Of a stretch of 64,000 bases of DNA, positions 1 through 64,000 are shown in pieces (position 1 is the stretch's first letter; each line of letters starts with the position of its first letter). Under the pieces are notes generated by a model, which saw nothing but the letters and a program-made list of their open reading frames with translations, had not been told where the DNA came from and made no database searches. The translations under genes and the position numbers were made by a program. This DNA comes from Phytohabitans maris (GTDB taxonomy: Bacteria > Actinomycetota > Actinomycetes > Mycobacteriales > Micromonosporaceae), in assembly GCF_031085175.1 (NCBI RefSeq), contig NZ_JAVHUY010000011.1:62001-126000 (forward strand), given 5' to 3'.

Positions 1-1
1 C

Positions 2-379
2 GGCGCCTCGCACATCCGCGACGTCGACGCCGGGTGGCCCTCCCTCGGCGCCCGGATCCACCACCAGGTCGGACCATGGCCCCTGCACATCAAGGACGTG
101 ACCTCGGTAGAGGCGGTCGTCCCCGGCCGGATGCTCGAACTGCACGCCCGGGCGTGGCCGCTCGGCGCGGCGACGGTCCGGCTCGACCTCGAACCGGTCG
201 ACTCGGCGACCCGGGCGACCCTGTCGTACGAGCTGACCGCTGGCGCCGGCCGGTTTCTGCCGCGCCCACTCCAGTCGATCCTGCTGGGACCGCGCAGCAC
301 CGAGATACTCGGGCGGTTGGCCGACATCGCGGTGCGGCGCGAGCTCAAGCCGACTGCCGCACCACGAGCGACGGGCTGA
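2..379 (+). CDS. SRPBCC (polyketide cyclase/START-like) family protein, 3' part
   Basis: This frame is open from the window edge to a TGA at 377-379, so the 5' end is missing. The visible part, about 125 residues, alternates short beta strands with a final long helix containing STEILGRLADIAVRRE. That is typical of the end of the SRPBCC fold, a helix-grip hydrophobic cavity that binds lipids or polyketides. The ligand cannot be told from this fragment. It is convergent with the LacI regulator and overlaps its 3' end by 35 bases, so the two transcripts are antisense at their ends. Family assignment rests on fold-like pattern and my memory of actinobacterial homologues. Confidence 0.6.
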   Translation, partial: GASHIRDVDAGWPSLGARIHHQVGPWPLHIKDVTSVEAVVPGRMLELHARAWPLGAATVRLDLEPVDSATRATLSYELTAGAGRFLPRPLQSILLGPRSTEILGRLADIAVRRELKPTAAPRATG

Positions 380-1388
380 AGATCACCGACCGAGGGGTAC
401 GGCGCGGGTCGCGGAGCCGGGCGAGCAGCAGCTGGGCCATCTCGCCGGCCATCTCCTCGACCGGCTGGTGGATCGTGGTCAGCGGCGGGCGGGCGTCGAG
501 GGCGGCGCTGCTGTCGTCGAAGCCGACCACCGCCACGTCCTGCGGCACCCGCCGGCCCAGCTCCCCCAGCACGCGCACAGCGCCCTCGGCCATCAGGTCG
601 TTGGCGACGAAGATCCCGTCGGTCTCCGGGTGCCGCTCGATCAGCCGCCGGACCGCCGCCTCGCCGCTGGCCCGGGTGAAGTCGCCCGCCACGTACGGCA
701 CATTGCCACCCACCGCCGCGCGGAAGCCCACCAGCCGCTCCTGGCCGGGCGGGATGTCCTGCGGCCCGCAGATCGTCACGAGGTGGCGGCGGCCGAGGGC
801 GAGCAGGTGCTCGGCGGCCAGCCGCGCGCCGGCCTGCTGGTCGACGTCGACGTAGCTGTGCGGCACCGGCCGGGCCGGGCGGGCCGAGAGCACCGCGGGG
901 ACGCGCAGGTCGTACAGCTGGCGGGGCAGCGGGTCGGCGCTGTGGTTGGAGATCAGCAGTACCCCGTCGACGTGCCCCTGCCGCAGGTACCGCAGCACGA
1001 GATGGTGGCCGGGCGGGTCGGCCGGGATGATCACCAGGTGGATGCCCTCGGGGCGGAGCACCTCCTGCGCCCCGGCGGTGACCCGGCCGATGTACGGGTC
1101 GGTGAAGAGCCGGTTGAGGAACGCGCCGTGGCCGGGCGGCTCCGAGATGACCAGCGCGACCGAGTCGGTGCGGCGGGTCACCAGTGAGCGGGCGGCGAGG
1201 TTCGGCACGTACCCGATCTCCGCGATCGCGCGCTCCACGGCGGCCCGGATGCGTGGGTCCACAGTGGGCACCGCGTTGATGACCCGGGAGACGGTGGCGC
1301 GCGAGACACCGGCCGCGACGGCCACCTCTTCCAGCGTGGGGCGCCCCGCCGACCCGTTGCCGGGCCGGCGGGACTGTTCGTCGGTCAC
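345..1388 (-). CDS. LacI family transcriptional regulator
   Basis: A 347-residue regulator. The N-terminal helix-turn-helix reads PTLEEVAVAAGVSRATVSRV and is followed by the hinge region containing NLAARSLVTRR. A periplasmic-binding-protein-like sugar sensor follows, with DGVLLISNHS, the DGIFVANDLMAEGAVRVL segment and VVGFDDS. I chose the GTG at 1388 because it forms a GTGA overlap with the stop of the DUF1996 gene. An in-frame GTG at 1409 would add seven residues. It is the last gene of an apparent operon GH16 - DUF1996 - lacI, so it is probably autoregulated through the palindrome upstream of the GH16 gene. The inducer is unknown but is likely an oligosaccharide released by the neighbouring hydrolases. 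Confidence 0.93.
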   Translation of the reverse strand: MTDEQSRRPGNGSAGRPTLEEVAVAAGVSRATVSRVINAVPTVDPRIRAAVERAIAEIGYVPNLAARSLVTRRTDSVALVISEPPGHGAFLNRLFTDPYIGRVTAGAQEVLRPEGIHLVIIPADPPGHHLVLRYLRQGHVDGVLLISNHSADPLPRQLYDLRVPAVLSARPARPVPHSYVDVDQQAGARLAAEHLLALGRRHLVTICGPQDIPPGQERLVGFRAAVGGNVPYVAGDFTRASGEAAVRRLIERHPETDGIFVANDLMAEGAVRVLGELGRRVPQDVAVVGFDDSSAALDARPPLTTIHQPVEEMAGEMAQLLLARLRDPRRTPRSVIFSPSLVVRQSA

Positions 1389-2659
1389 GGCGTCCCGTTG
1401 ACGCCGCACTTGATGATCGGCCGGATGCAGTCGCGCACCCGCCGTTCGAGCTCGGCCACCGGCCAGGCGTTGAAGAAGTCACCGTGCATGGTGAATCCTC
1501 GGCCGGACGAGAGGCGGAAGCGCGCCGGGTCGCCGTTGGCCGGGTAGCGGAGCACCTGGCGGAGCTTCGGCACCGGCACCGGGTGGGTGGACGGGCAGTT
1601 GCCGGCGACCGGGTACGCCATGTGGCTCTTGTGGTCGGCCGAGTCGAGGTCGCGACCGTTCCAGCACTGCGGGAAGTCCAAGTAGGACTCGATCATGCTG
1701 TCCGGTGGGCAGGTGAGGAAGTCCTTGGACGCACCGGCCTCGTTGTGGTGCAGGCAGGACCAGCGAGAGATGGTGGTCTCGTCGGGTGCCGTCGCCTTGG
1801 CGTTGCCGGCGACGATCCGCAGCCCCAGTGGGAACGGCTGGATGCGGGCGATGACGTCGTTGTTCACGCCCTCACCGAGGTAGTAGAAGATGCCGGTGAC
1901 CGGTTCGACCGGCTGGTCGTTGACGTAGAACGTGGGCACCCAGTACGAGGAGGTGTCCACGGCCGGGCTGCAGTTGCTGGCACCGTTCATCAGGTCGGAG
2001 ACGTCGCTGTACGCGTCGGTGACCCGGCTGCCGAAGAAGCTGTGCATGTGCGAGGCGCCCGGCAGGTTCGGAAACACGATGGGGTCGTCCGGGAGCCGGT
2101 GACTGAACGGGCAGTCGGCGAGGAACTCGGCGACCCGCACGATCGGGCCGGAGGGCGGCGGTGACGGCGCGCCCCCGGCGCCGTAGACCTGGAACTCCCA
2201 GAGCGAGACGCCCCAGGCGGTGGCGCGGACGGTCGAGTTGAGCCGCACGTACCGCCCCGAGCCGGAGACGCTCAGGTCTTGCACGCCACCGCTGCCGTTG
2301 GTCGTCGTGTGGATGGTGCTCCAGGTGCTGCCGTTGGCCGAGGCCTGGATGGTGAAGGCGCGAGAGTATGCGCCCTCCCAGTTGAGCACCACCCGGCTGA
2401 TCGTGGCGGCCGCGCCAAGGTCGATCTGGATCCACTGTGGATCGGCGAACGCGCTCGACCAGCGGGTGCCGGCGTTGCCGTCCACGGCGGCGGAGGCGGG
2501 CGTGCCCGCGTTCTCCGTCGAGGAGGCCGTGGCGGTGCGGCCCTGGGAGATCAGCGGGTCGGCGGCTTGGGCGCTCGCGGCGTTGACCGCGACGTACCCG
2601 GTGAGGAGTGCGAGGAAGGCGACGGCGAGTGCCGCCTTCCTCCGTCCGGTGGCTCGCAT
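1385..2659 (-). CDS. Secreted discoidin (F5/8 type C) - DUF1996 protein
   Basis: 424 residues. A signal peptide of about 33 residues ends near ASAQA. A discoidin-like carbohydrate-binding domain (about residues 35-160; DGNAGTRWSSAF, DPQWIQIDLG, SLWEFQVYG) follows. Then, after a short proline linker, comes a DUF1996 domain from about residue 175 to the end, with GASHMHSFFGS, SSYWVPTFYV and SHMAYP motifs. DUF1996 is common in fungi and found in some actinomycetes, and its activity is not established. The start has a good AGGAG six bases upstream. The gene begins 10 bases after the GH16 stop and overlaps lacI by 4 bases, so it is translated within the hydrolase operon. The discoidin domain is nearly identical to modules of the GH16 gene. 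Confidence 0.9.
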   Translation of the reverse strand: MRATGRRKAALAVAFLALLTGYVAVNAASAQAADPLISQGRTATASSTENAGTPASAAVDGNAGTRWSSAFADPQWIQIDLGAAATISRVVLNWEGAYSRAFTIQASANGSTWSTIHTTTNGSGGVQDLSVSGSGRYVRLNSTVRATAWGVSLWEFQVYGAGGAPSPPPSGPIVRVAEFLADCPFSHRLPDDPIVFPNLPGASHMHSFFGSRVTDAYSDVSDLMNGASNCSPAVDTSSYWVPTFYVNDQPVEPVTGIFYYLGEGVNNDVIARIQPFPLGLRIVAGNAKATAPDETTISRWSCLHHNEAGASKDFLTCPPDSMIESYLDFPQCWNGRDLDSADHKSHMAYPVAGNCPSTHPVPVPKLRQVLRYPANGDPARFRLSSGRGFTMHGDFFNAWPVAELERRVRDCIRPIIKCGVNGTP

Positions 2660-2668
2660 GTGAAGCTC

Positions 2669-4817
2669 CTACTGGTAGACGCGGACGTAGTCGACGTACA
2701 TCCGGGACGGGAAGGGCGTGGTGCCGTCCACCGGCCCAGGAAAGTCCCCGCCGACGGCGAGGTTGAGGATGATGTAGAACGGGTGGTCAAAGACCCACGG
2801 GCCGCGCGTCGACTCCACTGTGGCCTTGCTGGCGACAAAGACCGTGCTGCCGTCGAGCTTGAACGTCATGCCCCTGCTGTCCCACTCGACCGACCAGACG
2901 TGGAAGGCCGCGGACAGGTCGGCGCCGCCCGGCACCGTGTACTTCTGGCCGTAGCCCGCCCCGCCGTTGTAGGCCGGCGCGTGCAGCGTGGAGTAGCCCT
3001 CGAGCGTGTTGCGGCCGAGGACCTCCATGATGTCGATCTCGCCGTTGTACGGCCACGGCGAGGAAGTCGGCACCCATCATCCAGAAGGCCGGCCAGAGAC
3101 CGTTCCCCTTGGGCACCCGCACCCGGGCCTCGATCCGTCCATACTGGACGTGAAGCTTGCTGCCCGTGTTCATCCGGTGCGAGGTGTACTCCCGTCCGCC
3201 GGCGGCCTCGCGGCGCGCCTCGATGACCAGCGACCCGGCGCCGTCCATCTGCACGTTGTTGTTGTTCGTGTAGTACTGGAGCTCGTTGTTCTGCCCGGTG
3301 CCCGGGTCGATCGTCCACTTCGCCGGATCGGGCTTGCTGCCCGCGCCGCCGTTGAACTCGTCGCTCCACACCAGACGGTCGGTGGGGAACGTCGGGTCGG
3401 CCGGCTGCGCCGGTGGCGGGGTCGGGTTGCCACCGCTGCCGTAGACCTGGAACTCCCAGAGCGAGTAACCATACGGTGTGCCCCGTGCGGTGCCGTACAT
3501 CCGCACGTAGCGGCCGGTGCCGGTGACGCTGATCGTCTCCTTGAAGCCGCGCCCGGTCGTCGTGGAGTAGATGGACGTCCAGGCGTTGGCGTCCGGCGAG
3601 ACCTGGATCTGGTACGCCGACGCGTACGCCGGGTCCCACTGGAGCACGACCTGCCGGATCGTGGCGGTGGCGCCGAGGTCCACGTAGATCCAGCCGGGAT
3701 CGACCCAGCCGCCCGGGTTGGCGGTCGCCCACCGGCTCGCCGGGTCCAGGTCGAACGCCCGCGCCGGCACGCACTCCCAGCAGGTGCCGTCGTGCTGGTT
3801 GGAGGAGGCGACGGCCGGCTTGTCGTACGACAGCAGCACCGAATCACCCGGCGGCGGGCTCGTGGGCGGCGTGGTCGGCGGCGTCGTGGGGCTTCCGGTG
3901 TGCACCTCGAACTCCCACAGCGAGACGCCGTACGGTGTGGCGCGCGCCGTGGTGTAGACCCGCACGTACCGCCCGGTGCCGCTCAGCGCGAGCGCCTGCG
4001 TGCCGCCGGTGCCGGTCGTCGTCGAGTACCCGGTGGTCCAGGTCGACGCGGTGGTCGAGAACTGGACCTGGAACGCGGTCGCGTACGCCGCCTCCCACCG
4101 CAGGGTGACGCCGCAGATCGTCTGGTTGGTGCCGAGGTCGACTTGGATCCACTGTGGATCGGCGGCCGCGCTCGACCAGCGGGTGCCGGCGTTGCCGTCC
4201 ACGGCGTTGGTGGCGGGGAAGCCCGCGTTCTCCGTCGAGGAGGCGGTGGCCGGACGGCCCTGCGCGGCGTTCGCCGGGCCACAGGCCGACGTGCCGGTGT
4301 CGCCGTAGACCTGAAGCTCCCAGAGCGACACGCCCCACGCGGTGGCGCGGACGGTGGAGTTCAGCCGCACGTAGCGGCCGGTGCCGGAGACGGCGAGGGT
4401 CTGGACGCCGCCGGTGCCGGCGGTCGTCGTGTGCACGGTGGTCCAGGCGGTCGCGTCGGCCGAGATCTGGAGCGTGAACGCGCGGGAGTAGGCGCCCTCC
4501 CAGTTGAGCACGACGCGGGTGAGCGGCACGGGCGCGCCGAGGTCGACCTGGATCCACTGTGGATCCGAAAAGGCGCTGGACCAGCGGGTGCCCGTGTTGC
4601 CGTCGACGGCCGCCGACGCGGGGTAGGCGGCGGACTCGGTGGAGGACGCCGTCACGGGACGCCCTTGGGAAAGCAGCGTCTCGGCCGCCGCGGCGGAGGT
4701 CGCCGTCACGACGACGTAGCCGCCGAGCAGTGCGATCAGCGCGACGGCGAGGGTGGCGGGGCCGCGGCGGGGCACGCCGCGAGGAGATGCGCCGGGCGGT
4801 GGGGTGGCCCGATCCAT
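2669..4817 (-). pseudogene. GH16 beta-glucanase with three discoidin domains, frameshifted
   Basis: From the N-terminus: a signal segment (AVALIALLGGYVVVTATSAAAA), three discoidin domains separated by Thr/Pro-rich linkers, then a GH16 jelly-roll catalytic domain. The reading frame breaks near 3055-3066. Upstream frame residues reach GLWPAFWMMGAD, and the catalytic signature GEIDIME with the rest of the domain to DYVRVYQ lies in another frame that ends at 2669. Homologues run through this point without a break, so either the gene is inactivated or one or two bases are missing or added in the assembly. GH16 enzymes with this architecture hydrolyse beta-1,3-glucans. The start ATG at 4817 is preceded by GAAGGAG six bases upstream. 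It is the first gene of the operon with DUF1996 and lacI. Confidence 0.85.
4144..4206 (-). repeat. Near-identical discoidin-module repeat (partner at 2427-2489)
   Basis: A 63-base block inside the second discoidin domain of the GH16 gene matches 2427-2489 in the DUF1996 gene at 61 of 63 bases. A looser copy lies in the first discoidin domain near 4550-4612. Each contains the TGGATCCACTGTGGATC palindrome-like core that encodes DPQWI. This level of DNA identity suggests recent duplication or gene conversion between modules. Confidence 0.85.
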
Positions 4818-4880
4818 CGGATACTCCTTCGGGTGGTGTGGGGTCGTGAAGTTGTCCGCGAACATGTGCCACGCCGATAA

Positions 4881-4892
4881 GAGAGCGCTCTC
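4881..4892. promoter_or_regulatory. LacI-type operator upstream of the GH16 operon
   Basis: GAGAGCGCTCTC is a perfect 12-base palindrome, 64 bases upstream of the GH16 start. It resembles the TGGGAGCGCTCCCA operator known for actinobacterial cellulose-type LacI regulators such as CelR. The likely binder is the LacI protein encoded at the end of this operon. No experimental support is available here. Confidence 0.65.
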
Positions 4893-5040
4893 CTGCCGTC
4901 ACTGTGACCCCTTCATGGCAATGTGTCAATGCCTCGATGTGTTTCCGCAGGTAGTGGCGGCGTTCGATGCCCCACCAGGGCTGGCCTGGACCAACGCCTC
5001 CGCGCCTTACGGAAATGTGGGAGCGCGTCCAGCCCCGTTC

Positions 5041-5057
5041 TGGGAGAGCGCTCCCCA
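5041..5057. promoter_or_regulatory. LacI-type operator before the DUF305-like gene
   Basis: TGGGAGAGCGCTCCCCA is an imperfect palindrome centred on AGCGCT. It ends 23 bases before the GTG start of the DUF305-like lipoprotein, about where a -35 element would sit. The 16 bases from 5044 to 5059 are repeated exactly at 7127-7142 beside the GH76 gene. It is inferred to be a second site for the local LacI regulator. Confidence 0.6.
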
Positions 5058-5080
5058 GCCGGGTGCGGTATAACCGAGTC

Positions 5081-5656
5081 GTGCGTGCTATCCGCCGGGC
5101 TGTCCCGTTCGCGATGGCGCTCGCCGTCCTGCTGGGCTGTGGCGGCTCGCCCGACCCCGCCCCGCCCGCTCCCCTGCCGGCGACGACGGTGCCGGCGGCA
5201 CAGGCGGCGGCGGGCGGATTCAGCGTCACCGACACCGCCTGGCTCCAGCTGGCCATCGCCATGGACGAGCGGGCGCTCACGGTGCTCGACCTGGTGCCGG
5301 CACGCACCACCGACCCCGGACTGAAGGACCTGGCCCGGCGGCTCGCGACCGAGCACCGCGACGAGCTCACCCGGCTGCGGGCGCTGCACGCGCGCTCCGG
5401 CGGCCCCACCGCCAACCCGCACGAGGGGCACGACATGCCCGGCATGGCGACCGGCGAGACGGTCAAGGCGCTACGGGTGGCGACCGGCACCGACGCCGCA
5501 TACATCTTCGCGACGGCGATGCGGGCGCACATCGACCAGTCGATCCGGCTCGCGCAGGCGGAGCAGAAGTCCGGCAGCGACCCCGGAGCGAAGGCCCTCG
5601 CCGCGGACATCGAGCGCTCCCGCACCGACCAACGTGGACGGTTGGACGCCCTCTAG
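5081..5656 (+). CDS. DUF305-like lipoprotein with degenerate metal-site histidines
   Basis: 191 residues. The N-terminal hydrophobic segment ends in a lipobox (VLLGC), so it is a secreted lipoprotein. The rest is two helical repeats of the DUF305 type (DTAWLQLAIAMDERAL and AYIFATAMRAHIDQSI), with a His/Met-rich linker HEGHDMPGM. Typical DUF305 proteins carry an HH pair in each repeat. Here the first pair is replaced by MD and the second is AH, so metal binding may be lost or altered. I start at GTG 5081 because it directly precedes the signal sequence. A TATAAC box at 5069-5074 puts transcription start at or next to this codon, suggesting a leaderless message. It is divergent from the GH16 operon. 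Confidence 0.8.
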   Translation: MRAIRRAVPFAMALAVLLGCGGSPDPAPPAPLPATTVPAAQAAAGGFSVTDTAWLQLAIAMDERALTVLDLVPARTTDPGLKDLARRLATEHRDELTRLRALHARSGGPTANPHEGHDMPGMATGETVKALRVATGTDAAYIFATAMRAHIDQSIRLAQAEQKSGSDPGAKALAADIERSRTDQRGRLDAL

Positions 5657-5698
5657 GAGGATTTGGAGTCGGGGTGATTGGCTGTGATGACGGGGTGC

Positions 5699-7144
5699 TC
5701 ACAGCGGGGAGGACGAATTCATCGCGTCCAGGGCGCTCTGCTGCCGGGCGGCGTCCGTGGTGTCGAGGGGCCCGGCCCAGCGCAGGCCGTACTGGTCGAG
5801 GGGGTTGCGGTCGCGGGCGTACGCGGTGTCCGCCTGGCGGGTCAGGTACCCGCTGTACGGGCGGTCGGCGAGCACCGCGTTGAGCGCGCGCAGGCCACGC
5901 ACGTAGATGCCCTTGAAGGACGGGCCGTCGCCACCGCAGTTGCCGGTCTCGCACGGGTCGGCCAGGATCCCGCCGGGGTTGAGCGTGGCGTTGGTCGTGG
6001 AGGCGTCGGCCATCCGGCGTGCGGCGGTCAGCAGCGCGGCGTCGCCGGTGGCGCGGTGCAGCTCGACCAGGCCGGCGAGCGGGACCCCCTGGTTGTACGA
6101 CCACACGGGCTGCCCGTTGTTGCGGCAGGTGCCCAGGTCGATGCCGTCGTTGACCAGGCCGGCTGTGTTGAGCATGCCGGTGCCCTGAAACCACTGCCAC
6201 TGCGCCCGGGCGCGTTGCAGGTACACGGTGTCGCCCGGGATCCGGTTGTGCAGCGCGGCGTTGAGCTGGAGGTAGAGGCTGTTGGAGATGGCGTTCTTGT
6301 ACGTGCGCGCGGTGCTCCACCAGACCCCGCCGCCACAGGTGCCGTCCCAGTAGCGGTGCATGTAGTCGGCGTCCGCGCGTGCCGTGTTGAGGTAGCGGCT
6401 GTCGCCGGTCAGGTCGTACGCGGCGACCCAGGCCAAACCCCACCAACCGGTGTCGTCGATGTAGTCGTTGGTGAAGTTGCCGAAGTGCGCGCCGAGGTTG
6501 CGGTCGTACGTGGTGGCGATCGCGTACCGGTAGCTGCCCATCCCGGTGATCCGGATGTTGTCGATGATGGCGGTGAGCGCGTTGGCCGAGTTCCACCAGC
6601 CGGTGGTGGCGAAGAGGCCGGTGCCGTTGTCGTAGAACGTCATCAGCCCGGTGGCGGCGGCGGTGCGGCGGTCGCCCGCGTTCCACGTGGTGCGCGCCCA
6701 CGCCGTACAGGCGATCTCCGGGCGGTCGCCGGCCTTGCCGCAGGCGCGCAGCGCGCCCACGCCGAGGTTGGCCCAGTCGTCCACATTGAACATCAGCGTG
6801 CGCCAGCCGCGCTGCCCGGCCGGGATCGCGGTGTTGCCCAGCCGGCTGCCCGCGGCCCAGGTGCGCCCGCCGTCGAAGGAGCGGTCCAGCCACACCTCGT
6901 CGCCCGGGTTGCCGGTCTCGATCGAGGCCCAGCCCATCGCGTCGGTGTCGTCGAAGTGCAGCACGATGCGGCGGCCGTAGATGGTGGTGCTGACCGGCTG
7001 GCGGTCGGTGGGCGAGAGCGCGGGGTCGCGGCCGTCGCAGTAGCGGTTGCAGATGGTGGCCGCGGCGGCGGGGCCCGCGAAGGCGAGCTGGCCGGTCACG
7101 ACCGCCACTGCGACCAGGACGACCCTGAGAGCGCTCCCCAGCAT
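5699..7144 (-). CDS. Secreted GH76 family glycoside hydrolase (alpha-1,6-mannanase type)
   Basis: 481 residues: a signal peptide ([10 protein letters not shown]...FAGPAAAA), an N-terminal beta-rich segment of about 150 residues, then an (alpha/alpha)6 barrel. The paired aspartates of YIDDTGWW near residue 230 match the GH76 catalytic motif. [21 protein letters not shown] and [16 protein letters not shown] match later conserved barrel segments. GH76 enzymes cut alpha-1,6-mannan, as in yeast walls or actinobacterial lipomannan. I choose ATG 7144 because it starts the signal peptide; the frame is open 75 bases further upstream, but that stretch does not look coding. No clear ribosome-binding site is visible. 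A LacI-type palindrome covers codons 1-6, so the gene probably belongs to the regulon of the local LacI protein. Confidence 0.85.
7127..7142. promoter_or_regulatory. LacI-type operator overlapping the GH76 start
   Basis: GAGAGCGCTCCCCAGC is identical over 16 bases to 5044-5059. It covers the first codons of the GH76 gene, so a bound repressor would block the start region or early elongation. Two AT-rich half-palindromic tracts (AGTTAACTGT and nearby) lie just upstream, at about 7160-7180. Confidence 0.6.
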
Positions 7145-7221
7145 GGGAGAACGATAACTGTGAATAAAGTTAACTGTCAACGTTCTCCGGTGGCGGCGGC
7201 CCGGGGGCCGAGCCCACACCG

Positions 7222-7818
7222 CTACCCCGCCAGGGCCGCCCCCGCCTTGGTCATCGCGTGCTGCATCAGCGTGATCAGCACGTTCTTGCCCGAGGAGGTC
7301 TCCCGCGCGTCGCAGAGCAGCAGCGGCACGTCGGGGTCGAGGTTGAGGGCGAGCTTGACGTCCTCGACCGTGTACCGCGGCGCGCCGTCGAAGCAGTTGA
7401 CCGCGACGATGAACGGGGTGCCCCGCCCCTCGAAGTAGTCGATCGACGGGAAGCTCTCCGCCAGCCGGCGCGTGTCGGCCAGCACCACGGCACCCACCGC
7501 GCCCATCGACAACTCGTCCCAGACGAACCAGAAGCGGTCCTGCCCGGGTGTGCCGAAGAGGTAGAGCACGACCTCCTCCGAGATCGTGATGCGCCCGAAG
7601 TCCATCGCGACGGTGGTCGTGGTCTTCGCCTCCACGCCGGAGGTGTCGTCGACGCCCACGCTGGCCTCGGTGATCACCTCCTCGGTGCGCATCGGGCGGA
7701 TCTCGCTGACCGCGCCGACGAGGGTGGTCTTGCCGACTCCGAAACCGCCAGCGATCAACACTTTGATCGCCATCGGGATGCTGGCGTCCGTCGCCTCCTC
7801 AGAGAGAGCGGAGCCCAT
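7222..7818 (-). CDS. cvnD: Conservon Ras-like GTPase CvnD
   Basis: 198 residues with a P-loop (GGFGVGKTT, residues 24-32), a [11 protein letters not shown] switch II region and an NCFDG segment in place of NKxD. This is the small GTP-binding protein of actinobacterial conservons, which associates with the membrane kinase-like CvnA and the CvnB/CvnC proteins. It is the last gene of the four-gene operon, and its start overlaps cvnC by 20 bases. Conservons affect development and secondary metabolism in Streptomyces. The target here is unknown. Confidence 0.92.
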
Positions 7819-8188
7819 TGATCACCGCCTTGAAGATCCGCTCTGGGGGCATGTGACTGGTCGGTTGGGGCTCGCGGGCCAGGATGTATCCCTTGTCGAG
7901 CAGATCGCCGAGCAGCACGCGCACGATCCCGAGCGGGAGCGTGAGGTGGCCGGCGACCTCCGCGACGGACAGCGGGCGCTGAGCCAGCCGCATGATCGTG
8001 ATGTGCTCGGGCTGCAGCCCGGCCGCGAGCGAGGGGACCGACCGGGTGGCCACGATCAACGAGATCAGGTCGAACTCGCCCCGCGTCGGCGCGGTGCGAC
8101 CACGGGTCATCGCGTACGGCCGCACGACCGGCCCGGCCTCGTCGTCGTGCCAGACCTCGTCGTCCGGCGTATGCGTCGTAGGGTCCAA
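7799..8188 (-). CDS. cvnC: Conservon DUF742 protein CvnC
   Basis: 129 residues. The sequence VVRPYAMTRGRTAPTRGEFDLISLIVAT followed by EHITIMRLAQRPLSVAEVAGHL is a classic DUF742 pattern. It ends in a winged-helix-like stretch, LPLGIVRVLLGDLLDKGYI. It lies between cvnB (4-base gap) and cvnD (20-base overlap) and so is co-translated. DUF742 proteins are thought to work with the roadblock protein CvnB to regulate the GTPase CvnD. The winged-helix look is my inference. Confidence 0.92.
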   Translation of the reverse strand: MDPTTHTPDDEVWHDDEAGPVVRPYAMTRGRTAPTRGEFDLISLIVATRSVPSLAAGLQPEHITIMRLAQRPLSVAEVAGHLTLPLGIVRVLLGDLLDKGYILAREPQPTSHMPPERIFKAVINGLRSL

Positions 8189-8192
8189 AGGG

Positions 8193-8615
8193 TCACCTCC
8201 CGTCGGGCGGGCTCACGGCGGACCGCGAGGGCGTGGTGAGGAACTGGCCCACCCGGGTCACGAGCATCGCCATCTCGTACGCCACGAGCCCGACGTCGGC
8301 GTCCTCCGTGCCGATCACGGCCAGGTTGGCCCGCTGGCCGGCCGCGGTCACGAAGAGGAAGAGCGTGTCCATCTCCACGATGGTCTGCCGCACGCTGCCG
8401 CCCTTGAACTGGCGGCCGGCGCCACGGGCCAGGCTCTGGAATCCGGACGCGACCGCCGCGAGATGCTCGGCGTCCTCGCGGGTCAGATCCCGCGAGGCGG
8501 CTATGAGAAGGCCGTCCGCGGAGAGCACCACGGCCTGCTTGACCTCGTCAACCCGCTCGACCAGGTCGTCCAGCAACCAAGCCAGGTCACTGACGGAACT
8601 TGTCGTCTGGGCCAC
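8193..8615 (-). CDS. cvnB: Conservon roadblock/LC7 protein CvnB
   Basis: 140 residues with the roadblock/LC7 fold: DLAWLLDDLVERVDEVKQAVVLSADGLLIAAS, then VASGFQSLARGAGRQF and an AVIGTEDADVGLVAYEM end. Roadblock proteins regulate small GTPases, and in conservons this is CvnB. It is the second gene of the operon, 39 bases after cvnA and 4 bases before cvnC. Confidence 0.93.
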   Translation of the reverse strand: MAQTTSSVSDLAWLLDDLVERVDEVKQAVVLSADGLLIAASRDLTREDAEHLAAVASGFQSLARGAGRQFKGGSVRQTIVEMDTLFLFVTAAGQRANLAVIGTEDADVGLVAYEMAMLVTRVGQFLTTPSRSAVSPPDGR

Positions 8616-8654
8616 TTGTCGACCTCTTTCTGCGCTGTACGTGCCGAGCGGGGG

Positions 8655-11150
8655 TTATGCGGTGGGCTCGGTGTCACCGGTCGAGGCTGACCGATCCGGC
8701 TCGGCCGGCGGCGGCGGGGTCTCCGCGTTGAGCTGCCGCTCCGCCTCGGCGCGGCCGCGCCGGGTAGCCGACTGGTAGGACGACATCATGCTGCGGGTCT
8801 GCTCCGGCGTACGCGGTGTGGACGCCGGCGGCTGCGCCTCGGGGGCGGGCGGGGTCTGCCGCAGCGGCGCCGCGAGGCTCGCCTGGCGCACCCGCCACGG
8901 CAGGCCGGACGGGGTGAGGGTGACCGCGTCGCGCGGCGGCTCGGCGTGCCCGCTGCCGTTGGTCGCCGCCCCATCCGTCGCGGCCGTGGCCGGCGGCCGG
9001 CCGGCGCTGGGCAGCTCGTTGTCGCCGCGCCGCTCGGGTGGTGGTGGCGTGACCCGGGCGCGGGCGATGATCGGCGCCGGCGAGACGGGCGCCTCCGGCT
9101 GCGGGGCGATCGCCGTCGGGGGCGCGGGCGGGGCGGTGACCGGGGCGTCCGGAACGGAGTCGGACGTGGACCGCAGCGACTGGTACGCGCGCACGCGCCG
9201 GCGCTCCTCGGCGGGGACCTCGACTTCCGGCGCCGCCTCCTCGGCACTCTCCGGCGCTTCCTCCTCCTCCGACTTGTCGGAGACGACCAGCGTGGACGGG
9301 ATCAGGACGATCGCCATCGTGCCGCCGTACGGCGAGCGGCGCAGGCGCACGTCGATGCCGTGCCGCTCGGCGAGCCGGCCCACCACGTACAGGCCGAGGC
9401 GAGCGGTGCTGGAGAGGTTGAACTCCGGCGGGTTGCTGACCAGGTCGTTGGCGGCGTCGAGCTCCTGCTCGCTCATGCCGAGGCCGCGGTCTTCGATCTC
9501 CACGACGAAGCCGTTGGCCACCTTCTGCCCGCCGACGTTGACCATCGTGTACGGCGGGGAGAACGAGGCCGCGTTTTCGATCAGCTCGGCGAGCAGGTGG
9601 ATCACGTCGCTGACCGCCCGGCCGGAGAGCGACGCCACGTCGATCGGCAGCACGGAGACGCGGGTGTAGTCCTCCACCTCGGCGACCGCGCCCCGGACCA
9701 CGTCGACGAAGGGCACCGGGTTGCGCCACCGGCGGCCCGGCACGGCGCCGGAGAGCACGATGAGGTTTTCCGCGTTGCGCCGCATGCGGGTGGCCAGGTG
9801 GTCCACCTTGAACAGGTCGGCCAGCTCGTGCGCGTCGGTCTCCCGCCGCTCGATCTCGTCGAGCACCTTGAGCTGCCGGTGCACCAGCGCCTGGTTGCGG
9901 CGGGCCAGGCCGAGGAAGAGGTCGCGGACCCCGTTGCGCAGCTCGGCCTGGTCGACGGCGGCCCGGATCGCGGTCTCCTGGACCGCGTTGATCGCCTGGC
10001 CGACCTGGCCGATCTCGTCGTTGCCGAACGTCAGTGGTGGAGCCTCGGCGACCACGTCGACCTTCTCACCCTGGCGCAGCCGCTCGACGACGCTCGGCAG
10101 CCGGGCGTTGGCCAGGTCCCAGGCGGCGTTGCGGAGGCGCTCGAGCTGGCGCACCAGCGCGCGGGCCGTGGTGATGGACATGATGATCGAGGCGATCAGC
10201 GCTACGAGGCCGAGACCACCGGCCAGGCCGAGCCGGACCACGACGCCGACCGCGGCGGGCGTCGCCCGCTCGACCGTGTCGTCCACACCGGCCTCCACCA
10301 TTTCGGTGAACGAGGAGAGCAGCGGGTCGACCGCGCCGCGCCAGGCGACCGCGTTGACCGGGGGCCGGCCGCCGCCGGTCTCGCCCATCAGCCGGTCCTC
10401 GTACGTCGTGAACTGGCGCATGGCCGCGCTGTTGATCAAGTCGTTGTAGCGGGTCGCGTCATCCGGATGCAGCTCGGGCACGGCCTCCGTGCGCAGGAAC
10501 CGCTGGGTGCCGGAGAGCTGGACCAGCCGCGCCCGCTCGCTCTCGGTCATCCGGCCGGCCGCGAGCGCGCCGCTGACCAGCGCGTCCTCCTGCGAGATCA
10601 CCTCGCGGGCGCGGGTCAGCTGGACCAGCGTGCGGCCGTCCTTGGCGATCTCCTGGTCGTCCAGGCCGGCGAGGGAGCCGAAGACCCGGAAGCTGGCGTC
10701 GATCATGCCGGTGAACGCACTGGACGCGCCGTCCCGGCCGATCCGGCTGGTGTTGATCGCCTCGCGTGCCGAGTCGAGCTCCTGGAGCTCGTCGAACAGC
10801 TCGTCGATGCGCTGCTCGGCGGCCTCGCTCGCGGCCAGCCGCACGTCGGTGTCGCCGGCCAGCTCGGAGAGCTTGGCCCGGGCCTCGTCGGTCCGCGCGC
10901 GCTGGGCGTCCAGCTCGGTCCGCTGTGCCCGCGGCCCGCTGCCGAGGTAGACCACCGAGAGGCGGCGCTCCTGCTGCAACGCGAGGATCAGCGAGTCGGT
11001 CGGCCGGCCGTACTTTTGGTCGAGGGTGCTCACCCACAGGAGGTTGAGACCGTCACGGGTCGTCACGAACGCCGCGAACGCCCACAGCGCAGCGAGGGAT
11101 AGGAGGAGTGCGAAAACCTTGATCCTCACGCGTGAACTGCGGGAACTCAT
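8655..11150 (-). CDS. cvnA: Conservon membrane sensor kinase-like protein CvnA
   Basis: 831 residues from ATG 11150; an alternative in-frame start at 11186 would add 12 residues. Order: N-terminal membrane helix (VFALLLSLAALWAFAAFV), extracytoplasmic nitrate/nitrite-sensor-like helical region (about 50-300), second membrane helix (LGLVALIASIIMSI), HAMP-like linker, then a GHKL ATPase domain. The ATPase domain has an N box (HLLAELIENAASFSPP), G box (VEIEDRGLGMSEQE) and GLYVVGRLAERHG. A long Pro/Ala-rich disordered tail of about 200 residues ends the protein. The usual phosphoacceptor H-box is not obvious, as expected for CvnA proteins, and no response regulator is adjacent. It is the first gene of the cvn operon and is co-directional with the terpene cyclase upstream. 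Confidence 0.9.
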   Translation of the reverse strand: MSSRSSRVRIKVFALLLSLAALWAFAAFVTTRDGLNLLWVSTLDQKYGRPTDSLILALQQERRLSVVYLGSGPRAQRTELDAQRARTDEARAKLSELAGDTDVRLAASEAAEQRIDELFDELQELDSAREAINTSRIGRDGASSAFTGMIDASFRVFGSLAGLDDQEIAKDGRTLVQLTRAREVISQEDALVSGALAAGRMTESERARLVQLSGTQRFLRTEAVPELHPDDATRYNDLINSAAMRQFTTYEDRLMGETGGGRPPVNAVAWRGAVDPLLSSFTEMVEAGVDDTVERATPAAVGVVVRLGLAGGLGLVALIASIIMSITTARALVRQLERLRNAAWDLANARLPSVVERLRQGEKVDVVAEAPPLTFGNDEIGQVGQAINAVQETAIRAAVDQAELRNGVRDLFLGLARRNQALVHRQLKVLDEIERRETDAHELADLFKVDHLATRMRRNAENLIVLSGAVPGRRWRNPVPFVDVVRGAVAEVEDYTRVSVLPIDVASLSGRAVSDVIHLLAELIENAASFSPPYTMVNVGGQKVANGFVVEIEDRGLGMSEQELDAANDLVSNPPEFNLSSTARLGLYVVGRLAERHGIDVRLRRSPYGGTMAIVLIPSTLVVSDKSEEEEAPESAEEAAPEVEVPAEERRRVRAYQSLRSTSDSVPDAPVTAPPAPPTAIAPQPEAPVSPAPIIARARVTPPPPERRGDNELPSAGRPPATAATDGAATNGSGHAEPPRDAVTLTPSGLPWRVRQASLAAPLRQTPPAPEAQPPASTPRTPEQTRSMMSSYQSATRRGRAEAERQLNAETPPPPAEPDRSASTGDTEPTA

Positions 11151-11274
11151 CACACCTGCCCGGGTTGGAATCCTCGCCCGATTCATCGAGAATGCTCAAC
11201 GGCGCGTAACACTGGCACCGACGGCACCCGAGGGACCGTAGCAGTGTCCGTTACGTCACTCAAGGCCAGGTGTG

Positions 11275-12855
11275 TTAAGCCTGTTGCGCGCTTTCGAGCC
11301 GTTCGACGAGTGTCCATACCGCCGGCTTGCGGCTGGCAAGGTGAAGAGCTGCGAGTATTTCTGCTCGGATGATGGCAACGGGTACGTACAGGTCCTTGTC
11401 GTGCCACAGTGGAGGATGCGGCTGCCGACCAAAGGTCGCCCGTAAGTATGAATAGCCGCGTGCGGCCGCCCACGGTGCCGCACTGTCCGCTCCACCGGCG
11501 GTCAACAGCAAAATCTGTAATGCGTACGCCGTCTCCTCGGGCGTGCCCTCCCAGCGGCCCCACGAGCCGTCCGCGCGCTGGGTGCCGACCACCCACTCGC
11601 GGGCCCGCGCCACCGCGGCGGCGGCGTGCGGGCCGGTGCCGTAGCGGTGCAGCGAGACAGCACAGCAGGCGGTCGCGTAATAGGGCGACGCGTGCCATTT
11701 GTCCACCCAGGCTCCCACAGTGGACTGCTGGCCGGCGAGCCACAATGTCACCTTTTCTATCGCCCGCGCGTACCTCTCTTTAAGTGACGGCGTCCGGATC
11801 ACTTGCTCCCCCAGCGCGTCCAGTACATGGGCGTTGGCGCTCGTGGAGGCGGTCCGCTCGCCGTGCCAGGTGACGAAGTGGGTGTCCGTCTCGTACGCCG
11901 ACAGCGCCTCCAGCCCGCGGTCGTCGCCCCAGCGGGCCAGCGCCAGCAGTACCGCCGACGTGGTGTCGGCGTCCGGCGGGAGGCCGGCCCCGCCCGGCGT
12001 ACCGCGCTCGTCGAGGTGCTCGGCCATGCCGGTGAGCAGCTCGGCCGGTACGGCCACCTCGACACCGGCGCGAGCGAGCGTGTTGAGGACCCAGGCCCGC
12101 TCGAACTGGGTGACCGGCACCACGCTCGGCACCGGCCCGCCGTGCCGCGCGACGATGGCCTCGAGGTAGTCGACCGCCCCGCCGGTGGCCCGGTCGCCGG
12201 GCGGCCCGCCGAGCCAGGCGGCCGTGGCGGCGGGTGACGCGCCGACCGTGCCCCGGGGTCCGGGCTGGACGGTCGCGGCCGCCCGGGCGGCGTCGCCGGC
12301 CACTTCGAGCGAGTGCAGCAGCTTGGTCGGCACCGCCGCGCCGGCCCCGACCGCGGAACGGATCTTCGCGAGGCGCGGCCCGTCCGTCCCGTCCGGAACG
12401 GGCAGGCGGGCGCCGTACCCGGCGTCACCCCGTTCGAGGTGGTGGTTGATGGACGCGATGAGCGCCGGAACGATTATCTCGATCGCCGGAGTGTCCGGCA
12501 TGGACAGCCGGGGTCCGCCGGCCAGCCGGCGAAAGAGCACCGCCAGCCCTTTCGCCGCCACGTCCCGGAAGCGGCCGTCGCCGGCCCCGAGCAGCGCGTC
12601 CGTCGCGCTCAGCGTGGAGACCAGCGCGTACTCCTCCGGGGTGCCCCAGGCGCCGTCCGCGCGCTGGGTCGCCGCCAGGAACTCCATCCGCCGCTCGTGC
12701 CCGGTCAGCCACGGCGCCAGCGCGACGAGCCGGCCGGTCTCGTAGACCGACGGGGACAGATACCCCCACGACTCCTTGGTCAACTGCCCGATCAGTTCAT
12801 GGGCGGCGGCGGCAATGCCGGTACCGCCGCCCGAAAGGCTCTCTTCGGCGTCCAC
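11275..12855 (-). CDS. Class II (protonation-type) diterpene cyclase, prenyltransferase/squalene-cyclase fold
   Basis: About 526 residues, alpha/alpha-barrel type with QW-like repeats (QRADGAWGTPEE near the N-terminus, QRADGSWGRWEGTPEE near the C-terminus). The acid motif is D295-A-D-T-T, a DxDTT variant of the DxDD motif of class II diterpene cyclases. Similar variants occur in actinobacterial enzymes such as the mycobacterial tuberculosinyl (halimadienyl) diphosphate synthase. The expected reaction is protonation-initiated cyclisation of geranylgeranyl diphosphate to a bicyclic diphosphate. The start is uncertain: GTG 12855 is the first good methionine-equivalent near the conserved sequence, and a TTG at 12906 is also in frame. 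It is divergent from the class I synthase, with an 83-base promoter region between them. No GGPP synthase is seen in the window. Confidence 0.85.
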   Translation of the reverse strand: MDAEESLSGGGTGIAAAAHELIGQLTKESWGYLSPSVYETGRLVALAPWLTGHERRMEFLAATQRADGAWGTPEEYALVSTLSATDALLGAGDGRFRDVAAKGLAVLFRRLAGGPRLSMPDTPAIEIIVPALIASINHHLERGDAGYGARLPVPDGTDGPRLAKIRSAVGAGAAVPTKLLHSLEVAGDAARAAATVQPGPRGTVGASPAATAAWLGGPPGDRATGGAVDYLEAIVARHGGPVPSVVPVTQFERAWVLNTLARAGVEVAVPAELLTGMAEHLDERGTPGGAGLPPDADTTSAVLLALARWGDDRGLEALSAYETDTHFVTWHGERTASTSANAHVLDALGEQVIRTPSLKERYARAIEKVTLWLAGQQSTVGAWVDKWHASPYYATACCAVSLHRYGTGPHAAAAVARAREWVVGTQRADGSWGRWEGTPEETAYALQILLLTAGGADSAAPWAAARGYSYLRATFGRQPHPPLWHDKDLYVPVAIIRAEILAALHLASRKPAVWTLVERLESAQQA

Positions 12856-12938
12856 TTGAAAAATTCTCGCTTTCGCTCGATCAAAACGGCTTCGGCACCC
12901 GGACAATGGAATACCGGAAAGTATTGAGAGGAGTCGAA

Positions 12939-13844
12939 GTGGGAAAACTCACAGTGGACGCGGCCGGCGCACTGTCCGCAGTGGATTCCGGTCGTGTTTC
13001 CGCAGTGGCGGGGCAGGCCCAACGGGATCTGCAAGCGTACGCCGCTCGATACCCCGCCCTCTTTCCCTCGAATCCCTTCGATCCGGCCCTGTACAGCACC
13101 GTGGCACTGGCAAACGCTTTCTGTGGCCCGTGGTTCAGCGCCGACGAGCTACGGGTCGCCAACCGCGCCACGCTCTGGGCCTTCGCACTCGACTGGCAGA
13201 TCGACTATCTGGCGCGGTCCCATGCGCAAGTGGCGGAAATCGTGCGGCGCTGCCTGGCGGTTGTCGACGGGACACCAGCGGAAGAAGACGATCTGTTGGG
13301 ACAGTTGCTGGCCGACATCCTGTCGACGATCTCCGCAGCACCCGCGTACCCAGCGCTCCGCCCGGCCTGGCGGCTGGAGTTTCAACGGATGGTCGAAGCG
13401 ATGGCCCGCGAATGGGAGTGGCAGGCCAGCCGGGAGGCCGGCGACACCGCCGCGCTGCCCACCTTCGAGGACTACCTCGACAACGCGGACAACATCTGCT
13501 TCTCATTCGTGTTCCTCTCGCACTGGGTCAGCACCAGCGGGCCGCCACCCGTCGCCCGGGCCGGCGAGGTGTTGGCCGCCGGGCGAAAGGTGCAGGAGGT
13601 GATCCGGCTGCTCAACGACCTCGGCACGTACGACCGGGACGTGACGTGGGGCGATCTCAACCCGATGATGCTCGGCGTGACCCGTGACGGCGTGACGGAG
13701 CGGATCGGCGTACTGGTGGCGGAAGCGCTGGCGCTCCTGCGGCCGCTGCACGCGGAGCAACCGGAGCTGGCGGCGTTCCTGGAGCGGTACATCGGCTTCA
13801 ACAAAGGCTTCTACGGCCTCACCGACTACTGGGGCGACCTGTAG
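12939..13844 (+). CDS. Class I terpene synthase
   Basis: 301 residues. The metal-binding regions are D85-WQI-D89, an unusual first aspartate motif in place of DDxxD, and N226-DLGTYDRD, an NSE/DTE-type triad. Aromatic residues near the end (YIGFNKGFYGLTDYW) fit the active-site lid. Class I enzymes ionise a diphosphate. Beside a class II cyclase, it most likely acts on the bicyclic diphosphate made by that enzyme to give a diterpene hydrocarbon or alcohol. I choose GTG 12939 because AGAGGAG lies five bases upstream; an ATG at 12906 lacks such a site. It converges with the P450 gene and overlaps its 3' end by 19 bases. Confidence 0.85.
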   Translation: MGKLTVDAAGALSAVDSGRVSAVAGQAQRDLQAYAARYPALFPSNPFDPALYSTVALANAFCGPWFSADELRVANRATLWAFALDWQIDYLARSHAQVAEIVRRCLAVVDGTPAEEDDLLGQLLADILSTISAAPAYPALRPAWRLEFQRMVEAMAREWEWQASREAGDTAALPTFEDYLDNADNICFSFVFLSHWVSTSGPPPVARAGEVLAAGRKVQEVIRLLNDLGTYDRDVTWGDLNPMMLGVTRDGVTERIGVLVAEALALLRPLHAEQPELAAFLERYIGFNKGFYGLTDYWGDL

Positions 13845-15193
13845 GAGAGCATCACCTCCACCCGGCCGCGCGGGCGCAGCGTGGCCGCCGCCTGCGGTAC
13901 GACCGGCGCCGAGTCGCGCAGGCGCACCCGGTAGCGGCTGAGCATGATGGCGACGATCAGCTGGGCCTCCACCATGAAGAAGTGGCTGCCGAGGCACTGG
14001 TGGGCGCCGAGGCCGAAGGGCACGTACGAGGAGGGGACGCGGCGGCCGGACCGCTCCGGCGAGAAGCGCTCCGGGTCGAAGTCGTACGGCCGCTCCCAGT
14101 ACCGCTCCATCCGGTGCGTCAGGTACGGGCTGGCCAGCACCGTGCTCCCGGCCGGGATCTCAACCCCGCCGACGACGTCGGTCTCCTTGGCCGACCGCGG
14201 GATGACCCAGCCGACCGGGTAGAGCCGGAGCAGCTCCTGGAGGACCTGCTTGGTGTAGACGAGCTTCGGCACGTGGGCCGGGCCCGGCTTGCCGTCGCCG
14301 ATCACGCGGTCCACCTCGTCGTACACCCGGGCGGCGATCTCCGGGTGCCCGTCGAGCACCACCCACAGCCAGGTGAGCGTCACCGCGGAGGTCTCACTCG
14401 CCCCCGCGAACATCGCCACGACGTCGTTGCGGACCAGCTCTTCGTCGAGCGGGTCGCCGTTTTCGTCGCGGGCCCGGCAGAGCAGGGAGACGAGGTCGTC
14501 GCCGGTCGCGCCGTCCCGCTGGCGCTGGCGGACCAAGGGGGTCACGATCGAGTCGGCCAGCCGCACCGCCCGCATGAACGCGCCGTCGCCGGGCAGCGGC
14601 ACCGAGTCGGGTACGAACGGCAGCAGCAGCCGCGGCCCGATCGAGGTGAAGCCGGCGGTCACCGCGTGCCCGAGCCGGTCGGCGTCCGCTGTGGACATCC
14701 CGTCGCCGATGAAGACCCGGATGAGCGCCCGGTGGATGATCCGGGTCATCTCCACCCGGGTGTCGATCGGCTCCTCGCGCCGGGCGTACGGGTCGAGCTC
14801 CTCCACCGCCTCGGTCAGCGCCGCGGTGAGCTCGTCCATGATGGTCGCCACGTTGCGGGCCGAGAAGACCGGGAGCATGAGCTGGCGGCTGCGCGCCCAG
14901 TCCGGGCCGTCCATGCCGAGGCCGTTGCCGAAGAGCCGGCGCAGCGGCTTCCACAGCATGCCGTCGCGCACGTAGTTGTCGGCGCGGTCGCGCAGCACGT
15001 GCTGCATGTCCTCGGGGCGGCTCACCAGGTACGGCCGGTGCAGGCCGAGGTCGAGCTGGACCACCTCGCCGTCGGTGTCCCGGCCGATCTCCTCGAAGGC
15101 CCGCAACGGGTTTCTAGCGAGAGCGGGAAGTGTACGGTATATCGGGATGCGACGCGCTTTTCCGGTACGCGAAGCATCGACGTCCGACGACAT
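13826..15193 (-). CDS. Cytochrome P450
   Basis: 455 residues, soluble bacterial P450. Motifs in order: I-helix AGASETS, ExxR in QELLRLYP, and the heme loop PFGLGAHQCLG with axial Cys400. The start ATG 15193 has a GAGGGGG site eight bases upstream. It probably oxidises the terpene made by the adjacent class II/class I pair, which is inference from context. No ferredoxin or ferredoxin reductase is encoded nearby, so electron partners must come from elsewhere. The gene overlaps the 3' end of the class I synthase by 19 bases on the opposite strand. Its upstream region carries an inverted repeat that could be an operator. Confidence 0.93.
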   Translation of the reverse strand: MSSDVDASRTGKARRIPIYRTLPALARNPLRAFEEIGRDTDGEVVQLDLGLHRPYLVSRPEDMQHVLRDRADNYVRDGMLWKPLRRLFGNGLGMDGPDWARSRQLMLPVFSARNVATIMDELTAALTEAVEELDPYARREEPIDTRVEMTRIIHRALIRVFIGDGMSTADADRLGHAVTAGFTSIGPRLLLPFVPDSVPLPGDGAFMRAVRLADSIVTPLVRQRQRDGATGDDLVSLLCRARDENGDPLDEELVRNDVVAMFAGASETSAVTLTWLWVVLDGHPEIAARVYDEVDRVIGDGKPGPAHVPKLVYTKQVLQELLRLYPVGWVIPRSAKETDVVGGVEIPAGSTVLASPYLTHRMERYWERPYDFDPERFSPERSGRRVPSSYVPFGLGAHQCLGSHFFMVEAQLIVAIMLSRYRVRLRDSAPVVPQAAATLRPRGRVEVMLSYRSPQ

Positions 15194-15279
15194 GGTGGTG
15201 ACCCCCTCAACCCCCGTCCGTGACGCCTTGCACTCTTAGGATCACTCAAAGCGATCTAGAAGTACCGCACGTGGAAGTT

Positions 15280-15299
15280 GTTTGAGCACTCACTCAAAC
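15280..15299. promoter_or_regulatory. Inverted repeat upstream of the P450 gene
   Basis: GTTTGAG, six bases, CTCAAAC: a 20-base inverted repeat 87 bases upstream of the P450 start. A related TCACTCAAA half-site lies at 15242-15250. The pattern looks like a dimeric repressor operator, for example TetR type. No candidate regulator is adjacent. The rest of 15194-15482 shows no convincing gene. Confidence 0.45.
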
Positions 15300-15482
15300 A
15301 TCAGACATTTCGGACCATCGATGCTCATCGCGACGTTGATCAGGGATTTTGCGGCGTGACAAGCTGGCCGCCATCCCCTCGAAACCCCTCATCAACGGGG
15401 CTTCCGGCGCACCCGAGGTCGGGCGTTGCGCAGGCCGATGGCGCCGTAGCCCAGAGTGGCCTTGCCGGCGCGAAGCGTGAAC

Positions 15483-16016
15483 TCAGAAGAGCCCGCGCAC
15501 CCAGTTGACGATGTCCATGACCCACTCGGTCTGGCGCAGGTAGGCGATGCCGACGCCGACCAGGAAGATCGCGGTGACGAGGTGGGCGCCGCGTGCGCTG
15601 CGCCGGACCCGGCCGAGCTGGCGCTCCAGGATGACCTTGCCGACGAGCCGGCAGAGCGCGAACAGGCCGGCCGCCACGCCCAACGACAGGACGAACGTGA
15701 GCACCGGGCTGACCAGGTTGCCCCGGGTGGAAATCGCCCAGATGCCCCAACAGACGAACGCGACCAGACCGCCGAAGAGCGTCCACCCGCTGCCGATCCG
15801 CCACTGGCCCCGGCGGTAGCCCTGCGGGGCCCACCTCGGGTCCGGCTCGGCCTGCGGCCACCCCGTGGCGGTCGGCTCGTGCGGCGCGGCCGGCGTGCCC
15901 GGCGCGGTCGCCCTCGGCTGGACCTGGGCCACCCCCCGCTGGTACGACTGCGGCAGCGGCGCCTGCGGCGGCAGGTCCACCGTCCGCTCGGCCCATGGCT
16001 GGGTCGGGTCTGCCAT
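15483..16016 (-). CDS. Hypothetical membrane protein with proline-rich N-terminus
   Basis: 177 residues: a Pro/Gln-rich cytosolic region of about 80 residues, then three predicted membrane helices (SGWTLFGGLVAFVCWGIWAI, LTFVLSLGVAAGLFALCRLV, HLVTAIFLVGVGIAYL). The start ATG 16016 has a strong GGGAGGAG site four bases upstream. It is divergent from the Eis-like acetyltransferase. I do not recognise a functional family. It looks like a lineage-restricted envelope protein. Confidence 0.8.
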   Translation of the reverse strand: MADPTQPWAERTVDLPPQAPLPQSYQRGVAQVQPRATAPGTPAAPHEPTATGWPQAEPDPRWAPQGYRRGQWRIGSGWTLFGGLVAFVCWGIWAISTRGNLVSPVLTFVLSLGVAAGLFALCRLVGKVILERQLGRVRRSARGAHLVTAIFLVGVGIAYLRQTEWVMDIVNWVRGLF

Positions 16017-16142
16017 GATCTCCTCCCCCCGAACTGGGTGGGCCCGGCAGAGCCGGGCGAGCCCGGCCGGAACCTCATAGTCGAGGGTAGCCAGGCCGCA
16101 AACCGGTCGCCGACCCCCTAGGGCATGGGCTACACAGAACGC

Positions 16143-17369
16143 ATGACGGACGACCTCCCCCTCCGCCCGGCCACGCCCGACGACTTCCTGAAGGCCTCGA
16201 CCCTGCTGTTCGGCCTCTTCCACCGCGCCCTCGACCAGGAGGAGCAGGACCTCGACCGGCGGGTCTGGGAGGCCGACCGGACGCTGGTCGTCACCGACGC
16301 AGACGAGGTGGTCGGGCACACGTTCGCCGCCGCCCGCGACCTCACCGTACCGGGCGCGGTCCTGCCCGCCGCACACGTCACCGGCGTCGGCGTCGCCCCC
16401 ACCCACCGCAGGCGAGGGCTGCTCACCCGCCTCATGCGGCGCCAGCTCCGCGACCTTCGCGACGCCGGGCGGGAGCCGCTCGCCATCCTGTGGGCGAGCG
16501 AGGCGCGGATCTACCCCCGTTTCGGGTACGGGCTCGCTTCCACCCGGCTGGAGCTCAGCATCGACACCCGCGAGGTGAAGCTGCCGGCGGCCACCGCCGG
16601 GGGCCGGCTCCGCGCCGGAAGTCCGGCCGATCTCTACCCCGAGCTGACCAAGGTGTACGACACGTTGCGCCCCGAGCGTCCGGGCTGGTCCAGCCGAACC
16701 GACGAGTGGTGGGCACAGGTGCTCGCCGACTCCCCGGGCCGCCGCGAGGGCGCCACCGAGCGGCGGGCCGTGGTGCACGAGGGCGAGGGCGGCGTCGACG
16801 GGTACGCGCTGTGGCGCTCCAAGAGCGGCTGGAGCTCCACCGGCCCGAACGCCACGGTGCACGTGAGCGAGATCGCGGCCGCCGACCCGGTGGCGTACGC
16901 GACGCTGTGGCGCTTCCTGCTCGGCATCGACCTGGCCCGCACGGTCACGTACGGGTTCGCGGCCGTGGACGACCCGCTGCTGTACCTGGCCAGCGACATC
17001 CGCCAGCTCGACACCCACTTCGCCGACGGCCTCTGGGTACGCCTGCTGGACCTGCCGGCGGCGCTGGCCGCCCGGCGGTACGCGACGGACCTCGACGTGG
17101 TGTTCGAGGTCGGCGACCCGCTGCTGCCGGAGAACGCCGGCCGCTGGCGCGTCGCGGGCGGCCCGCCCGGGGCGACCTGCGAGCGCACCTCGGCCGAGGC
17201 CGACCTGGCCTGCGACGTCACCGACCTGGGCGCGGCGTACCTCGGCGGCACCTCGCTCGCCGCCCTGGCCGCCGCGGGACGGGTACGCGAGCTGCGCCCC
17301 GGCGCCCTCCACCGGGCGAGCACCGCCTTCGGCTGGTACCGCCAGCCGAGCGCGCCGGAAATCTTCTAG
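16143..17369 (+). CDS. Eis-like GNAT N-acetyltransferase
   Basis: About 408 residues, the usual length of the Eis family (enhanced intracellular survival). It has an N-terminal GNAT domain with the acetyl-CoA loop VGVAPTHRRRGLLTRLM and the YPRFGYGLAS segment, a second degenerate GNAT domain, and a sterol-carrier-like C-terminal domain. Eis enzymes acetylate amines, including aminoglycosides in mycobacteria; the physiological substrate here is unknown. ATG 16143 is preferred because homologues start close to the first beta strand; ATG 16125 would add six residues. It is followed 19 bases later by a small hypothetical gene and may be co-transcribed with it. Confidence 0.88.
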   Translation: MTDDLPLRPATPDDFLKASTLLFGLFHRALDQEEQDLDRRVWEADRTLVVTDADEVVGHTFAAARDLTVPGAVLPAAHVTGVGVAPTHRRRGLLTRLMRRQLRDLRDAGREPLAILWASEARIYPRFGYGLASTRLELSIDTREVKLPAATAGGRLRAGSPADLYPELTKVYDTLRPERPGWSSRTDEWWAQVLADSPGRREGATERRAVVHEGEGGVDGYALWRSKSGWSSTGPNATVHVSEIAAADPVAYATLWRFLLGIDLARTVTYGFAAVDDPLLYLASDIRQLDTHFADGLWVRLLDLPAALAARRYATDLDVVFEVGDPLLPENAGRWRVAGGPPGATCERTSAEADLACDVTDLGAAYLGGTSLAALAAAGRVRELRPGALHRASTAFGWYRQPSAPEIF

Positions 17370-17388
17370 GACCTGTACGGTCGAGCGC

Positions 17389-17748
17389 ATGGCGGATCCT
17401 GAGCGCAGGCGGCGCCGGTTGCGGCAGGGGGTGGCGGGGCGGCCGGCCCGCCCGCGTCCCCCGGACGACTACCGCGAGCCGCCCGACCCGGACGCGGCGG
17501 CCTCGATGGTGACCTCCGAGGTGCTCGACCCCGATCCGCCGGCCCGGCCGCCCGACGAGCGGGAGACCGAGCGCGGGCTGCGCGGCCTGGTCGGCTCCGG
17601 GTCGTCGCAGGTGGGCATCAGCGCCGCGATGCGCGCCCGCGACGCGGCCCGGCCGACCGACGCCGACCTGGCCGAGGCGCAGGAGCGGCTGATCATCGTC
17701 CGGCGCGGCTGGGTGCCCCGCGACGACCCACCTCGCGGCGCCCGCTAG
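17389..17748 (+). CDS. Conserved hypothetical protein, Arg/Pro-rich
   Basis: 119 residues, highly charged and probably largely disordered up to about residue 65. A more ordered C-terminal part contains VGISAAMRARDAARPTDADL and ends RLIIVRRGWVPRDDP. It starts 19 bases after the acetyltransferase stop and is probably in its operon. No membrane segment, signal peptide or known motif is visible. The third-position GC pattern supports coding. Function is unknown. Confidence 0.72.
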   Translation: MADPERRRRRLRQGVAGRPARPRPPDDYREPPDPDAAASMVTSEVLDPDPPARPPDERETERGLRGLVGSGSSQVGISAAMRARDAARPTDADLAEAQERLIIVRRGWVPRDDPPRGAR

Positions 17749-17783
17749 CCGGCGCCCCGGGCCGGGCCGGGGATTTTGCCAAC

Positions 17784-17895
17784 CGCGCAGGGTGAGGCCG
17801 CGGGAATGCACCCCAAGAAAACGCTCCGCTGCGCTCCACGTTTCCCCGGGGACCCCGCGCAACGGTCTGGACCACGACGGACGTCGCGGTAGCTC
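17784..17895 (+). repeat. Dispersed intergenic repeat, copy A (full-length reference)
   Basis: A 112-base element in the convergent gap between 17748 and 17915. Landmarks: GGCCGCGGGAATGCACCCC, then AAAACGCTCCGCTGCGCTCC, ACGTTTCCCCGGGGACC, GACCACGACGGACGTCGCGG and TAGCTC. Related copies occur at 24631-24684, 40121-40368, 45026-45095 and in part at 54622-54646, with internal deletions or inversions relative to this one. It is probably non-coding. Confidence 0.85.
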
Positions 17896-17914
17896 TATGT
17901 CTCGGAAAGATTCT

Positions 17915-18382
17915 TCAGGGCAGGGCCGGCAGCTCGCCGGTCTCCTCGTAGGTGGCGACCTGCTTGATCCGCCGCGCGTGCCGCTCGCTGCCGGAGAACG
18001 TGCTGGTCAGAAACGCCTCCACGATCGCCGTCGCCTCGTCGATCGTGTGCTGGCGGGCGCCGATGGCGACCAGGTTGGCGTCGTTGTGCTGGCGGGCGAG
18101 CTGGGCCGTCTCGACGTTCCAGGCGAGGGCGGCGCGGGTGCCGGCGACCTTGTTGGCCGCGATCTGCTCGCCGTTGCCGGAGCCGCCGATCACGATGCCG
18201 AGGCTGCCCGGGTCGGCGACCACGCGAGCGCCCGTGTGCAGGCAGAACGCCGGGTAGTCGTCTTCGGGGTCGAACGCGTGGGGTCCGACGTCGACCGTCT
18301 CGTACCCCTGCTTGCCGAGGTAGTTGACGAGGTGCACCTTCAGCTCGTAGCCGGCGTGGTCGGCTCCCAGGTAGACGCGCAT
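17915..18382 (-). CDS. rpiB: Ribose-5-phosphate isomerase B
   Basis: 155 residues, normal length for RpiB/LacAB. The start MRVYLGADHAGYELK holds the phosphate-binding segment, and GIVIGGSGNGEQIAANKV holds the anion-hole loop, which in actinobacterial forms has Ser in place of the enterobacterial Cys. The active-site His lies near RQHNDAN. It interconverts ribose 5-phosphate and ribulose 5-phosphate in the pentose phosphate pathway. It is followed downstream by the convergent repeat copy A and lies just after the esterase/DUF1015 pair on the same strand. Confidence 0.93.
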   Translation of the reverse strand: MRVYLGADHAGYELKVHLVNYLGKQGYETVDVGPHAFDPEDDYPAFCLHTGARVVADPGSLGIVIGGSGNGEQIAANKVAGTRAALAWNVETAQLARQHNDANLVAIGARQHTIDEATAIVEAFLTSTFSGSERHARRIKQVATYEETGELPALP

Positions 18383-18395
18383 ACCGGGCAGTCTG

Positions 18396-19307
18396 TCAGG
18401 CGGTCAGTGCGGCCCGCAGACCGGCCGCCACCTGGTCCGCCGCCACGCCCGCCGCGTCGAAGAGGGCGAGCTTGCGGACCCACCCGTGGTTGACGCCGAG
18501 GTACCGGGCGACCACCGCCGGCACGCCGGCCGCGAGGAGCGCCTCGCCGTACCGCTCGCCCTCGTCGCGGAGCACGTCGTACTCGGCGGTGAGGATCAGC
18601 GCGGGCGGCAGGCCGGCCAGGTCGGCGGCGAGCGGCGCGATGTCCGGGCTCTCCCGGTCGCCGGCGTCCCCGAGGAACATCGCCCAGAAGAGCGCCATCG
18701 CCGTCGACTCGAGGCCGTAGTCGCTGAGCTGCTGGTACGACTCGGCGGCCATCGTCGGGTCGATCACCGGGTAGATCAGCACCTGGTAAGCCAGGGGCGT
18801 GCCGGCGTCCCGCTGCCGCCGGGCGAGCACCGCCGCGAGGTGGCCGCCCGCGCTGTCACCGCAGACCGCGATCCGGGTGGCGTCGACGCCTTCCGCCTCC
18901 CGGCGCAGCCACCCGAGCGCGGTCTCGGCGTCGTCGAGCGCGGCCGGGTACGGGCACTCGGGCGCGAGCCGGTAGTCGACCGAGAGCACCGCGCAGCCGG
19001 ACCGGTCGGCGATCCGCCGGCAGAGCCCGTCATGGGTCTCCAGGCTCCCCATCACCCAGCCGCCGCCGTGCAGGAAGAGCACGACGGGGGCGCCGGGCAC
19101 GGGCACGTACAGCCGGCACAGCACCCCGTCGGCGTCCACATCGGACACATGGGCGATCGGCATCGGCGGGCCGCACTCCACCTCGACCGCGGCCACCATC
19201 GCGTCGCGCGTGGCCACCAGCTGGGCCATCGGGTCGGCCGCGATCTGCTCCTGGGTCGGCCGCGGCCGGGCGGCCAGCGCGGCCGCCACCTGTGGGTGCA
19301 GCTTCAT
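18396..19307 (-). CDS. Alpha/beta hydrolase, hormone-sensitive-lipase (esterase) family
   Basis: 303 residues. HGGGW forms the oxyanion hole, GDSAGG holds the nucleophile serine, and the late DVLRDEGERY and NHGWVRK segments supply the acid and histidine. This is the HSL/family IV esterase pattern, acting on short-chain esters. The start ATG 19307 overlaps the stop of the DUF1015 gene (ATGA), so the two are translationally coupled. The physiological substrate is unknown. Confidence 0.9.
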   Translation of the reverse strand: MKLHPQVAAALAARPRPTQEQIAADPMAQLVATRDAMVAAVEVECGPPMPIAHVSDVDADGVLCRLYVPVPGAPVVLFLHGGGWVMGSLETHDGLCRRIADRSGCAVLSVDYRLAPECPYPAALDDAETALGWLRREAEGVDATRIAVCGDSAGGHLAAVLARRQRDAGTPLAYQVLIYPVIDPTMAAESYQQLSDYGLESTAMALFWAMFLGDAGDRESPDIAPLAADLAGLPPALILTAEYDVLRDEGERYGEALLAAGVPAVVARYLGVNHGWVRKLALFDAAGVAADQVAAGLRAALTA

Positions 19308-20503
19308 GCCAGCTGGGCCAGGACGAGGCCGCCACGGGCCTTCGGGGTAAACCAGGTGCTCTTGCGGGGCAGCTTCTGCCGGGCCAGGTTGACCGAGACG
19401 AAGTCGTCGACGGTCACCGGCGCGATCAGGATCGCCAGCTCCGCCCGCCCGGCATCGACCTCGCCGGCGAGCCAGCCGGCCGGGTAGTCGCCCCCCACGT
19501 ACGTGATCCGCTTGTCGCCCGGGTCGAGCCCCAGCGCGTCGCGGAGCACGACCCGTTCGACCAGCGCGTGGTCGAGGTTGTCGACCGCGCTCGCGCCCGG
19601 CGTCGGCGGCAGCGCCACCGCGTACGTCTCGCCGCCCGCATAGAGCCGGACGGTGCCGCCCGCCGCCGGGACGGCCGGTGGGCCGGCCTCCGCGCGCACC
19701 TCGGCGCCCGCCGCGCGGAGCCGGTCGAGCAGCTCGGGTACGGGCACGGTCAGCTCGCTGACCAGCCGGTTGTACGGCTGGATGGTGACCGACTCGGGCG
19801 TGGTGACCACGGCCAGGAAGAGCGGGAGCCCGGCGGTCTGCGCGGCGAGGCTGCGGTGGTTGCCGTCGGCCACGACGAGCTCGCCACCGCCGGCCAGCGC
19901 GGTCAGCTCGTCCTGCTCCGGACCGGGGCCGACCAGCCACACCGCGTGCGTACGGCCGGCCTGGTCGAGGTCGGTGGCCGCCGGGGCACCGGCCCGGTCG
20001 GTCGCCCCGGCCAGCGCCGCGTGCAGGTCGTCGCCGCGGGCGGTCTGCAGCAGCAGCACGGGCGAGAGGAGGTGGCCGGTGGCCCCGGCGAGCGCCACCC
20101 GCTCGCGCACCTTCTCGATGAAGACGTCTTCGTTGCGGATCACCAGGCCGGGCTCGTCGGCGCTGGTCGAGATCTGCTCGGTGTCGACCATGGCGAAGAT
20201 CCCGTACGCCGGCGCCTCGCCCGGCGCGGTGATCCGGTAGAGGGCGATGACCTGCTCGGCGGGGGTGTAGCTGCCGTCCGCCTTGGCTTCGGCGAGCCGC
20301 TCGACGGCGGCCGGGAGCGCGTCGGCGAAGCCGCTGCCGAGGCTCTCCGGCGCCCGGTGCGGCATCTCGACGGCGAGGGCGCTGTGCGGGTTGTCGGCGA
20401 TGATCGAGGTGATCTCGGCGTCATCGGCGAACTCGTCGTAGTTTTGCGCGCCGGTGCCGCCGGTGGTGATCCAGGCCCGGGCGATCGGGTGCACGATCGT
20501 CAT
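19304..20503 (-). CDS. DUF1015 family protein
   Basis: 399 residues matching DUF1015: an N-terminal DEFADDAEI-type segment, IALYRITAPG, VIRNEDVF with GHLLSPVLLL, and the family hallmark VVADGNHRSLAA near residue 235. The family is widespread and its enzymatic role is not settled. It overlaps the esterase start by 4 bases. A 62-base palindrome lies upstream of its start, after the preceding gene. Confidence 0.9.
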   Translation of the reverse strand: MTIVHPIARAWITTGGTGAQNYDEFADDAEITSIIADNPHSALAVEMPHRAPESLGSGFADALPAAVERLAEAKADGSYTPAEQVIALYRITAPGEAPAYGIFAMVDTEQISTSADEPGLVIRNEDVFIEKVRERVALAGATGHLLSPVLLLQTARGDDLHAALAGATDRAGAPAATDLDQAGRTHAVWLVGPGPEQDELTALAGGGELVVADGNHRSLAAQTAGLPLFLAVVTTPESVTIQPYNRLVSELTVPVPELLDRLRAAGAEVRAEAGPPAVPAAGGTVRLYAGGETYAVALPPTPGASAVDNLDHALVERVVLRDALGLDPGDKRITYVGGDYPAGWLAGEVDAGRAELAILIAPVTVDDFVSVNLARQKLPRKSTWFTPKARGGLVLAQLA

Positions 20504-20561
20504 AGTGCGTGACGGTACCGTCGCACTTGGGTGTGACGACCGACACCCTGAGGGCGTCCCG

Positions 20562-20623
20562 CCCCGTGATCGAAGCTCCCTCGAAGTCGTTCTAGCGCCT
20601 TGGCGGGAGCTTCGATCACGGGG
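20562..20623. terminator. Long palindrome after the DsbA-like gene
   Basis: Perfect 19-base arms (20562-20580 and 20605-20623) flank a 24-base spacer. It begins 3 bases after the stop of the minus-strand DsbA-like gene, so it fits a hairpin terminator without a U-tract. Part of the arm and spacer (GATCGAAGCTCCC, AAGTCGTT) matches the palindrome at 59016-59065, which sits in the same place relative to its gene. Confidence 0.7.
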
Positions 20624-20626
20624 GTG

Positions 20627-21250
20627 TCAGTCGAAGACAGGGCTGGCTTCCCGGGTGCGCTTGATCTCGTAGAAGCCGGGGGTGCCGGCCACCAGCAGGA
20701 CGCCGTCCCACAGCTTGCCGGCCGCCTCACCCTTGGGCGCCGGCGTGATCACCGGGCCGAAGAACGCGATCTTGTTGCCGTCCGGGCCGGGCGCGTGGAT
20801 GACCGGGGTGCCGACGTCGAGACCGACCGGCTTCATACCGGCGTCGTGGCTGGCCCGGAGCGCCACGTCGTACTCGGTGGAGTCGCCCGCCGCGGCCAGG
20901 TCGGGGTCGAGGCCCGCCTCGGCGAGCGCCGCCCGGTACAGCTCCGGCCCGCGCTCCTGCTTGCCAGGGTGGATGCGGGTGCCGAGCGCGGTGTAGAGGT
21001 CGCGCAGGACCTGGGGCCCGTACGCCCGCTCGGCCGCGACGCAGATCCGCACCGGCGCCCACGCGGTCTCCATCATCGCGCGGTACTTCTCCGGAAGGTC
21101 CCGTCCCTCGTTGAGCACGGAAAGGCTCATTACGTGGAACTGGATGTCGACCGGGCGGACCTTCTCCACCTCGAGGAGCCAGCGGGAGGTGAGCCAGGCC
21201 CATGGGCAGATCGGGTCGAACCACATGTCAACTGATGAACGCTCAACCAT
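20627..21250 (-). CDS. DsbA-fold oxidoreductase, mycothiol-dependent nitroreductase (Rv2466c) family
   Basis: 207 residues. The sequence MWFDPICPWAW near the N-terminus, a helical insertion with RDLPEKYRAMMETAW, and VGTPVIHAPGP before the cis-Pro region match the Rv2466c-type DsbA family of actinobacteria. Rv2466c has CPWC; here the second cysteine is alanine (C15-P-W-A18), so a disulfide exchange cycle would need mycothiol as the second thiol. The start ATG 21250 has AGGATG 10 bases upstream. It is divergent from pepN. Confidence 0.85.
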   Translation of the reverse strand: MVERSSVDMWFDPICPWAWLTSRWLLEVEKVRPVDIQFHVMSLSVLNEGRDLPEKYRAMMETAWAPVRICVAAERAYGPQVLRDLYTALGTRIHPGKQERGPELYRAALAEAGLDPDLAAAGDSTEYDVALRASHDAGMKPVGLDVGTPVIHAPGPDGNKIAFFGPVITPAPKGEAAGKLWDGVLLVAGTPGFYEIKRTREASPVFD

Positions 21251-21404
21251 GCGTTCATCCTGCTCCCGCGGATCCTCGATTGCTCGGTGACCTGGGCCAC
21301 TCCGGGAACGGTGAGGTTGGCATGACAGACTCGTTCGACGGGCTGTCGACCAGGACCGCTCGATCAGGCTGTCGACGACGACGGCGGAGAGGCAGGAGAC
21401 GACC

Positions 21405-23951
21405 GTGGCCGGAGTGCGCAACCTGACCCAGGTAGAGGCGGCCGAACGGGCCCGCCTGATCGAGGTCACCGGATACGACATCACCCTGGACCTCTCCCGG
21501 GCCGGCGACGGCGACCAGACCTTCCGCTCCACGACACGGGTGGCGTTCAGCTGCACGGAGCCGGGCGCGTCGACGTTCATCGAGGTCGCGGCCCAGCGGG
21601 TGCGCTCCGCCGAGCTCAACGGCCAGCCGGTCGACATCTCCGCCTGGTCCGCCGAAGACGGGCTGGTGCTCAGCGGCCTCGCCGCCGACAACACGCTCGT
21701 GGTCGACGCCGACTTCTTCTACTCCGCCAGCGGCCAGGGCCTGCACCGCAGCGTCGACCCGGTGGACAAGGAGGTCTACCTCTACTCCCAGTTCGAGACG
21801 GCCGACGCCCAGCGGGTGTACGCCTGCTTCGACCAGCCCGACCTCAAGAGCGTCTACACCTGGCACGCGGTCGTGCCGGCGCACTGGAAGGTGGTCTCCA
21901 ACGCGCCGGTCGGGACCGTCGCCCCTTCCCCGGACGTCAAGACCGTCCACTTCGAGCAGTCGGTGCGGATGAGCACGTACATCACCGCGCTCTGCGCCGG
22001 GCCGTACCACGAGGTGCGCCACCAGCACGACGGCATCGACATGGGCTACTTCTGCCGCGCCTCGATGGCCCAGCACATGGACGACGGCGAGCTGCACACG
22101 ATCACCAAGCAGGGCTTCGACTACTTCCACCGCAAGTTCGGCGTGCGCTACCCGCTGCCCAAGTACGACCAGCTCTGGGTGCCCGACTTCAACGCCGGCG
22201 CGATGGAAAACTTCGGCTGCGTCACGCACGCCGAGGCGCACTACATCTTCCGCTCGCAGGTCACCGACTTCGAGCACGAGCAGCGGGCCAACACGATCCT
22301 CCACGAGCTGGCCCACATGTGGTTCGGCGACCTGGTCACTATGCGCTGGTGGAACGACCTGTGGCTCAACGAGTCGTTCGCCGAGTGGGCCAGCCACTGG
22401 TGCAACACCAACGCCACCCGCTTCTCCGACGCGTGGACCACGTTCCTGTCCGTGCGCAAGAACTGGGGCTACCGGCAGGACCAGCTCTCCTCCACCCACC
22501 CGGTGTACTGCGAGATGCCCGACCTCGCCGCGGTCGAGGTCAACTTCGACGGCATCACGTACGCCAAGGGCGCGAGCGTGATCAAGCAGCTCGTCGCGTA
22601 CGTGGGCGAGGACGCGTTCCTGGCCGGGCTCCGCTCGTACTTCGGCCGCCACGCCTGGGGCAACGCCACCTTCGACGACCTGCTCAGCGAGCTGGAGGCG
22701 GCATCCGGCCGGGAGCTGCGCAAGTTCGCCGCGCAGTGGTTGGAGACCGCACAGGTCAACACCCTGCGCCCGGCCATCTCGCTCCGGCCCGACGGCACGT
22801 ACGAGTCCGTCTCGGTCCTGCAGGAGGCCCCGCCCGAGTACCCGGTCCTGCGCACCCACCGGATCAGCGTGGGCCTCTACGACGTGGTCGGCGACCGGCT
22901 GGTGCGGCGGGAGCGGATCGAGGTCGACGTGACCGGCGAGGAGACGCCGCTTCCCCAGCTCGCCGGCGTGCGGGTGGCCGACGTGCTGCTGCTCAACGAC
23001 GACGACCTCACGTACGCGAAGCTGCGGCTCGACGACCGTTCGATGGCCACTGTCGTGCAGCACATCGCCGGCTTCGAGTCCTCGCTCCCCCGCGCGCTCT
23101 GCTGGGCCGCCGCGTGGGACATGGTGCGCGACGCCGAGCTGGCCGCCCGCGACTACGTGGCGCTGGTCGTGGCCGGCCTCCCCGCCGAGCGCGACATCAA
23201 CCTGGTCACCGCCACGCTCCGGCAGGCGCAGAGCACGCTCTCGTTCTACGCCGACCCGGCCTGGGCGCCGGAGGGTTGGGCCGCGCTCGCCGGCACCGCC
23301 CGTACCTCCGTCGCGGCCGCCGAGCCGGGCAGCGGCTTCCAGCTCGCCTGGGCCCGGGCGTACGCCTCCGCCTCGCGCGACGCCGCCGACCTGGCCGTGC
23401 TCCGCGGCTGGCTCGACGGCGTGGGCGTGCCCGAAGGGCTGACCATCGACACCGAGCTGCGCTGGTCGCTGGTGCAGTCGCTGGCCGCCAAGGGCGCGGT
23501 GGGCAGCGACGAGATCGAGGCCGAGCTGGCCCGCGACCGCACGGCGAGCGGCGAGCGGGAGGCGGCGTACGCGCGGGCGCTCCTGCCCACCCCCGAGGCC
23601 AAGGCCGAGGTGTGGCGGCGGCTCACCGGCCCGGAGGCGCTGCCCAACTGGGAGCACCGGTCGCTGCTCCAGGGCTTCCAGCACCCGACCCAGGTCGCGC
23701 TGACCGCCTCGTACGTGGAGCCGTACTTCGCGGCCGTCCGCCAGGTGTGGGACCTGCGCGACAGCGAGCCGGCGCAGGAGTTCGTGATCCTGGCCTACCC
23801 GGCGTACCAGGTGAGCGAGGCCACCGTCGCGGCCACCGAAGCCTGGCTGGCCCAGCCGGGGCACCCGGCCCCGCTGCGCCGGCTGGTCGCCGAGGGCAAG
23901 GACGGGGTGGTACGCGCGCTCAAGGCCCGCGCCCGGGACGCTCTCGCCTGA
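21405..23951 (+). CDS. pepN: Aminopeptidase N (M1 metalloprotease)
   Basis: 848 residues, the standard length for actinobacterial PepN. GAMENFG is the exopeptidase motif, and H300-ELAH304 with E323 forms the zinc site (HExxH-x18-E). The C-terminal helical ERAP-like domain follows. It removes N-terminal residues from peptides in the cytosol. The start is GTG 21405 with GGAG eight bases upstream. It stands as a single gene, divergent from the DsbA-like gene. Confidence 0.95.
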   Translation: MAGVRNLTQVEAAERARLIEVTGYDITLDLSRAGDGDQTFRSTTRVAFSCTEPGASTFIEVAAQRVRSAELNGQPVDISAWSAEDGLVLSGLAADNTLVVDADFFYSASGQGLHRSVDPVDKEVYLYSQFETADAQRVYACFDQPDLKSVYTWHAVVPAHWKVVSNAPVGTVAPSPDVKTVHFEQSVRMSTYITALCAGPYHEVRHQHDGIDMGYFCRASMAQHMDDGELHTITKQGFDYFHRKFGVRYPLPKYDQLWVPDFNAGAMENFGCVTHAEAHYIFRSQVTDFEHEQRANTILHELAHMWFGDLVTMRWWNDLWLNESFAEWASHWCNTNATRFSDAWTTFLSVRKNWGYRQDQLSSTHPVYCEMPDLAAVEVNFDGITYAKGASVIKQLVAYVGEDAFLAGLRSYFGRHAWGNATFDDLLSELEAASGRELRKFAAQWLETAQVNTLRPAISLRPDGTYESVSVLQEAPPEYPVLRTHRISVGLYDVVGDRLVRRERIEVDVTGEETPLPQLAGVRVADVLLLNDDDLTYAKLRLDDRSMATVVQHIAGFESSLPRALCWAAAWDMVRDAELAARDYVALVVAGLPAERDINLVTATLRQAQSTLSFYADPAWAPEGWAALAGTARTSVAAAEPGSGFQLAWARAYASASRDAADLAVLRGWLDGVGVPEGLTIDTELRWSLVQSLAAKGAVGSDEIEAELARDRTASGEREAAYARALLPTPEAKAEVWRRLTGPEALPNWEHRSLLQGFQHPTQVALTASYVEPYFAAVRQVWDLRDSEPAQEFVILAYPAYQVSEATVAATEAWLAQPGHPAPLRRLVAEGKDGVVRALKARARDALA

Positions 23952-24014
23952 TTTATTGATCCACTCGCGCGGGGCGGTCGCCTCGGTAGGCTGGCCACGA
24001 GGAGGTGGTTCAGC

Positions 24015-24569
24015 GTGGCACCCCGACTCGAGGCGCCAGGCCGGCCGTGGATGGAGACCGACCTGCGCGCGTTCCCGCGCGACAATCACCGGTACGAGGT
24101 CGTCGACGGCGCCCTCCACGTGAGCGCCCCGCTCGACGACGACCACCAGCAGCTGGTCGAGCAGGTCGCCACCGATCTGCGCAGCGCCGTACCGCCCGGC
24201 TGGACGGTCACCGGCGGCGTCGGCGTGCGTGCGGGCGGCAGCTACCTCACCCCCGACGTCACGGTGCTCCGCCCGGGCAGCCCCAAGGGCGGCGCCTGGG
24301 CCGACCCCGGCGACGTCGCGCTCGTGGTCGAGGTGGAGTGCCCGAGCAGCCGCCGTTTCGACCGGTCCGTCAAGCCCGGCCTGTACGCCGAGGCCGGCAT
24401 CGAGGCGTTCTGGCGGATCGAGCGCACCAGCAACGGTCCGGTGGCGCACCTCTACAACCGGGCCGCGGCCGGCCACTACGAGCTGCACCGGAGCGTCAAC
24501 CCCGGGCAGTGCGTGACCGCCGAGCTGCCGTACGCGGTGCAGATCGCGCCGGCGACCTGGCACGCCTAG
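24015..24569 (+). CDS. Uma2 family (PD-(D/E)XK-fold) putative endonuclease
   Basis: 184 residues. NHRYEVVDGALHVS, TPDVTVLRPG and ALVVEVECPSS followed by KPGLYAEAGIEAFW are the Uma2/DUF820 hallmarks, with D, E and a downstream K/E as nuclease-like residues. Family members are numerous in cyanobacteria and actinomycetes, and their role is not well defined. The GTG start has AGGAGG 8-10 bases upstream. Dispersed repeat copy D follows downstream. Confidence 0.88.
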   Translation: MAPRLEAPGRPWMETDLRAFPRDNHRYEVVDGALHVSAPLDDDHQQLVEQVATDLRSAVPPGWTVTGGVGVRAGGSYLTPDVTVLRPGSPKGGAWADPGDVALVVEVECPSSRRFDRSVKPGLYAEAGIEAFWRIERTSNGPVAHLYNRAAAGHYELHRSVNPGQCVTAELPYAVQIAPATWHA

Positions 24570-24630
24570 GAGAGCTCTTCGCCGCGGTCCCGCGCCGCAC
24601 CCCGCCATCCCGCGGCGGCGACAAGATCTT

Positions 24631-24684
24631 GAGCTACCGCGGAGCGTTTTCTCAGGGTGCGTTCCCGCGGCCTCACCCTCCGCG
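24631..24684 (-). repeat. Dispersed intergenic repeat, copy D (internally deleted)
   Basis: In reverse complement it runs CGCGGAGGGTGAGGCCGCGG, AACGCACCCTGAGAAAACGC, TCCGCGGTAGCTC. This matches both ends of copy A, joined with about 60 bases deleted between CTCCG and CGGTAGCTC. It lies between the Uma2 gene and the next plus-strand gene. Confidence 0.75.
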
Positions 24685-24828
24685 ATCCCCGGTTCGGCGG
24701 ACTCCACCGACAGCGGCGAGATAGCACATCCGGGCTTGATCAGGGCGTTTTCCACAGGCGGCCCGGCTGTCCACAGCCAGCCGCCCGGCGCTAGCGCCCA
24801 TCCCGGCGGCCGGCCGATCCTTTGCGTC

Positions 24829-25557
24829 ATGACCGACGCTCCCCCCGCCGACCTCGACCGGCTACGGGCGGCGGTGCGGGTGCTGCCACCCGCCGCCGTG
24901 CTCACCCACCACACGGCCGCGATGCTCTACGGCTTCGGCGTCGTGCCCGCCGACGCGCTGCACGTCACGGTCCCCGCCGGCACCTCGCTGCCTCAGCGGC
25001 GGGGCATCGCCGCGCACGGAGCGGTGCTCCCCTTCGCCGACGTGCGCGACGTCCTCGGCCTGCGCTGCCTCGGCCCGGCCCGGTGCGCGGTCGACCTCGC
25101 CCGCCAGCTCGGCCGCCTCGACGCGCTGGCCGTCCTCGACGCCGCGCTGCGGGTGGGCGCCTGCACGGCCGAGGATCTGGCCGACGAGGTCGCCCGGCAC
25201 GACGGGCTGCGCGGCGTGCGCCAGGCCCGCGACCTGGTGCCGCTAGCCGACCCGCGGGCGCGCTGCCGCCAGGAGAGCCACCTGCGTCTGGTCCTGCGCG
25301 ACGGCCTGCTCCCCGCACCCGAGCCGCAGCTCGCCGTCCGCGACGACAAGGGTCGGGTGCACTGCCACGTCGACCTGGGCTACGCCGAGGAGCGGGTCGG
25401 CGTGGTCTACGCCGGCGACTCCCACCTCGACCAGCCCCGGCACAACTGGCTGGAGACCAGGGGCTGGCGCATGCGCTACTTCACCGACGCCGACCTCTAC
25501 GCCGACCCCGAGCAGCTGGTCCAGACCGTGCGGGCCGCGCTCTACCACCCGCGATGA
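24829..25557 (+). CDS. AbiEi-antitoxin-like / DUF559 (VSR-like) domain protein
   Basis: 242 residues. The N-terminal half (VLTHHTAAMLYGF, LHVTVPAG, RCLGPARCAVDLARQLG) resembles the AbiEi-type antitoxin C-terminal fold common in actinomycetes. The C-terminal part (HCHVDLGYAEERVGVVYAGD, then HNWLETRGWRMRYFTDADLY) resembles the DUF559 Vsr-like nuclease fold. No AbiEii toxin partner is adjacent, so an antitoxin role is doubtful. It ends 8 bases before the convergent nucS stop. Confidence 0.7.
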   Translation: MTDAPPADLDRLRAAVRVLPPAAVLTHHTAAMLYGFGVVPADALHVTVPAGTSLPQRRGIAAHGAVLPFADVRDVLGLRCLGPARCAVDLARQLGRLDALAVLDAALRVGACTAEDLADEVARHDGLRGVRQARDLVPLADPRARCRQESHLRLVLRDGLLPAPEPQLAVRDDKGRVHCHVDLGYAEERVGVVYAGDSHLDQPRHNWLETRGWRMRYFTDADLYADPEQLVQTVRAALYHPR

Positions 25558-25565
25558 CCGGCCGG

Positions 25566-26225
25566 CTAAAAGAGCGTGAGCTCGTCGCGCTCGATGCCGC
25601 GCAGCTTGTCGTAGTCGACGACCACGCAGCGGATGCCCCGGTCCTCGGCCAGCACCCTTGCCTGCGGCTTGATCTCCTGAGCGGCGAAGATCCCGGCCAC
25701 CGGCGCGAGCAGCGGGTCACGGTTGAGCAGCTCCAGATAGCGGGTCAGCTGCTCGACACCGTCGATCTCGCCACGGCGCTTGACCTCGATGGCGACCGCC
25801 GCGCCCACCGCGTCCCGGCAGAGCAGGTCGACCGGGCCGATCGCGGTCATGTACTCGCGGCGCACCAGGGTGTAGCCGTCGCCCAGCGTGGTCGGGTTGG
25901 CCGCGAGCAGCTCCTGCAGGTGCGCCTCGACGCCGTCCTTCTGCAGGCCCGGGTCGATGCCCAGCTCGTAGGAGGTGTCCTGGAAGATCTCCTCCAGCGT
26001 GATGCGCAGCTCTTCGCCGGCCTTGTTGACCACCCGCCAGACGCCTGGTGCCTCTTCCAGCCGGCAGGGCGGGCTCATCCAGTTCAGCGGCTTGTAGGCC
26101 CGGTCGTCGGCGTGGATCGAGACCGACCCGTCCGCCTTCACCATGAGCAGCCGCGTCGCCGGCGGCAGGTGCGCCGAGAGCCGTCCGACATAGTCCACCG
26201 AGCACCGCGCAATCACCAACCGCAC
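25566..26225 (-). CDS. nucS: Endonuclease NucS (EndoMS mismatch repair)
   Basis: 219 residues, near-canonical. N-terminal DNA-binding part begins [20 protein letters not shown]. The RecB-like nuclease core has GPVDLLCRD and AIEVKRRG (D, E-x-K catalytic residues) and [13 protein letters not shown]. In actinobacteria lacking MutS/MutL, NucS performs mismatch repair with the sliding clamp. It is a single gene, divergent from the DUF4126 gene. Confidence 0.95.
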
Positions 26226-26316
26226 CCGGAGAGACTAGCCAAGTGCCCGCGGCGCCGTTCGCAGGCCCGCCGGGCGGGCGGAGCGCGGCGGGCAGCCGGG
26301 GTGGCGGTGCGGTGCG

Positions 26317-26946
26317 ATGCTGGGACACGTGTTGGAAGCGCTCACCGGTTCGGGCCTGGCCGCCTCGGCCGGGCTGAACGCGTACATTCCCCTGCTCACG
26401 ATGGGGCTGCTGGCGCGCTACACCGACCTGATCGAGCTGCCCAGCGGCTGGAGTTGGCTGAGCGACGGCTGGGTGATCACGATCCTGGCGCTGCTGCTCG
26501 CGGTCGAGTTCTTCGCCGACAAGATCCCGGTGGTCGACAGCGTCAACGATGTCGTGCAGACCGCCGTCCGGCCGACGGCGGGTGGGCTCGCCTTCGGTGC
26601 GGGCTCCAGCTCGGAGACCGTGACGGTGAGCGACCCGGGGCACTTCTTCTCCTCCAACCAGTGGGTGCCGGTGGCGGTGGGCGTGCTGATCGCGCTCGGC
26701 GTGCACGGCATCAAGGCGGCCGCACGCCCGGTCATCAACGCGGGCACGGCCGGCATCGGCGCGCCGGTGGCCAGCACCGCGGAAGACGCCACGAGCGTGT
26801 TCATGTCGGTGATCGCGATCGTGCTGCCGTTCCTGGTGCTCTTCTTCCTGGTCGCGATGGTGCTCACGTTCGTCTGGGTGCTCAGGCGCCGGCGGGAGCG
26901 CAAACGCGAGCGCCAGGCGGCGCGGGCCGCCGGCTTTCGCGTCTGA
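26317..26946 (+). CDS. DUF4126 family membrane protein
   Basis: 209 residues. GLAASAGLNAYIPLL near the N-terminus, EFFADKIPVVDSVNDVVQTAVRP and a GHGxxK-like segment (ALGVHGIKAAARPVIN) match DUF4126. Four or five membrane helices end with a strongly basic cytosolic tail (RRRRERKRERQAAR). Function is unknown. The 182-base convergent gap after it (26947-27128) shows a GC-rich direct repeat of CGCCAAGCCCGCA, but no gene and no copy of the dispersed repeat. Confidence 0.85.
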   Translation: MLGHVLEALTGSGLAASAGLNAYIPLLTMGLLARYTDLIELPSGWSWLSDGWVITILALLLAVEFFADKIPVVDSVNDVVQTAVRPTAGGLAFGAGSSSETVTVSDPGHFFSSNQWVPVAVGVLIALGVHGIKAAARPVINAGTAGIGAPVASTAEDATSVFMSVIAIVLPFLVLFFLVAMVLTFVWVLRRRRERKRERQAARAAGFRV

Positions 26947-27128
26947 CCAGCCCCGAGGAGACGCGGCCGTCGCCCCCGACACCGCCGCCAAGCCCGCAGC
27001 GTGCGCACCGCCAAGCCCGCACAGCCGGCGCCGGGGATCAAGCCGGGGCGGAGCAAGGGCCGAGGGTGGGGCGGCGCCGGGGGACCACTGTCCGGCGACG
27101 GCGGCAGCGGGATCAGCTTGGCTGGCCG

Positions 27129-27875
27129 TCACTCCCAGCGGAAGAACCGGGCGGCGAGTGCGCCGGCCAGCAGCAGGTAGCCGGCCATCACGGCCAGGTG
27201 CAGCGCGGACGGAAACGCGCCGCTCCACGCGTCCTGCATTGCCTGGGATGCGGCGCCCAGCGGGGTGAGGTCGCTGGCCCGCCGCAGCCCGTCCGGCATG
27301 ACCGGGCCGGGAGTCCACACGCCGGCGAAGAAGAGCATCGGGAAGTACACGAGCATGCCGATCCCGGTGGCGGTCTTGGCGCGCGGCGCGACGGCCGCGA
27401 TCAGCAGGCCCACGGCAAACATGGCCGCCGTGCCCAGCACGAGCGCGATCAGAAAGCCCGGCACCTGCCGGGGCAGGTCGACGCCGAACGCGGCAGTGCC
27501 GACCGCGACCGCCAGTGCCACGGCGACCAGCGTGCCGGCGCCGTTGACCAGCAGCTGGGCGCCGAGCAGCCTGACCGGGCCGACCGGCGTGGTGGCGAGC
27601 CGGCGGAGCACGCCGCGCTCGCGGTAGGTCGCCAGGTACGTCGGCAGCACGCTCACGCTGGTCGTGCAGATCGCCATCGCCAGCACGATCGGCACGTAGA
27701 TGTCGATCGGCCGCAGGCCGTCGAGGTCGTCGGTCGCCTCGCGAAAGCCGGGGATCGCGAAGCCGAGCAGGAGCAGCAGCACAGCGGGAAAGGCCACGCC
27801 CATGACGACGCTCGTCGTGTCCCGGAGAAAGAGCTTCGACTCCACAATGGTCAGTCGGGTGACTGCGGTGGTCAT
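27129..27875 (-). CDS. ABC-2 type transporter permease
   Basis: 248 residues, six predicted membrane helices. RERGVLRRLATTPVGPVRLLGAQL is the coupling-helix region typical of ABC-2 drug or lipid exporters. It lies 4 bases after its ATPase partner, at the end of a five-gene operon headed by the GntR regulator. The substrate is unknown. Confidence 0.9.
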   Translation of the reverse strand: MTTAVTRLTIVESKLFLRDTTSVVMGVAFPAVLLLLLGFAIPGFREATDDLDGLRPIDIYVPIVLAMAICTTSVSVLPTYLATYRERGVLRRLATTPVGPVRLLGAQLLVNGAGTLVAVALAVAVGTAAFGVDLPRQVPGFLIALVLGTAAMFAVGLLIAAVAPRAKTATGIGMLVYFPMLFFAGVWTPGPVMPDGLRRASDLTPLGAASQAMQDAWSGAFPSALHLAVMAGYLLLAGALAARFFRWE

Positions 27876-27879
27876 GGCG

Positions 27880-28617
27880 CTATACCCCGATCTCGTGGCC
27901 GGTGAGGGCCAGGTAGGCGTCTTCGAGCGTGGCCCGGTCGAGGCCGTGCTCGGCCTGGACCTTGGCCACGAGGGCGGCTGGCGTGTCGACGGCGACGGTG
28001 CGGCCGGCGTCGATCACGGCGACCCGGTCGCAGAGGCGCTCGGCCTCGTCCATGAAGTGGGTGACCAGTACGACCGTCACGCCCCGGTTGCGGACGCTCT
28101 CGATCAGCGCCCAGGTGTCCCGCCGGGCGGCCGGGTCGAGCCCGGTGGTCAGCTCGTCCAGCACGGCCACCTGCGGGTCGCCGACCAGCGCGAGCGCGAT
28201 CGAGAGCCGCTGCCTCTGGCCGCCGGAGAGGGTGCCGAAGCGGGCGTTGCGCCGTCCGGAGAGGCCGAGCACGTCGAGCAGCTCGCGCCAGTCGGCCGGC
28301 TCGCGGTAGAAGGTGCTGTACAGCTCCAGCGCCTCCGACACCCGGATCCGCTCGGGCAGCTCGCTCTCCTGGAGCTGCACGCCGACCAGCTCGCGCAGCT
28401 CGGCGCCGTCGCGGTCCGGGTCCTTCCCGAGTACGCGGACCGTGCCGCCGTCGCGCCGGCGCAGCCCGCTCAGCAGCTCGACCGTGGTCGTCTTGCCCGC
28501 GCCGTTGGGGCCGAGGATCCCGAAGATCTCACCACTGTCCACTGTGAACGACACGTCGGCGACGGCGACCGTCTCGCCGTACCTCTTGCGCAGGTTGGAA
28601 ATCTCGATGACCGGCAT
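27880..28617 (-). CDS. ABC transporter ATP-binding protein
   Basis: 245 residues: Walker A GPNGAGKTT (about 36-44), Q-loop in VGVQLQESELPE, signature LSGGQRQRL, Walker B VAVLDELTTGLDP, and the H-loop in LVTHFMDEAE. It is of the drug-exporter (DrrA/CcmA-like) type and pairs with the permease 4 bases downstream. It follows the first ABC pair of the operon with a 15-base gap. Confidence 0.93.
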   Translation of the reverse strand: MPVIEISNLRKRYGETVAVADVSFTVDSGEIFGILGPNGAGKTTTVELLSGLRRRDGGTVRVLGKDPDRDGAELRELVGVQLQESELPERIRVSEALELYSTFYREPADWRELLDVLGLSGRRNARFGTLSGGQRQRLSIALALVGDPQVAVLDELTTGLDPAARRDTWALIESVRNRGVTVVLVTHFMDEAERLCDRVAVIDAGRTVAVDTPAALVAKVQAEHGLDRATLEDAYLALTGHEIGV

Positions 28618-28632
28618 GGGTCCCTCCCCGTC

Positions 28633-29358
28633 TCAGCCGGAGACCTTCTTGATGGCGACCGTGCGGATGAGCACGAAGTTGGCAACCCAGGCCACGGCGA
28701 TGGACGCCACGGCCATGAGCACGCCGACCGCCAGTGGCGGGGGCTCGATGCCCAGGCCGTTGTTGATGGCGTAGCCGAGCCAGAGCGCGTCGAAGCCGAT
28801 CTCGGTCACGACGGCCGGCAGGACCGTCAGCGGGATGAGGACGATGCCCCACCAGGCGCCCAGGCGGTAGAAGCAGGTGCCCATCAACCACCCGCAGACC
28901 AGGTAGACGGCACCGACGAGCAGCTGACCGACGAGCATGGCCAGCGCGTCGGCCATGGAGCGCACGGGGTACGGGTCGGTGAGGTTGCCCATGAGGTCGC
29001 GCGCCGAGTAGATCGGGTACTCGATGGCGAAGCCGAGCGTCATGAAGACCGCGTACACGGCGGCGGCCAGCAGGATGTAGAGCGAGGCGCCGAGCGCGAA
29101 GTCGCGCCGGGTGACGCCGTTGCCCACGTAGACCGGGAGGTACACCGTCGCCAGCATCACGCCGACGGCCAGCAGGAAGTACTTGGGGGCGGAGCCGCCG
29201 GAGGTGGCCCAGATGCTCACGTCCACGTCGCCGACCGCCAGCACCAGGGCGACGATCGCGGCGTAGATGGGGAGCATGATGGCCCAGTAGCCGGCGACCA
29301 TCAGGAGGCTGGCCCGCGTCTGGGTGCGCGTGACGATCCACGGGGTGTAGGTGCTCAT
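28633..29358 (-). CDS. Membrane subunit of YtrA-type ABC system
   Basis: 241 residues with six predicted membrane helices (LLMVAGYWAIMLPIYAAIVALVLAV, FLLAVGVMLATVYLPVYVG, SLYILLAAAVYAVFMTLGF and others). The start ATG overlaps the stop of the upstream ATPase (ATGA), so the two form one transporter. I do not recognise a named family beyond ABC-2-like permease. Confidence 0.85.
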   Translation of the reverse strand: MSTYTPWIVTRTQTRASLLMVAGYWAIMLPIYAAIVALVLAVGDVDVSIWATSGGSAPKYFLLAVGVMLATVYLPVYVGNGVTRRDFALGASLYILLAAAVYAVFMTLGFAIEYPIYSARDLMGNLTDPYPVRSMADALAMLVGQLLVGAVYLVCGWLMGTCFYRLGAWWGIVLIPLTVLPAVVTEIGFDALWLGYAINNGLGIEPPPLAVGVLMAVASIAVAWVANFVLIRTVAIKKVSG

Positions 29359-30230
29359 CGCCGCTCCTCCGCGGTCAGGTGGACGAAGAGGTCCTGGAGT
29401 CCGACCGGCCCCAGATCGAGGCCGGCGCCCCGGGCACGGCCGCGCTCCTCCGCGGTGAGCTGGCCGTAGATCGTGGTCGAGCGGGTGCCACCCAGCCGCT
29501 GGTCGCCCAGCACCGTGCGCCCGGCTGTAAACTCCGCGACCGCGTCGGCCGGGCCGGTGACCGCGACACCCCGGGCGCGCAGGGCTTCCGTGTCGTCGTG
29601 TGCCACCAGGCGTCCCTTGTCGATGATCACGACCTCCTCGAAGAGGGAGCCGACCTCCTCGATCAGGTGTGTGGAGATGATGATCGTGCGCGGATGGGCG
29701 ATGTAGTCGTTGAGCAGCTCGTCGTAGAACGCGTATCGCGAGGGGGCGTCCATCCCCAGGTAGGACTCGTCGAAGATGGTCACCGGCGCCCGCGCGGCCA
29801 GGCCGAGCGTGACGCTGAGCGCCGACTTGGCGCCGCGGGAGAGCGCGCCGATCCGCTTCTTGAGGGGCACGTGGAAGCGCTCGATCAGGGCCTGCGCGTA
29901 CTCCTCGTCCCAGTTGGGGCGCAGCATCCGGGCCATCCGAAACACGCCACGGGCGCAGTCGCCGTCCTGGGCGTCGACCCGGTCGCGGACGAAGCAGATC
30001 TGCCGGGTCAGGGCCGCGTTTTCGAACGGCTCGGCGCCGCCGACCAGCACCGCGCCGCTGGTGGCCTTGCGAAACGCGGAGACCGCCGACAGCACACTGG
30101 TCTTGCCCGAGCCGTTGCGCCCGAGGAGGCCGTAGATCTTGCCGCCGGCCAGCTTGAGCGTGAGCCCGTCGACGGCGACCGTCTCCCCGTACCGGATGGT
30201 GAGGTCCTTGACCTCGACGGAGAGCGTCAC
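29355..30230 (-). CDS. ABC transporter ATP-binding protein (YtrB-like)
   Basis: 291 residues. Walker A GRNGSGKTS and a degenerate signature LSRGAKSALSV are the features of the YtrB branch associated with GntR regulators. Walker B is APVTIFDESYLGMD and the H-loop ISTHLIEEVG. GTG 30230 is chosen because it overlaps the GntR stop (GTGA), and GGGGCGAA lies just upstream. Members of this branch often respond to cell-wall antibiotics. Confidence 0.92.
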   Translation of the reverse strand: MTLSVEVKDLTIRYGETVAVDGLTLKLAGGKIYGLLGRNGSGKTSVLSAVSAFRKATSGAVLVGGAEPFENAALTRQICFVRDRVDAQDGDCARGVFRMARMLRPNWDEEYAQALIERFHVPLKKRIGALSRGAKSALSVTLGLAARAPVTIFDESYLGMDAPSRYAFYDELLNDYIAHPRTIIISTHLIEEVGSLFEEVVIIDKGRLVAHDDTEALRARGVAVTGPADAVAEFTAGRTVLGDQRLGGTRSTTIYGQLTAEERGRARGAGLDLGPVGLQDLFVHLTAEERR

Positions 30231-30580
30231 TTCGCCCCCTCGATCCGGCGGACGATCTCGTCCAGGGGGATGCCGATCACGCGGGCCTCGGTGATCATCG
30301 CGTCGACGACCTCCTCGAAGAAGCGCTCGCGCCGCTCGGTGCGCAGCTTTTCGCGGGCATCCGGGCTGACGAACATGCCGATGCCGCGCCGCTTGTAGAG
30401 CACGCCCTCCTCGACGAGCTGCTGGAAGCCCTTGGCGGCGGTGGCGGGGTTGATCCGGTAGAAGCTCGCGTACTGGTTGGTGGACATGACCTGCTCGTCC
30501 TCCCCAAGTGCCCCGCTCAGGATGTCCTCTTTGATCTTGTCGGCGATTTGCAGATAGATCGGACTCCGGTCGTCGAACAC
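30227..30580 (-). CDS. GntR family regulator, YtrA subfamily
   Basis: 117 residues. It has a GntR winged helix (PIYLQIADKIKEDILSG, MSTNQYASFYRINPATAAKG, YKRRGIGMFV) and then only a short helical tail. That is the YtrA type, with no large ligand domain. YtrA proteins repress their own ABC operon. It is the first gene here, with a 9-base-arm inverted repeat 22 bases upstream of its start. Confidence 0.93.
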   Translation of the reverse strand: MFDDRSPIYLQIADKIKEDILSGALGEDEQVMSTNQYASFYRINPATAAKGFQQLVEEGVLYKRRGIGMFVSPDAREKLRTERRERFFEEVVDAMITEARVIGIPLDEIVRRIEGAK

Positions 30581-30601
30581 GGGAGCACCTCAAGGTTCTT
30601 A

Positions 30602-30625
30602 GGTTCATTACTTGACTAATGAACC
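30602..30625. promoter_or_regulatory. Likely YtrA operator
   Basis: GGTTCATTA, six bases, TAATGAACC: perfect 9-base arms in an AT-rich stretch, immediately upstream of the GntR gene. The position and symmetry fit an autoregulatory operator over the promoter of the five-gene operon. Confidence 0.7.
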
Positions 30626-30662
30626 GTAGCACCGAAGAACCGGCCAGCGCAATCCACCGGGA

Positions 30663-31469
30663 TCAGCGGGAGCGGAGGAACGCGGGGACGGACGCGACCG
30701 CCGCGACCTCGTCACCCCGAAGCCGGCACTTGACCGTGAGGAAGCCGTCGTAGCCCACACAGGACAGTGCGGAAAGGACGGACGACCACTCCAGATGCCC
30801 CGCCCCGGGCTGAAAGCCGTTGGAGTCGGCGGCCAGTACGTGCCCGACGAGCCGGCCGGCGCCCCGGATGGCGAGAGCCGGGTGGTCCTCCTCGATGTTG
30901 AGGTGGAAGGTGCCGACGGCCAGGCCCAGCCCGCCCACGCAGAGTCCCGCCGTGCCGACCGCGCGGATCAGCTCCGCGCCGTGGTCGACGCGGTTGACCA
31001 TGTGGTCCTCGTACCGGTTGAGTGGCTCCAGGAAGAGCCGCACGCCCTCCTTCTCGGCGTGCCGGCCGAGCTCGGTGAGCCCCTCGACGAGCACGTCGCG
31101 GTCCCCCTCCGCGCTGCGCGGCGGGCGGAACGGCGGCAGCAGCGGCGAGAACATCCCGCGCGACGCGGGCGTCACCACGCCCCGCCCGCCGATGTCGGCC
31201 ATCGCCGACAGCTGCGACTTCACCTGGTCGATCGCGTCCCGGCGCAGCTCGCGGTCGAAGGCGCCGAAGAAGTGCCGCATGTCCACGCTGACCGTCGGGA
31301 GGACCACCCCGTCGCGGACCGCGCGGCGCAGCTCGGGGAGGCGCTGGCGCAACGTGTACGCGCCACGGCCGCGCAGCTCGATCGCGTCGTAGCCGACCCG
31401 CAGCGCGAACTCCCACTTGTCCTGCAGCCGGTCGCCGGGCAGGAGGTGCTCCAGACACGCGATCTTCAC
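30663..31469 (-). CDS. Sugar phosphate isomerase/epimerase-like TIM barrel protein
   Basis: 268 residues from GTG 31469, which has GGGGG eight bases upstream. LRVGYDAIELRGRG at the first barrel strand, RLFLEPLNRYEDHMVNRV with the metal-binding Glu, and GTFHLNIEEDHP with His and Glu match the xylose-isomerase-like TIM barrel (AP endonuclease 2 superfamily). The exact substrate cannot be told. It is divergent from the FtsK-like module. Confidence 0.87.
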   Translation of the reverse strand: MKIACLEHLLPGDRLQDKWEFALRVGYDAIELRGRGAYTLRQRLPELRRAVRDGVVLPTVSVDMRHFFGAFDRELRRDAIDQVKSQLSAMADIGGRGVVTPASRGMFSPLLPPFRPPRSAEGDRDVLVEGLTELGRHAEKEGVRLFLEPLNRYEDHMVNRVDHGAELIRAVGTAGLCVGGLGLAVGTFHLNIEEDHPALAIRGAGRLVGHVLAADSNGFQPGAGHLEWSSVLSALSCVGYDGFLTVKCRLRGDEVAAVASVPAFLRSR

Positions 31470-31567
31470 GGGAACCCCCAAAACGGTGGCTCCCCCGAGA
31501 TTACGCAAATCTGGTAATACGCCGCGTCAGCGACACAGCGTGAAACCCGGACGATCCCGTGCTACTA

Positions 31568-31600
31568 GGACAAATACGGATAGGATTGCCCCGTTTGTCC
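31568..31600. promoter_or_regulatory. Inverted repeat at the promoter of the FtsK-like module
   Basis: GGACAAA at 31568-31574 and TTTGTCC at 31594-31600, with CGG/CCG extending the symmetry inward, flank a possible -10 TAGGAT at 31581-31586. It lies 14 bases before the GTG of the small helical protein gene. It could be an operator; no regulator is adjacent. Confidence 0.4.
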
Positions 31601-31614
31601 GTCAAGGGGGTCAA

Positions 31615-31875
31615 GTGGCAAGCGTCGCCGAGGTGAAAGCGGCCATCGATGCCGCGATGCAGCACGTGCAGGAGGGCCAGGAGGCCGTCCGGGCGGCCAA
31701 CGAAAAGCTCGGCGAGGCGCAGCTCAGCCTCGCCGCTGCGGTCGAGGGCAGCGGGCACGAGTCGGTCACCTCCGCGCAGGCCGCGCTCGCCCAGGCCGCC
31801 ACCGAGCTCGACGACTGCCTGACCGCCACGCTGGGCGCGATGGAGCAGGCCCAGCAGTACGCCGCCGCCCTGTAG
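31615..31875 (+). CDS. Small all-helical protein, first gene of the FtsK-like module
   Basis: 86 residues from GTG 31615, with AAGGGGG just upstream. It is Ala/Gln/Glu-rich, has no Trp and a single Cys, and forms what looks like a two-helix hairpin (VKAAIDAAMQHVQEGQEAV and QAALAQAATELDDCLTATL). The size and shape recall WXG100/ESX-like proteins that travel with FtsK-type ATPases. However, the WxG turn is absent, so I do not assign that family. A mini-ORF follows 5 bases later and leads into the next gene. Confidence 0.8.
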   Translation: MASVAEVKAAIDAAMQHVQEGQEAVRAANEKLGEAQLSLAAAVEGSGHESVTSAQAALAQAATELDDCLTATLGAMEQAQQYAAAL

Positions 31876-31880
31876 AGATC

Positions 31881-31955
31881 ATGAGCGAGCGAATCATCGG
31901 GCTCAGCGCATCTGGTGGCTCGCGGCCGCCCGCAGCGAAGCGAGGACGGCCGTGA
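31881..31955 (+). CDS. Repeat-encoded mini-ORF (24 residues) coupled to the next gene
   Basis: ATG 31881 to TGA 31953-31955. The peptide starts MSERIIGLSASGG and ends [10 protein letters not shown], matching mini-ORFs at 35470-35633 and 55926-56009. Its last bases form GAGGA-CGGCC-GTGA, so its stop overlaps the GTG of the next gene by 4 bases and it carries that gene's ribosome-binding site. Whether the peptide itself has a role is unknown. Confidence 0.6.
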   Translation: MSERIIGLSASGGSRPPAAKRGRP

Positions 31956-32833
31956 GCTCACTTCTGCACGCGCTGGCGTACCGGATCCAGGAGGTCGGCG
32001 AGGAGCTGCCGGTGGGGCAGGTGGCCACGGCCGCCGACCGGTTGCGCACCGCCAATGGGCTGCTCGCCTGGGTGATGCGGGCCAGCGCGACGACCGCGCC
32101 GCCGCCCGCGCTCACCGCCGCCGGCGAACACCTCGACCACGCGGCGGGCGCACTGCTCGCCGCCCGGGAGGCGCTGGCCGGCTACCTGGTGTCGATCGGG
32201 CTGCCGCGCGACGCCGTACCCCCGCCGGACCGGGACTGGCACGCGGCGCTGGCGCCGGCCGCGGCCCGGCGACCACCCGCGAACGCCGGGCCGCCGGCCC
32301 TGACCCATTTCTGGTCCGACCGGGTCGACGAGCTGACTGAGCGATCAGGCAGCCGGCCGGAGCGGGGCGCGGAGTCCACCGTGGACCTGCTGCACCGCTG
32401 CGCCCGGACGGTCCCGGACGAGGACCGCGCCCGGCTGCGCCGGGAGTTGGCCGCGGTGGACCCGGCCGTGGGCCTGGCACTGTCCGCGGTGGCACCGGCG
32501 CCGCTGCGGTTTCTCGCCGCCGAGATGCTCGGCCACCCACCCTCCAAAGAGGACCTTTCCCGGGTACGCGAGGCGCTGCTCCCCCGGGTCCGCAAGCTGC
32601 TGCCGGCCGTGGACGACGTAGTGGTCGACGAGTTGCTCGCCCGCGCCTGCCACGCCCCGCCGCCGCAGCGCGAGGAGGGCGAGCGCACGCACCCGGTCGA
32701 CGCGGCGGTCACGGCGGCCGTCCTCGTGGGCGTCCTGCTGCGGGTCACCGGGCGGGAACCGGACGAGCTGGCCGCGGTGACCGAGGAGCTGCGCCGCGCC
32801 GGCGAGCGCGAGGAGAAGGAACGCCGTGGCTAG
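31952..32833 (+). CDS. Hypothetical helical protein of the FtsK-like module
   Basis: 293 residues, almost wholly helical and Ala/Arg/Leu-rich, with a disordered Pro-rich stretch at about 85-110. An N-terminal four-helix-like part contains LLHALAYRIQEVGEEL and ALLAAREALAGYLVSIG. The C-terminal part ends in a charged helix (EELRRAGEREEKERRG). There is no signal peptide or clear membrane segment. The GTG start comes from the repeat-derived GAGGA-CGGCC-GTG. Its 3' end overlaps the FtsK-like gene by 8 bases, so they should be made together. I do not recognise it. Confidence 0.82.
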   Translation: MSSLLHALAYRIQEVGEELPVGQVATAADRLRTANGLLAWVMRASATTAPPPALTAAGEHLDHAAGALLAAREALAGYLVSIGLPRDAVPPPDRDWHAALAPAAARRPPANAGPPALTHFWSDRVDELTERSGSRPERGAESTVDLLHRCARTVPDEDRARLRRELAAVDPAVGLALSAVAPAPLRFLAAEMLGHPPSKEDLSRVREALLPRVRKLLPAVDDVVVDELLARACHAPPPQREEGERTHPVDAAVTAAVLVGVLLRVTGREPDELAAVTEELRRAGEREEKERRG

Positions 32834-35423
32834 CGTCCGTCAAGGGGTCGTGGCCGGGGTCCGGCGAGACCTGGCCGTGGCGCGCGGGCTGACCCGGGCG
32901 GCGCTGAGCGCGGCCGAGACGGCGCGGGACGAGGCACGGCGCCACCGGGACGAGGCGCTCGCCCGGCACGGCGAGCGGCTGTCCACTCTGGCCACGGCGC
33001 GCGAGGCGGCCCGGAACGAGATCCGCGCGCGCTTCGACCAGACCGCGGGCGCCGTCGTCGAGGACCTGGCCGCCGTGGCCGCCTCCTGCGCACCCGGTGC
33101 GGCCGGCGCGTCCTGGCGGACGTGGCGCCCCACCGAGCCGGAACGGGGAAGGCGCCCCGGCCTCTTCCGGATCGGTACGCTCGGGCAGGAGCCGGCCGCG
33201 GCCACGATCCCGGCTCTGGTACCGCTGCTCGACCACGCCCACCTCTCGTTCACCGGCGATCCGTCCACAGTGGATGGCGTGATCGCCGGCCTGCTCCTGC
33301 GGGTGCTCGGCAGCACGCGCCCCGGCGAGGTACGGCTCACGGTCTACGACCCGGAGCAGCTCGGCGGCAGCCTCGCCGGCTTCGCGCCGCTGGGCAACGC
33401 CGACCTGCTCACGTTCGTCGGGCCGGGCGGGCTGACCGCGATGCTCGACGACCTGGTGGAGCAGATCCGGCGGATCAACGAGAGCGTGCTCGCCGGCGAG
33501 TACGCGTCGCTGGCCGAGCTGACCGCCGCCACCGCCGCCCGCCGCCCCGAGCCGTGGCGGCTCGTGGTGCTGCTCGGCGACGCGGCCACCGCCGCCGACC
33601 TGACCGCCGGCCAGCGTGCGCAGCTCGACCGGATCGTGCGCACGGGCGTGGCCTGCGGCGTACACGTGCTCGCCCGCGGCCTGCCGATCGAGACGCATCC
33701 CACCGTGGAGCGCGTCGCCGTGTCCGGGGGCACCGCCGCCTGCGGCGCCACCGGGGTCCTGCCGGTCCGCCTCGACCCGCCGCCGGCCGCCGACCGGGTC
33801 GCTGCCGCCTGCCGGGAGCTGGCCGAGCTGCTGCTGGCCGGGCCGCCGGCGGCGCGCTTCGCCGACCTGGCCCCGGAGAAGCTCTGGACCGAGTGCTCGG
33901 CCACCGGGCTGGCCGCCCCGCTCGGCGACGGCCCGGACGGCGAGTTCGTCGAGGTGCTGCTCGGCGACGACCCGCCGCACGCCCTCATCGGGGGCCCCTC
34001 CGGCTCCGGCAAGACCAACCTGATCTACGCCTGGCTGGGCGCGCTGACCGCCCGGTACTCCCCCGACGAGCTGGCCCTCTACCTGCTGGACTTCAAGGAG
34101 GGGGTGTCGTTCGCGCGGTTCGCGCCGGGGCGGCGGGACCCGAGCTGGCTGCCCCAGGTGCGGCTGGTCGGCGTCAACGTCAACGGCGACCGCGAGTTCG
34201 GGCTGGCGCTGCTGCGCCACCTCGGCGAGGAGCTGCGCCGCCGGGCGCACGCCGCCAAGCGCCACGAGGCCACCAAGCTCGCCGAACTGCGCGCCGAGGA
34301 CCCGAGCGGCCACTGGCCCCGGATCGTGGCGGTGATCGACGAGTTTCAGGTGCTGCTGGCCGGCCGCGACGCGATGGCCACCGAGGCGGTCGGCCTGCTG
34401 GAGGACCTGGCCCGGCGCGGCCGCTCGCAGGGCATCCACCTGGTGCTCGCCTCGCAGGACGTCTCCGGCATCGAGGCGCTGTGGGGGCGGTCGGCGCTGG
34501 TCGCCCAGTTTACGCTCCGGATCGCGCTGCCCAAGGCCCGCCGCATCCTGGCCGACACCAACCTCGCCGCCGATGTGATCCCCCGCTTTCACGCGGTCGT
34601 CAACGCCGACTCCGGGGTGCCCGACGCCAACCGCATCGTGCGCCTCCCCGACGCCAGCGACCGCGGCGCTTGGCGGGCGCTCCAGGAGAAGCTGTGGCAC
34701 GCCCGCCCCGAGGGCCTTGAGCCGCCCCGCCTCTTCGACGGCGACGCGGTCCCGTCGTACCCCGAGGAGCTGTCCGCGGACGGCGCGGTGCTCGGCGAGA
34801 CCATCGACGTACAGCCGCGGCCCGCGGTCGTCCGGCTCGCCCGCGCGCCCGGGCGCAACCTCGCCGTACTGGGCACCCGGGTCGAGGAGGCCTGCGCGGT
34901 CCTGGGCGCCGCCGGCCGCTCACTGGCCACAGTGGACGACGATGCGCGGTTCAGCGTGGTGTGCCTGGACGACGACGCCTCCCCGGCGGCCGGCCTGCTG
35001 CACGCCGCCCTGCCCGGCGCCGGCTGGTACGACGACGCCGGCGCCGCCGCCGAACTCCTCGCGCAGCTGGCCGACACTCCCACCGGGCCGCCGCACTACG
35101 TCATCGGGTACGCGTGGGACGCCGCCGCCGGCCGCCTTCCGGCGCTGCGCGAGCTCCTGGCCCGTGGGCCGGAACGGCACGTGCACGTGCTCGGCTGGTG
35201 GCGCGGCGTCACCCGGCTCCGCGACGACCTCGGCGGGGTGGGCGCCCGCTTCGACGCGGTCGGCGCGTGGGTGGCGCTGGACGTACACGGGTCGGAGCTC
35301 TCGCCGCTCTCCCCCCAGCCGGGCGGGCCGTCCTGGTACCCCCGCCCGCACCGCGCGCTCTTCTTCGACCGGGCGGTCCACCGCGCACCGGAGGTCATCA
35401 TCCCGTACGAGGTGGGCAGATGA
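32826..35423 (+). CDS. Coiled-coil FtsK/SpoIIIE (HerA)-like ATPase
   Basis: 865 residues. About 1-90 is a charged coiled coil (AAETARDEARRHRDEALARH). Next comes a region with two beta-rich parts (about 115-330), then an FtsK/SpoIIIE motor domain with Walker A GGPSGSGKTN (about 388-397) and Walker B IVAVIDEFQ (about 500-508). Then come SQGIHLVLASQD and a C-terminal winged part of about 250 residues. There are no membrane helices, unlike FtsK or EccC, and no gamma DNA-binding domain is evident. Such soluble motors pump DNA or protein; the substrate is unknown. GTG 32826 follows GGAG/AAGGA. Its stop overlaps a mini-ORF by 4 bases (ATGA). Confidence 0.88.
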   Translation: MASVRQGVVAGVRRDLAVARGLTRAALSAAETARDEARRHRDEALARHGERLSTLATAREAARNEIRARFDQTAGAVVEDLAAVAASCAPGAAGASWRTWRPTEPERGRRPGLFRIGTLGQEPAAATIPALVPLLDHAHLSFTGDPSTVDGVIAGLLLRVLGSTRPGEVRLTVYDPEQLGGSLAGFAPLGNADLLTFVGPGGLTAMLDDLVEQIRRINESVLAGEYASLAELTAATAARRPEPWRLVVLLGDAATAADLTAGQRAQLDRIVRTGVACGVHVLARGLPIETHPTVERVAVSGGTAACGATGVLPVRLDPPPAADRVAAACRELAELLLAGPPAARFADLAPEKLWTECSATGLAAPLGDGPDGEFVEVLLGDDPPHALIGGPSGSGKTNLIYAWLGALTARYSPDELALYLLDFKEGVSFARFAPGRRDPSWLPQVRLVGVNVNGDREFGLALLRHLGEELRRRAHAAKRHEATKLAELRAEDPSGHWPRIVAVIDEFQVLLAGRDAMATEAVGLLEDLARRGRSQGIHLVLASQDVSGIEALWGRSALVAQFTLRIALPKARRILADTNLAADVIPRFHAVVNADSGVPDANRIVRLPDASDRGAWRALQEKLWHARPEGLEPPRLFDGDAVPSYPEELSADGAVLGETIDVQPRPAVVRLARAPGRNLAVLGTRVEEACAVLGAAGRSLATVDDDARFSVVCLDDDASPAAGLLHAALPGAGWYDDAGAAAELLAQLADTPTGPPHYVIGYAWDAAAGRLPALRELLARGPERHVHVLGWWRGVTRLRDDLGGVGARFDAVGAWVALDVHGSELSPLSPQPGGPSWYPRPHRALFFDRAVHRAPEVIIPYEVGR

Positions 35424-35473
35424 GCGCGTTGGGAGCCTCGTGGCCGCCCGCAGCGAAGCGAGGACGGCCATGA
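35420..35473 (+). CDS. Truncated repeat mini-ORF (17 residues)
   Basis: ATG 35420 overlaps the FtsK-like stop (ATGA), and the TGA at 35471-35473 overlaps the next mini-ORF start. The peptide [17 protein letters not shown] is the second half of the repeat peptide. It is the first link of a three-mini-ORF chain. Confidence 0.5.
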   Translation: MSALGASWPPAAKRGRP

Positions 35474-35553
35474 GCGAGCGCAGCGAGCGAATCATCGAAC
35501 TCAGCGCGTCTGGAGCCTCATGGCCGCCCGCAGCGAAGCGAGGACGGCCATGA
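35470..35553 (+). CDS. Repeat mini-ORF 1 (27 residues)
   Basis: An 84-base frame in an 80-base repeat, so its TGA overlaps the next ATG by 4 bases. The peptide begins MSERSERIIELSASGAS and ends [15 protein letters not shown] lies five bases before the ATG. A second identical frame follows at 35550. Confidence 0.6.
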   Translation: MSERSERIIELSASGASWPPAAKRGRP

Positions 35554-35633
35554 GCGAGCGCAGCGAGCGAATCATCGAACTCAGCGCGTCTGGAGCCTCA
35601 TGGCCGCCCGCAGCGAAGCGAGGACGGCCATGA
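35550..35633 (+). CDS. Repeat mini-ORF 2 (27 residues)
   Basis: Identical peptide to mini-ORF 1. Its stop overlaps ATG 35630 of the downstream membrane protein gene (ATGA). The chain FtsK-like gene, three mini-ORFs and membrane protein is therefore linked by four consecutive 4-base overlaps. Confidence 0.6.
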   Translation: MSERSERIIELSASGASWPPAAKRGRP

Positions 35634-36322
35634 GCGAGAGCGAGTACCGGCGGCTGGTCGGAGCGCTCGCCGCGGCCGCCCGGGAGCGGGACGCGGCGCT
35701 GGCCACCGCCGAGCGCGGCTACCAGGACGGTGCCACCGAAGCGGCAGCGGCACTGGCGCGGGCGCAGGCCGCGACCGTCGAGGCCGAGCGGCGGGCCAGT
35801 GCGGCCGCCGCCGCCGTGGTCGACGTGGACCGGGAGGCGGGCCGCGTCTGGGACGAGCTGCGCCGGGCCGGAGGGCTCTGGGCGCGGCTCCGACCGGTCG
35901 GCGAGCTTCCGCTGCCCGCCCCCGTGGACGGTGTACCCGCCGAGCGGGCCGGGGCGGATGCCGTCGCCCTGATCGAGACCGCCGCGAAGCGGATCGACCA
36001 GCTGCGGCCCGGTGCGCCGCGGGCCCCGCTGCCGCGGTGGCTGCTGCCGCTGCTGCCGCCGCTCGGCGCCGCCGCCGCGACCATGACCGGGCTGGTCGCG
36101 GGCGGGCTGGTCACGCTGGCACACCTCGACTCCGAGCTGTCCTGGCCGCTGCGGCTGCTGGGCTGGGTGACGTTCCTGCTCGCCCCGTTCACCGGCCTGC
36201 CGCCGGCGGCGCTGTGGGTGGGGCGGCAGTTCGGCAGCCGTCTGGACGCCGGGGCCGCCGGGCTCATCGTGCTCGGCGGGATGGCGGCGAGCTGCGGCCT
36301 GTCGCTGCTCTTCGCCCGCTGA
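35630..36322 (+). CDS. Coiled-coil membrane protein of the FtsK-like module
   Basis: 230 residues. About 1-85 is an Ala/Glu/Arg coiled coil (SAAAAAVVDVDREAGRVWDE). A Pro-rich linker leads to three or four membrane helices (WLLPLLPPLGAAAATMTGLV, LLGWVTFLLAPFTGL, GLIVLGGMAASCGLSLLF). ATG 35630 and its GAGGA site are supplied by the 80-bp repeat; the first codons (MSES) still resemble the mini-ORF start MSER. It could anchor the soluble FtsK-like ATPase to the membrane through coiled-coil contact, which is inference from gene order. It converges with meaA 52 bases later. Confidence 0.82.
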   Translation: MSESEYRRLVGALAAAARERDAALATAERGYQDGATEAAAALARAQAATVEAERRASAAAAAVVDVDREAGRVWDELRRAGGLWARLRPVGELPLPAPVDGVPAERAGADAVALIETAAKRIDQLRPGAPRAPLPRWLLPLLPPLGAAAATMTGLVAGGLVTLAHLDSELSWPLRLLGWVTFLLAPFTGLPPAALWVGRQFGSRLDAGAAGLIVLGGMAASCGLSLLFAR

Positions 36323-36374
36323 GCCCGCGAGGCAGGCCGGACAGCCGCCGGCGGGGCAGCTCGTAAGCCTGGGG

Positions 36375-38366
36375 TCACGGCAGGCCGTTCGCCGACCGGA
36401 CCACCGTGACGAGTTCGTCCATGATGGACGTCAGTGCGAAGTCGCGCGGCGTGAAGACCCTCGCCACGCCGGCCTCGCGGAGCTTGCTCGCGTCGGCGGG
36501 CGGGATGATGCCACCGACGACCACCGGCAGGTCCGCGCGGCCGGCGGCCTTCAGCCCGTCCAGCACCGCGGGTACGGCGGCCAGGTGCGAGCCGGACAGC
36601 ACCGACAGCCCCACGATGTCGACGTCCTCCTCGACGGCGGCCGCCACGATCTGGCCCGGGGTGAGGCGGATGCCCTGGTACACGACCTCGAAGCCGGCGT
36701 CCCGGGCGCGTACCGCGATCTGCTCGGCGCCGTTGGAGTGCCCGTCGAGGCCGGGCTTGCCGACCAGCAGGCGCAGCCGGCCGGTGCCGAGGTCGCGCGC
36801 GGTCCGGCCGACCCGCTCCCGCACCCCGGCGAGCGTGGGATCCTCGTGCACGGCCGCCGAGGCGGAGAGGCCGGTCGGCGCCCGGTACTCGCCGAACACC
36901 TCGCGCAGCGCGCCGGCCCACTCGCCGGTCGTCACCCCGGCACGTACACAGTGGAGGGTTGCGGGCATCAGGTTGCCGGTGCCGGCGGCGGCCGTGCGGA
37001 GGGCGGCCAGCGCGGCGTCCACGGTGGACTGGTCGCGGCCGGCCCGCCAGGCGCGCACCGCGTCCGCCGCCGCCCGCTCGGCGGCCGGGTCGACCTGCTC
37101 GATGGCCTCGGCACCGGAGGCGGTGAGCGGCGACGGCTCCGTCTCGGTGAAACGGTTGACGCCGACCACCACGTCGGAGCCGTCCTCCAGCCGGCGGCGG
37201 CGCTCGGCGAGCGAGGCGACCAGGGCGCTCTTGAGGTATCCGGTCTCCACGGCGGCCACCACGCCGCCCAGGTCGAGTATCTTGTCGAGCTCCACCCGGG
37301 CACCGTCCACGATGGAGTCGACGAGCGCCTCGACCACCCGGGAGCCGTCGAAGAGATCGGGGTACTCCAGCAGGTCCGACTCGTACGCCAGCACCTGCTG
37401 CATACGCAGCGACCACTGCTGGTCCCACGGGCGGGGCAGGCCGAGCGCCTCGTTCCAGGCGGGCAGCTGCACCGCACGCGCCCGGGCGGTACGGGAGAGG
37501 GTCACGCCGAGCATCTCCAGCACGATCCGCTGCACGTTGTTTTCCGGCTGGGCCTCGGTGAGGCCGAGCGAGTTGACCTGCACGCCGTACCGGAAGCGGC
37601 GCTGCCGGGCATCCCGCACCCCATAGCGCTCGCGGGTCAGGTCGTCCCAGAGCCGCGCGAACGCCCGCATCTTCGCCATCTCCTCGACGAAGCGCACGCC
37701 CGCGTTGACGAAGAACGAGACCCGCTGCACGACGTCGCCCATCCGCTCCGGCGCGACCTGACCGCTGTCGCGCACCGAGTCGAGGATCGCGACCGCGGTG
37801 GCGAGCGCGAAGCCGACCTCCTGCACCGGCGTGGCGCCCGCCTCCTGGAGGTGGTACGAGCAGACGTTGACCGGGTTCCACTTAGGAGCGTTCGCCACCG
37901 TCCAGGCGATGGTGTCGGTGGTGAGCCGCAGCGACGGGCCGGGCGGGAAGATGTACGTGCCGCGGGAGAGGTACTCCTTGACGATGTCGTTCTGCGTCGT
38001 GCCGGTCAGCGCGGCGGTGGGCGCGCCCTGCTCCCGCGCCGCGACCACGTAGAGCGCGAGCAGCCACATCGCGGTCGCGTTGATGGTCATCGAGGTGTTC
38101 GCCTCGGCGAGCGGGATGCCGTCGAAGAGCGCCCGGGCGTCGCCGAGGTGCGCCACCGGCACACCGACCCGCCCCACCTCACCGGCCGCGAGCTCGTGGT
38201 CGGGGTCGTACCCGGTCTGGGTCGGCAGGTCGAAGGCGACCGAGAGGCCGGTCTGGCCCTTGGCCAGGTTGCGCCGGAAGAGCGCGTTGGTGGCGGCCGC
38301 CGACGAGTGCCCGGCGTAGGTGCGCATGACCCACGGGCGGTCGCGCTCGGGAAGGCGGCTCTCCAT
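36375..38366 (-). CDS. meaA: Ethylmalonyl-CoA mutase (MeaA-type methylmalonyl-CoA mutase family)
   Basis: 663 residues: a TIM-barrel substrate domain beginning RPWVMRTYAGHSSAAATNAL with LSVAFDLPTQTGYDPDH and GTIQN-like LTGTTQNDIVKE. A C-terminal B12-binding domain has the DxHxxG motif in GKPGLDGHSNGAEQIA and the GGIIPP loop. Length and sequence fit the single-chain MeaA/Ecm proteins of streptomycetes rather than the larger MutB. It converts ethylmalonyl-CoA to methylsuccinyl-CoA in the ethylmalonyl-CoA pathway, feeding polyketide extender units and acetate assimilation. Crotonyl-CoA carboxylase/reductase is not in the window. It needs adenosylcobalamin, and the adenosyltransferase lies 5 kb away. 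Confidence 0.88.
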   Translation of the reverse strand: MESRLPERDRPWVMRTYAGHSSAAATNALFRRNLAKGQTGLSVAFDLPTQTGYDPDHELAAGEVGRVGVPVAHLGDARALFDGIPLAEANTSMTINATAMWLLALYVVAAREQGAPTAALTGTTQNDIVKEYLSRGTYIFPPGPSLRLTTDTIAWTVANAPKWNPVNVCSYHLQEAGATPVQEVGFALATAVAILDSVRDSGQVAPERMGDVVQRVSFFVNAGVRFVEEMAKMRAFARLWDDLTRERYGVRDARQRRFRYGVQVNSLGLTEAQPENNVQRIVLEMLGVTLSRTARARAVQLPAWNEALGLPRPWDQQWSLRMQQVLAYESDLLEYPDLFDGSRVVEALVDSIVDGARVELDKILDLGGVVAAVETGYLKSALVASLAERRRRLEDGSDVVVGVNRFTETEPSPLTASGAEAIEQVDPAAERAAADAVRAWRAGRDQSTVDAALAALRTAAAGTGNLMPATLHCVRAGVTTGEWAGALREVFGEYRAPTGLSASAAVHEDPTLAGVRERVGRTARDLGTGRLRLLVGKPGLDGHSNGAEQIAVRARDAGFEVVYQGIRLTPGQIVAAAVEEDVDIVGLSVLSGSHLAAVPAVLDGLKAAGRADLPVVVGGIIPPADASKLREAGVARVFTPRDFALTSIMDELVTVVRSANGLP

Positions 38367-38443
38367 GCGAGCAGTCTAAGTTACCGTTCAGTCACAAGAG
38401 TCGGTGAAAAACCGCACAGGGCCGTCCGCCATAGTGTTTGCCC

Positions 38444-39295
38444 ATGGGGAACGATCTCGCGGTCTCGGTAAAGGGGCTGCGTAAGGCGTACGGCCGCACG
38501 GTCGCGGTCGAGAGCCTGGACCTGGACGTACGGCGGGGCGAGGTCTTCGCGCTGCTCGGCCCGAACGGGGCCGGCAAGACCACCACGGTGGAGATCCTGG
38601 AGGGGTACCGCAAACGGGACGGCGGCGAGGTCACCGTGCTCGACCACGACCCGGCCCAGCCGACGGCCGAGTGGCGGGCCCGGGTCGGGATCGTGCTGCA
38701 GGGCACCGGGGAGTTCGAGGAGCTGACGGTCGGCGAGCTGGTACACCACTTCGCGGCCTTCTACCCCAAGCCCGACGACCCGGACGAGGTGATCGCGCGG
38801 GTCGGGCTGAGCGACAAGGCGAAAGCCCGTACGGTCGGGCTCTCCGGCGGGCAGAAGCGGCGGCTGGACGTGGCGCTCGGCATCGTCGGCCACCCCGAGC
38901 TGCTCTTCCTGGACGAGCCGACGACCGGGTTCGACCCGGAGGCGCGGCGGGAGTTCTGGCAGCTGATCCGGGAGCTCAACGCCGCCGGTACCACGATCAT
39001 GCTGACCACCCACTACCTGGACGAGGCGGAGGCGCTGGCCCAGCGGGTCGGTGTGATCGCCGGCGGCCGGCTGGTCGAGGTGGCCGAGCCGAGCCGGCTG
39101 GGCAACCGGCAGAGCGCGCCGGCGACCGTCTCCTGGCGTACCCCCGATGGGTCTGTCGAATCGACGGCGAGCGACACGCCGACGGCGCTGGTCACCGAGC
39201 TGGCCGCGCGCTTCGGCGGCGAGGTGCCGGGCCTGACCGTCACCCGCCCCACCCTGGAGGACGTCTACCTGCGGATGATCGGAGCCGGGTCGTGA
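38444..39295 (+). CDS. ABC transporter ATP-binding protein
   Basis: 283 residues: Walker A GPNGAGKTT, Q-loop in GIVLQGTGEFEE, signature LSGGQKRRLD, Walker B LLFLDEPTTGFDPE and H-loop in LTTHYLDEAE. Exporter type (DrrA/NatA-like) with a C-terminal extension of about 60 residues. ATG 38444 is chosen because homologues start at about MGNDLAVSV. It overlaps its permease by 4 bases (GTGA). It is divergent from meaA. Confidence 0.93.
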   Translation: MGNDLAVSVKGLRKAYGRTVAVESLDLDVRRGEVFALLGPNGAGKTTTVEILEGYRKRDGGEVTVLDHDPAQPTAEWRARVGIVLQGTGEFEELTVGELVHHFAAFYPKPDDPDEVIARVGLSDKAKARTVGLSGGQKRRLDVALGIVGHPELLFLDEPTTGFDPEARREFWQLIRELNAAGTTIMLTTHYLDEAEALAQRVGVIAGGRLVEVAEPSRLGNRQSAPATVSWRTPDGSVESTASDTPTALVTELAARFGGEVPGLTVTRPTLEDVYLRMIGAGS

Positions 39296-40089
39296 CCACG
39301 TCGAGCGTCGAGCTGGCCCGGCGGCAGGGCGTGCTGGAGCTGAGGCAGTTCACCCGCAGCCGCGAGGCCGTCGTCTTCACGATGGCGTTTCCGGTCATCA
39401 TGATCCTGATCTTCGCCTCGATCTTCGACGACGAGATCGCGCCGGGCGTCAACTACACCCAGTACTTCATCACCGGCATGATCGCGACCGGCCTGATGAC
39501 GGTCGGCTTCCAGAGCCTGGCCATCCAGATCCCCATCGAACGGGACAAGGGCGTGCTCAAGCGCTTCCGGGGGACGCCGATGCCGAAATGGGTGTACTTC
39601 GCCGGCAAGGTGCTCATGGTGGCCGGCATCGGCGTGGCCGAGGTCGTGCTCCTGCTGGCCATCTCGATCGGCTTCTTCGACCTGGAGGCGCCGGCTTCGA
39701 TGGGGAAGTGGCTCACGTTCGCGTGGGTGTCGATCCTGGGGCTGAGCGCCTGCACGCTGTGCGGCATCGCGTTCTCGTCGGTGCCCCGAAACGCCCGCGG
39801 CGCCACCGCGGTCGTGACCCCGGTGGCGCTGGTGCTGCAGTTCATCTCGGGCGTGTTCTTCGTCTTCACCGACCTGCCGACCTGGATGCAGCAGGTCGCC
39901 GCGATCTTCCCGCTGAAGTGGATGTGCCAGGGGCTGCGCTCGGTCTTCCTGCCCGACTCGTTCGCCGCGGCGGAGCCGGCCGGGAGCTGGGAGCTGGGCA
40001 AGGTCGCGCTGATCCTGACCGCCTGGTGCGTGGTCGGGCTGGTTCTCTGCGTCCGCACCTTCCGCTGGTCGGATAAATACAGCCGGTGA
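39292..40089 (+). CDS. ABC-2 type transporter permease
   Basis: 265 residues with six predicted membrane helices. ERDKGVLKRFRGTPMPKWVYF is the coupling-helix signature of ABC-2 exporters. GTG 39292 overlaps the ATPase stop. Likely a two-component drug or lipid exporter; the substrate is unknown. Repeat copy B follows in the convergent gap. Confidence 0.92.
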   Translation: MTTSSVELARRQGVLELRQFTRSREAVVFTMAFPVIMILIFASIFDDEIAPGVNYTQYFITGMIATGLMTVGFQSLAIQIPIERDKGVLKRFRGTPMPKWVYFAGKVLMVAGIGVAEVVLLLAISIGFFDLEAPASMGKWLTFAWVSILGLSACTLCGIAFSSVPRNARGATAVVTPVALVLQFISGVFFVFTDLPTWMQQVAAIFPLKWMCQGLRSVFLPDSFAAAEPAGSWELGKVALILTAWCVVGLVLCVRTFRWSDKYSR

Positions 40090-40120
40090 AATGAAGCGGG
40101 GCCCCGGTCCGCGACAGTGG

Positions 40121-40368
40121 CGGACCGTTTACGCGGGGTCCCCGGGGAAACGTGGAGCGCAGCGGAGCGTTTTCCTGGGGTGCATTCCCGCGGGCAACGC
40201 GGAGGTCGACGGCGAGCTGGCGCTCGCCGAAACCCCCGACCTCCGCTGCCGGCTCCGCGCGACAGGCCCAAGCGCTCGCCGCCCGCGGCGGCCAGGGACC
40301 GCGACCAAACGCGAAGGGTAAGGCGGCGGGAGCAACGGTCCAGACCACGACGGGCGTCGCGGTAGCTC
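40121..40368. repeat. Dispersed intergenic repeat, copy B (inverted arm plus right arm)
   Basis: In the 304-base convergent gap 40090-40393, which holds no gene. 40121-40193 is the reverse complement of the left part of copy A (CCGCGGGAATGCACCCC, AAAACGCTCCGCTGCGCTCC, ACGTTTCCCCGGGGACC). 40332-40368 matches the right part in forward orientation (GCAACGGTCCAGACCACGAC to TAGCTC). About 140 unrelated GC-rich bases separate them. The arrangement looks like inversion or nesting of two copies. Confidence 0.85.
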
Positions 40369-40393
40369 AAATCTTGATCTCGGATTTGGCCCC

Positions 40394-41242
40394 TCAGTAG
40401 TCGTAGAAGCCCTTCCCGCTCTTGCGGCCGAGGTCGCCGGCGGTGACCATGCGCTGGAGCAGCTCGGGCGGGAAGAACTTCTCGTCGGCGGTGTCGGTGT
40501 AGATGTTCTTCGTGGCGTGCAGCAGCACGTCGACGCCGGTCAGGTCGGTGGTGGCGAGCGGGCCCATCGCGTGGCCGAAGCCGAGCTTGCAGGCGGTGTC
40601 GAGGTCTTCCGGCGAGACCACGCCCGACTCGACGAGCTTGACCGCCTCGACCACCAGCGCGGCGATCAGCCGGGTGGTCACGAAGCCGGCGATGTCGCGG
40701 TTGACCACCACGCAGGTCTTGCCGATCTCCTCGGCGAAGGAGCGGGCGGTGGCCAGCGTGGCGTCCGAGGTCTTGTACCCGCGAACGAGCTCGCAGAGCT
40801 TCATCATCGGTACCGGTGAGAAGAAGTGCGTGCCCACCACCGACTCGGGCCGCTCGGTGACCGCCGCGATCTGGGTGACCGGGATCGCGCTGGTGTTGGT
40901 CGCCAGCACCGCCTCCGGCCCGCAGATCTTGTCCAGCTGCCGAAAGACCTCCTGCTTGACGTCGAGCCGCTCGAAAACCGCCTCGACCACGATCTCCGCC
41001 CCCGCCGCCGCCTCCAGGTCGGTCGTGGTGGTGATGCGGCCCAGCGCGGCCTCGACGTCGTCCGGCTGGATCGCGCCCTTGCTGGCGAACTTCTCCAGCG
41101 ACTTGCGGATCCCCGCCACGCCCCGGCCCGTCGCCGCGTCATCCAGGTCACGGAGAGTAACTTCCCAACCGGCCTGCGCCGCCACCTGGGCGATGCCCGA
41201 ACCCATCAGACCGGCCCCGATGACCGCCAGTCGACCCGCCAT
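40394..41242 (-). CDS. 3-hydroxybutyryl-CoA dehydrogenase
   Basis: 282 residues. Rossmann motif AVIGAGLMGSGIAQVAAQAG at the N-terminus, catalytic HFFSPVPMMKLCE with the active-site His, and GFVTTRLIAALVVEAVKLV with LGFGHAMGPLATTDLTG in the C-terminal dimerisation domain. It is the single-domain 3-hydroxyacyl-CoA dehydrogenase type (PaaH/Hbd/FadB2). It makes or consumes acetoacetyl-CoA and could feed the ethylmalonyl-CoA route with meaA. The ATG 41242 has GGAGTG upstream. Confidence 0.9.
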   Translation of the reverse strand: MAGRLAVIGAGLMGSGIAQVAAQAGWEVTLRDLDDAATGRGVAGIRKSLEKFASKGAIQPDDVEAALGRITTTTDLEAAAGAEIVVEAVFERLDVKQEVFRQLDKICGPEAVLATNTSAIPVTQIAAVTERPESVVGTHFFSPVPMMKLCELVRGYKTSDATLATARSFAEEIGKTCVVVNRDIAGFVTTRLIAALVVEAVKLVESGVVSPEDLDTACKLGFGHAMGPLATTDLTGVDVLLHATKNIYTDTADEKFFPPELLQRMVTAGDLGRKSGKGFYDY

Positions 41243-41324
41243 GCTCACACTCCTCACTCGTCGCTGCGTACGCATGGATGCTAAACGACCATTCAGGATG
41301 ACCTTGAGGTGTCACACTGGCGCC

Positions 41325-41645
41325 ATGGCGCTGGCCGACAGTTGGTACCTGGTCGGGCCGCTGATCGCGTTCGCGGTGGTGGGCGTGATGAGCGTCGTGC
41401 TGCGCCGGGCCTTCGGGCGGGACCGGCTTCGACCGGCGCCCCCGCTCGCCGACGACTTCGGGCTGCTGCGGGTGGCCGCGCTGGTGGACCGGCTGGACGT
41501 GGCCGAGGCGGTACGCCGCACGCTGCACCAGGCCGGCATCCGCTCGACGCTCTCGACCGGCCTGGACGGCCTCATCAAGATCCTCGTGTTTCCGGACGAC
41601 GCGTTGCGGGCGCGGCGCGTGCTGGAGCGGGATTCGTCGGCCTGA
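41325..41645 (+). CDS. Small membrane-anchored protein, DUF2007-like
   Basis: 106 residues: one N-terminal membrane helix (WYLVGPLIAFAVVGVMSVVL), then a ferredoxin-like half (FGLLRVAALVDRLDVAEAVR, HQAGIRSTLSTGLDGLIKIL, PDDALRARRVLE). The second half resembles the DUF2007 putative signal-transducing fold, with a beta-alpha-beta that ends RARRVLE. Family assignment is tentative. It converges with murA. Confidence 0.72.
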   Translation: MALADSWYLVGPLIAFAVVGVMSVVLRRAFGRDRLRPAPPLADDFGLLRVAALVDRLDVAEAVRRTLHQAGIRSTLSTGLDGLIKILVFPDDALRARRVLERDSSA

Positions 41646-41697
41646 CTCTCCGGCCGCAGGAGCGCCGGCCTGCGGCGGCGGGCCCCGCCTGGCCGGG

Positions 41698-42990
41698 CTA
41701 CTGGAACGTGAAGGTCGGCTCTTCCGGCGCGGCCACCCGCTCCACCTTGACCCCCATCGCGCGGAGGTTGGGCACGAAGTCCGGGTAGCCCCGGTCGATG
41801 TGGTGCACGTGCGAAATCTCGGTCATCCCGTCGGCGCAGAGCGCGGCCATCACCAGCCCGGCGCCGGCCCGGATGTCGGTGGCGCGCACCGGGGCGCTGG
41901 AGAGCCGCTCCCGGCCCTGCACGACCGCGTGGTGGCCGTCGGTGCGGATGTCGGCGCCGAGCCGGACCATCTCGTTTACGAACATGAACCGGCCGTCGAA
42001 GATGTTTTCCGTCACCAGCGAGGAGCCGTCGCTGACCGCGGCGAGGCCGATCGCCATCGGGAGCAGGTCGGTCGGAAAGCCCGGGAACGGGAGCGTGACC
42101 ACGTCGACCGCGCTCGGCCGGCGGTCCATCTGCACCCGGAACGCGTCCGGCCGGGTCTCCACCAGCCCGCCCGCCGAGATCACCTTGTCGAGGGCGATCT
42201 CCAGGTGCATCGGGTCGACGCCGGTCACGGTGACGTCACCCCGGGTCATCGCCGCGCCGAACGCCCAGGTGCCGCCCACGATGCGGTCGCCGATGGTGGC
42301 GTGCCGCACCGGACGCAGCTCGCTCACCCCCTGCACGCGAAGCGTGGATGTGCCGGCCCCCTCGATGTGGGCGCCCATCTCGGTGAGCATCGTGCAGATG
42401 TCGACGATCTCCGGCTCGCGGGCGACGTTGTCGATCACCGTCTCGCCGCGCGCCAGCACCGCCGCCATCAGCAGGTTTTCGGTGGCACCCACGCTCGGGA
42501 AGTCGAGCCAGATCGTCGCGCCCCGGAGCCCGCGCGGCGCCGAGGCGATCACGAAGCCGTGCTCTCCGGTGATCTCCGCGCCCATCCGGGCCAGCCCGTC
42601 GATGTGCATGTCGAGCCCGCGCGAGCCGATCGCGTCGCCGCCCGGGTGGGCCACCCGCACGAACCCACGCCGGGCCAGCAGCGGGCCGAGCACGCAGATC
42701 GAGGCGCGCAGCCGGCGCACGAGGTCGTAGTCGGCCTCGGTGCCGGTCTCCGCGGGCACGTCGATCGAGACCTCGTCGCCGTCGTACTCCACGGTGCAGC
42801 CCAGCCGCCGCAGCACCTCACCCATGATCGCGATGTCCGTGATCCGGGGTATGTTGCTCACCACACTGCGGCCGGGCGCCAGCAGGGCGACCGCCATCAG
42901 CTTGAGCGCCGAGTTCTTGGCGCCGACGACGTGCACCTCGCCGGCCAGCCGGGCCCCACCGAGCACCTGGATCACATCCACGTCGGCCAT
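41698..42990 (-). CDS. murA: UDP-N-acetylglucosamine 1-carboxyvinyltransferase MurA with Asp at the catalytic Cys position
   Basis: 430 residues, an EPSP-synthase fold of two inside-out barrels. [21 protein letters not shown] and [19 protein letters not shown] are the defining segments. It transfers enolpyruvyl to UDP-GlcNAc, the first committed step of peptidoglycan synthesis. The usual PGGCAIG has Asp119 in place of Cys. In Mycobacterium tuberculosis the same change makes MurA insensitive to fosfomycin. ATG 42990 has GAGG nine bases upstream; a start at 43056 would add 22 residues. It is divergent from the PduO gene. Confidence 0.95.
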
Positions 42991-43054
42991 CGTAGAAGCC
43001 TCGCTCACCGCCGTGTCGAGGGCTGGGAGCGCTGACGGTCGTACGCTAAGGCTC

Positions 43055-43615
43055 ATGGCCGTCCACCTCACCAGGATCTACACGAAAGCCGGAGACACCG
43101 GCGCGACGCGGCTCGTCAACAACGAGCAGGTGTCCAAGACCCACCCGCGGATCGCCGCGTACGCCGACGTAGACGAGTGCAACGCCGCGATCGGGGTCGC
43201 GCTCGCGCTGGGGCAGCTCACCGACGAGGTGCGGGGCGTGCTCTCCACCGTGCAAAACGACCTCTTCGACCTGGGCGCCGACCTGGCCAACCCCTCGTCC
43301 GAGCCGGGACTCAGGGTGACCGAGCCGTACGTGACCCGCCTCGAAGGCTGGTGCGACGACTTCAACGCGCGACTGTCCACACTCGACTCCTTCGTGTTGC
43401 CTGGTGGCACACCGGGTGCCGCGCTGCTGCACGTGGCACGCACGGTGGCGCGCCGCGCCGAGCGTGCGGCGTGGACGCTGGTGGAGGCCGACCCGGAACG
43501 AACCGGCACCCTCCCGGCAAAGTATCTCAATAGGCTGTCGGATCTGCTGTTCATCCTGGCGAGAACGGCAAATCCCGGCGGCGACGTGCTCTGGGTGCCG
43601 GGCGCCAGCAGGTGA
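43055..43615 (+). CDS. PduO-type cob(I)yrinic acid a,c-diamide adenosyltransferase
   Basis: 186 residues. [15 protein letters not shown] at the N-terminus (ATP-binding loop), [12 protein letters not shown], and [15 protein letters not shown] with [13 protein letters not shown] at the end are the PduO/CobA2 trimer signatures. It adenosylates cob(I)alamin, giving adenosylcobalamin for enzymes such as the nearby ethylmalonyl-CoA mutase. Its stop overlaps the start of the following lipoprotein gene by 4 bases. Confidence 0.95.
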
Positions 43616-44697
43616 GGCGCGGCGCGCTGGTCCTGTGCGTACTGGCGCTCGCGTCCTGTTCCTCCTCGCCGCCGCCGCAGCCTGCCCCGCCCTCGCTCCG
43701 GGCCCTGACCTGGCGCGAGGTAACGCTCCCAGCCGCGGACGCGACGGTCCAGGACGTCGCATTCTGCGACGACCACTGGCTCGCGGTGGGCGGGCTCCCG
43801 ACCGGACCCGCGGCGTGGCGGAGCACGGACGGCATGACCTGGACCGGGGTACGGCTGGCGCCGGTCAGCTTCTACGGCCGGCAGAGCACGATCTCCACGG
43901 TCGCCTGCCGGGGCGCCGACACGGTCGCGGTGGGCGCTGCCTCGGGTGGCGCCCACGGCAACCCGCGTACGAGCACGTGGCGCAGCCGCCCGGACGGGAG
44001 CTGGCTGGAGTACGAGCCGGCGTTCACCCAGTTCGGCGGCCAGGACTCGGTCGGCGTGGGCACCGCGGCCGCCGCGCTCGGCCCGCCTGCCGGCTGGGCC
44101 ATCGTCGGCAACTGGCTCGGCCCGGACGGCTCCCCCGGCCCCGCGCTGTGGCACTCCACCGACGGGATGAGCTTCGAGCGCACGCTGGTCGCGCCGGGCT
44201 CCTCGGCGCGCGCCACGGACGTGGCACCCTTGCCGGGCGGCGGTGGCTGGCTGGTGGCGGGCGAGGCGTACGGCGCCACGCTCACCGGCGCCTCCTGGAC
44301 CTCCCGGGACGGCACGACCTGGACCCCGGTCCCGGTGGGCGGACCGCTGGCGCTGGTCACCCCGTACGGGGACGGCACGCTGGGCGTGGGGGCGGCCGGC
44401 GCCTGGTGGTACGACGGCACGACCTGGCAGAAACGCGGCACCCTCGGCGACGCGAACGGGTGGCGCTTCCTCGCCCTCTCCGCCACCTCGGTCCTCGGCG
44501 CCGTGACCGTGGCGGCCGGCTCGTCGTGCCGCCTCTGGACCACCCGCGACGGCGGCGCCACCTGGCAGGAGGCGGCGATGCCAGCGCCCCTCCCGGTGAC
44601 CGCCGAGACGGTCGCCGCGACCGCCATCAGCGGCGACACCCTGCTCCTGGCCACCGACGACGGCACCCGCGCGAGACTCTGGTTGACCACCGCGTAA
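43612..44697 (+). CDS. Lipoprotein with BNR/Asp-box-like propeller repeats
   Basis: 361 residues. It has a lipobox (VLALASC) after an N-terminal hydrophobic stretch. Four recurring motifs follow: WRSTDGMTWT, WHSTDGMSFE, WTSRDGTTWT and WTTRDGGATWQ. They match the Asp-box S-x-D-G-x-x-W of sialidase-like beta-propellers, without catalytic sialidase residues that I can identify. Secreted and membrane-tethered; function unknown. The GTG start overlaps the PduO stop (GTGA), which is unusual for an extracellular protein. Confidence 0.82.
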   Translation: MRRGALVLCVLALASCSSSPPPQPAPPSLRALTWREVTLPAADATVQDVAFCDDHWLAVGGLPTGPAAWRSTDGMTWTGVRLAPVSFYGRQSTISTVACRGADTVAVGAASGGAHGNPRTSTWRSRPDGSWLEYEPAFTQFGGQDSVGVGTAAAALGPPAGWAIVGNWLGPDGSPGPALWHSTDGMSFERTLVAPGSSARATDVAPLPGGGGWLVAGEAYGATLTGASWTSRDGTTWTPVPVGGPLALVTPYGDGTLGVGAAGAWWYDGTTWQKRGTLGDANGWRFLALSATSVLGAVTVAAGSSCRLWTTRDGGATWQEAAMPAPLPVTAETVAATAISGDTLLLATDDGTRARLWLTTA

Positions 44698-44822
44698 GCC
44701 ACCCGCCGCAATCGCCCCGCGGGCCGCCGCTGATCGCTTCGCCTTCGCCGGCCCGCGGTGCTGATTCCGGGCGAACGATCACCGCGCCTCCACCCAGGCG
44801 CCCTGAGATCAGCCCAAGGCGC

Positions 44823-44872
44823 AGATCGTGGTACTTAGGTGTCCCTGGAAGGGCACCCAGGTACCACGATCT
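44823..44872. terminator. Hairpin after the lipoprotein gene
   Basis: AGATCGTGGTAC and GTACCACGATCT form a perfect 12-base stem. Inside it GGTGTCCCT and AGGGCACC can pair with a bulge. It lies 126 bases past the lipoprotein stop in a convergent gap, so it may stop transcription from both sides. No U-tract is seen. Confidence 0.65.
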
Positions 44873-45025
44873 ACCAAGGGCCAGCCAACGTGACGCCGAT
44901 CATGGTCTGGTGCCGCCACGACACAACCGCGAGCCGCCTGGTGCGGTGGCCACTAGCCGCCCGGCCCGGGGGCGCAGGCCCCGGAGACTGTCGGCGCGGG
45001 ACCGGGACCGGCGGGGGGTTGTCGA

Positions 45026-45095
45026 GCGCGGAGGGTGCGGCCGCGGGAACGCACCCGCGCAACGGCCCGGACCACGACAGACGTCGCGGTAGCTC
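45026..45095 (+). repeat. Dispersed intergenic repeat, copy C (central part deleted)
   Basis: GCGCGGAGGGTGCGGCCGCG and GGAACGCACCCGCGCAACGG, then CCCGGACCACGACAGACGTC and GCGGTAGCTC. It matches both ends of copy A but lacks about 40 bases holding AAAACGCTCC to CCCCGGGGAC. Confidence 0.8.
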
Positions 45096-45141
45096 GGGTT
45101 TTCGTCTTGAGAATTGGTCGGCGCGGCCTGATTCCGGCTAA

Positions 45142-45158
45142 CCCGCACAGGGTGTGGG
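45142..45158. terminator. Small hairpin after the DUF2550 gene
   Basis: CCCGCAC, three bases, GTGTGGG: a 7-base stem with one G-U pair, just 8 bases past the minus-strand stop at 45166. A plausible weak terminator for the atpC-DUF2550 transcript. Confidence 0.5.
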
Positions 45159-45165
45159 CCGGGGG

Positions 45166-45603
45166 CTAATGGGTGGCCAGAAACGAGGAGACCGCCCCGG
45201 GCGGGGCGGCCTCCAGCCATGACAGGAAACCCGTTACCGTCGACTTGGCCATCGCGATCTCGACGGGGGCCTGGTGGCTCCGACAGCGGAGGATCACCCA
45301 GTCGGCGGGCATGCTCATCAGCTCCTGGCCCTCGGGTTTGCGGCGGCGCTCCACCACGAGTCCGTTGCGGTCGAGGCGGCGCTTGGGGCGGATGGCGAGG
45401 CTGAACATGCGGTAGAAGCGGAGCTCGTCACCCATGAAGCGGCCGAAGCCCGGAGACCAGCCGCGGCCGTCGAGCATTGTGGACACGCGGAGGTTGAGCT
45501 TGATGGTGCCGGCGCCCGCCATCAGCGCGCGGCGGATGAACAGGACCGCCACGAAGGCGAGCAGGATGACTACGCCGATCCCGATCCACTCCAAGACCAG
45601 CAT
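45166..45603 (-). CDS. DUF2550 family membrane-anchored protein
   Basis: 145 residues: one N-terminal membrane helix (EWIGIGVVILLAFVAVLFI), then a beta-rich cytosolic domain (RFYRMFSLAIRPKRRLDR, PADWVILRCRS). DUF2550 genes sit next to atpC across actinobacteria, as here, 10 bases downstream. The role is unknown. Probably in the same transcript as atpC. Confidence 0.9.
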   Translation of the reverse strand: MLVLEWIGIGVVILLAFVAVLFIRRALMAGAGTIKLNLRVSTMLDGRGWSPGFGRFMGDELRFYRMFSLAIRPKRRLDRNGLVVERRRKPEGQELMSMPADWVILRCRSHQAPVEIAMAKSTVTGFLSWLEAAPPGAVSSFLATH

Positions 45604-45613
45604 CGGCGCGCGG

Positions 45614-45895
45614 TCAGCGGGCGGCTGGAGCGGCCGGCTCGGCGCTCTCCGCGAGCACCGTCACGCCCTCGTCCGTGATGGAGAGGAAGCCACCGGCGAC
45701 GTCGTAGGTGATCTCCTCGCCACCGCCGACCTTGACCCGGACCTGGCTCGGCTCGGCCAACTGGCCCAGCAGGGGCGCGTGGCCGGGAAGCACACCCAGC
45801 TCACCCTCGGTGGTCCGCGCGACGAGCATCTCGGCCTCGCCGGACCAGACCTTTTCCTCGACGGCTACGACCTCGACGTGCAGCTGGCTTGCCAA
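45614..45895 (-). CDS. atpC: ATP synthase epsilon subunit, short form
   Basis: 93 residues. It has the N-terminal beta-sandwich (LHVEVVAVEEKVWSGEAEML, TTEGELGVLPGHAPLLGQL, GGFLSITDEGVTVLAE) and then only a short Ala/Pro tail. The C-terminal two-helix domain, which inhibits ATP hydrolysis in many bacterial enzymes, is absent; the E. coli subunit has about 138 residues. It lies after the LCP gene rather than directly after atpD. Confidence 0.92.
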   Translation of the reverse strand: MASQLHVEVVAVEEKVWSGEAEMLVARTTEGELGVLPGHAPLLGQLAEPSQVRVKVGGGEEITYDVAGGFLSITDEGVTVLAESAEPAAPAAR

Positions 45896-45994
45896 CGCTG
45901 ACTCCTCGGCGACTCTGGGGATTAGACCGAGTTTAAACAGCGTTTCGACCCCGCCCCAACGAGGGTGGTACGTAACACAGTCACAAGCGCGTCG

Positions 45995-47095
45995 TCACTT
46001 GTTGATGAGCTCGGGGTGTGCCGTCATGAACGTGTCCACGGTGTCGTCTTGCACCGCGGCGAAGAAGTCCTTCGACGGGTCGAGCAGCCGCTCGCCCCGG
46101 TAGTCGCGGCCGGTGCCCACGCCTTCGCCGGGCAGCTTGACCATGGTGATCGAGCTGGACCGGATGTCGCGGAGCGTGATGGCGTAGTCGACCACGCTGT
46201 GGCCTCGGCCGTTGAAGACCAGCGACTGGCCGGCGGCGCGCAGCACGTTGTCGAGCTTGATCGGGTTGGTCACCACGTCCTTGCTGAACGCCTGGTTGAC
46301 CATCGCCTTGAGGAACTGCTGCTGGTGCCGCTGCCGCACGTAGTCGCCGCCCACCGTCTTGCGCTGCCGCACGATGTCGAGCGCCTCCCACCCCTTGAGA
46401 TGGTGGGTGCCCTTCTTGTACAGCTTCTGCGGCCCCACATACCCGTCGCCGTTGGGGTTGCCGTCGCGGCCGCTGCCGTCCGGCTTGAGGTGCTCGGAGC
46501 GGATGTCCATGTCGAGGGTCATGGTGACCCCGCCCATGGCGTCGACGATCTTGCGGAAGCCCTGGAAGTTGACGATCGCGCCGGCGTCGAAGCGCTTGAT
46601 GCCGGTGTGCCGCGTGATCGTGAGCGCCAGCAGCTCGAAGCCGCGGGCCGGGTCGGGCACCTCCTGGCCGGGCACCCGGCTCCCGTACGCCATCGCGGCG
46701 TTTATCTTGTCGCGACCACCCCCGAAGTCGGCCTTCGGAAAGCGCGGGATGTCGACGATCAGGTCGCGCGGGATCGAAAAGAGGTACGCCCGGTCGTGCG
46801 CGTCCGGCACGTGCAGGATGATGATCGAATCGGAGCGGGGCGGCTCGTTGGGGTTTTCGAGCCGGGGGTCGATGCCGACGAGCAGGATATTGAGCGGGCC
46901 CTTGATGTCGGTCTTGGGCTCGGGCGTCGGGCCGGCCTGGTCGCCGAAGAGGTCGGCGGTCTTCACCGCGCCCTCGTAGCGGGAGAGCAGCACCTCACTG
47001 GCGAGCAGCGTGCCCCCGCTGCCGAGCAACAGCAGGGTGCCGAAGATGGTGCAGAGCACCGCCCACCGGGGCAGTCGACGACTCGGCTTGCCCAC
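45995..47095 (-). CDS. LCP (LytR-CpsA-Psr) family cell wall glycopolymer ligase
   Basis: 366 residues: an N-terminal membrane anchor (WAVLCTIFGTLLLLGSGGTLL), then an extracytoplasmic LCP domain. NILLVGIDPR, RSDSIIILHV, LFSIPRDLIVDIP and the GGVTMTLDMDI region are conserved LCP segments with the polyprenyl-phosphate-binding Arg residues (IPRD, VRQR). LCP proteins attach teichoic acids, arabinogalactan or capsular polymers to peptidoglycan. It sits between atpD and atpC, which is unusual. A strong hairpin separates it from atpD, so it may have its own promoter. Confidence 0.93.
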   Translation of the reverse strand: MGKPSRRLPRWAVLCTIFGTLLLLGSGGTLLASEVLLSRYEGAVKTADLFGDQAGPTPEPKTDIKGPLNILLVGIDPRLENPNEPPRSDSIIILHVPDAHDRAYLFSIPRDLIVDIPRFPKADFGGGRDKINAAMAYGSRVPGQEVPDPARGFELLALTITRHTGIKRFDAGAIVNFQGFRKIVDAMGGVTMTLDMDIRSEHLKPDGSGRDGNPNGDGYVGPQKLYKKGTHHLKGWEALDIVRQRKTVGGDYVRQRHQQQFLKAMVNQAFSKDVVTNPIKLDNVLRAAGQSLVFNGRGHSVVDYAITLRDIRSSSITMVKLPGEGVGTGRDYRGERLLDPSKDFFAAVQDDTVDTFMTAHPELINK

Positions 47096-47179
47096 GCGCC
47101 CTCCAATCGCCGGTCCCTCTACAGGTATGACGGAACAGAGGGCGTGAAGGTTTGTTCATCGACGGTAGCTCGACATAGA

Positions 47180-47213
47180 CCGAGGCGCCCGCCGGAAATG
47201 GCGGACGCCTCGG
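47180..47213 (-). terminator. Strong hairpin between atpD and the LCP gene
   Basis: 14-base arms at 47180-47193 and 47200-47213 with one mismatch and a six-base loop. It begins about 32 bases after the atpD stop in the direction of transcription. No U-tract, as is common for actinobacterial terminators. It suggests that the main atp transcript ends before LCP and atpC, or is attenuated there. Confidence 0.7.
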
Positions 47214-47244
47214 GTGGAAAAGGGCGGACTATCCCAAAGGACGG

Positions 47245-49613
<2,369 letters not shown>

Positions 49614-49622
49614 ACGCCGTCC

Positions 49623-51266
49623 CTACCGCTTCTCGGCCGGGGTGTCGCGGTAGCGGGTCACGGTCTCGTGCTCCGGCTCGCCCTCCAGCGCCTTGGCCTC
49701 GGCCTCGTGGCCGATCGGGCTGGTCTCCTTCGCCAGGAACATCTGCTTGAACTTCACGATCGCCTCGTCGAGCGCCGTGGTGATGTCGTCGTCCCAGTTG
49801 TTGTCCGCGATCGACTGCAGCGTCGCCTTGTACGAGTGGCGCAGGTACTCCAGGAACTCCGACTCGAACCGGCGGATCTCGTCCACCGGTACGTCGTCGA
49901 GCTTGCCCTCGGTGCCGGCCCAGATCGAGACGACCTGCTCCTCCACCGGGTACGGCGTGTAGTTGGTCTGCTTGAGCAGCTCGACCAGCCGGGAGCCCCG
50001 CTCGAGCTGGGCGCGGGAGGCCCGGTCGAGGTCGGAGGCGAACGCGGCGAACGCCTCCAGCTCGCGGTACTGCGCGAGGTCCAGCCGGAGCCGGCCGGCG
50101 ACCTTGCGCAGCGGCTTGACCTGCGCGGCGCCACCCACTCGGGACACCGAGGTGCCCACGTTGATCGCCGGCCGGACGCCCTGGTTGAACAGGTCGGTCT
50201 CCAGGAAGATCTGGCCGTCGGTGATCGAGATGACGTTGGTCGGGATGAACGCCGAGATGTCGTTGGCCTTGGTCTCGATGATCGGCAGACCGGTCATCGA
50301 GCCGGCACCCATCTCGTCGGAGAGCTTCGCGCAGCGCTCCAGCAGGCGGGAGTGCAGGTAGAAGACGTCACCGGGGTACGCCTCGCGGCCCGGCGGGCGG
50401 CGCAGCAGCAGCGACACGGCGCGGTAGGCCTCGGCCTGCTTGCTCAGGTCGTCGAAGACGATGAGCACGTGCTTGCCCGCGTACATCCAGTGCTGGCCGA
50501 TGGCCGAGCCGGCGTACGGCGCCAGGTACTTGAAGCCGGCCGGGTCGGAGGCGGGCGAGGCGACGATGGTCGTGTACTCCATCGCGCCGTGCTCTTCGAG
50601 GATGCCCTTCACCGACGCCACCGTGGAGGCCTTCTGACCGATCGCGACGTAGATGCAGCGCACCTGCTTCGTCGGGTCGCCGGACTCCCAGTTGGCCCGC
50701 TGGTTGAGGATCGTGTCCAGCGCGACGGTGGTCTTGCCGGTCTTGCGGTCGCCGATGATCAGCTGCCGCTGGCCCCGGCCGATCGCGGTCATCGCGTCGA
50801 TCGCCTTGATGCCGGTCTGCAGCGCTTCCTTCACCGGCTGGCGGGCCATCACGTTGGGCGCCTGGATCTCAAGCTCCCGGAAGCCCTCGTTTTCGATGTC
50901 GCCGAGGCCGTCGATCGGCGCGCCGAGCGGGTTGACCACCCGGCCGAGGAACTTGTCGCCGATCGGCACCGAGAGCACCCGGCCGGTGCGCTTGACGCTC
51001 TGGCCCTCCTCGATGCCGGCGAACTCGCCGAGGACCACCACACCGATCTCGCGGACGTCGAGGTTGAGCGCCACGCCCAGCGTGCCGTCCTCGAACTCCA
51101 GGAGCTCGTTGGCCATCGTCGAGGGCAGGCCCTCGACGTGGGCGATACCGTCGCCGGCGTCGGTGACGGTGCCGACCTCCTCGCGGGAGGGGGCGGGCTT
51201 GTAAGAGGAGACGTAGCGCTCCAGGGCGCCGCGGATCTCCTCCGTCGAGATGGTCAGCTCGGCCAT
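49623..51266 (-). CDS. atpA: ATP synthase alpha subunit
   Basis: 547 residues. P-loop [13 protein letters not shown], ALRAxSLLL-like [19 protein letters not shown] and [13 protein letters not shown] are canonical. The C-terminal extension of about 30 residues ([20 protein letters not shown]) is longer than in E. coli and is typical of actinobacteria. Non-catalytic nucleotide sites of F1. It starts 39 bases after atpH. Confidence 0.97.
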
Positions 51267-51305
51267 CCTCAGCTTCCTTCTGGGTTCGAGTGGTACTAAG
51301 CGGGC

Positions 51306-52127
51306 TTAGCGCTTCGCGAGCGCGTTGCGTGTGTCGGTGAGCCGGCGCAGGACCGTGCCGTCGTACAGGTCGGAGCCGACCCGCACGCTCATCCCGCCGA
51401 GGATCTCCGGGCGCACGATCTGCTTGACGGAGACCTCTCGACCGTACAGTTCGGCGAGCTTGGCGCCCAGCCGGCGCTCCTCCTCGTCGGTCAGCGGGGC
51501 GGCCACCGTGACGTACGCCACCTGGCGGTCCCGCCGGTCCGCTGCCAGCTCGACGAGCCGGGTCAGCGAGCTGTCGAACGCGCGCCCGCCGAAGCCGGTC
51601 AGGGCCACCTCCACGAGGCGGATGGTCACCGGCTTGGCCTTGCCGTCGAGCAGCGCGCGGGCCAGCGTGGCCCGCTGGGCCGGCGGCGCGACGACGTCGC
51701 CCAGCGCACTGGCGAGCGCCGGGTCGGCCGAGATCACCTGGCGGAAGCGGAACAGCTCGTCCTCCACCTCGGCGAGGTCGCCGGCCCGGTCGGCGCTGGC
51801 CAGCAGCGCCTCCACGCCGAGCCGCTCGGCCGCGTTTAGCAGCTCGGACGGCGCCGACCACCGCCCGGCCACGAGCGCGCCGACCATCTCGACGGCCGGC
51901 TTGCCGACCTTGTTGCCGAGCAGGCCGGAGAGCAGGCCCTGGCGGTCGGTGCCGCTGCGGGCCGGGTCGGAGAGCGCCCGGCGCAGCCGCGGCTCGCGGC
52001 GCAGCAGGTCGGCCACCGCGAGCACGTCGTCGGCGGTGCCGGCGATCGTCTGCGGGTTGGCCCGGCGGGCGTGCGCCTCCAGCCGCTCGGTGGCGGCGGC
52101 GTACGACTCCCGGCTTGCTGCCTGCAT
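51306..52127 (-). CDS. atpH: ATP synthase delta subunit
   Basis: 273 residues, the actinobacterial length, about 95 longer than in E. coli. ASRESYAAATERLEAHARRA at the N-terminus, then the six-helix domain and KPVTIRLVEVALTGFGGRAF. The C-terminal part VKQIVRPEILGGMSVRVGSD is the conserved peripheral-stalk contact. Its start overlaps the atpF stop by one base. Confidence 0.94.
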   Translation of the reverse strand: MQAASRESYAAATERLEAHARRANPQTIAGTADDVLAVADLLRREPRLRRALSDPARSGTDRQGLLSGLLGNKVGKPAVEMVGALVAGRWSAPSELLNAAERLGVEALLASADRAGDLAEVEDELFRFRQVISADPALASALGDVVAPPAQRATLARALLDGKAKPVTIRLVEVALTGFGGRAFDSSLTRLVELAADRRDRQVAYVTVAAPLTDEEERRLGAKLAELYGREVSVKQIVRPEILGGMSVRVGSDLYDGTVLRRLTDTRNALAKR

Positions 52128-52663
52128 CAGCGGGCCCCGGTGCTCTCGAGGTCGGACAGGAAGCGCTCGACCGTGCCCTTGCGCCGCGCCTCGTCGGCGA
52201 GGGACTCACCCACGATCTTGCTGGCCAGGTCGACGGCGAGCGTGCCCACCTCGGCCCGCAGGTCGCGGACGATGGTCGCCCGCTCGGCCGCGAGCTGCTC
52301 CTTGCCCGCCGCGATGATGCGGTCGGACTCCTCCCGCGCCTTGGCCAGGACGTCCTGCCGGATGCCCTCGGCGTCGGCACGCGCGTCGTCCCGGATCCGG
52401 GCGGCGTCCGTGCGGGCCTCGGCCAGCTGGGCGCGGTACTGCTCCAGCAGCTGGTTTGCCTCGGCCTGCGCCGCCTCGGCCCGCTTGATGCCACCCTCGA
52501 TGGCCTCGACCCTCGCCTGGAAGGTCTTCTCCATACGGGGGAAGACGAACTTCATCAGCACGTAGCACAGCAGCGCGAACGCGATCGTGCCGACCACGAT
52601 CTCCTGCCAGAGCGGGATGATCGGGTTGTGCTCCTCGGCCCCCTCGGCGGCGAAAAGGTACAT
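52127..52663 (-). CDS. atpF: ATP synthase b subunit
   Basis: 178 residues: a membrane helix (EIVVGTIAFALLCYVLMKFV) and a long charged coiled coil (FQARVEAIEGGIKRAEAAQA onward) forming the peripheral stalk. A single b gene is present, so the stalk is a b2 homodimer. It lies 23 bases after atpE. Confidence 0.95.
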   Translation of the reverse strand: MYLFAAEGAEEHNPIIPLWQEIVVGTIAFALLCYVLMKFVFPRMEKTFQARVEAIEGGIKRAEAAQAEANQLLEQYRAQLAEARTDAARIRDDARADAEGIRQDVLAKAREESDRIIAAGKEQLAAERATIVRDLRAEVGTLAVDLASKIVGESLADEARRKGTVERFLSDLESTGAR

Positions 52664-52686
52664 CTGAACCTCCGTTCGGAAGGCTG

Positions 52687-52932
<246 letters not shown>

Positions 52933-52977
52933 TTATCGCGGCGTGTAGCTCACGCGCGGGACGACGGAACTTACAGA

Positions 52978-53754
52978 TCAGTGCTCTTCGGCGAGCGCGC
53001 CCTGGACATAGCTCGCGGTCAGGACCGTGAACACGTACGCCTGCAGGACGATGACCAGCGCCTCGAGGAACGTCAGCGCGATCGCCATCAGCCAGGACAC
53101 GACGGACACCGGCGCGAGCCAGACGTTCGACTGGAGCATCACGAACCCGCCGAGCGTGAACACCAGCAGGATCATGTGGCCGGCGAACATGTTCGCGAAG
53201 AGCCGGACCGCCAGGGTGAAGGGGCGGAACACGAAGGTCGAGATGAACTCGATCGGTACCAGCAACGGCAGGATGAACCAGGGCGCCGGTGGAATGAGCG
53301 AGTTCTTCATGTACTTCGCGAAGCCGTGCTGCCGGATGCCGACCGCGTTGAAGAGCACCCAGCTGATAATGGCGAGGATCGCCGGGAACGCGATGTGCGA
53401 GTTGGGCGACATCTGGATGCCCGGGATGATGCCGAAGAGGTTGGTCAGCAGCACGAAGCAGAAGAGCGTCGTCAGGTAGGGCGCGAACCTCACCCCGTCG
53501 TGCCCGATCAGGTCTCTGGCGACGTTGTTACGCACGAAGCCGTAGATCGACTCGGCGATCCACTGCCGCTTGGTCGGCACGAGCTTCGGCTCCCGGTAGG
53601 TGACCAGGAAGAAGATGATGAGGGCCGCGACCGCCACCCACACCAGGAGGGTGACTTTGGTGAACCAGGGGGTGGTGCCCTCGACGATCGGCGGCAGGAA
53701 GAAGTCTTCCACGGTCGGCGGCCACGGGATCTCCGCCGCGAGACTGCTGCTCAA
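52978..53754 (-). CDS. atpB: ATP synthase a subunit
   Basis: 258 residues with five or six membrane helices. The essential Arg lies in FTLAVRLFANMFAGHM, and the final helix carries LEALVIVLQAYVFTVL with the conserved Glu and Gln. Forms the proton half-channels with the c ring. First of the core atp genes; the AtpZ-like gene precedes it by 15 bases. Confidence 0.96.
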   Translation of the reverse strand: MSSSLAAEIPWPPTVEDFFLPPIVEGTTPWFTKVTLLVWVAVAALIIFFLVTYREPKLVPTKRQWIAESIYGFVRNNVARDLIGHDGVRFAPYLTTLFCFVLLTNLFGIIPGIQMSPNSHIAFPAILAIISWVLFNAVGIRQHGFAKYMKNSLIPPAPWFILPLLVPIEFISTFVFRPFTLAVRLFANMFAGHMILLVFTLGGFVMLQSNVWLAPVSVVSWLMAIALTFLEALVIVLQAYVFTVLTASYVQGALAEEH

Positions 53755-53769
53755 GAGCCTGCCCCTCCT

Positions 53770-53985
53770 CTAGACGCCCAGCCGGCGGACAACCAGATAG
53801 ATGCCCCCGGCCGCGCCGATCACCGCTCCGATCCCGATCGGCACACCGCCGAGATCGAACCAACGATCGACCAGCCAACCGATGAAGCCCCACACCGCGA
53901 TGCCCGCGATGAGGTAGCTGATCGCCACCCAACCCTGCCCAGCGCCGCCGCCGGCAGGAGGTTGGGGGGATTGGTCACCGGCCAT
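53770..53985 (-). CDS. AtpZ/AtpI-like small membrane protein
   Basis: About 71 residues: two membrane helices (WVAISYLIAGIAVWGFIGWL and VPIGIGAVIGAAGGIYLVV) separated by VDRWFDLGG, the usual AtpZ pattern. These proteins help ATP synthase assembly or carry divalent cations with AtpI. An ATG at 54000 would add five residues; neither start has a clear ribosome-binding site. It precedes atpB by 15 bases. Confidence 0.82.
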   Translation of the reverse strand: MAGDQSPQPPAGGGAGQGWVAISYLIAGIAVWGFIGWLVDRWFDLGGVPIGIGAVIGAAGGIYLVVRRLGV

Positions 53986-54158
53986 GACGCGCCGAACCAT
54001 ATCAGGGAGGGATTTTGAGGGTGCGACTCACCCCCCACGCAAGAGCCTTGTGCGGGCGGCTGAGACACTGGAGTCGTCTGTGCCCGTACGCTACTCCTCA
54101 TTGGCAAGTCCGGTCGCCCACCGTTCGCCGGGTGTTCGCCAAATGCATGAGACGCCGA

Positions 54159-54605
54159 TCACTCCATAGCACTTTGTCTACGTTTCGGCCAGACTCGGGT
54201 GAGCCACCAGATGTGCACGCCGGTCCATGCGACGATCCCCGCGGCCACCCCCCAGCCGAATGGCAGCAGGCCGGGCCAGTCGCTGGCGCCGACCGGGATC
54301 ATGGCGGCGCCGAGCAGGCTGTACTTCATCACGTAGAGGCCGACCCCGAAAGGCAGTACCAGCCTGGGGTTTTGCTTGTCGGCCCAGGCAAGCACCACTG
54401 TAGACAGTGTGAAGCTGGCGCTGGGCAAGGCCACGCCGACGGCCGCGCCGACCGCGCCGGCACCGCCGCGGGCCAGCCCACCGACCACGGCACCGGCCAC
54501 GACGACCACCGCGCTCGCCAGCAGCAGCGTGGGCAGGTGGCGCAGCCGCCAGTGCCCGTCGTCGCCGGCCACCGCCGGCACAGTCGCGTGCTCCCCGGCC
54601 GTCAT
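54159..54605 (-). CDS. AtpI-like four-helix membrane protein
   Basis: 148 residues with four predicted membrane helices (LPTLLLASAVVVVAGAVVGGL, GAAVGVALPSASFTLSTVVL, LPFGVGLYVMKYSLLGAAMI, FGWGVAAGIVAWTGVHIWWL). Size and position just upstream of the AtpZ-like and atpB genes fit the AtpI partner of actinobacterial ATP synthase operons. Sequence similarity to E. coli AtpI is not obvious by eye. A partial dispersed repeat lies just upstream of its start. Confidence 0.75.
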   Translation of the reverse strand: MTAGEHATVPAVAGDDGHWRLRHLPTLLLASAVVVVAGAVVGGLARGGAGAVGAAVGVALPSASFTLSTVVLAWADKQNPRLVLPFGVGLYVMKYSLLGAAMIPVGASDWPGLLPFGWGVAAGIVAWTGVHIWWLTRVWPKRRQSAME

Positions 54606-54621
54606 TCCGGGCCCCGGCGGA

Positions 54622-54646
54622 GACGTGGAGCGAAGCGGAGCGTCTT
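54622..54646 (-). repeat. Dispersed intergenic repeat, copy E (fragment)
   Basis: GACGTGGAGCGAAGCGGAGC with GTCTT resembles the reverse of AAAACGCTCCGCTGCGCTCC-ACGTTTC from copy A. Only about 25 bases match. It lies in the 55-base gap between glyA and the AtpI-like gene. Confidence 0.5.
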
Positions 54647-54660
54647 CGCTGTGTGGTTGT

Positions 54661-55929
54661 TCATCGCGGGTACGCCGGGAAGGCCCGGACCAGCTCGGTG
54701 ACCTCGGCGCGCACGCCCTCCAGCACGCTCCCGCCCGCCGCCGGGTCGGTGCGCACCGCCTTGGCGATCAGCCCAGCGATCTGCCGCATCTCCGCCTCCC
54801 GCATCCCCTGCGTGGTCACGCTCGGTGTGCCTACCCGGATCCCGGAGGCGACCATCGGCTTCTGCGGGTCGTACGGGATCGCGTTCTTGTTGAGTGTGAT
54901 GGCCGCGGCGTCGCAGCGCTGCTCCGCCTCCCGCCCGGTGACGTCCAGGTCACGCAGGTCGATCAGGGCCAGGTGGGTGTCGGTGCCGCCGGAGACCGGG
55001 CGCATCCCCTCGCCGGCCAGCCCGGCGGCGAGCGCCTGGGCGTTCTTGACCACCTGTGTCGCGTACCCCTGGAACTCGGGCAGCGACGCCTCGCGGAGGG
55101 CGACCGCCTTCGCGGCGACGGCGTGCATCAGCGGCCCGCCCTGGGTGAACGGGAAGACCGCCTTGTCGATCCGCTCGGCGAGCCCGGCGCGGCACAGGAT
55201 CATGCCGCCGCGCGGGCCGCGGAGCACCTTGTGGGTGGTGAAGGTCACGACGTCGGCGTGCGGCACCGGCGACGGGATGGCCTTGCCGGCGACCAGCCCG
55301 ATGAAGTGGGCGGCGTCGACCAGCAGGTAGGCGCCGACCTCGTCGGCGATCTCCCGGAACCGGGCGAAGTCGATCAACCGGGGGTACGCCGTGGCGCCGC
55401 AGATGATCATCTTTGGGCGGTGGGCCAGGGCGAGCTCGCGCACCTCGTCGTAGTCGATCAGCTCGTCGTCCTTGCGCACGGTGTAACCGACGGTGGCGAA
55501 CCATTTGCCGGAAAAGTTCACCTTGCTGCCGTGGGTCAGGTGGCCGCCGTGCGGCAGGTCCATGGCGAGCACGGTGTCGCCGGGCTGGAGCAGCGCCGCG
55601 TACGCCGCGAGGTTGGCGCTCGCCCCGCTGTGCGGCTGGAGGTTGGCGTGCTCGGCGCCGAAGAGCTCCTTGGCCCGGGCGATGCCGATCTCCTCCGCCT
55701 TGTCGACCTCCGCGCAACCCCCGTAGTAGCGCCTCCCGGGGTAGCCCTCCGCGTACTTGTTGGTCAGCGTCGAGCCGAGCGCGGCGAGCACCGCGGGCGA
55801 GGTCAGGTTTTCGCTCGCGATGAGCTGGAGCCCGCCGCGCACCCGGTCGAGCTCGCCGAGCACCACGGCGGCGATCTCCGGGTCGGTGGCCTCGAGTGCC
55901 GCGAAGTCAGGCCCCCAAAAGTCGCTCAT
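54661..55929 (-). CDS. glyA: Serine hydroxymethyltransferase
   Basis: 422 residues. The PLP-lysine segment is [16 protein letters not shown], and [20 protein letters not shown] near the N-terminus and [13 protein letters not shown] are canonical. It interconverts serine and glycine with tetrahydrofolate, the main one-carbon source. ATG 55929 and its GAGGA site, five bases upstream, are supplied by a repeat-encoded mini-ORF whose stop overlaps this start (ATGA). Native regulation could therefore include coupling to that mini-ORF. Confidence 0.95.
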
Positions 55930-56009
55930 GCCCGTCCTCGCTTCGCTGCGGGCGGGCACGAGGCTCCCGAAGGGCTGTGCCTTCTGATTCGCTCGCTTCG
56001 CTCCCTCAT
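55926..56009 (-). CDS. Repeat-encoded mini-ORF (27 residues) coupled to glyA
   Basis: 84 bases, same length as the mini-ORFs at 35470-35633. The peptide begins [17 protein letters not shown] and ends [10 protein letters not shown], diverged from but clearly related to MSERSERIIELSASGAS. Its TGA overlaps the glyA ATG. It starts 9 bases after the PBP stop, so it could be translated from the same message. Confidence 0.6.
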
Positions 56010-56018
56010 TGGGGCAGT

Positions 56019-58085
56019 TTAGGGGCCACCGAAGGCCGCGCCCGCGCTCGGAGGGGTGAACTCCTGCCTCGACTCGCCGGAGAGCGCCGAGGCCATCGTC
56101 CGGGCCACCGCCACGATCACGTCCCGCTGGATCGCCGAACCGACGTGGTCCCGCGGGTCGTCCGGGTTGGCGGCGATCGAGGCGACGGCGAGCTGCGGGG
56201 TGAAGCCGACGAACGACTCGGTCGAGGCGTCCTCGGAGCTACCCGTCTTGCCGGCCACCGGCCGCCCGTCCAGGATCTCGGAGACCTGTTCGGCGGTGCC
56301 GCCGTCGCAGCGGCCGTACGTGGACTGGTCGCCCACCGGGCAGCGGGCCGCGTCGGTGGCCGCGCGGGCCACGTCTTCGCTCAGCACCCGCTCGCACTTC
56401 GGGTCGCCGGCGGCCACCTTCTCGCCGGACGAGTCGGTGATCGACAGGACCGGGGTGGGCTTGCAGTGCATGCCCTCGGCGGCCACGGTCGCGTACGCGT
56501 TGGCCAGGTCGAGCGGGGTGGTGGCCGCGACGCCCAGCGTGAACGAGCCCCATCCGGCCGCGTTCTCCTTGGCGAAGTTCGCGTCGCTCTCCGCGCGGAA
56601 CGTGATGCCCAGCCGCTGCGCCATCTCGACCACCTTGTCGGCGCCGACCTGCTGCTCCAGCCAGACGAAGTACGTGTTGACCGAGCGCCCGAAGCCGGTC
56701 CACATCGTGCGGTAGCCGTCCATCCACGACGGGTTGGCGTTGCTCGGGCACCACTTGCCGTCGCAGCTCCCCTCGCCGCTGGCCGGGTACTGGGAGACGA
56801 AACGGGCCGGCGCGTCGAAGCCGGTGTCCAGGGCCCGCCCGGACTCCAGCGCGGCCAGCATGGTGAACATCTTGAACGTCGAGCCGGCCTGGTACCCGTT
56901 GATCGCCCCGCCGCCGGCGACGAGCTGGTTGGTGGTGTCGTCGAGGCTGTAGTGGCGGTTGACCGCCATCGCGAGCACCCGCCCGGTGCCCGGCTGCACG
57001 ACCGCCATCGGGGCGGCCCGATCGCTGCCGTACCCGTACACCTCCAGCACGTTGCGCTGGGCGGCCTTCTGGATGTCCGGGTCGAGCGAGGTGACCACGC
57101 GGTACCCGCCCTGGAGCAGGTTGCGCTCCCGCTCCTGCGCCGTGGCGCCGAACTCCGGCTGGGCCATCCACCACTGCCGCACGTAGTCGCAGAAGAAGCC
57201 CCAGGAGTTGTCGCTCGAAGCGACGCAGCCGCTGGGCATCTCGGTGGGCTTGAGGCGGAGCGGCTCGGCCTTGGCCTTGGCGGCCTGCTCAGGTGTGATC
57301 TTTCCGGCGCGGGCCATCGAGTCCAGCACGTACCCGCGGCGCTCCAGGGCCTGCTCCTTGTTGCCGCCGATCGGGCTGTAGCTGTCCGGCGACTGCACCA
57401 GGCCGGCGAGCAGAGCCGCCTCGGCCAGTGTCAGCTTGGCCGGCGCCTTGTCGAAGTAGCGCTCGCTCGCCGCCGCGATCCCGTACGCCCCGGCGCCGAA
57501 GTAGGCGATGTTGAGGTAGCGGCTGAGGATCTCCTCCTTGGAGAGCTCCTGCTCCAGCGCGATCGCGTACCGCATCTCCTGGAGCTTGCGGCCGGCGGTG
57601 TCGGCGGTGGCCTCCTCGCGCTGCTGCGCGGTGAGGCTGGGGTCGGTCTTGAGGACGTTCCGGACGTACTGCATGGTCAGCGTCGAGGCGCCCTGCTCGA
57701 CCTGGCCGCCGGTGCCGTTGGCCACGAACGCCCGGATGACGCTGCGCAGGTCGACGCCGCCGTGCTCGAAGAAGCGGGCGTCCTCGGCCGCCACGATCGC
57801 CTCCCGCATGACCGGTGCCACCTCGTCCAGCGGCACGTCCTGCCGGTTGACGTCGTAGAAGCTGGTGATCAGGGTCTTGCCGTCGTTGGCGTAGATGTAC
57901 GAGCGCTGGGCCGGGGGCGGTGTCCGCAGGTCGCTGGGGAGGTCCAGGAACGCGTCGCTGGCGGACTTGGCGGTCAGCGCGAGCACCGCGTTGGCCGGGA
58001 AGACAGCGGCGGCCACGGCCAGACCGGCGAGCACGCCGCAGAGGACCAGGGTCAGAAACTTGGACAGCAGAGACCGGGCACGCAC
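56019..58085 (-). CDS. Class A penicillin-binding protein (GT51 transglycosylase / transpeptidase)
   Basis: 688 residues. N-terminal membrane anchor ([19 protein letters not shown]). GT51 domain has [12 protein letters not shown] with the catalytic Glu, [12 protein letters not shown], and [13 protein letters not shown]. Transpeptidase domain has SxxK in GSTFKMF, SxN in RSVNTYF, and KTG in AGKTGSSED. It polymerises glycan strands and cross-links peptidoglycan outside the membrane. There is no PASTA domain. It lies upstream of the mini-ORF-glyA unit on the same strand. Confidence 0.95.
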
Positions 58086-58148
58086 GTGCCAAGAGTTGCC
58101 GGCAGGGGCCTGCGTATACCAGGTCTGAGCCGGATTGTCAGCTAACTC

Positions 58149-58985
58149 TCAGCCGCGTCGTCGTTTCAGCAGTACCGCGTAGAGCGCGCCGAGGACGACG
58201 ATCACCGCTGCCCCGCCCCCGACGAGCGGGAGGGCGTTGGTGACGGAGACCGGCTCGGGCTCGGCCTGGATTTCCGTCGGCGCCACCGGCTCCGTCGGCG
58301 CAGGCGGCTCCGCCAGCTCCGTGGCGACCGGTGCTGCCGCTTTTGTGGCTTTCGCGGGCTTCGCCGCCGGCTTTGTGAAGATCACGTCCGAGCAGGAGTA
58401 GTACGTGTCCGGGGTGCTCGAATTCTGCCAGATCGTGTAGATCAGGTGGCGTCCGCTCTTGTCGGCCGGCAGCGTCCCCTTCATCCGGTACGCCTCGTCC
58501 CGGAACGCCGGGTCCGCGACCGACAGGAACGGCTTGCTCTCCAGGTCGGACCAGGCCAGCGGCTTCTCCGGGTCGTAGCCGTCGCGGGTCACGTAGAGCT
58601 TGAACCTGCCCTCGTGCGGGATCGTGCTCCGGTACGCGAACGCGAAGCTCGCCCCCGAGGTCAGCCGCGTCGCCGGCCAGTCCGCGCGGGCCAGGTCGAG
58701 CCCGGCGTACCGGTCGATGCCGGCGCTGCACAGCTTGCCGTCCGGGATCACCTCGCGGTCCCGCCCGTCGACGCCGGGCAGGCGCAGGTTGTCCCAGTCC
58801 GCCCACCGCTGGCGCCCGCTGGCCGAGAGGGCCGCCTGGCAGGCCGCCGAACCGGCACTCGTACCCTCGGTGCCGCACGCCGCGAGGCGGCTCACCGGGC
58901 TGGTCAGGGCGCCGTGCGCCCGCGCCGGAGCCGGGGCGGCCAGGACCACCAGCGCGGCCGCGGCGAGCGCGTAGAGCACCTTCAC
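58149..58985 (-). CDS. AA10 lytic polysaccharide monooxygenase with C-terminal membrane anchor
   Basis: 278 residues from GTG 58985. The signal peptide is cleaved after ARA, exposing His24 (HGALTSPVSR) as the first copper ligand. The second ligand is likely the His of TIPHEGRFKLYVT. GRHLIYTIWQNSSTPDTYYS is the conserved AA10 end. After a Pro/Glu/Ala linker, a membrane helix (VGGGAAVIVVLGALYAVLL) and KRRRG tail replace the usual carbohydrate-binding module. Oxidatively cleaves chitin or cellulose. No clear ribosome-binding site; a TTG at 59033 is also in frame but lies inside the palindrome. Confidence 0.88.
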   Translation of the reverse strand: MKVLYALAAAALVVLAAPAPARAHGALTSPVSRLAACGTEGTSAGSAACQAALSASGRQRWADWDNLRLPGVDGRDREVIPDGKLCSAGIDRYAGLDLARADWPATRLTSGASFAFAYRSTIPHEGRFKLYVTRDGYDPEKPLAWSDLESKPFLSVADPAFRDEAYRMKGTLPADKSGRHLIYTIWQNSSTPDTYYSCSDVIFTKPAAKPAKATKAAAPVATELAEPPAPTEPVAPTEIQAEPEPVSVTNALPLVGGGAAVIVVLGALYAVLLKRRRG

Positions 58986-59015
58986 GGGCTGTGGTACGTA
59001 GCCGGCGGTCCGCGA

Positions 59016-59065
59016 GATCAAAGCTCCCCTCAAGTCGTTGGAACGACTTGAGGGGAGCTTTGATC
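59016..59065. terminator. Near-perfect 50-base palindrome after the YrdC-like gene
   Basis: 24-base perfect arms (59016-59039 and 59042-59065) separated by GG; in RNA the loop would be a little larger. It begins inside the stop codon of the minus-strand YrdC-like gene. The arm contains AAAGCTCCCCTCAAGTCGTT, related to the palindrome at 20562-20623. Likely a hairpin terminator, and it lies just upstream of the LPMO gene. Confidence 0.75.
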
Positions 59066-59714
59066 ACAGCGAAGCGGCGATCTCCTCGGCGGTGACCGGG
59101 CCCTCGCGGAGCACCTCGGGCGCCGGACCGGTCAGGCGGACGAGCGTCGACGCCGCCGCGTACCGCACGGCGCTCTTGTCCTCCACCACCGGTACGTCGC
59201 GCACGTCGCCCCAGGGCAGCTCGTCGAGCAGGTCGCGGTCGAACGGGCGGGTCTCCTCGCCGGAGCGGTTGAGGCTGGTCGCGGTGATCGGCGCGTCGAG
59301 CGTGGCGATCACCTGGAGCGTGGCGGCGTGGTCCGGCACCCGGATCCCGACCGTCCCGCCCAGCGTGACCATTTCGTCCGGCAGCGCGCCGGTCTGCGGT
59401 ACCACGACGGTCAGCGGCCCCGGCGTGAACGCGCCCATCAGCTGGCGGGCGGCCGGCGAGAGCCGCGCGTACCGGGAGGCCATGCCGATCGAGGCGCAGG
59501 CCACGTGCATGGCGTGCGCGCGGTCGCGCTCCTTGACGTCGAACGCCGTGCGCAGGGCCGGCAGCGAGGTGGCCAGCGCGGCGAGCAGGTATCCGGTCTC
59601 GGTGGGGAGCACGGCCAGGCCGCCGTCGCGCAGCCGCCCGGCCACGAACTCGGCGTCGGCGAGCCGGAGCAGCCCGGAGTGCGCGGACGGCGCCAGGAAG
59701 TGGAACCGCGTCAC
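59064..59714 (-). CDS. YrdC/Sua5-fold protein (second copy)
   Basis: 216 residues. LRDGGLAVLPTETGYLLAAL, FTPGPLTVVVPQTG and TATSLNRSGEETRPF match the YrdC fold that makes threonylcarbamoyl-AMP. Key differences from the paralog at 60333-61088 are ETGYL in place of DTVYG and a degenerate KxR site (VKERDRAHAM), so activity may differ. GTG 59714 overlaps the phosphatase stop (GTGA). A palindrome follows directly. Confidence 0.85.
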   Translation of the reverse strand: MTRFHFLAPSAHSGLLRLADAEFVAGRLRDGGLAVLPTETGYLLAALATSLPALRTAFDVKERDRAHAMHVACASIGMASRYARLSPAARQLMGAFTPGPLTVVVPQTGALPDEMVTLGGTVGIRVPDHAATLQVIATLDAPITATSLNRSGEETRPFDRDLLDELPWGDVRDVPVVEDKSAVRYAAASTLVRLTGPAPEVLREGPVTAEEIAASL

Positions 59715-60331
59715 GAGACGGCCTCGGGCATGAGGGCGCGGGCGAGCGGGTCGACGGTGTCTTCGATCTCGTCCGCCACCCGGGTGAACGCCTGGTCGCC
59801 GCGGCCCCACGGGTCGTCGAGGTCGTCCGAGGCGACCGGCGGCGAACTGCCCCGGGCCGCGTTGACCGCCTCGACCAGGGCCACCCCGCGGTTGTACACG
59901 GCGTCGGGGGTGACGCCGCCGGGCGGCAGCGCGGAGAGGTCGACGGTGCCGAGCAGCCGGCCGAACTCGCCCAGCACGAACGTGCGGGCCGCCGCGTCGG
60001 GGCGCAGCGCCACCACGTACTCCTGCTGGTCGGCCGTTGCCGTGAGGACGAGGTCGGCGGCGTCGATCAGGTCGGAGCGGAGCTTGCGCGCGAGAAACCC
60101 GTTGGGGTCTGCGCCGCGGGCCCGCACCTGGCGCGCGGCCGGCGGGTTCATCTCCTCGCCGGCGTGCCAGCCGCCGGTGCCGGCGCTGTGGCTGTGCAGC
60201 ATCTCCTCGGCCGGCGGCGTCGGGCCCGCCTTGGCCAGCCGCTCGCGCACCGCCCGGTCGAGCAGCCGCTCGGCCATCGGGGAACGGCAGATGTTGCCCA
60301 TGCACACGTGCAGGACGGTGAACGGCGGCAC
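59711..60331 (-). CDS. Low molecular weight protein-tyrosine phosphatase
   Basis: 206 residues, longer than the common 150-160. C10-MGNICR16-SP is the CX5R phosphatase loop, SAGTGGWHAGEEMNPPAARQ the following conserved segment, and DDPWGRGDQAF contains the general acid Asp. It may dephosphorylate tyrosine kinases of polysaccharide export, or other phosphoproteins. GTG 60331 lies one base after the stop of the threonylcarbamoyl-AMP synthase gene and is preceded by a repeat-derived region. Confidence 0.9.
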   Translation of the reverse strand: MPPFTVLHVCMGNICRSPMAERLLDRAVRERLAKAGPTPPAEEMLHSHSAGTGGWHAGEEMNPPAARQVRARGADPNGFLARKLRSDLIDAADLVLTATADQQEYVVALRPDAAARTFVLGEFGRLLGTVDLSALPPGGVTPDAVYNRGVALVEAVNAARGSSPPVASDDLDDPWGRGDQAFTRVADEIEDTVDPLARALMPEAVS

Positions 60332-60332
60332 G

Positions 60333-61088
60333 TCAGGACTCCGCGTCCGGGCTCTGCTGGCTGGCGCTCGCTCCGCTCCCGCTTCGGCCCGGAGGCCGGC
60401 TCCCGCCGCCCTCGTCGCTCCGCTTCTCGGACCGGCGGTCGCCGGCCTCTTCCGGGCCAACGATGTCGGGCACGACGTCGCGGATCTTTTCGAACGGGAT
60501 CGCGCCGTTGCGCAGCACGCGGGGCACGTCACCGGTCAGGTCGACGATCGAGCTGGGCTCCGGGTCGAGCGAGGCGCCCGCCTCCAGGTAGATCCGCACC
60601 GCGTACCCAAGCTGCTCGCGGGCCTCCTCGGCGGTCTTGGCCGCCGGCTGGCCGAGCTTGTTGGCCGACGAGACGGCCATCGGGCCGGTCTCGCGGAGCA
60701 CCTCGAGCGCCACCGGGTGCAGCGGCATCCGCACCGCGACCGTGCCGCCGGTCTCGCCGAGGTCCCACTGGAGGCTCGGCGCGTGCTCGACGATGATCGT
60801 GAGCGCGCCCGGCCAGAACGCGTCGGCCAGGTCGCGGGCGAGCTTGGGGAGCATGAAGACCAGGCCGTCGAGCGTGTGGCGGGAGCCGACCAGCACCGGC
60901 GGCGGTGCCTGCGGCTCGGGGCCCTTGGCGTCGCGCAGGGCGGTCACCGCGTATGGCGTGAAGGCGTCCGCGCCGATCCCGTAGACCGTGTCGGTCGGGA
61001 GCACGACCAGCTCGCCGTTCTTGACCGCCTCGATCGCCGCGGCGATGCCTCGGTCGCGGTCGGCCACCAACCGGCAGTCGTAGAGCAT
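60333..61088 (-). CDS. L-threonylcarbamoyladenylate synthase
   Basis: 251 residues. The YrdC domain spans about residues 10-200 (KNGELVVLPTDTVYGIGADA, KLARDLADAFWPGALTIIVE, PMAVSSANKLGQPAAKTAEE). It makes the intermediate of t6A37 tRNA modification. The last 35 residues (SEKRSDEGGGSRPPGRSGSG and onward) are low-complexity and repeat-derived, not part of the fold. ATG 61088 overlaps the prmC stop by one base (TGATG). Confidence 0.93.
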   Translation of the reverse strand: MLYDCRLVADRDRGIAAAIEAVKNGELVVLPTDTVYGIGADAFTPYAVTALRDAKGPEPQAPPPVLVGSRHTLDGLVFMLPKLARDLADAFWPGALTIIVEHAPSLQWDLGETGGTVAVRMPLHPVALEVLRETGPMAVSSANKLGQPAAKTAEEAREQLGYAVRIYLEAGASLDPEPSSIVDLTGDVPRVLRNGAIPFEKIRDVVPDIVGPEEAGDRRSEKRSDEGGGSRPPGRSGSGASASQQSPDAES

Positions 61089-61993
61089 CACGGTGTGCAG
61101 TCTGCCACGTGAACGGCGGTCGCGTACCGCGGCCGGCCAGCTAGATCATGATGATCTTCGATGTCAGTGAAGCGGCTGTCCGCGCGGAGCAACGCGGGCA
61201 CCGCGACGCCCTGCGAATCGTCGTGCTCCACCGCGAAAACCCCGCCCGGGCGGAGCAGCGCCGCGGCCCGCCCGATCACCGGCCGGATCACCGCGAGGCC
61301 GTCGGCGCCGGCGAAGACCGCGTCCCGCGGGTCGTGGTCGGCGACATCAGCGGGTACCGGCGCGCCGGCTGGCACGTACGGCGGGTTGCAGAGCACCGCG
61401 TCCACCGTGCCGTCGAGGTCGGCGAGCACGGCCGGGTCGGTGACGTCCCCCTCCACCACGTGGATCGGGGTGTCGCCGGCGGCCGCCCGCGCCTCGGCGT
61501 TGCGGCGCAGCCAGGGCAGGGCGGCGGGCGAGCGCTCGACGGCGTACACCCGGGCGCCGGGCACCTCGCCCGCCACCGCGAGCGCGATCGCACCCGAGCC
61601 GGCACAGAGGTCGACCACGGTCGTACCGGGCGTTATCAAAGTGATCGCCCAGCCGGCCAGAAGCTCGGTCTCCGGCCGCGGGACGAAGACACCGGGCCCC
61701 ACCGCCAGGTCCAGGTGGCGGAACCCCGCGCTGCCGACCAGGTGCTGTACCGGCTCGCCGGCCGCCCGCCGGGCCACCAGAGCGTCGAACTCCCCGAGCT
61801 TGGCGGCCGTAAACCCATCTATCAGCGCCAATCGCCCACGAGGCACGCCGAGCACATGGGAGGCAAGGATTTCTGCATCGACTCTCGCCGATGGCATACC
61901 TGCCTTGGACAGCACGTTTGTGGCGTACGACACCGCCTGCAACGCCCGCGTCCGGTCCGTCCCTTCGATGGGGTGTTCCATATCGCCCGTCAC
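61088..61993 (-). CDS. prmC: Release factor glutamine methyltransferase
   Basis: 301 residues. N-terminal helical domain (AEILASHVLGVPRGRLALID, RRAAGEPVQHLVGSAGFRHL) and SAM-dependent methyltransferase domain with VVDLCAGSGAIALAVA and the NPPYVP catalytic motif. It methylates the GGQ glutamine of release factors, including PrfA encoded at the edge of this window. The start is GTG 61993 or ATG 61981; neither has a strong ribosome-binding site. A GGDEF gene separates it from prfA. Confidence 0.95.
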   Translation of the reverse strand: MTGDMEHPIEGTDRTRALQAVSYATNVLSKAGMPSARVDAEILASHVLGVPRGRLALIDGFTAAKLGEFDALVARRAAGEPVQHLVGSAGFRHLDLAVGPGVFVPRPETELLAGWAITLITPGTTVVDLCAGSGAIALAVAGEVPGARVYAVERSPAALPWLRRNAEARAAAGDTPIHVVEGDVTDPAVLADLDGTVDAVLCNPPYVPAGAPVPADVADHDPRDAVFAGADGLAVIRPVIGRAAALLRPGGVFAVEHDDSQGVAVPALLRADSRFTDIEDHHDLAGRPRYATAVHVADCTP

Positions 61994-62070
61994 GAGATAA
62001 TCATTGGATAGCGGGTCGGTGTGGCGACCCGGGGGTACGCCGGGGGTCTTCCGGGGGTTAGGAGGCTTGA

Positions 62071-63624
62071 GTGAGTTGGCTCGACCGGGTCACCGATCAG
62101 GCCGAAACGCTCCAAAAGGCCCGTAAGCTGCAGGAAAGCAGCCGCTCGGCGGAGGCGTGCGTCCTGCTCGACCAGATCCTGGCCACGACCGACGACCCGT
62201 TCACCCGGGCGGACGCCCTCGTGCAGCGCGTCGCCGCCTTGATAAACCTCGGCCGCACCGCGGAGTACAACGTGGCGGTCCAGATGGCCTTCGACGCGAT
62301 CCGCGACCTCGCCGAGCCACTCCTGCTCGGCAACCTGCACGCCCTCGCCGCGCTCGCCGCCCAGCACCAGGGTGCGCTGGAGCGGTGCGTGACCCACCTG
62401 GTGCACAGCGCCCGCGCCATGGCCACCGTCGAAGACCTCGACTGGGACACCGCCGTCGCGTGGAACGACCTGGCGATGGCGTACTCGTACCTCGGCTTCC
62501 ACGGCCACGCCCTGGGCGCGATCGAAAAGGCGCGCCAGGTGGCGGCGGCCGCGGAGGTGACGCCCGAGACGTTCGCCGCGCCCGGCATCCGGCTGCGCAA
62601 CGCGGTGGCGCTCGACCACAACGGCGACACCGACGGCTGCCTGCGGGTCCTGCGTGACATCACCGCCGACGCGGAGCGCTTTCTCGACGACAACGGCGGG
62701 GCCAAGCTCCGGCCGAGCGGCCGCGCGGCGTACGGGTACGCGATCGCCCGCCGCGCCGCGCTGGGCGAGCCGCCCGAGTCCTCCCGACAGGCCGCCCGAC
62801 TGCTGGCCGACGGCGGCGACGGGGCCCGCGCCCGCGACCTGCGCATGCTCGGCGAGGTCTGCCTCGCGATGGCGTCGGGGCGGCCGATCGAGGCACTCAC
62901 CCGGCTGGAGACGGTGGCCGTGTCGAGCGAGACGCTGGGCGCGGCCGAGCACGCCCGGCTGCGCAGCCTCACGTACGCGCGGGCCGGCGACCACGCGGCC
63001 GCGCACCGGGCCGACCGGCACGCGTTCCGGCTGGCCGCGCAGCGCAGCGACCGCCTCCGCGACGTGTACGTCGAGGGCATCGCCGCCCGGCTCGACCACG
63101 AAGACATGCGCCGCTCGGTCTCCCGCTACCAGGACGAGGCGCTCACCGACCCGCTCACCGGCCTGGCCAACCGCCGCCACCTGGAGCGGTACGTCGCGGC
63201 GATGGTGGCCCGGGGCGAGCGGGCCACGGTCGGCGTCTGCGACCTCGACGGCTTCAAGGCGGTCAACACCGCGCACGGCCACCTCTCCGGCGACCTGGTG
63301 CTCCAGCGCATCGCCGGCGTGATCAACAGGGTCATGCGCCGCGGTGACTTCGTCGCGCGGTACGGCGGCGACGAGTTCGTGGTCGTGCTGCCCGGCGCCG
63401 GCATGGCCGAGGCGGCCGAGGTGGGCCGCCGGATCGGCACGGCCGTCGAGGCGGAAGACTGGGAGTCGCTCGTGCCCGGCACGCCGGTGGGCGTCAGCGT
63501 CGGGTTCGCCGAGGTCAGCGCCGCAGCCAACCTGCGCGAGGCGCTCGGCACCGCGTTCGAGCTCGCCGACCGCGCGATGCTCCGCGCCAAGCCCGGCGCC
63601 CGCCCCCAGCCCGTCGCTTCCTGA
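62071..63624 (+). CDS. TPR-like / GGDEF diguanylate cyclase
   Basis: 517 residues. About 1-340 is an all-helical array of tetratricopeptide-like pairs (AWNDLAMAYSYLGFHGHALG is one). About 345-515 is a GGDEF domain: LTDPLTGLANRRHLERYV, ICDLDGFK-like VCDLDGFKAVN, and catalytic GGDEF at 432-436. An RRGD inhibitory I-site lies five residues before GGDEF, so product feedback is expected. Makes c-di-GMP. There are no membrane helices. GTG 62071 has a perfect AGGAGG five bases upstream. It interrupts the usual prfA-prmC adjacency. Confidence 0.93.
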   Translation: MSWLDRVTDQAETLQKARKLQESSRSAEACVLLDQILATTDDPFTRADALVQRVAALINLGRTAEYNVAVQMAFDAIRDLAEPLLLGNLHALAALAAQHQGALERCVTHLVHSARAMATVEDLDWDTAVAWNDLAMAYSYLGFHGHALGAIEKARQVAAAAEVTPETFAAPGIRLRNAVALDHNGDTDGCLRVLRDITADAERFLDDNGGAKLRPSGRAAYGYAIARRAALGEPPESSRQAARLLADGGDGARARDLRMLGEVCLAMASGRPIEALTRLETVAVSSETLGAAEHARLRSLTYARAGDHAAAHRADRHAFRLAAQRSDRLRDVYVEGIAARLDHEDMRRSVSRYQDEALTDPLTGLANRRHLERYVAAMVARGERATVGVCDLDGFKAVNTAHGHLSGDLVLQRIAGVINRVMRRGDFVARYGGDEFVVVLPGAGMAEAAEVGRRIGTAVEAEDWESLVPGTPVGVSVGFAEVSAAANLREALGTAFELADRAMLRAKPGARPQPVAS

Positions 63625-63650
63625 GCCGTGATCGGCGCTCACCCGCGGCA

Positions 63651-64000
63651 TCAGCTCCGCTTCAGCTCCGTGTCTCCCGCCAGGCGGGCCTGCCGGTCGG
63701 CCTCGGTGAGCGCCTCCAGGACGCCGTCCATGTCGCCGGCCAGCACCAGGTCCAGGTTGTACGCGGTGTAGCCGATCCGGTGGTCGGTGATCCGGTTCTG
63801 CGGGAAGTTGTACGTGCGGATCCGCTCCGACCGGTCGACGGTGCGCACCTGCGAGCGGCGCGCGTCCGAGGCGGCCGCGTCGGCCTCCTCCTGGGCGGCG
63901 GCGAGCAGCCGGGCCCGCAGGATCCGCATCGCCTGCTCGCGGTTTTGCAGCTGGCTCTTCTCGTTCTGGCAGGAGACCACGATGCCGGTGGGCAGGTGGG
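63651..64000 (-). CDS. prfA: Peptide chain release factor 1, C-terminal part (runs off the window)
   Basis: The frame is open to the window edge. [40 protein letters not shown] and [20 protein letters not shown] are the conserved end of RF1. The GGQ loop lies beyond the edge. RF1 reads UAA and UAG stop codons and is a substrate of PrmC. It ends 27 bases from the convergent GGDEF gene. Confidence 0.96.

Follow-up and report, generated by a model that had tools for sequence, protein, structure and literature searches.

REP/RAYT repeats are short hairpin repeats dispersed on chromosomes. In single-strand elements of the IS200/IS605 type, the target tetranucleotide is kept at the left, the right end is borne by the element, and they are paired with internal guide bases. 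The third and closest system is that of the MIRUs. MIRUs are described as repeats of 40–100 bp, dispersed at many loci, partly in tandem and commonly used for typing tuberculosis strains (PMC2734929), which insert at start codons and carry an ORF of their own, coupled to the gene with an offset of -4 nt (PMC12548453); they are termed apparently mobile in these descriptions, which do not say how they move.

We suggest, with a probability of roughly 0.83, that the array described here belongs to a non-autonomous family of MIRU-like mobile repeats that insert at start codons and are equipped with a translational hand-over to the gene. Like the MIRUs, it is a short dispersed repeat (mostly 80 or 71 bp, at 57 sites, 10 of them tandem), it sits at start codons (55/57 sites) with a coupled internal frame (66/69 copies), and it has both filled and empty sites. 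Unlike MIRUs, it has a unit of 80 bp, a different sequence outside a short core, and a GCGNAGC hairpin at the left end that includes the start codon, while the right stem includes one too. Its named hosts are also non-mycobacterial Actinobacteria, namely Phytohabitans, Actinopolymorpha, Kribbella, Nocardioides and Couchioplanes, and repeats matched by model R1 occur in further genera of the Actinomycetes. Among the titles listed from the open-licence literature, we found no account of this element or of MIRU-like elements outside mycobacteria.

The array in the window and its genome-wide family

The window is the whole stretch of DNA that was analysed, 64,000 nucleotides in length. Its array at 35420–35629 consists of one shortened and two identical full units in tandem (Table 1), and TRF reports a tandem repeat at 35423–35638 with a period of 80 and 97% matches. 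An Rfam scan of the window gave no match at gathering cut-offs. The exact 80-bp tandem and the 27-residue peptide per unit, both proposed in the preliminary description, hold for the second and third units; the first unit is 30 nt shorter and its frame, still in phase, has 17 residues. Four successive 4-nt overlaps are indeed seen (at 35420, 35470, 35550 and 35630), with GAGGA 5 nt ahead of each next ATG as claimed. The 6-base stem proposed there also exists but proved longer, with 10 bp (CTCATGGCCG/CGGCCATGAG) covering the ATG. On the basis of the repeat-free orthologs, we regard the ATGA of the first unit as the original start codon.

Table 1. Coordinates of the array, its neighbours and the other insertions in the window.
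Feature	Position	Strand	Remarks
First, shortened unit	35420..35469	+	50 bp, 17-residue frame; ATGA shared with the FtsK-like gene's stop
Second unit	35470..35549	+	Full 80 bp; mini-ORF 35470-35553 with 27 residues and a TGA overlapping the next ATG
Third unit	35550..35629	+	Full 80 bp, identical to the second; mini-ORF 35550-35633 shares an ATGA with the start of the next gene
Proposed left hairpin, last unit	35550..35572	+	RT-GA-GC-GA-GC-GNA-GC-GA-GC-GA-AY; basis: 0-22 and 4-18 covariation
Proposed right hairpin, last unit	35597..35634	+	CTCATGGCCG...CGGCCATGAG; covers the next start codon, GAGGA in the loop
Upstream gene, FtsK/SpoIIIE domain	32826..35423	+	Pfam PF01580
Downstream gene, no Pfam match	35630..36322	+	Start codon at the last unit's right end; element-free orthologs in 4 same-genus genomes
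Second insertion, same gene run	31881..31951	+	71-bp form, in front of gene 31952-32833
Third insertion	55930..56009	-	80-bp copy, preceding the gene whose start is at 55929

As it spread, the repeat has come to occupy start codons in dozens of this actinobacterium's genes. A search of the whole genome (9.87 Mb, of a Phytohabitans-like actinomycete) confirmed the family: the 20-nt right end occurs 55 times, against 0 for the reversed-pattern control, and a 107-nt query gave at least 52 BLAST matches (40 of 122 candidates scored). We collected 71 copies and analysed 57 sites, with 53 of the 55 exact right ends falling in copies with both ends sited (the exceptions are C8:192470 and C39:77811). 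Lengths other than 80 bp are found in 23 copies, 13 of which form an in-phase 71-bp class. The frame and end analysis covers copies with E up to 5e-3. The ends of L098 and L106 were not definable, hence 69 copies enter the frame count; L098 was counted among the 57 sites with a loose left end (85 bp). Separately, L103 (95 bp) is a doubtful copy, and L118 is a right-end match without an element.

The same genome holds 40 left ends, 37 of them within known copies. A longer autonomous partner sharing the left end was rejected, since the three left ends outside known copies are L253, a diverged full copy, L254, consisting of a left half in in-frame fusion with a gene, and L255, with the frame and GTGA overlap kept and the right half degenerate.

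Empty sites and position at start codons

Reading out of the right end of the element gives the best coding frame, in sense orientation, at 55 of the 57 own sites and at 37 of 39 other Phytohabitans-type sites, and an upstream coding ORF ends inside the left RTGA at 34/57 and 20/39 of them, respectively. Of 57 own sites, 30 were queried for empty orthologous sites in same-genus genomes. Twenty-four of these 30 and one neighbour, 25 own sites in all, each have at least one such empty site with a single RTGA; the other six queried (L011, L017, L020, L024, L025 and L096) gave no usable one. The element is absent from the window site in 4 same-genus orthologs. Eight sites have unequal ends: at six of them the left base is shared by every ortholog, at L019 by two of three and at L023 by one of two. 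The left RTGA thus seems to be the original start codon. For the right RTG, the simplest origin would be the element itself, rather than duplication and subsequent change. The element would move as a unit.

The number of exact right ends varies among six same-genus genomes (55, 21, 11, 5, 4 and 1). This bears on the alternative that the repeat is a host regulatory cassette, whose hairpin, coupling and unit number tune the downstream expression. The tandem copies at 10/57 own sites would suit such a role. Longer repeats upstream of fpg1 are reported to accompany more mRNA in M. tuberculosis (PMC2734929), and promoter activity is described for the senX3-regX3 MIRU region (PMC4213456). However, with 25 own sites lacking the element in some same-genus genomes and with such uneven right-end numbers, spread fits better than a shared regulon, and we regard the cassette as improbable.

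Frame and hairpins

The mini-ORF is open, with its TGA overlapping the next RTG, in 66 of the 69 own copies with both ends defined, and open and in phase in 41/41 other copies. It is broken in L115, L116 and the first copy of L021, where the downstream genes look intact. In other genera, 26 of 28 copies, with lengths of 68, 77, 80 and 92, keep an open frame in phase, these 28 loci being a sample of the matches (15 candidates scored per genome). The in-phase 71-bp class could arise by 9-nt slippage and is therefore no evidence for selection on the frame.

The repeat has two covarying hairpins, which include both RTGAs. In the proposed structure, drawn from the same sequences, 97.7% of the cells are paired and 86 cells show double changes versus 31.8 after shuffling, with 0/500 shuffles reaching 86; pairs with a double change number 5, which 99/500 shuffles reach. 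The left hairpin is not predicted by energy folding and rests on covariation. Besides its GCGNAGC tip, it would contain G.A pairs, by analogy with the GNA mini-hairpins described in PMC4686876 and PMC6479982. The left base is Watson-Crick paired with base 22 in 89/98 copies and the right base with base 51 in 90/98. Where the ends differ (15 copies), the left base pairs with 22 in 15/15 and the right one with 51 in 11/15, and the crossed pairs fit in only 2 and 0; the left base is, overall, also associated with base 51 (Fisher 9.7e-6). The right-stem test gives values <0.05 in 18 of 28 copies, and 10/28 do not show this stem.

Does the frame encode something of use? A family of very small peptides, considered in the preliminary description, would in its full form mean one functional micropeptide (MSERSER...KRGR) from each copy. 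The open own frames, the phase of GAG-CGN-AGC kept across genera and the near kin (L257–L262 and L283–L285), which keep much of the peptide, are in line with it. However, the four-fold degenerate columns 20, 47, 56, 59, 71 and 77 are constant in 80–81 of 81 sequences although coding would permit change, and column 50 varies between only G and A in 80/81, both pairable with T/U. Several invariant or near-invariant positions of this kind lie within the hairpins, whereas the four-fold degenerate one at the GNA loop is fully free. The middle of the element varies at all codon positions (0.76, 0.88 and 1.00 bits), and while more distant genera retain frame and phase, their peptides differ after MSERSER. 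It is structure and frame that are conserved, rather than a peptide, and the peptide family is very hard to maintain.

Relation to mobile elements and proposed mechanism

The Y1_Tnp domain (PF01797) is absent from 6/6 genus genomes; among 18 further genomes carrying R1- or MIRU-type repeats, 13 lack it and 5 have it. Y1/RAYT was rejected on these counts as a general mobiliser. Neither a transposase nor an autonomous partner was found for the element. The terminal inverted repeats expected of a MITE of a DDE transposon are not seen by eye (consensus ends: left ATGAGCGAGCG; right, written inwards, GCTCATGCCCG). The preliminary description would have turned to a REP-like repeat had most copies been randomly oriented or broken in frame, and neither is the case. 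Extragenic palindromes of the ordinary REP/BIME-like kind, or slippage repeats unrelated to translation, are like the element short, palindromic, dispersed and sometimes tandem, but the sense orientation at starts in 55/57 sites, the kept frame and the lack of a Y1/RAYT-type domain in the six genus genomes leave them practically no chance in this genus.

The element resembles the IS200/IS605 type in that a tetranucleotide stays at the left flank with a similar one at the right end of the element, only the first base of each pairing with a base inside it. It differs by its start-codon targets, its open frame and the absence of Y1_Tnp from the six genus genomes.

Comparison with MIRUs was made in the genomes labelled f8.g39, which we take to be Mycobacterium. 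RTGA lies exactly at both expected ends in 11 of 36 distinct MIRU-type cores, with an end spacing of 53 bp (8) or 77 bp (3), and at neither expected offset in 19/36. The cores with both ends carry GAG-CGN-AGC in the same phase as the Phytohabitans element, with all four bases at N. One MIRU-type array, at a senX3-regX3 locus, upstream of a RegX3 ortholog (2oqr, E 7.5e-143) and downstream of a likely sensor kinase (judged by eye), shares this motif in phase. The core GAGCGNAGCGA is common to MIRU and element in the same phase, yet no f8.g39 genome is among the 26 matched by model R1 (15 candidates per genome scored). Kinship with MIRUs therefore rests on the short core and the anatomy, as R1 finds no f8.g39 match and both ends are present in only 11/36 cores.

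Tentatively, the element and perhaps the mycobacterial MIRUs too may form one actinobacterial class of structure-guided, start-codon-reading mobile DNA, in which the left RTGA closes a single-strand G.A/GCGNAGC hairpin, T22/C22 selects ATGA/GTGA and base 51 matches the right RTGA. We consider this possible but rather doubtful: the association of the left base with base 51 and the small share of MIRU cores with both ends lower its odds. If true, it would amount to a logic similar to that of IS200/IS605 but lacking the Y1 transposase, combined with a frame by which the target gene continues to be translated.

For the MIRU-like mobile repeat itself we propose the following sequence of events.

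Step 1: The element would insert in the sense direction, directly 3' of the RTGA at a gene's start codon. Often the upstream gene has its stop in this target RTGA as well.

Step 2: The old start codon would now open a frame within the element, usually of 27 codons. The element would supply a Shine-Dalgarno-like GAGGA, a hairpin over the new RTG and a TGA overlapping it.

Step 3: A ribosome coming from the old start would pass through the mini-ORF and open the hairpin; after stopping at the TGA it would restart at the new RTG, so that the target gene would stay translated. The mini-ORF thus probably passes the ribosome on to the interrupted gene, and insertion would therefore do little harm. 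The anatomy supports the earlier idea of a translation-reinitiation cassette spread as a repeat; translation of the mini-ORF and reinitiation are what we infer from it.

Last, annotators should be aware that in Actinobacteria certain start codons, and certain start regions of the MSERSER... type, stem from a mobile element. Given a family that is built like the MIRUs, occurs in other actinomycetes and offers empty sites, intact tandem forms and covarying ends, several questions become testable: which enzyme mobilises such elements, whether pairing serves to read the target base, and whether a mobile element can survive inside operons by passing ribosomes on.

Window copies and the mini-ORF frame

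The element is a MIRU-like repeat (MIRU, mycobacterial interspersed repetitive unit) with a mini-ORF between two RTGA (ATGA or GTGA), and the right RTGA overlaps the start of the downstream gene. Its copies in the window are listed in the table. In every unit of the tandem array the ATG comes first, the frame is open and the terminal TGA overlaps the ATG of the following unit. The array and the plus-strand single copy are separate insertions in one run of three overlapping or closely spaced genes (31952-32833, 32826-35423 and 35630-36322).

Element copies in the window and genes at the array
Feature	Position	Strand	Remarks
Window	contig C3:62001-126000		own genome 9.87 Mb
Tandem array	35420-35629		one unit of 50 bp, two of 80 bp (identical to each other)
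Upstream gene			FtsK/SpoIIIE domain, PF01580 (Pfam); array begins at its stop
Downstream gene			230 residues, no Pfam match; array ends at its start
Second copy	31881-31951	plus	
Third copy	56009-55930	minus	

The mini-ORF is open and in phase in 66 of the 69 own copies for which both ends could be defined, in all 41 copies of other Phytohabitans-type genomes and in 11 of 12 copies of Actinopolymorpha alba, the exception being a half element. The in-phase own lengths are 80 bp (n=46), 71 bp (n=13), 50, 53, 59, 65, 74, 77 and 95 bp, and the out-of-phase ones 57, 81 and 82 bp. As the 71-bp class may be due to 9-nt repeat slippage and the status of the 95-bp copy is uncertain, both are left out of the frame evidence. 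Of 28 copies from other Actinomycetes genera, 26 keep the frame open and in phase, at lengths of 68, 77, 80 and 92 bp; L269 (79 bp) and L277 (69 bp) do not.

Three pairings of loci, L105/L147+L091, L111/L075 and L014/L038, look like shared sites with the 71-bp form in the own genome and 80 bp in a relative, as if one 9-nt deletion had recurred in a single lineage. Remnants also occur: at L254 (base 3019) a gene carries a left half as an in-frame fusion, and at L255 (base 3036) the right half is degenerate and an in-phase GTGA overlap is still present at the end.

Insertion at start codons

For 30 own sites, the two flanks were fused with the element left out and queried against five other genomes of the genus. 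Uninterrupted flanks with only one RTGA, located at the start codon, are present in one or more orthologs of 25 own sites (24 queried and one neighbour). At the window array, read by eye, four orthologs are free of the element, and in two of them one ATGA is common to the upstream stop and the start. Where the two RTGA differ in their first base, all orthologs match the left base at six of eight sites; at the other two it is matched by two of three orthologs (L019) and one of two (L023). The simplest reading of these alignments is that the left RTGA would represent the original start codon and that the element would have brought the right one. Duplication of the target with a later change of the right base is a less simple, conceivable route. 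The right RTGA is followed at some sites (L101, L109) by the same bases as in the orthologs, hence these bases are the gene's own there.

Deduplication left 71 copies in the own genome and 41 in other Phytohabitans-type genomes, which were grouped into 57 and 39 sites, respectively (own L098 with a loose left end). The strongest codon-position signal is the sense frame from the right RTG at 55 of 57 own and 37 of 39 other sites, the exceptions being L003, L121, L136 and L038. The left RTGA holds the stop of an upstream coding ORF at 34 of the 57 own sites and 20 of the 39 others. Hence, the element is located at start codons, the majority of which overlap a stop. By eye, a TAGGCT/TAAACT-like box precedes the old start codon by 6-8 nt at L095, L128, L141, L145 and window:56009; such boxes occur at several sites without stop overlap and suggest leaderless starts.

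Family spread and relation to MIRUs

The own genome holds at least 52 matches to a 107-nt query (40 of 122 candidates scored). The 20-nt right end occurs 55 times there (53 within sited copies) versus none for the reversed control, 21, 11, 5, 4 and 1 times in five other genomes of the genus, and in none of 55 genomes of other genera. One genome per species being scanned for 84,980 species, it was located in 64 DNA stretches, many of which carry the pattern and nothing further; elements were recognized by nhmmer in Phytohabitans, Micromonospora sp. CPCC 205371, Actinopolymorpha alba, Kribbella, Nocardioides and Couchioplanes. The profile model of the element, R1, matches 26 of 296 genomes of the class (own one counted) and 15 of 115 genera at E<=1e-4. 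Weaker R1 matches in another genus of the same taxonomic family, L263 (genome G063) and L270 (G008), are of a type that escapes the exact right-end pattern, and L048 of Couchioplanes is a related element with ATGTCG in place of the left RTGA. Y1_Tnp, the transposase domain of IS200/IS605 and RAYT type, was found in none of the genus genomes, and 13 of 18 further genomes carrying R1- or MIRU-type repeats lack it.

Of 298 genomes of the order, 23 carry the MIRU motif GAGCGNAGCGATGAGG, and 16 of these belong to one genus, f8.g39, taken as Mycobacterium on the ground that a RegX3 ortholog lies downstream of one of its arrays. The genus has 36 distinct cores: RTGA is found at exactly the expected offset on both sides in 11 (spans of 53 or 77 bp, same phase as in the element) and on neither side in 19. 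R1 matches no f8.g39 genome. MIRUs are described as apparently mobile, inserted at start codons and carrying an ORF coupled at -4 nt (review PMC12548453), and the senX3-regX3 MIRUs as 53 and 77 bp long and confined to M. leprae and the M. tuberculosis complex (PMC4213456). The element is therefore called MIRU-like rather than a MIRU.

Among Mycobacterium-type genomes, the MIRU-type repeats at L225, L239 and L252 are apparently antisense, judged by eye from flanking TCAT/TCAC. Tandem MIRUs at L233, L234 and L235 of one such genome are spaced by 51, 52 and 55 bp; the 51- and 52-bp spacings break the frame (remainder 0 and 1, not 2), and the 51-bp units end in GTGC rather than RTGA.

Hairpins and conserved features

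In 95 distinct 80-bp copies, columns 1-10 pair with 14-23 (left helix) and 48-57 with 76-85 (right helix), together with a small third helix. Paired cells amount to 97.7% versus 92.8% in shuffled and 18.9-39.3% in slid controls. Double-change cells number 86 versus 31.8 in shuffles (reached in 0 of 500), and five pairs carry double changes, which is equalled in 99 of 500 shuffles. Since the structure was derived from the very sequences tested and the copies are related, other genera carry more weight. There, the pair 0-22 of the start-codon base 0 (first of the left RTGA) with base 22 recurs in 28 copies (AT 14, GC 10, other 4, no GT; Fisher 1.2e-5).

Pair 4-18 is GC or CG, and pair 53-78 gives Fisher 8e-19. 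The start codon of the gene begins with base 80, which is paired with base 51 (Fisher 1.6e-15 with one copy per site, sites common to species not being independent), and the left base is also associated with base 51 (Fisher 9.7e-6). In the copies whose ends are unequal (n=15), the left end matches its own partner in 15 and the right end in 11; the crossed partner is matched in 2 and 0, respectively. The left helix, not predicted by energy folding, retains GA/GA oppositions and a GCGNAGC tip with N wholly free (1.98 bits); GNA mini-hairpins in DNA are described as very stable in PMC4686876.

Several four-fold degenerate sites within the hairpins are invariant, the middle of the element varies at all three codon positions, and the peptides diverge past MSERSER in distant genera while being retained in nearer kin. 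The conserved features of the family are the structure, a Shine-Dalgarno-like stretch and the open frame.
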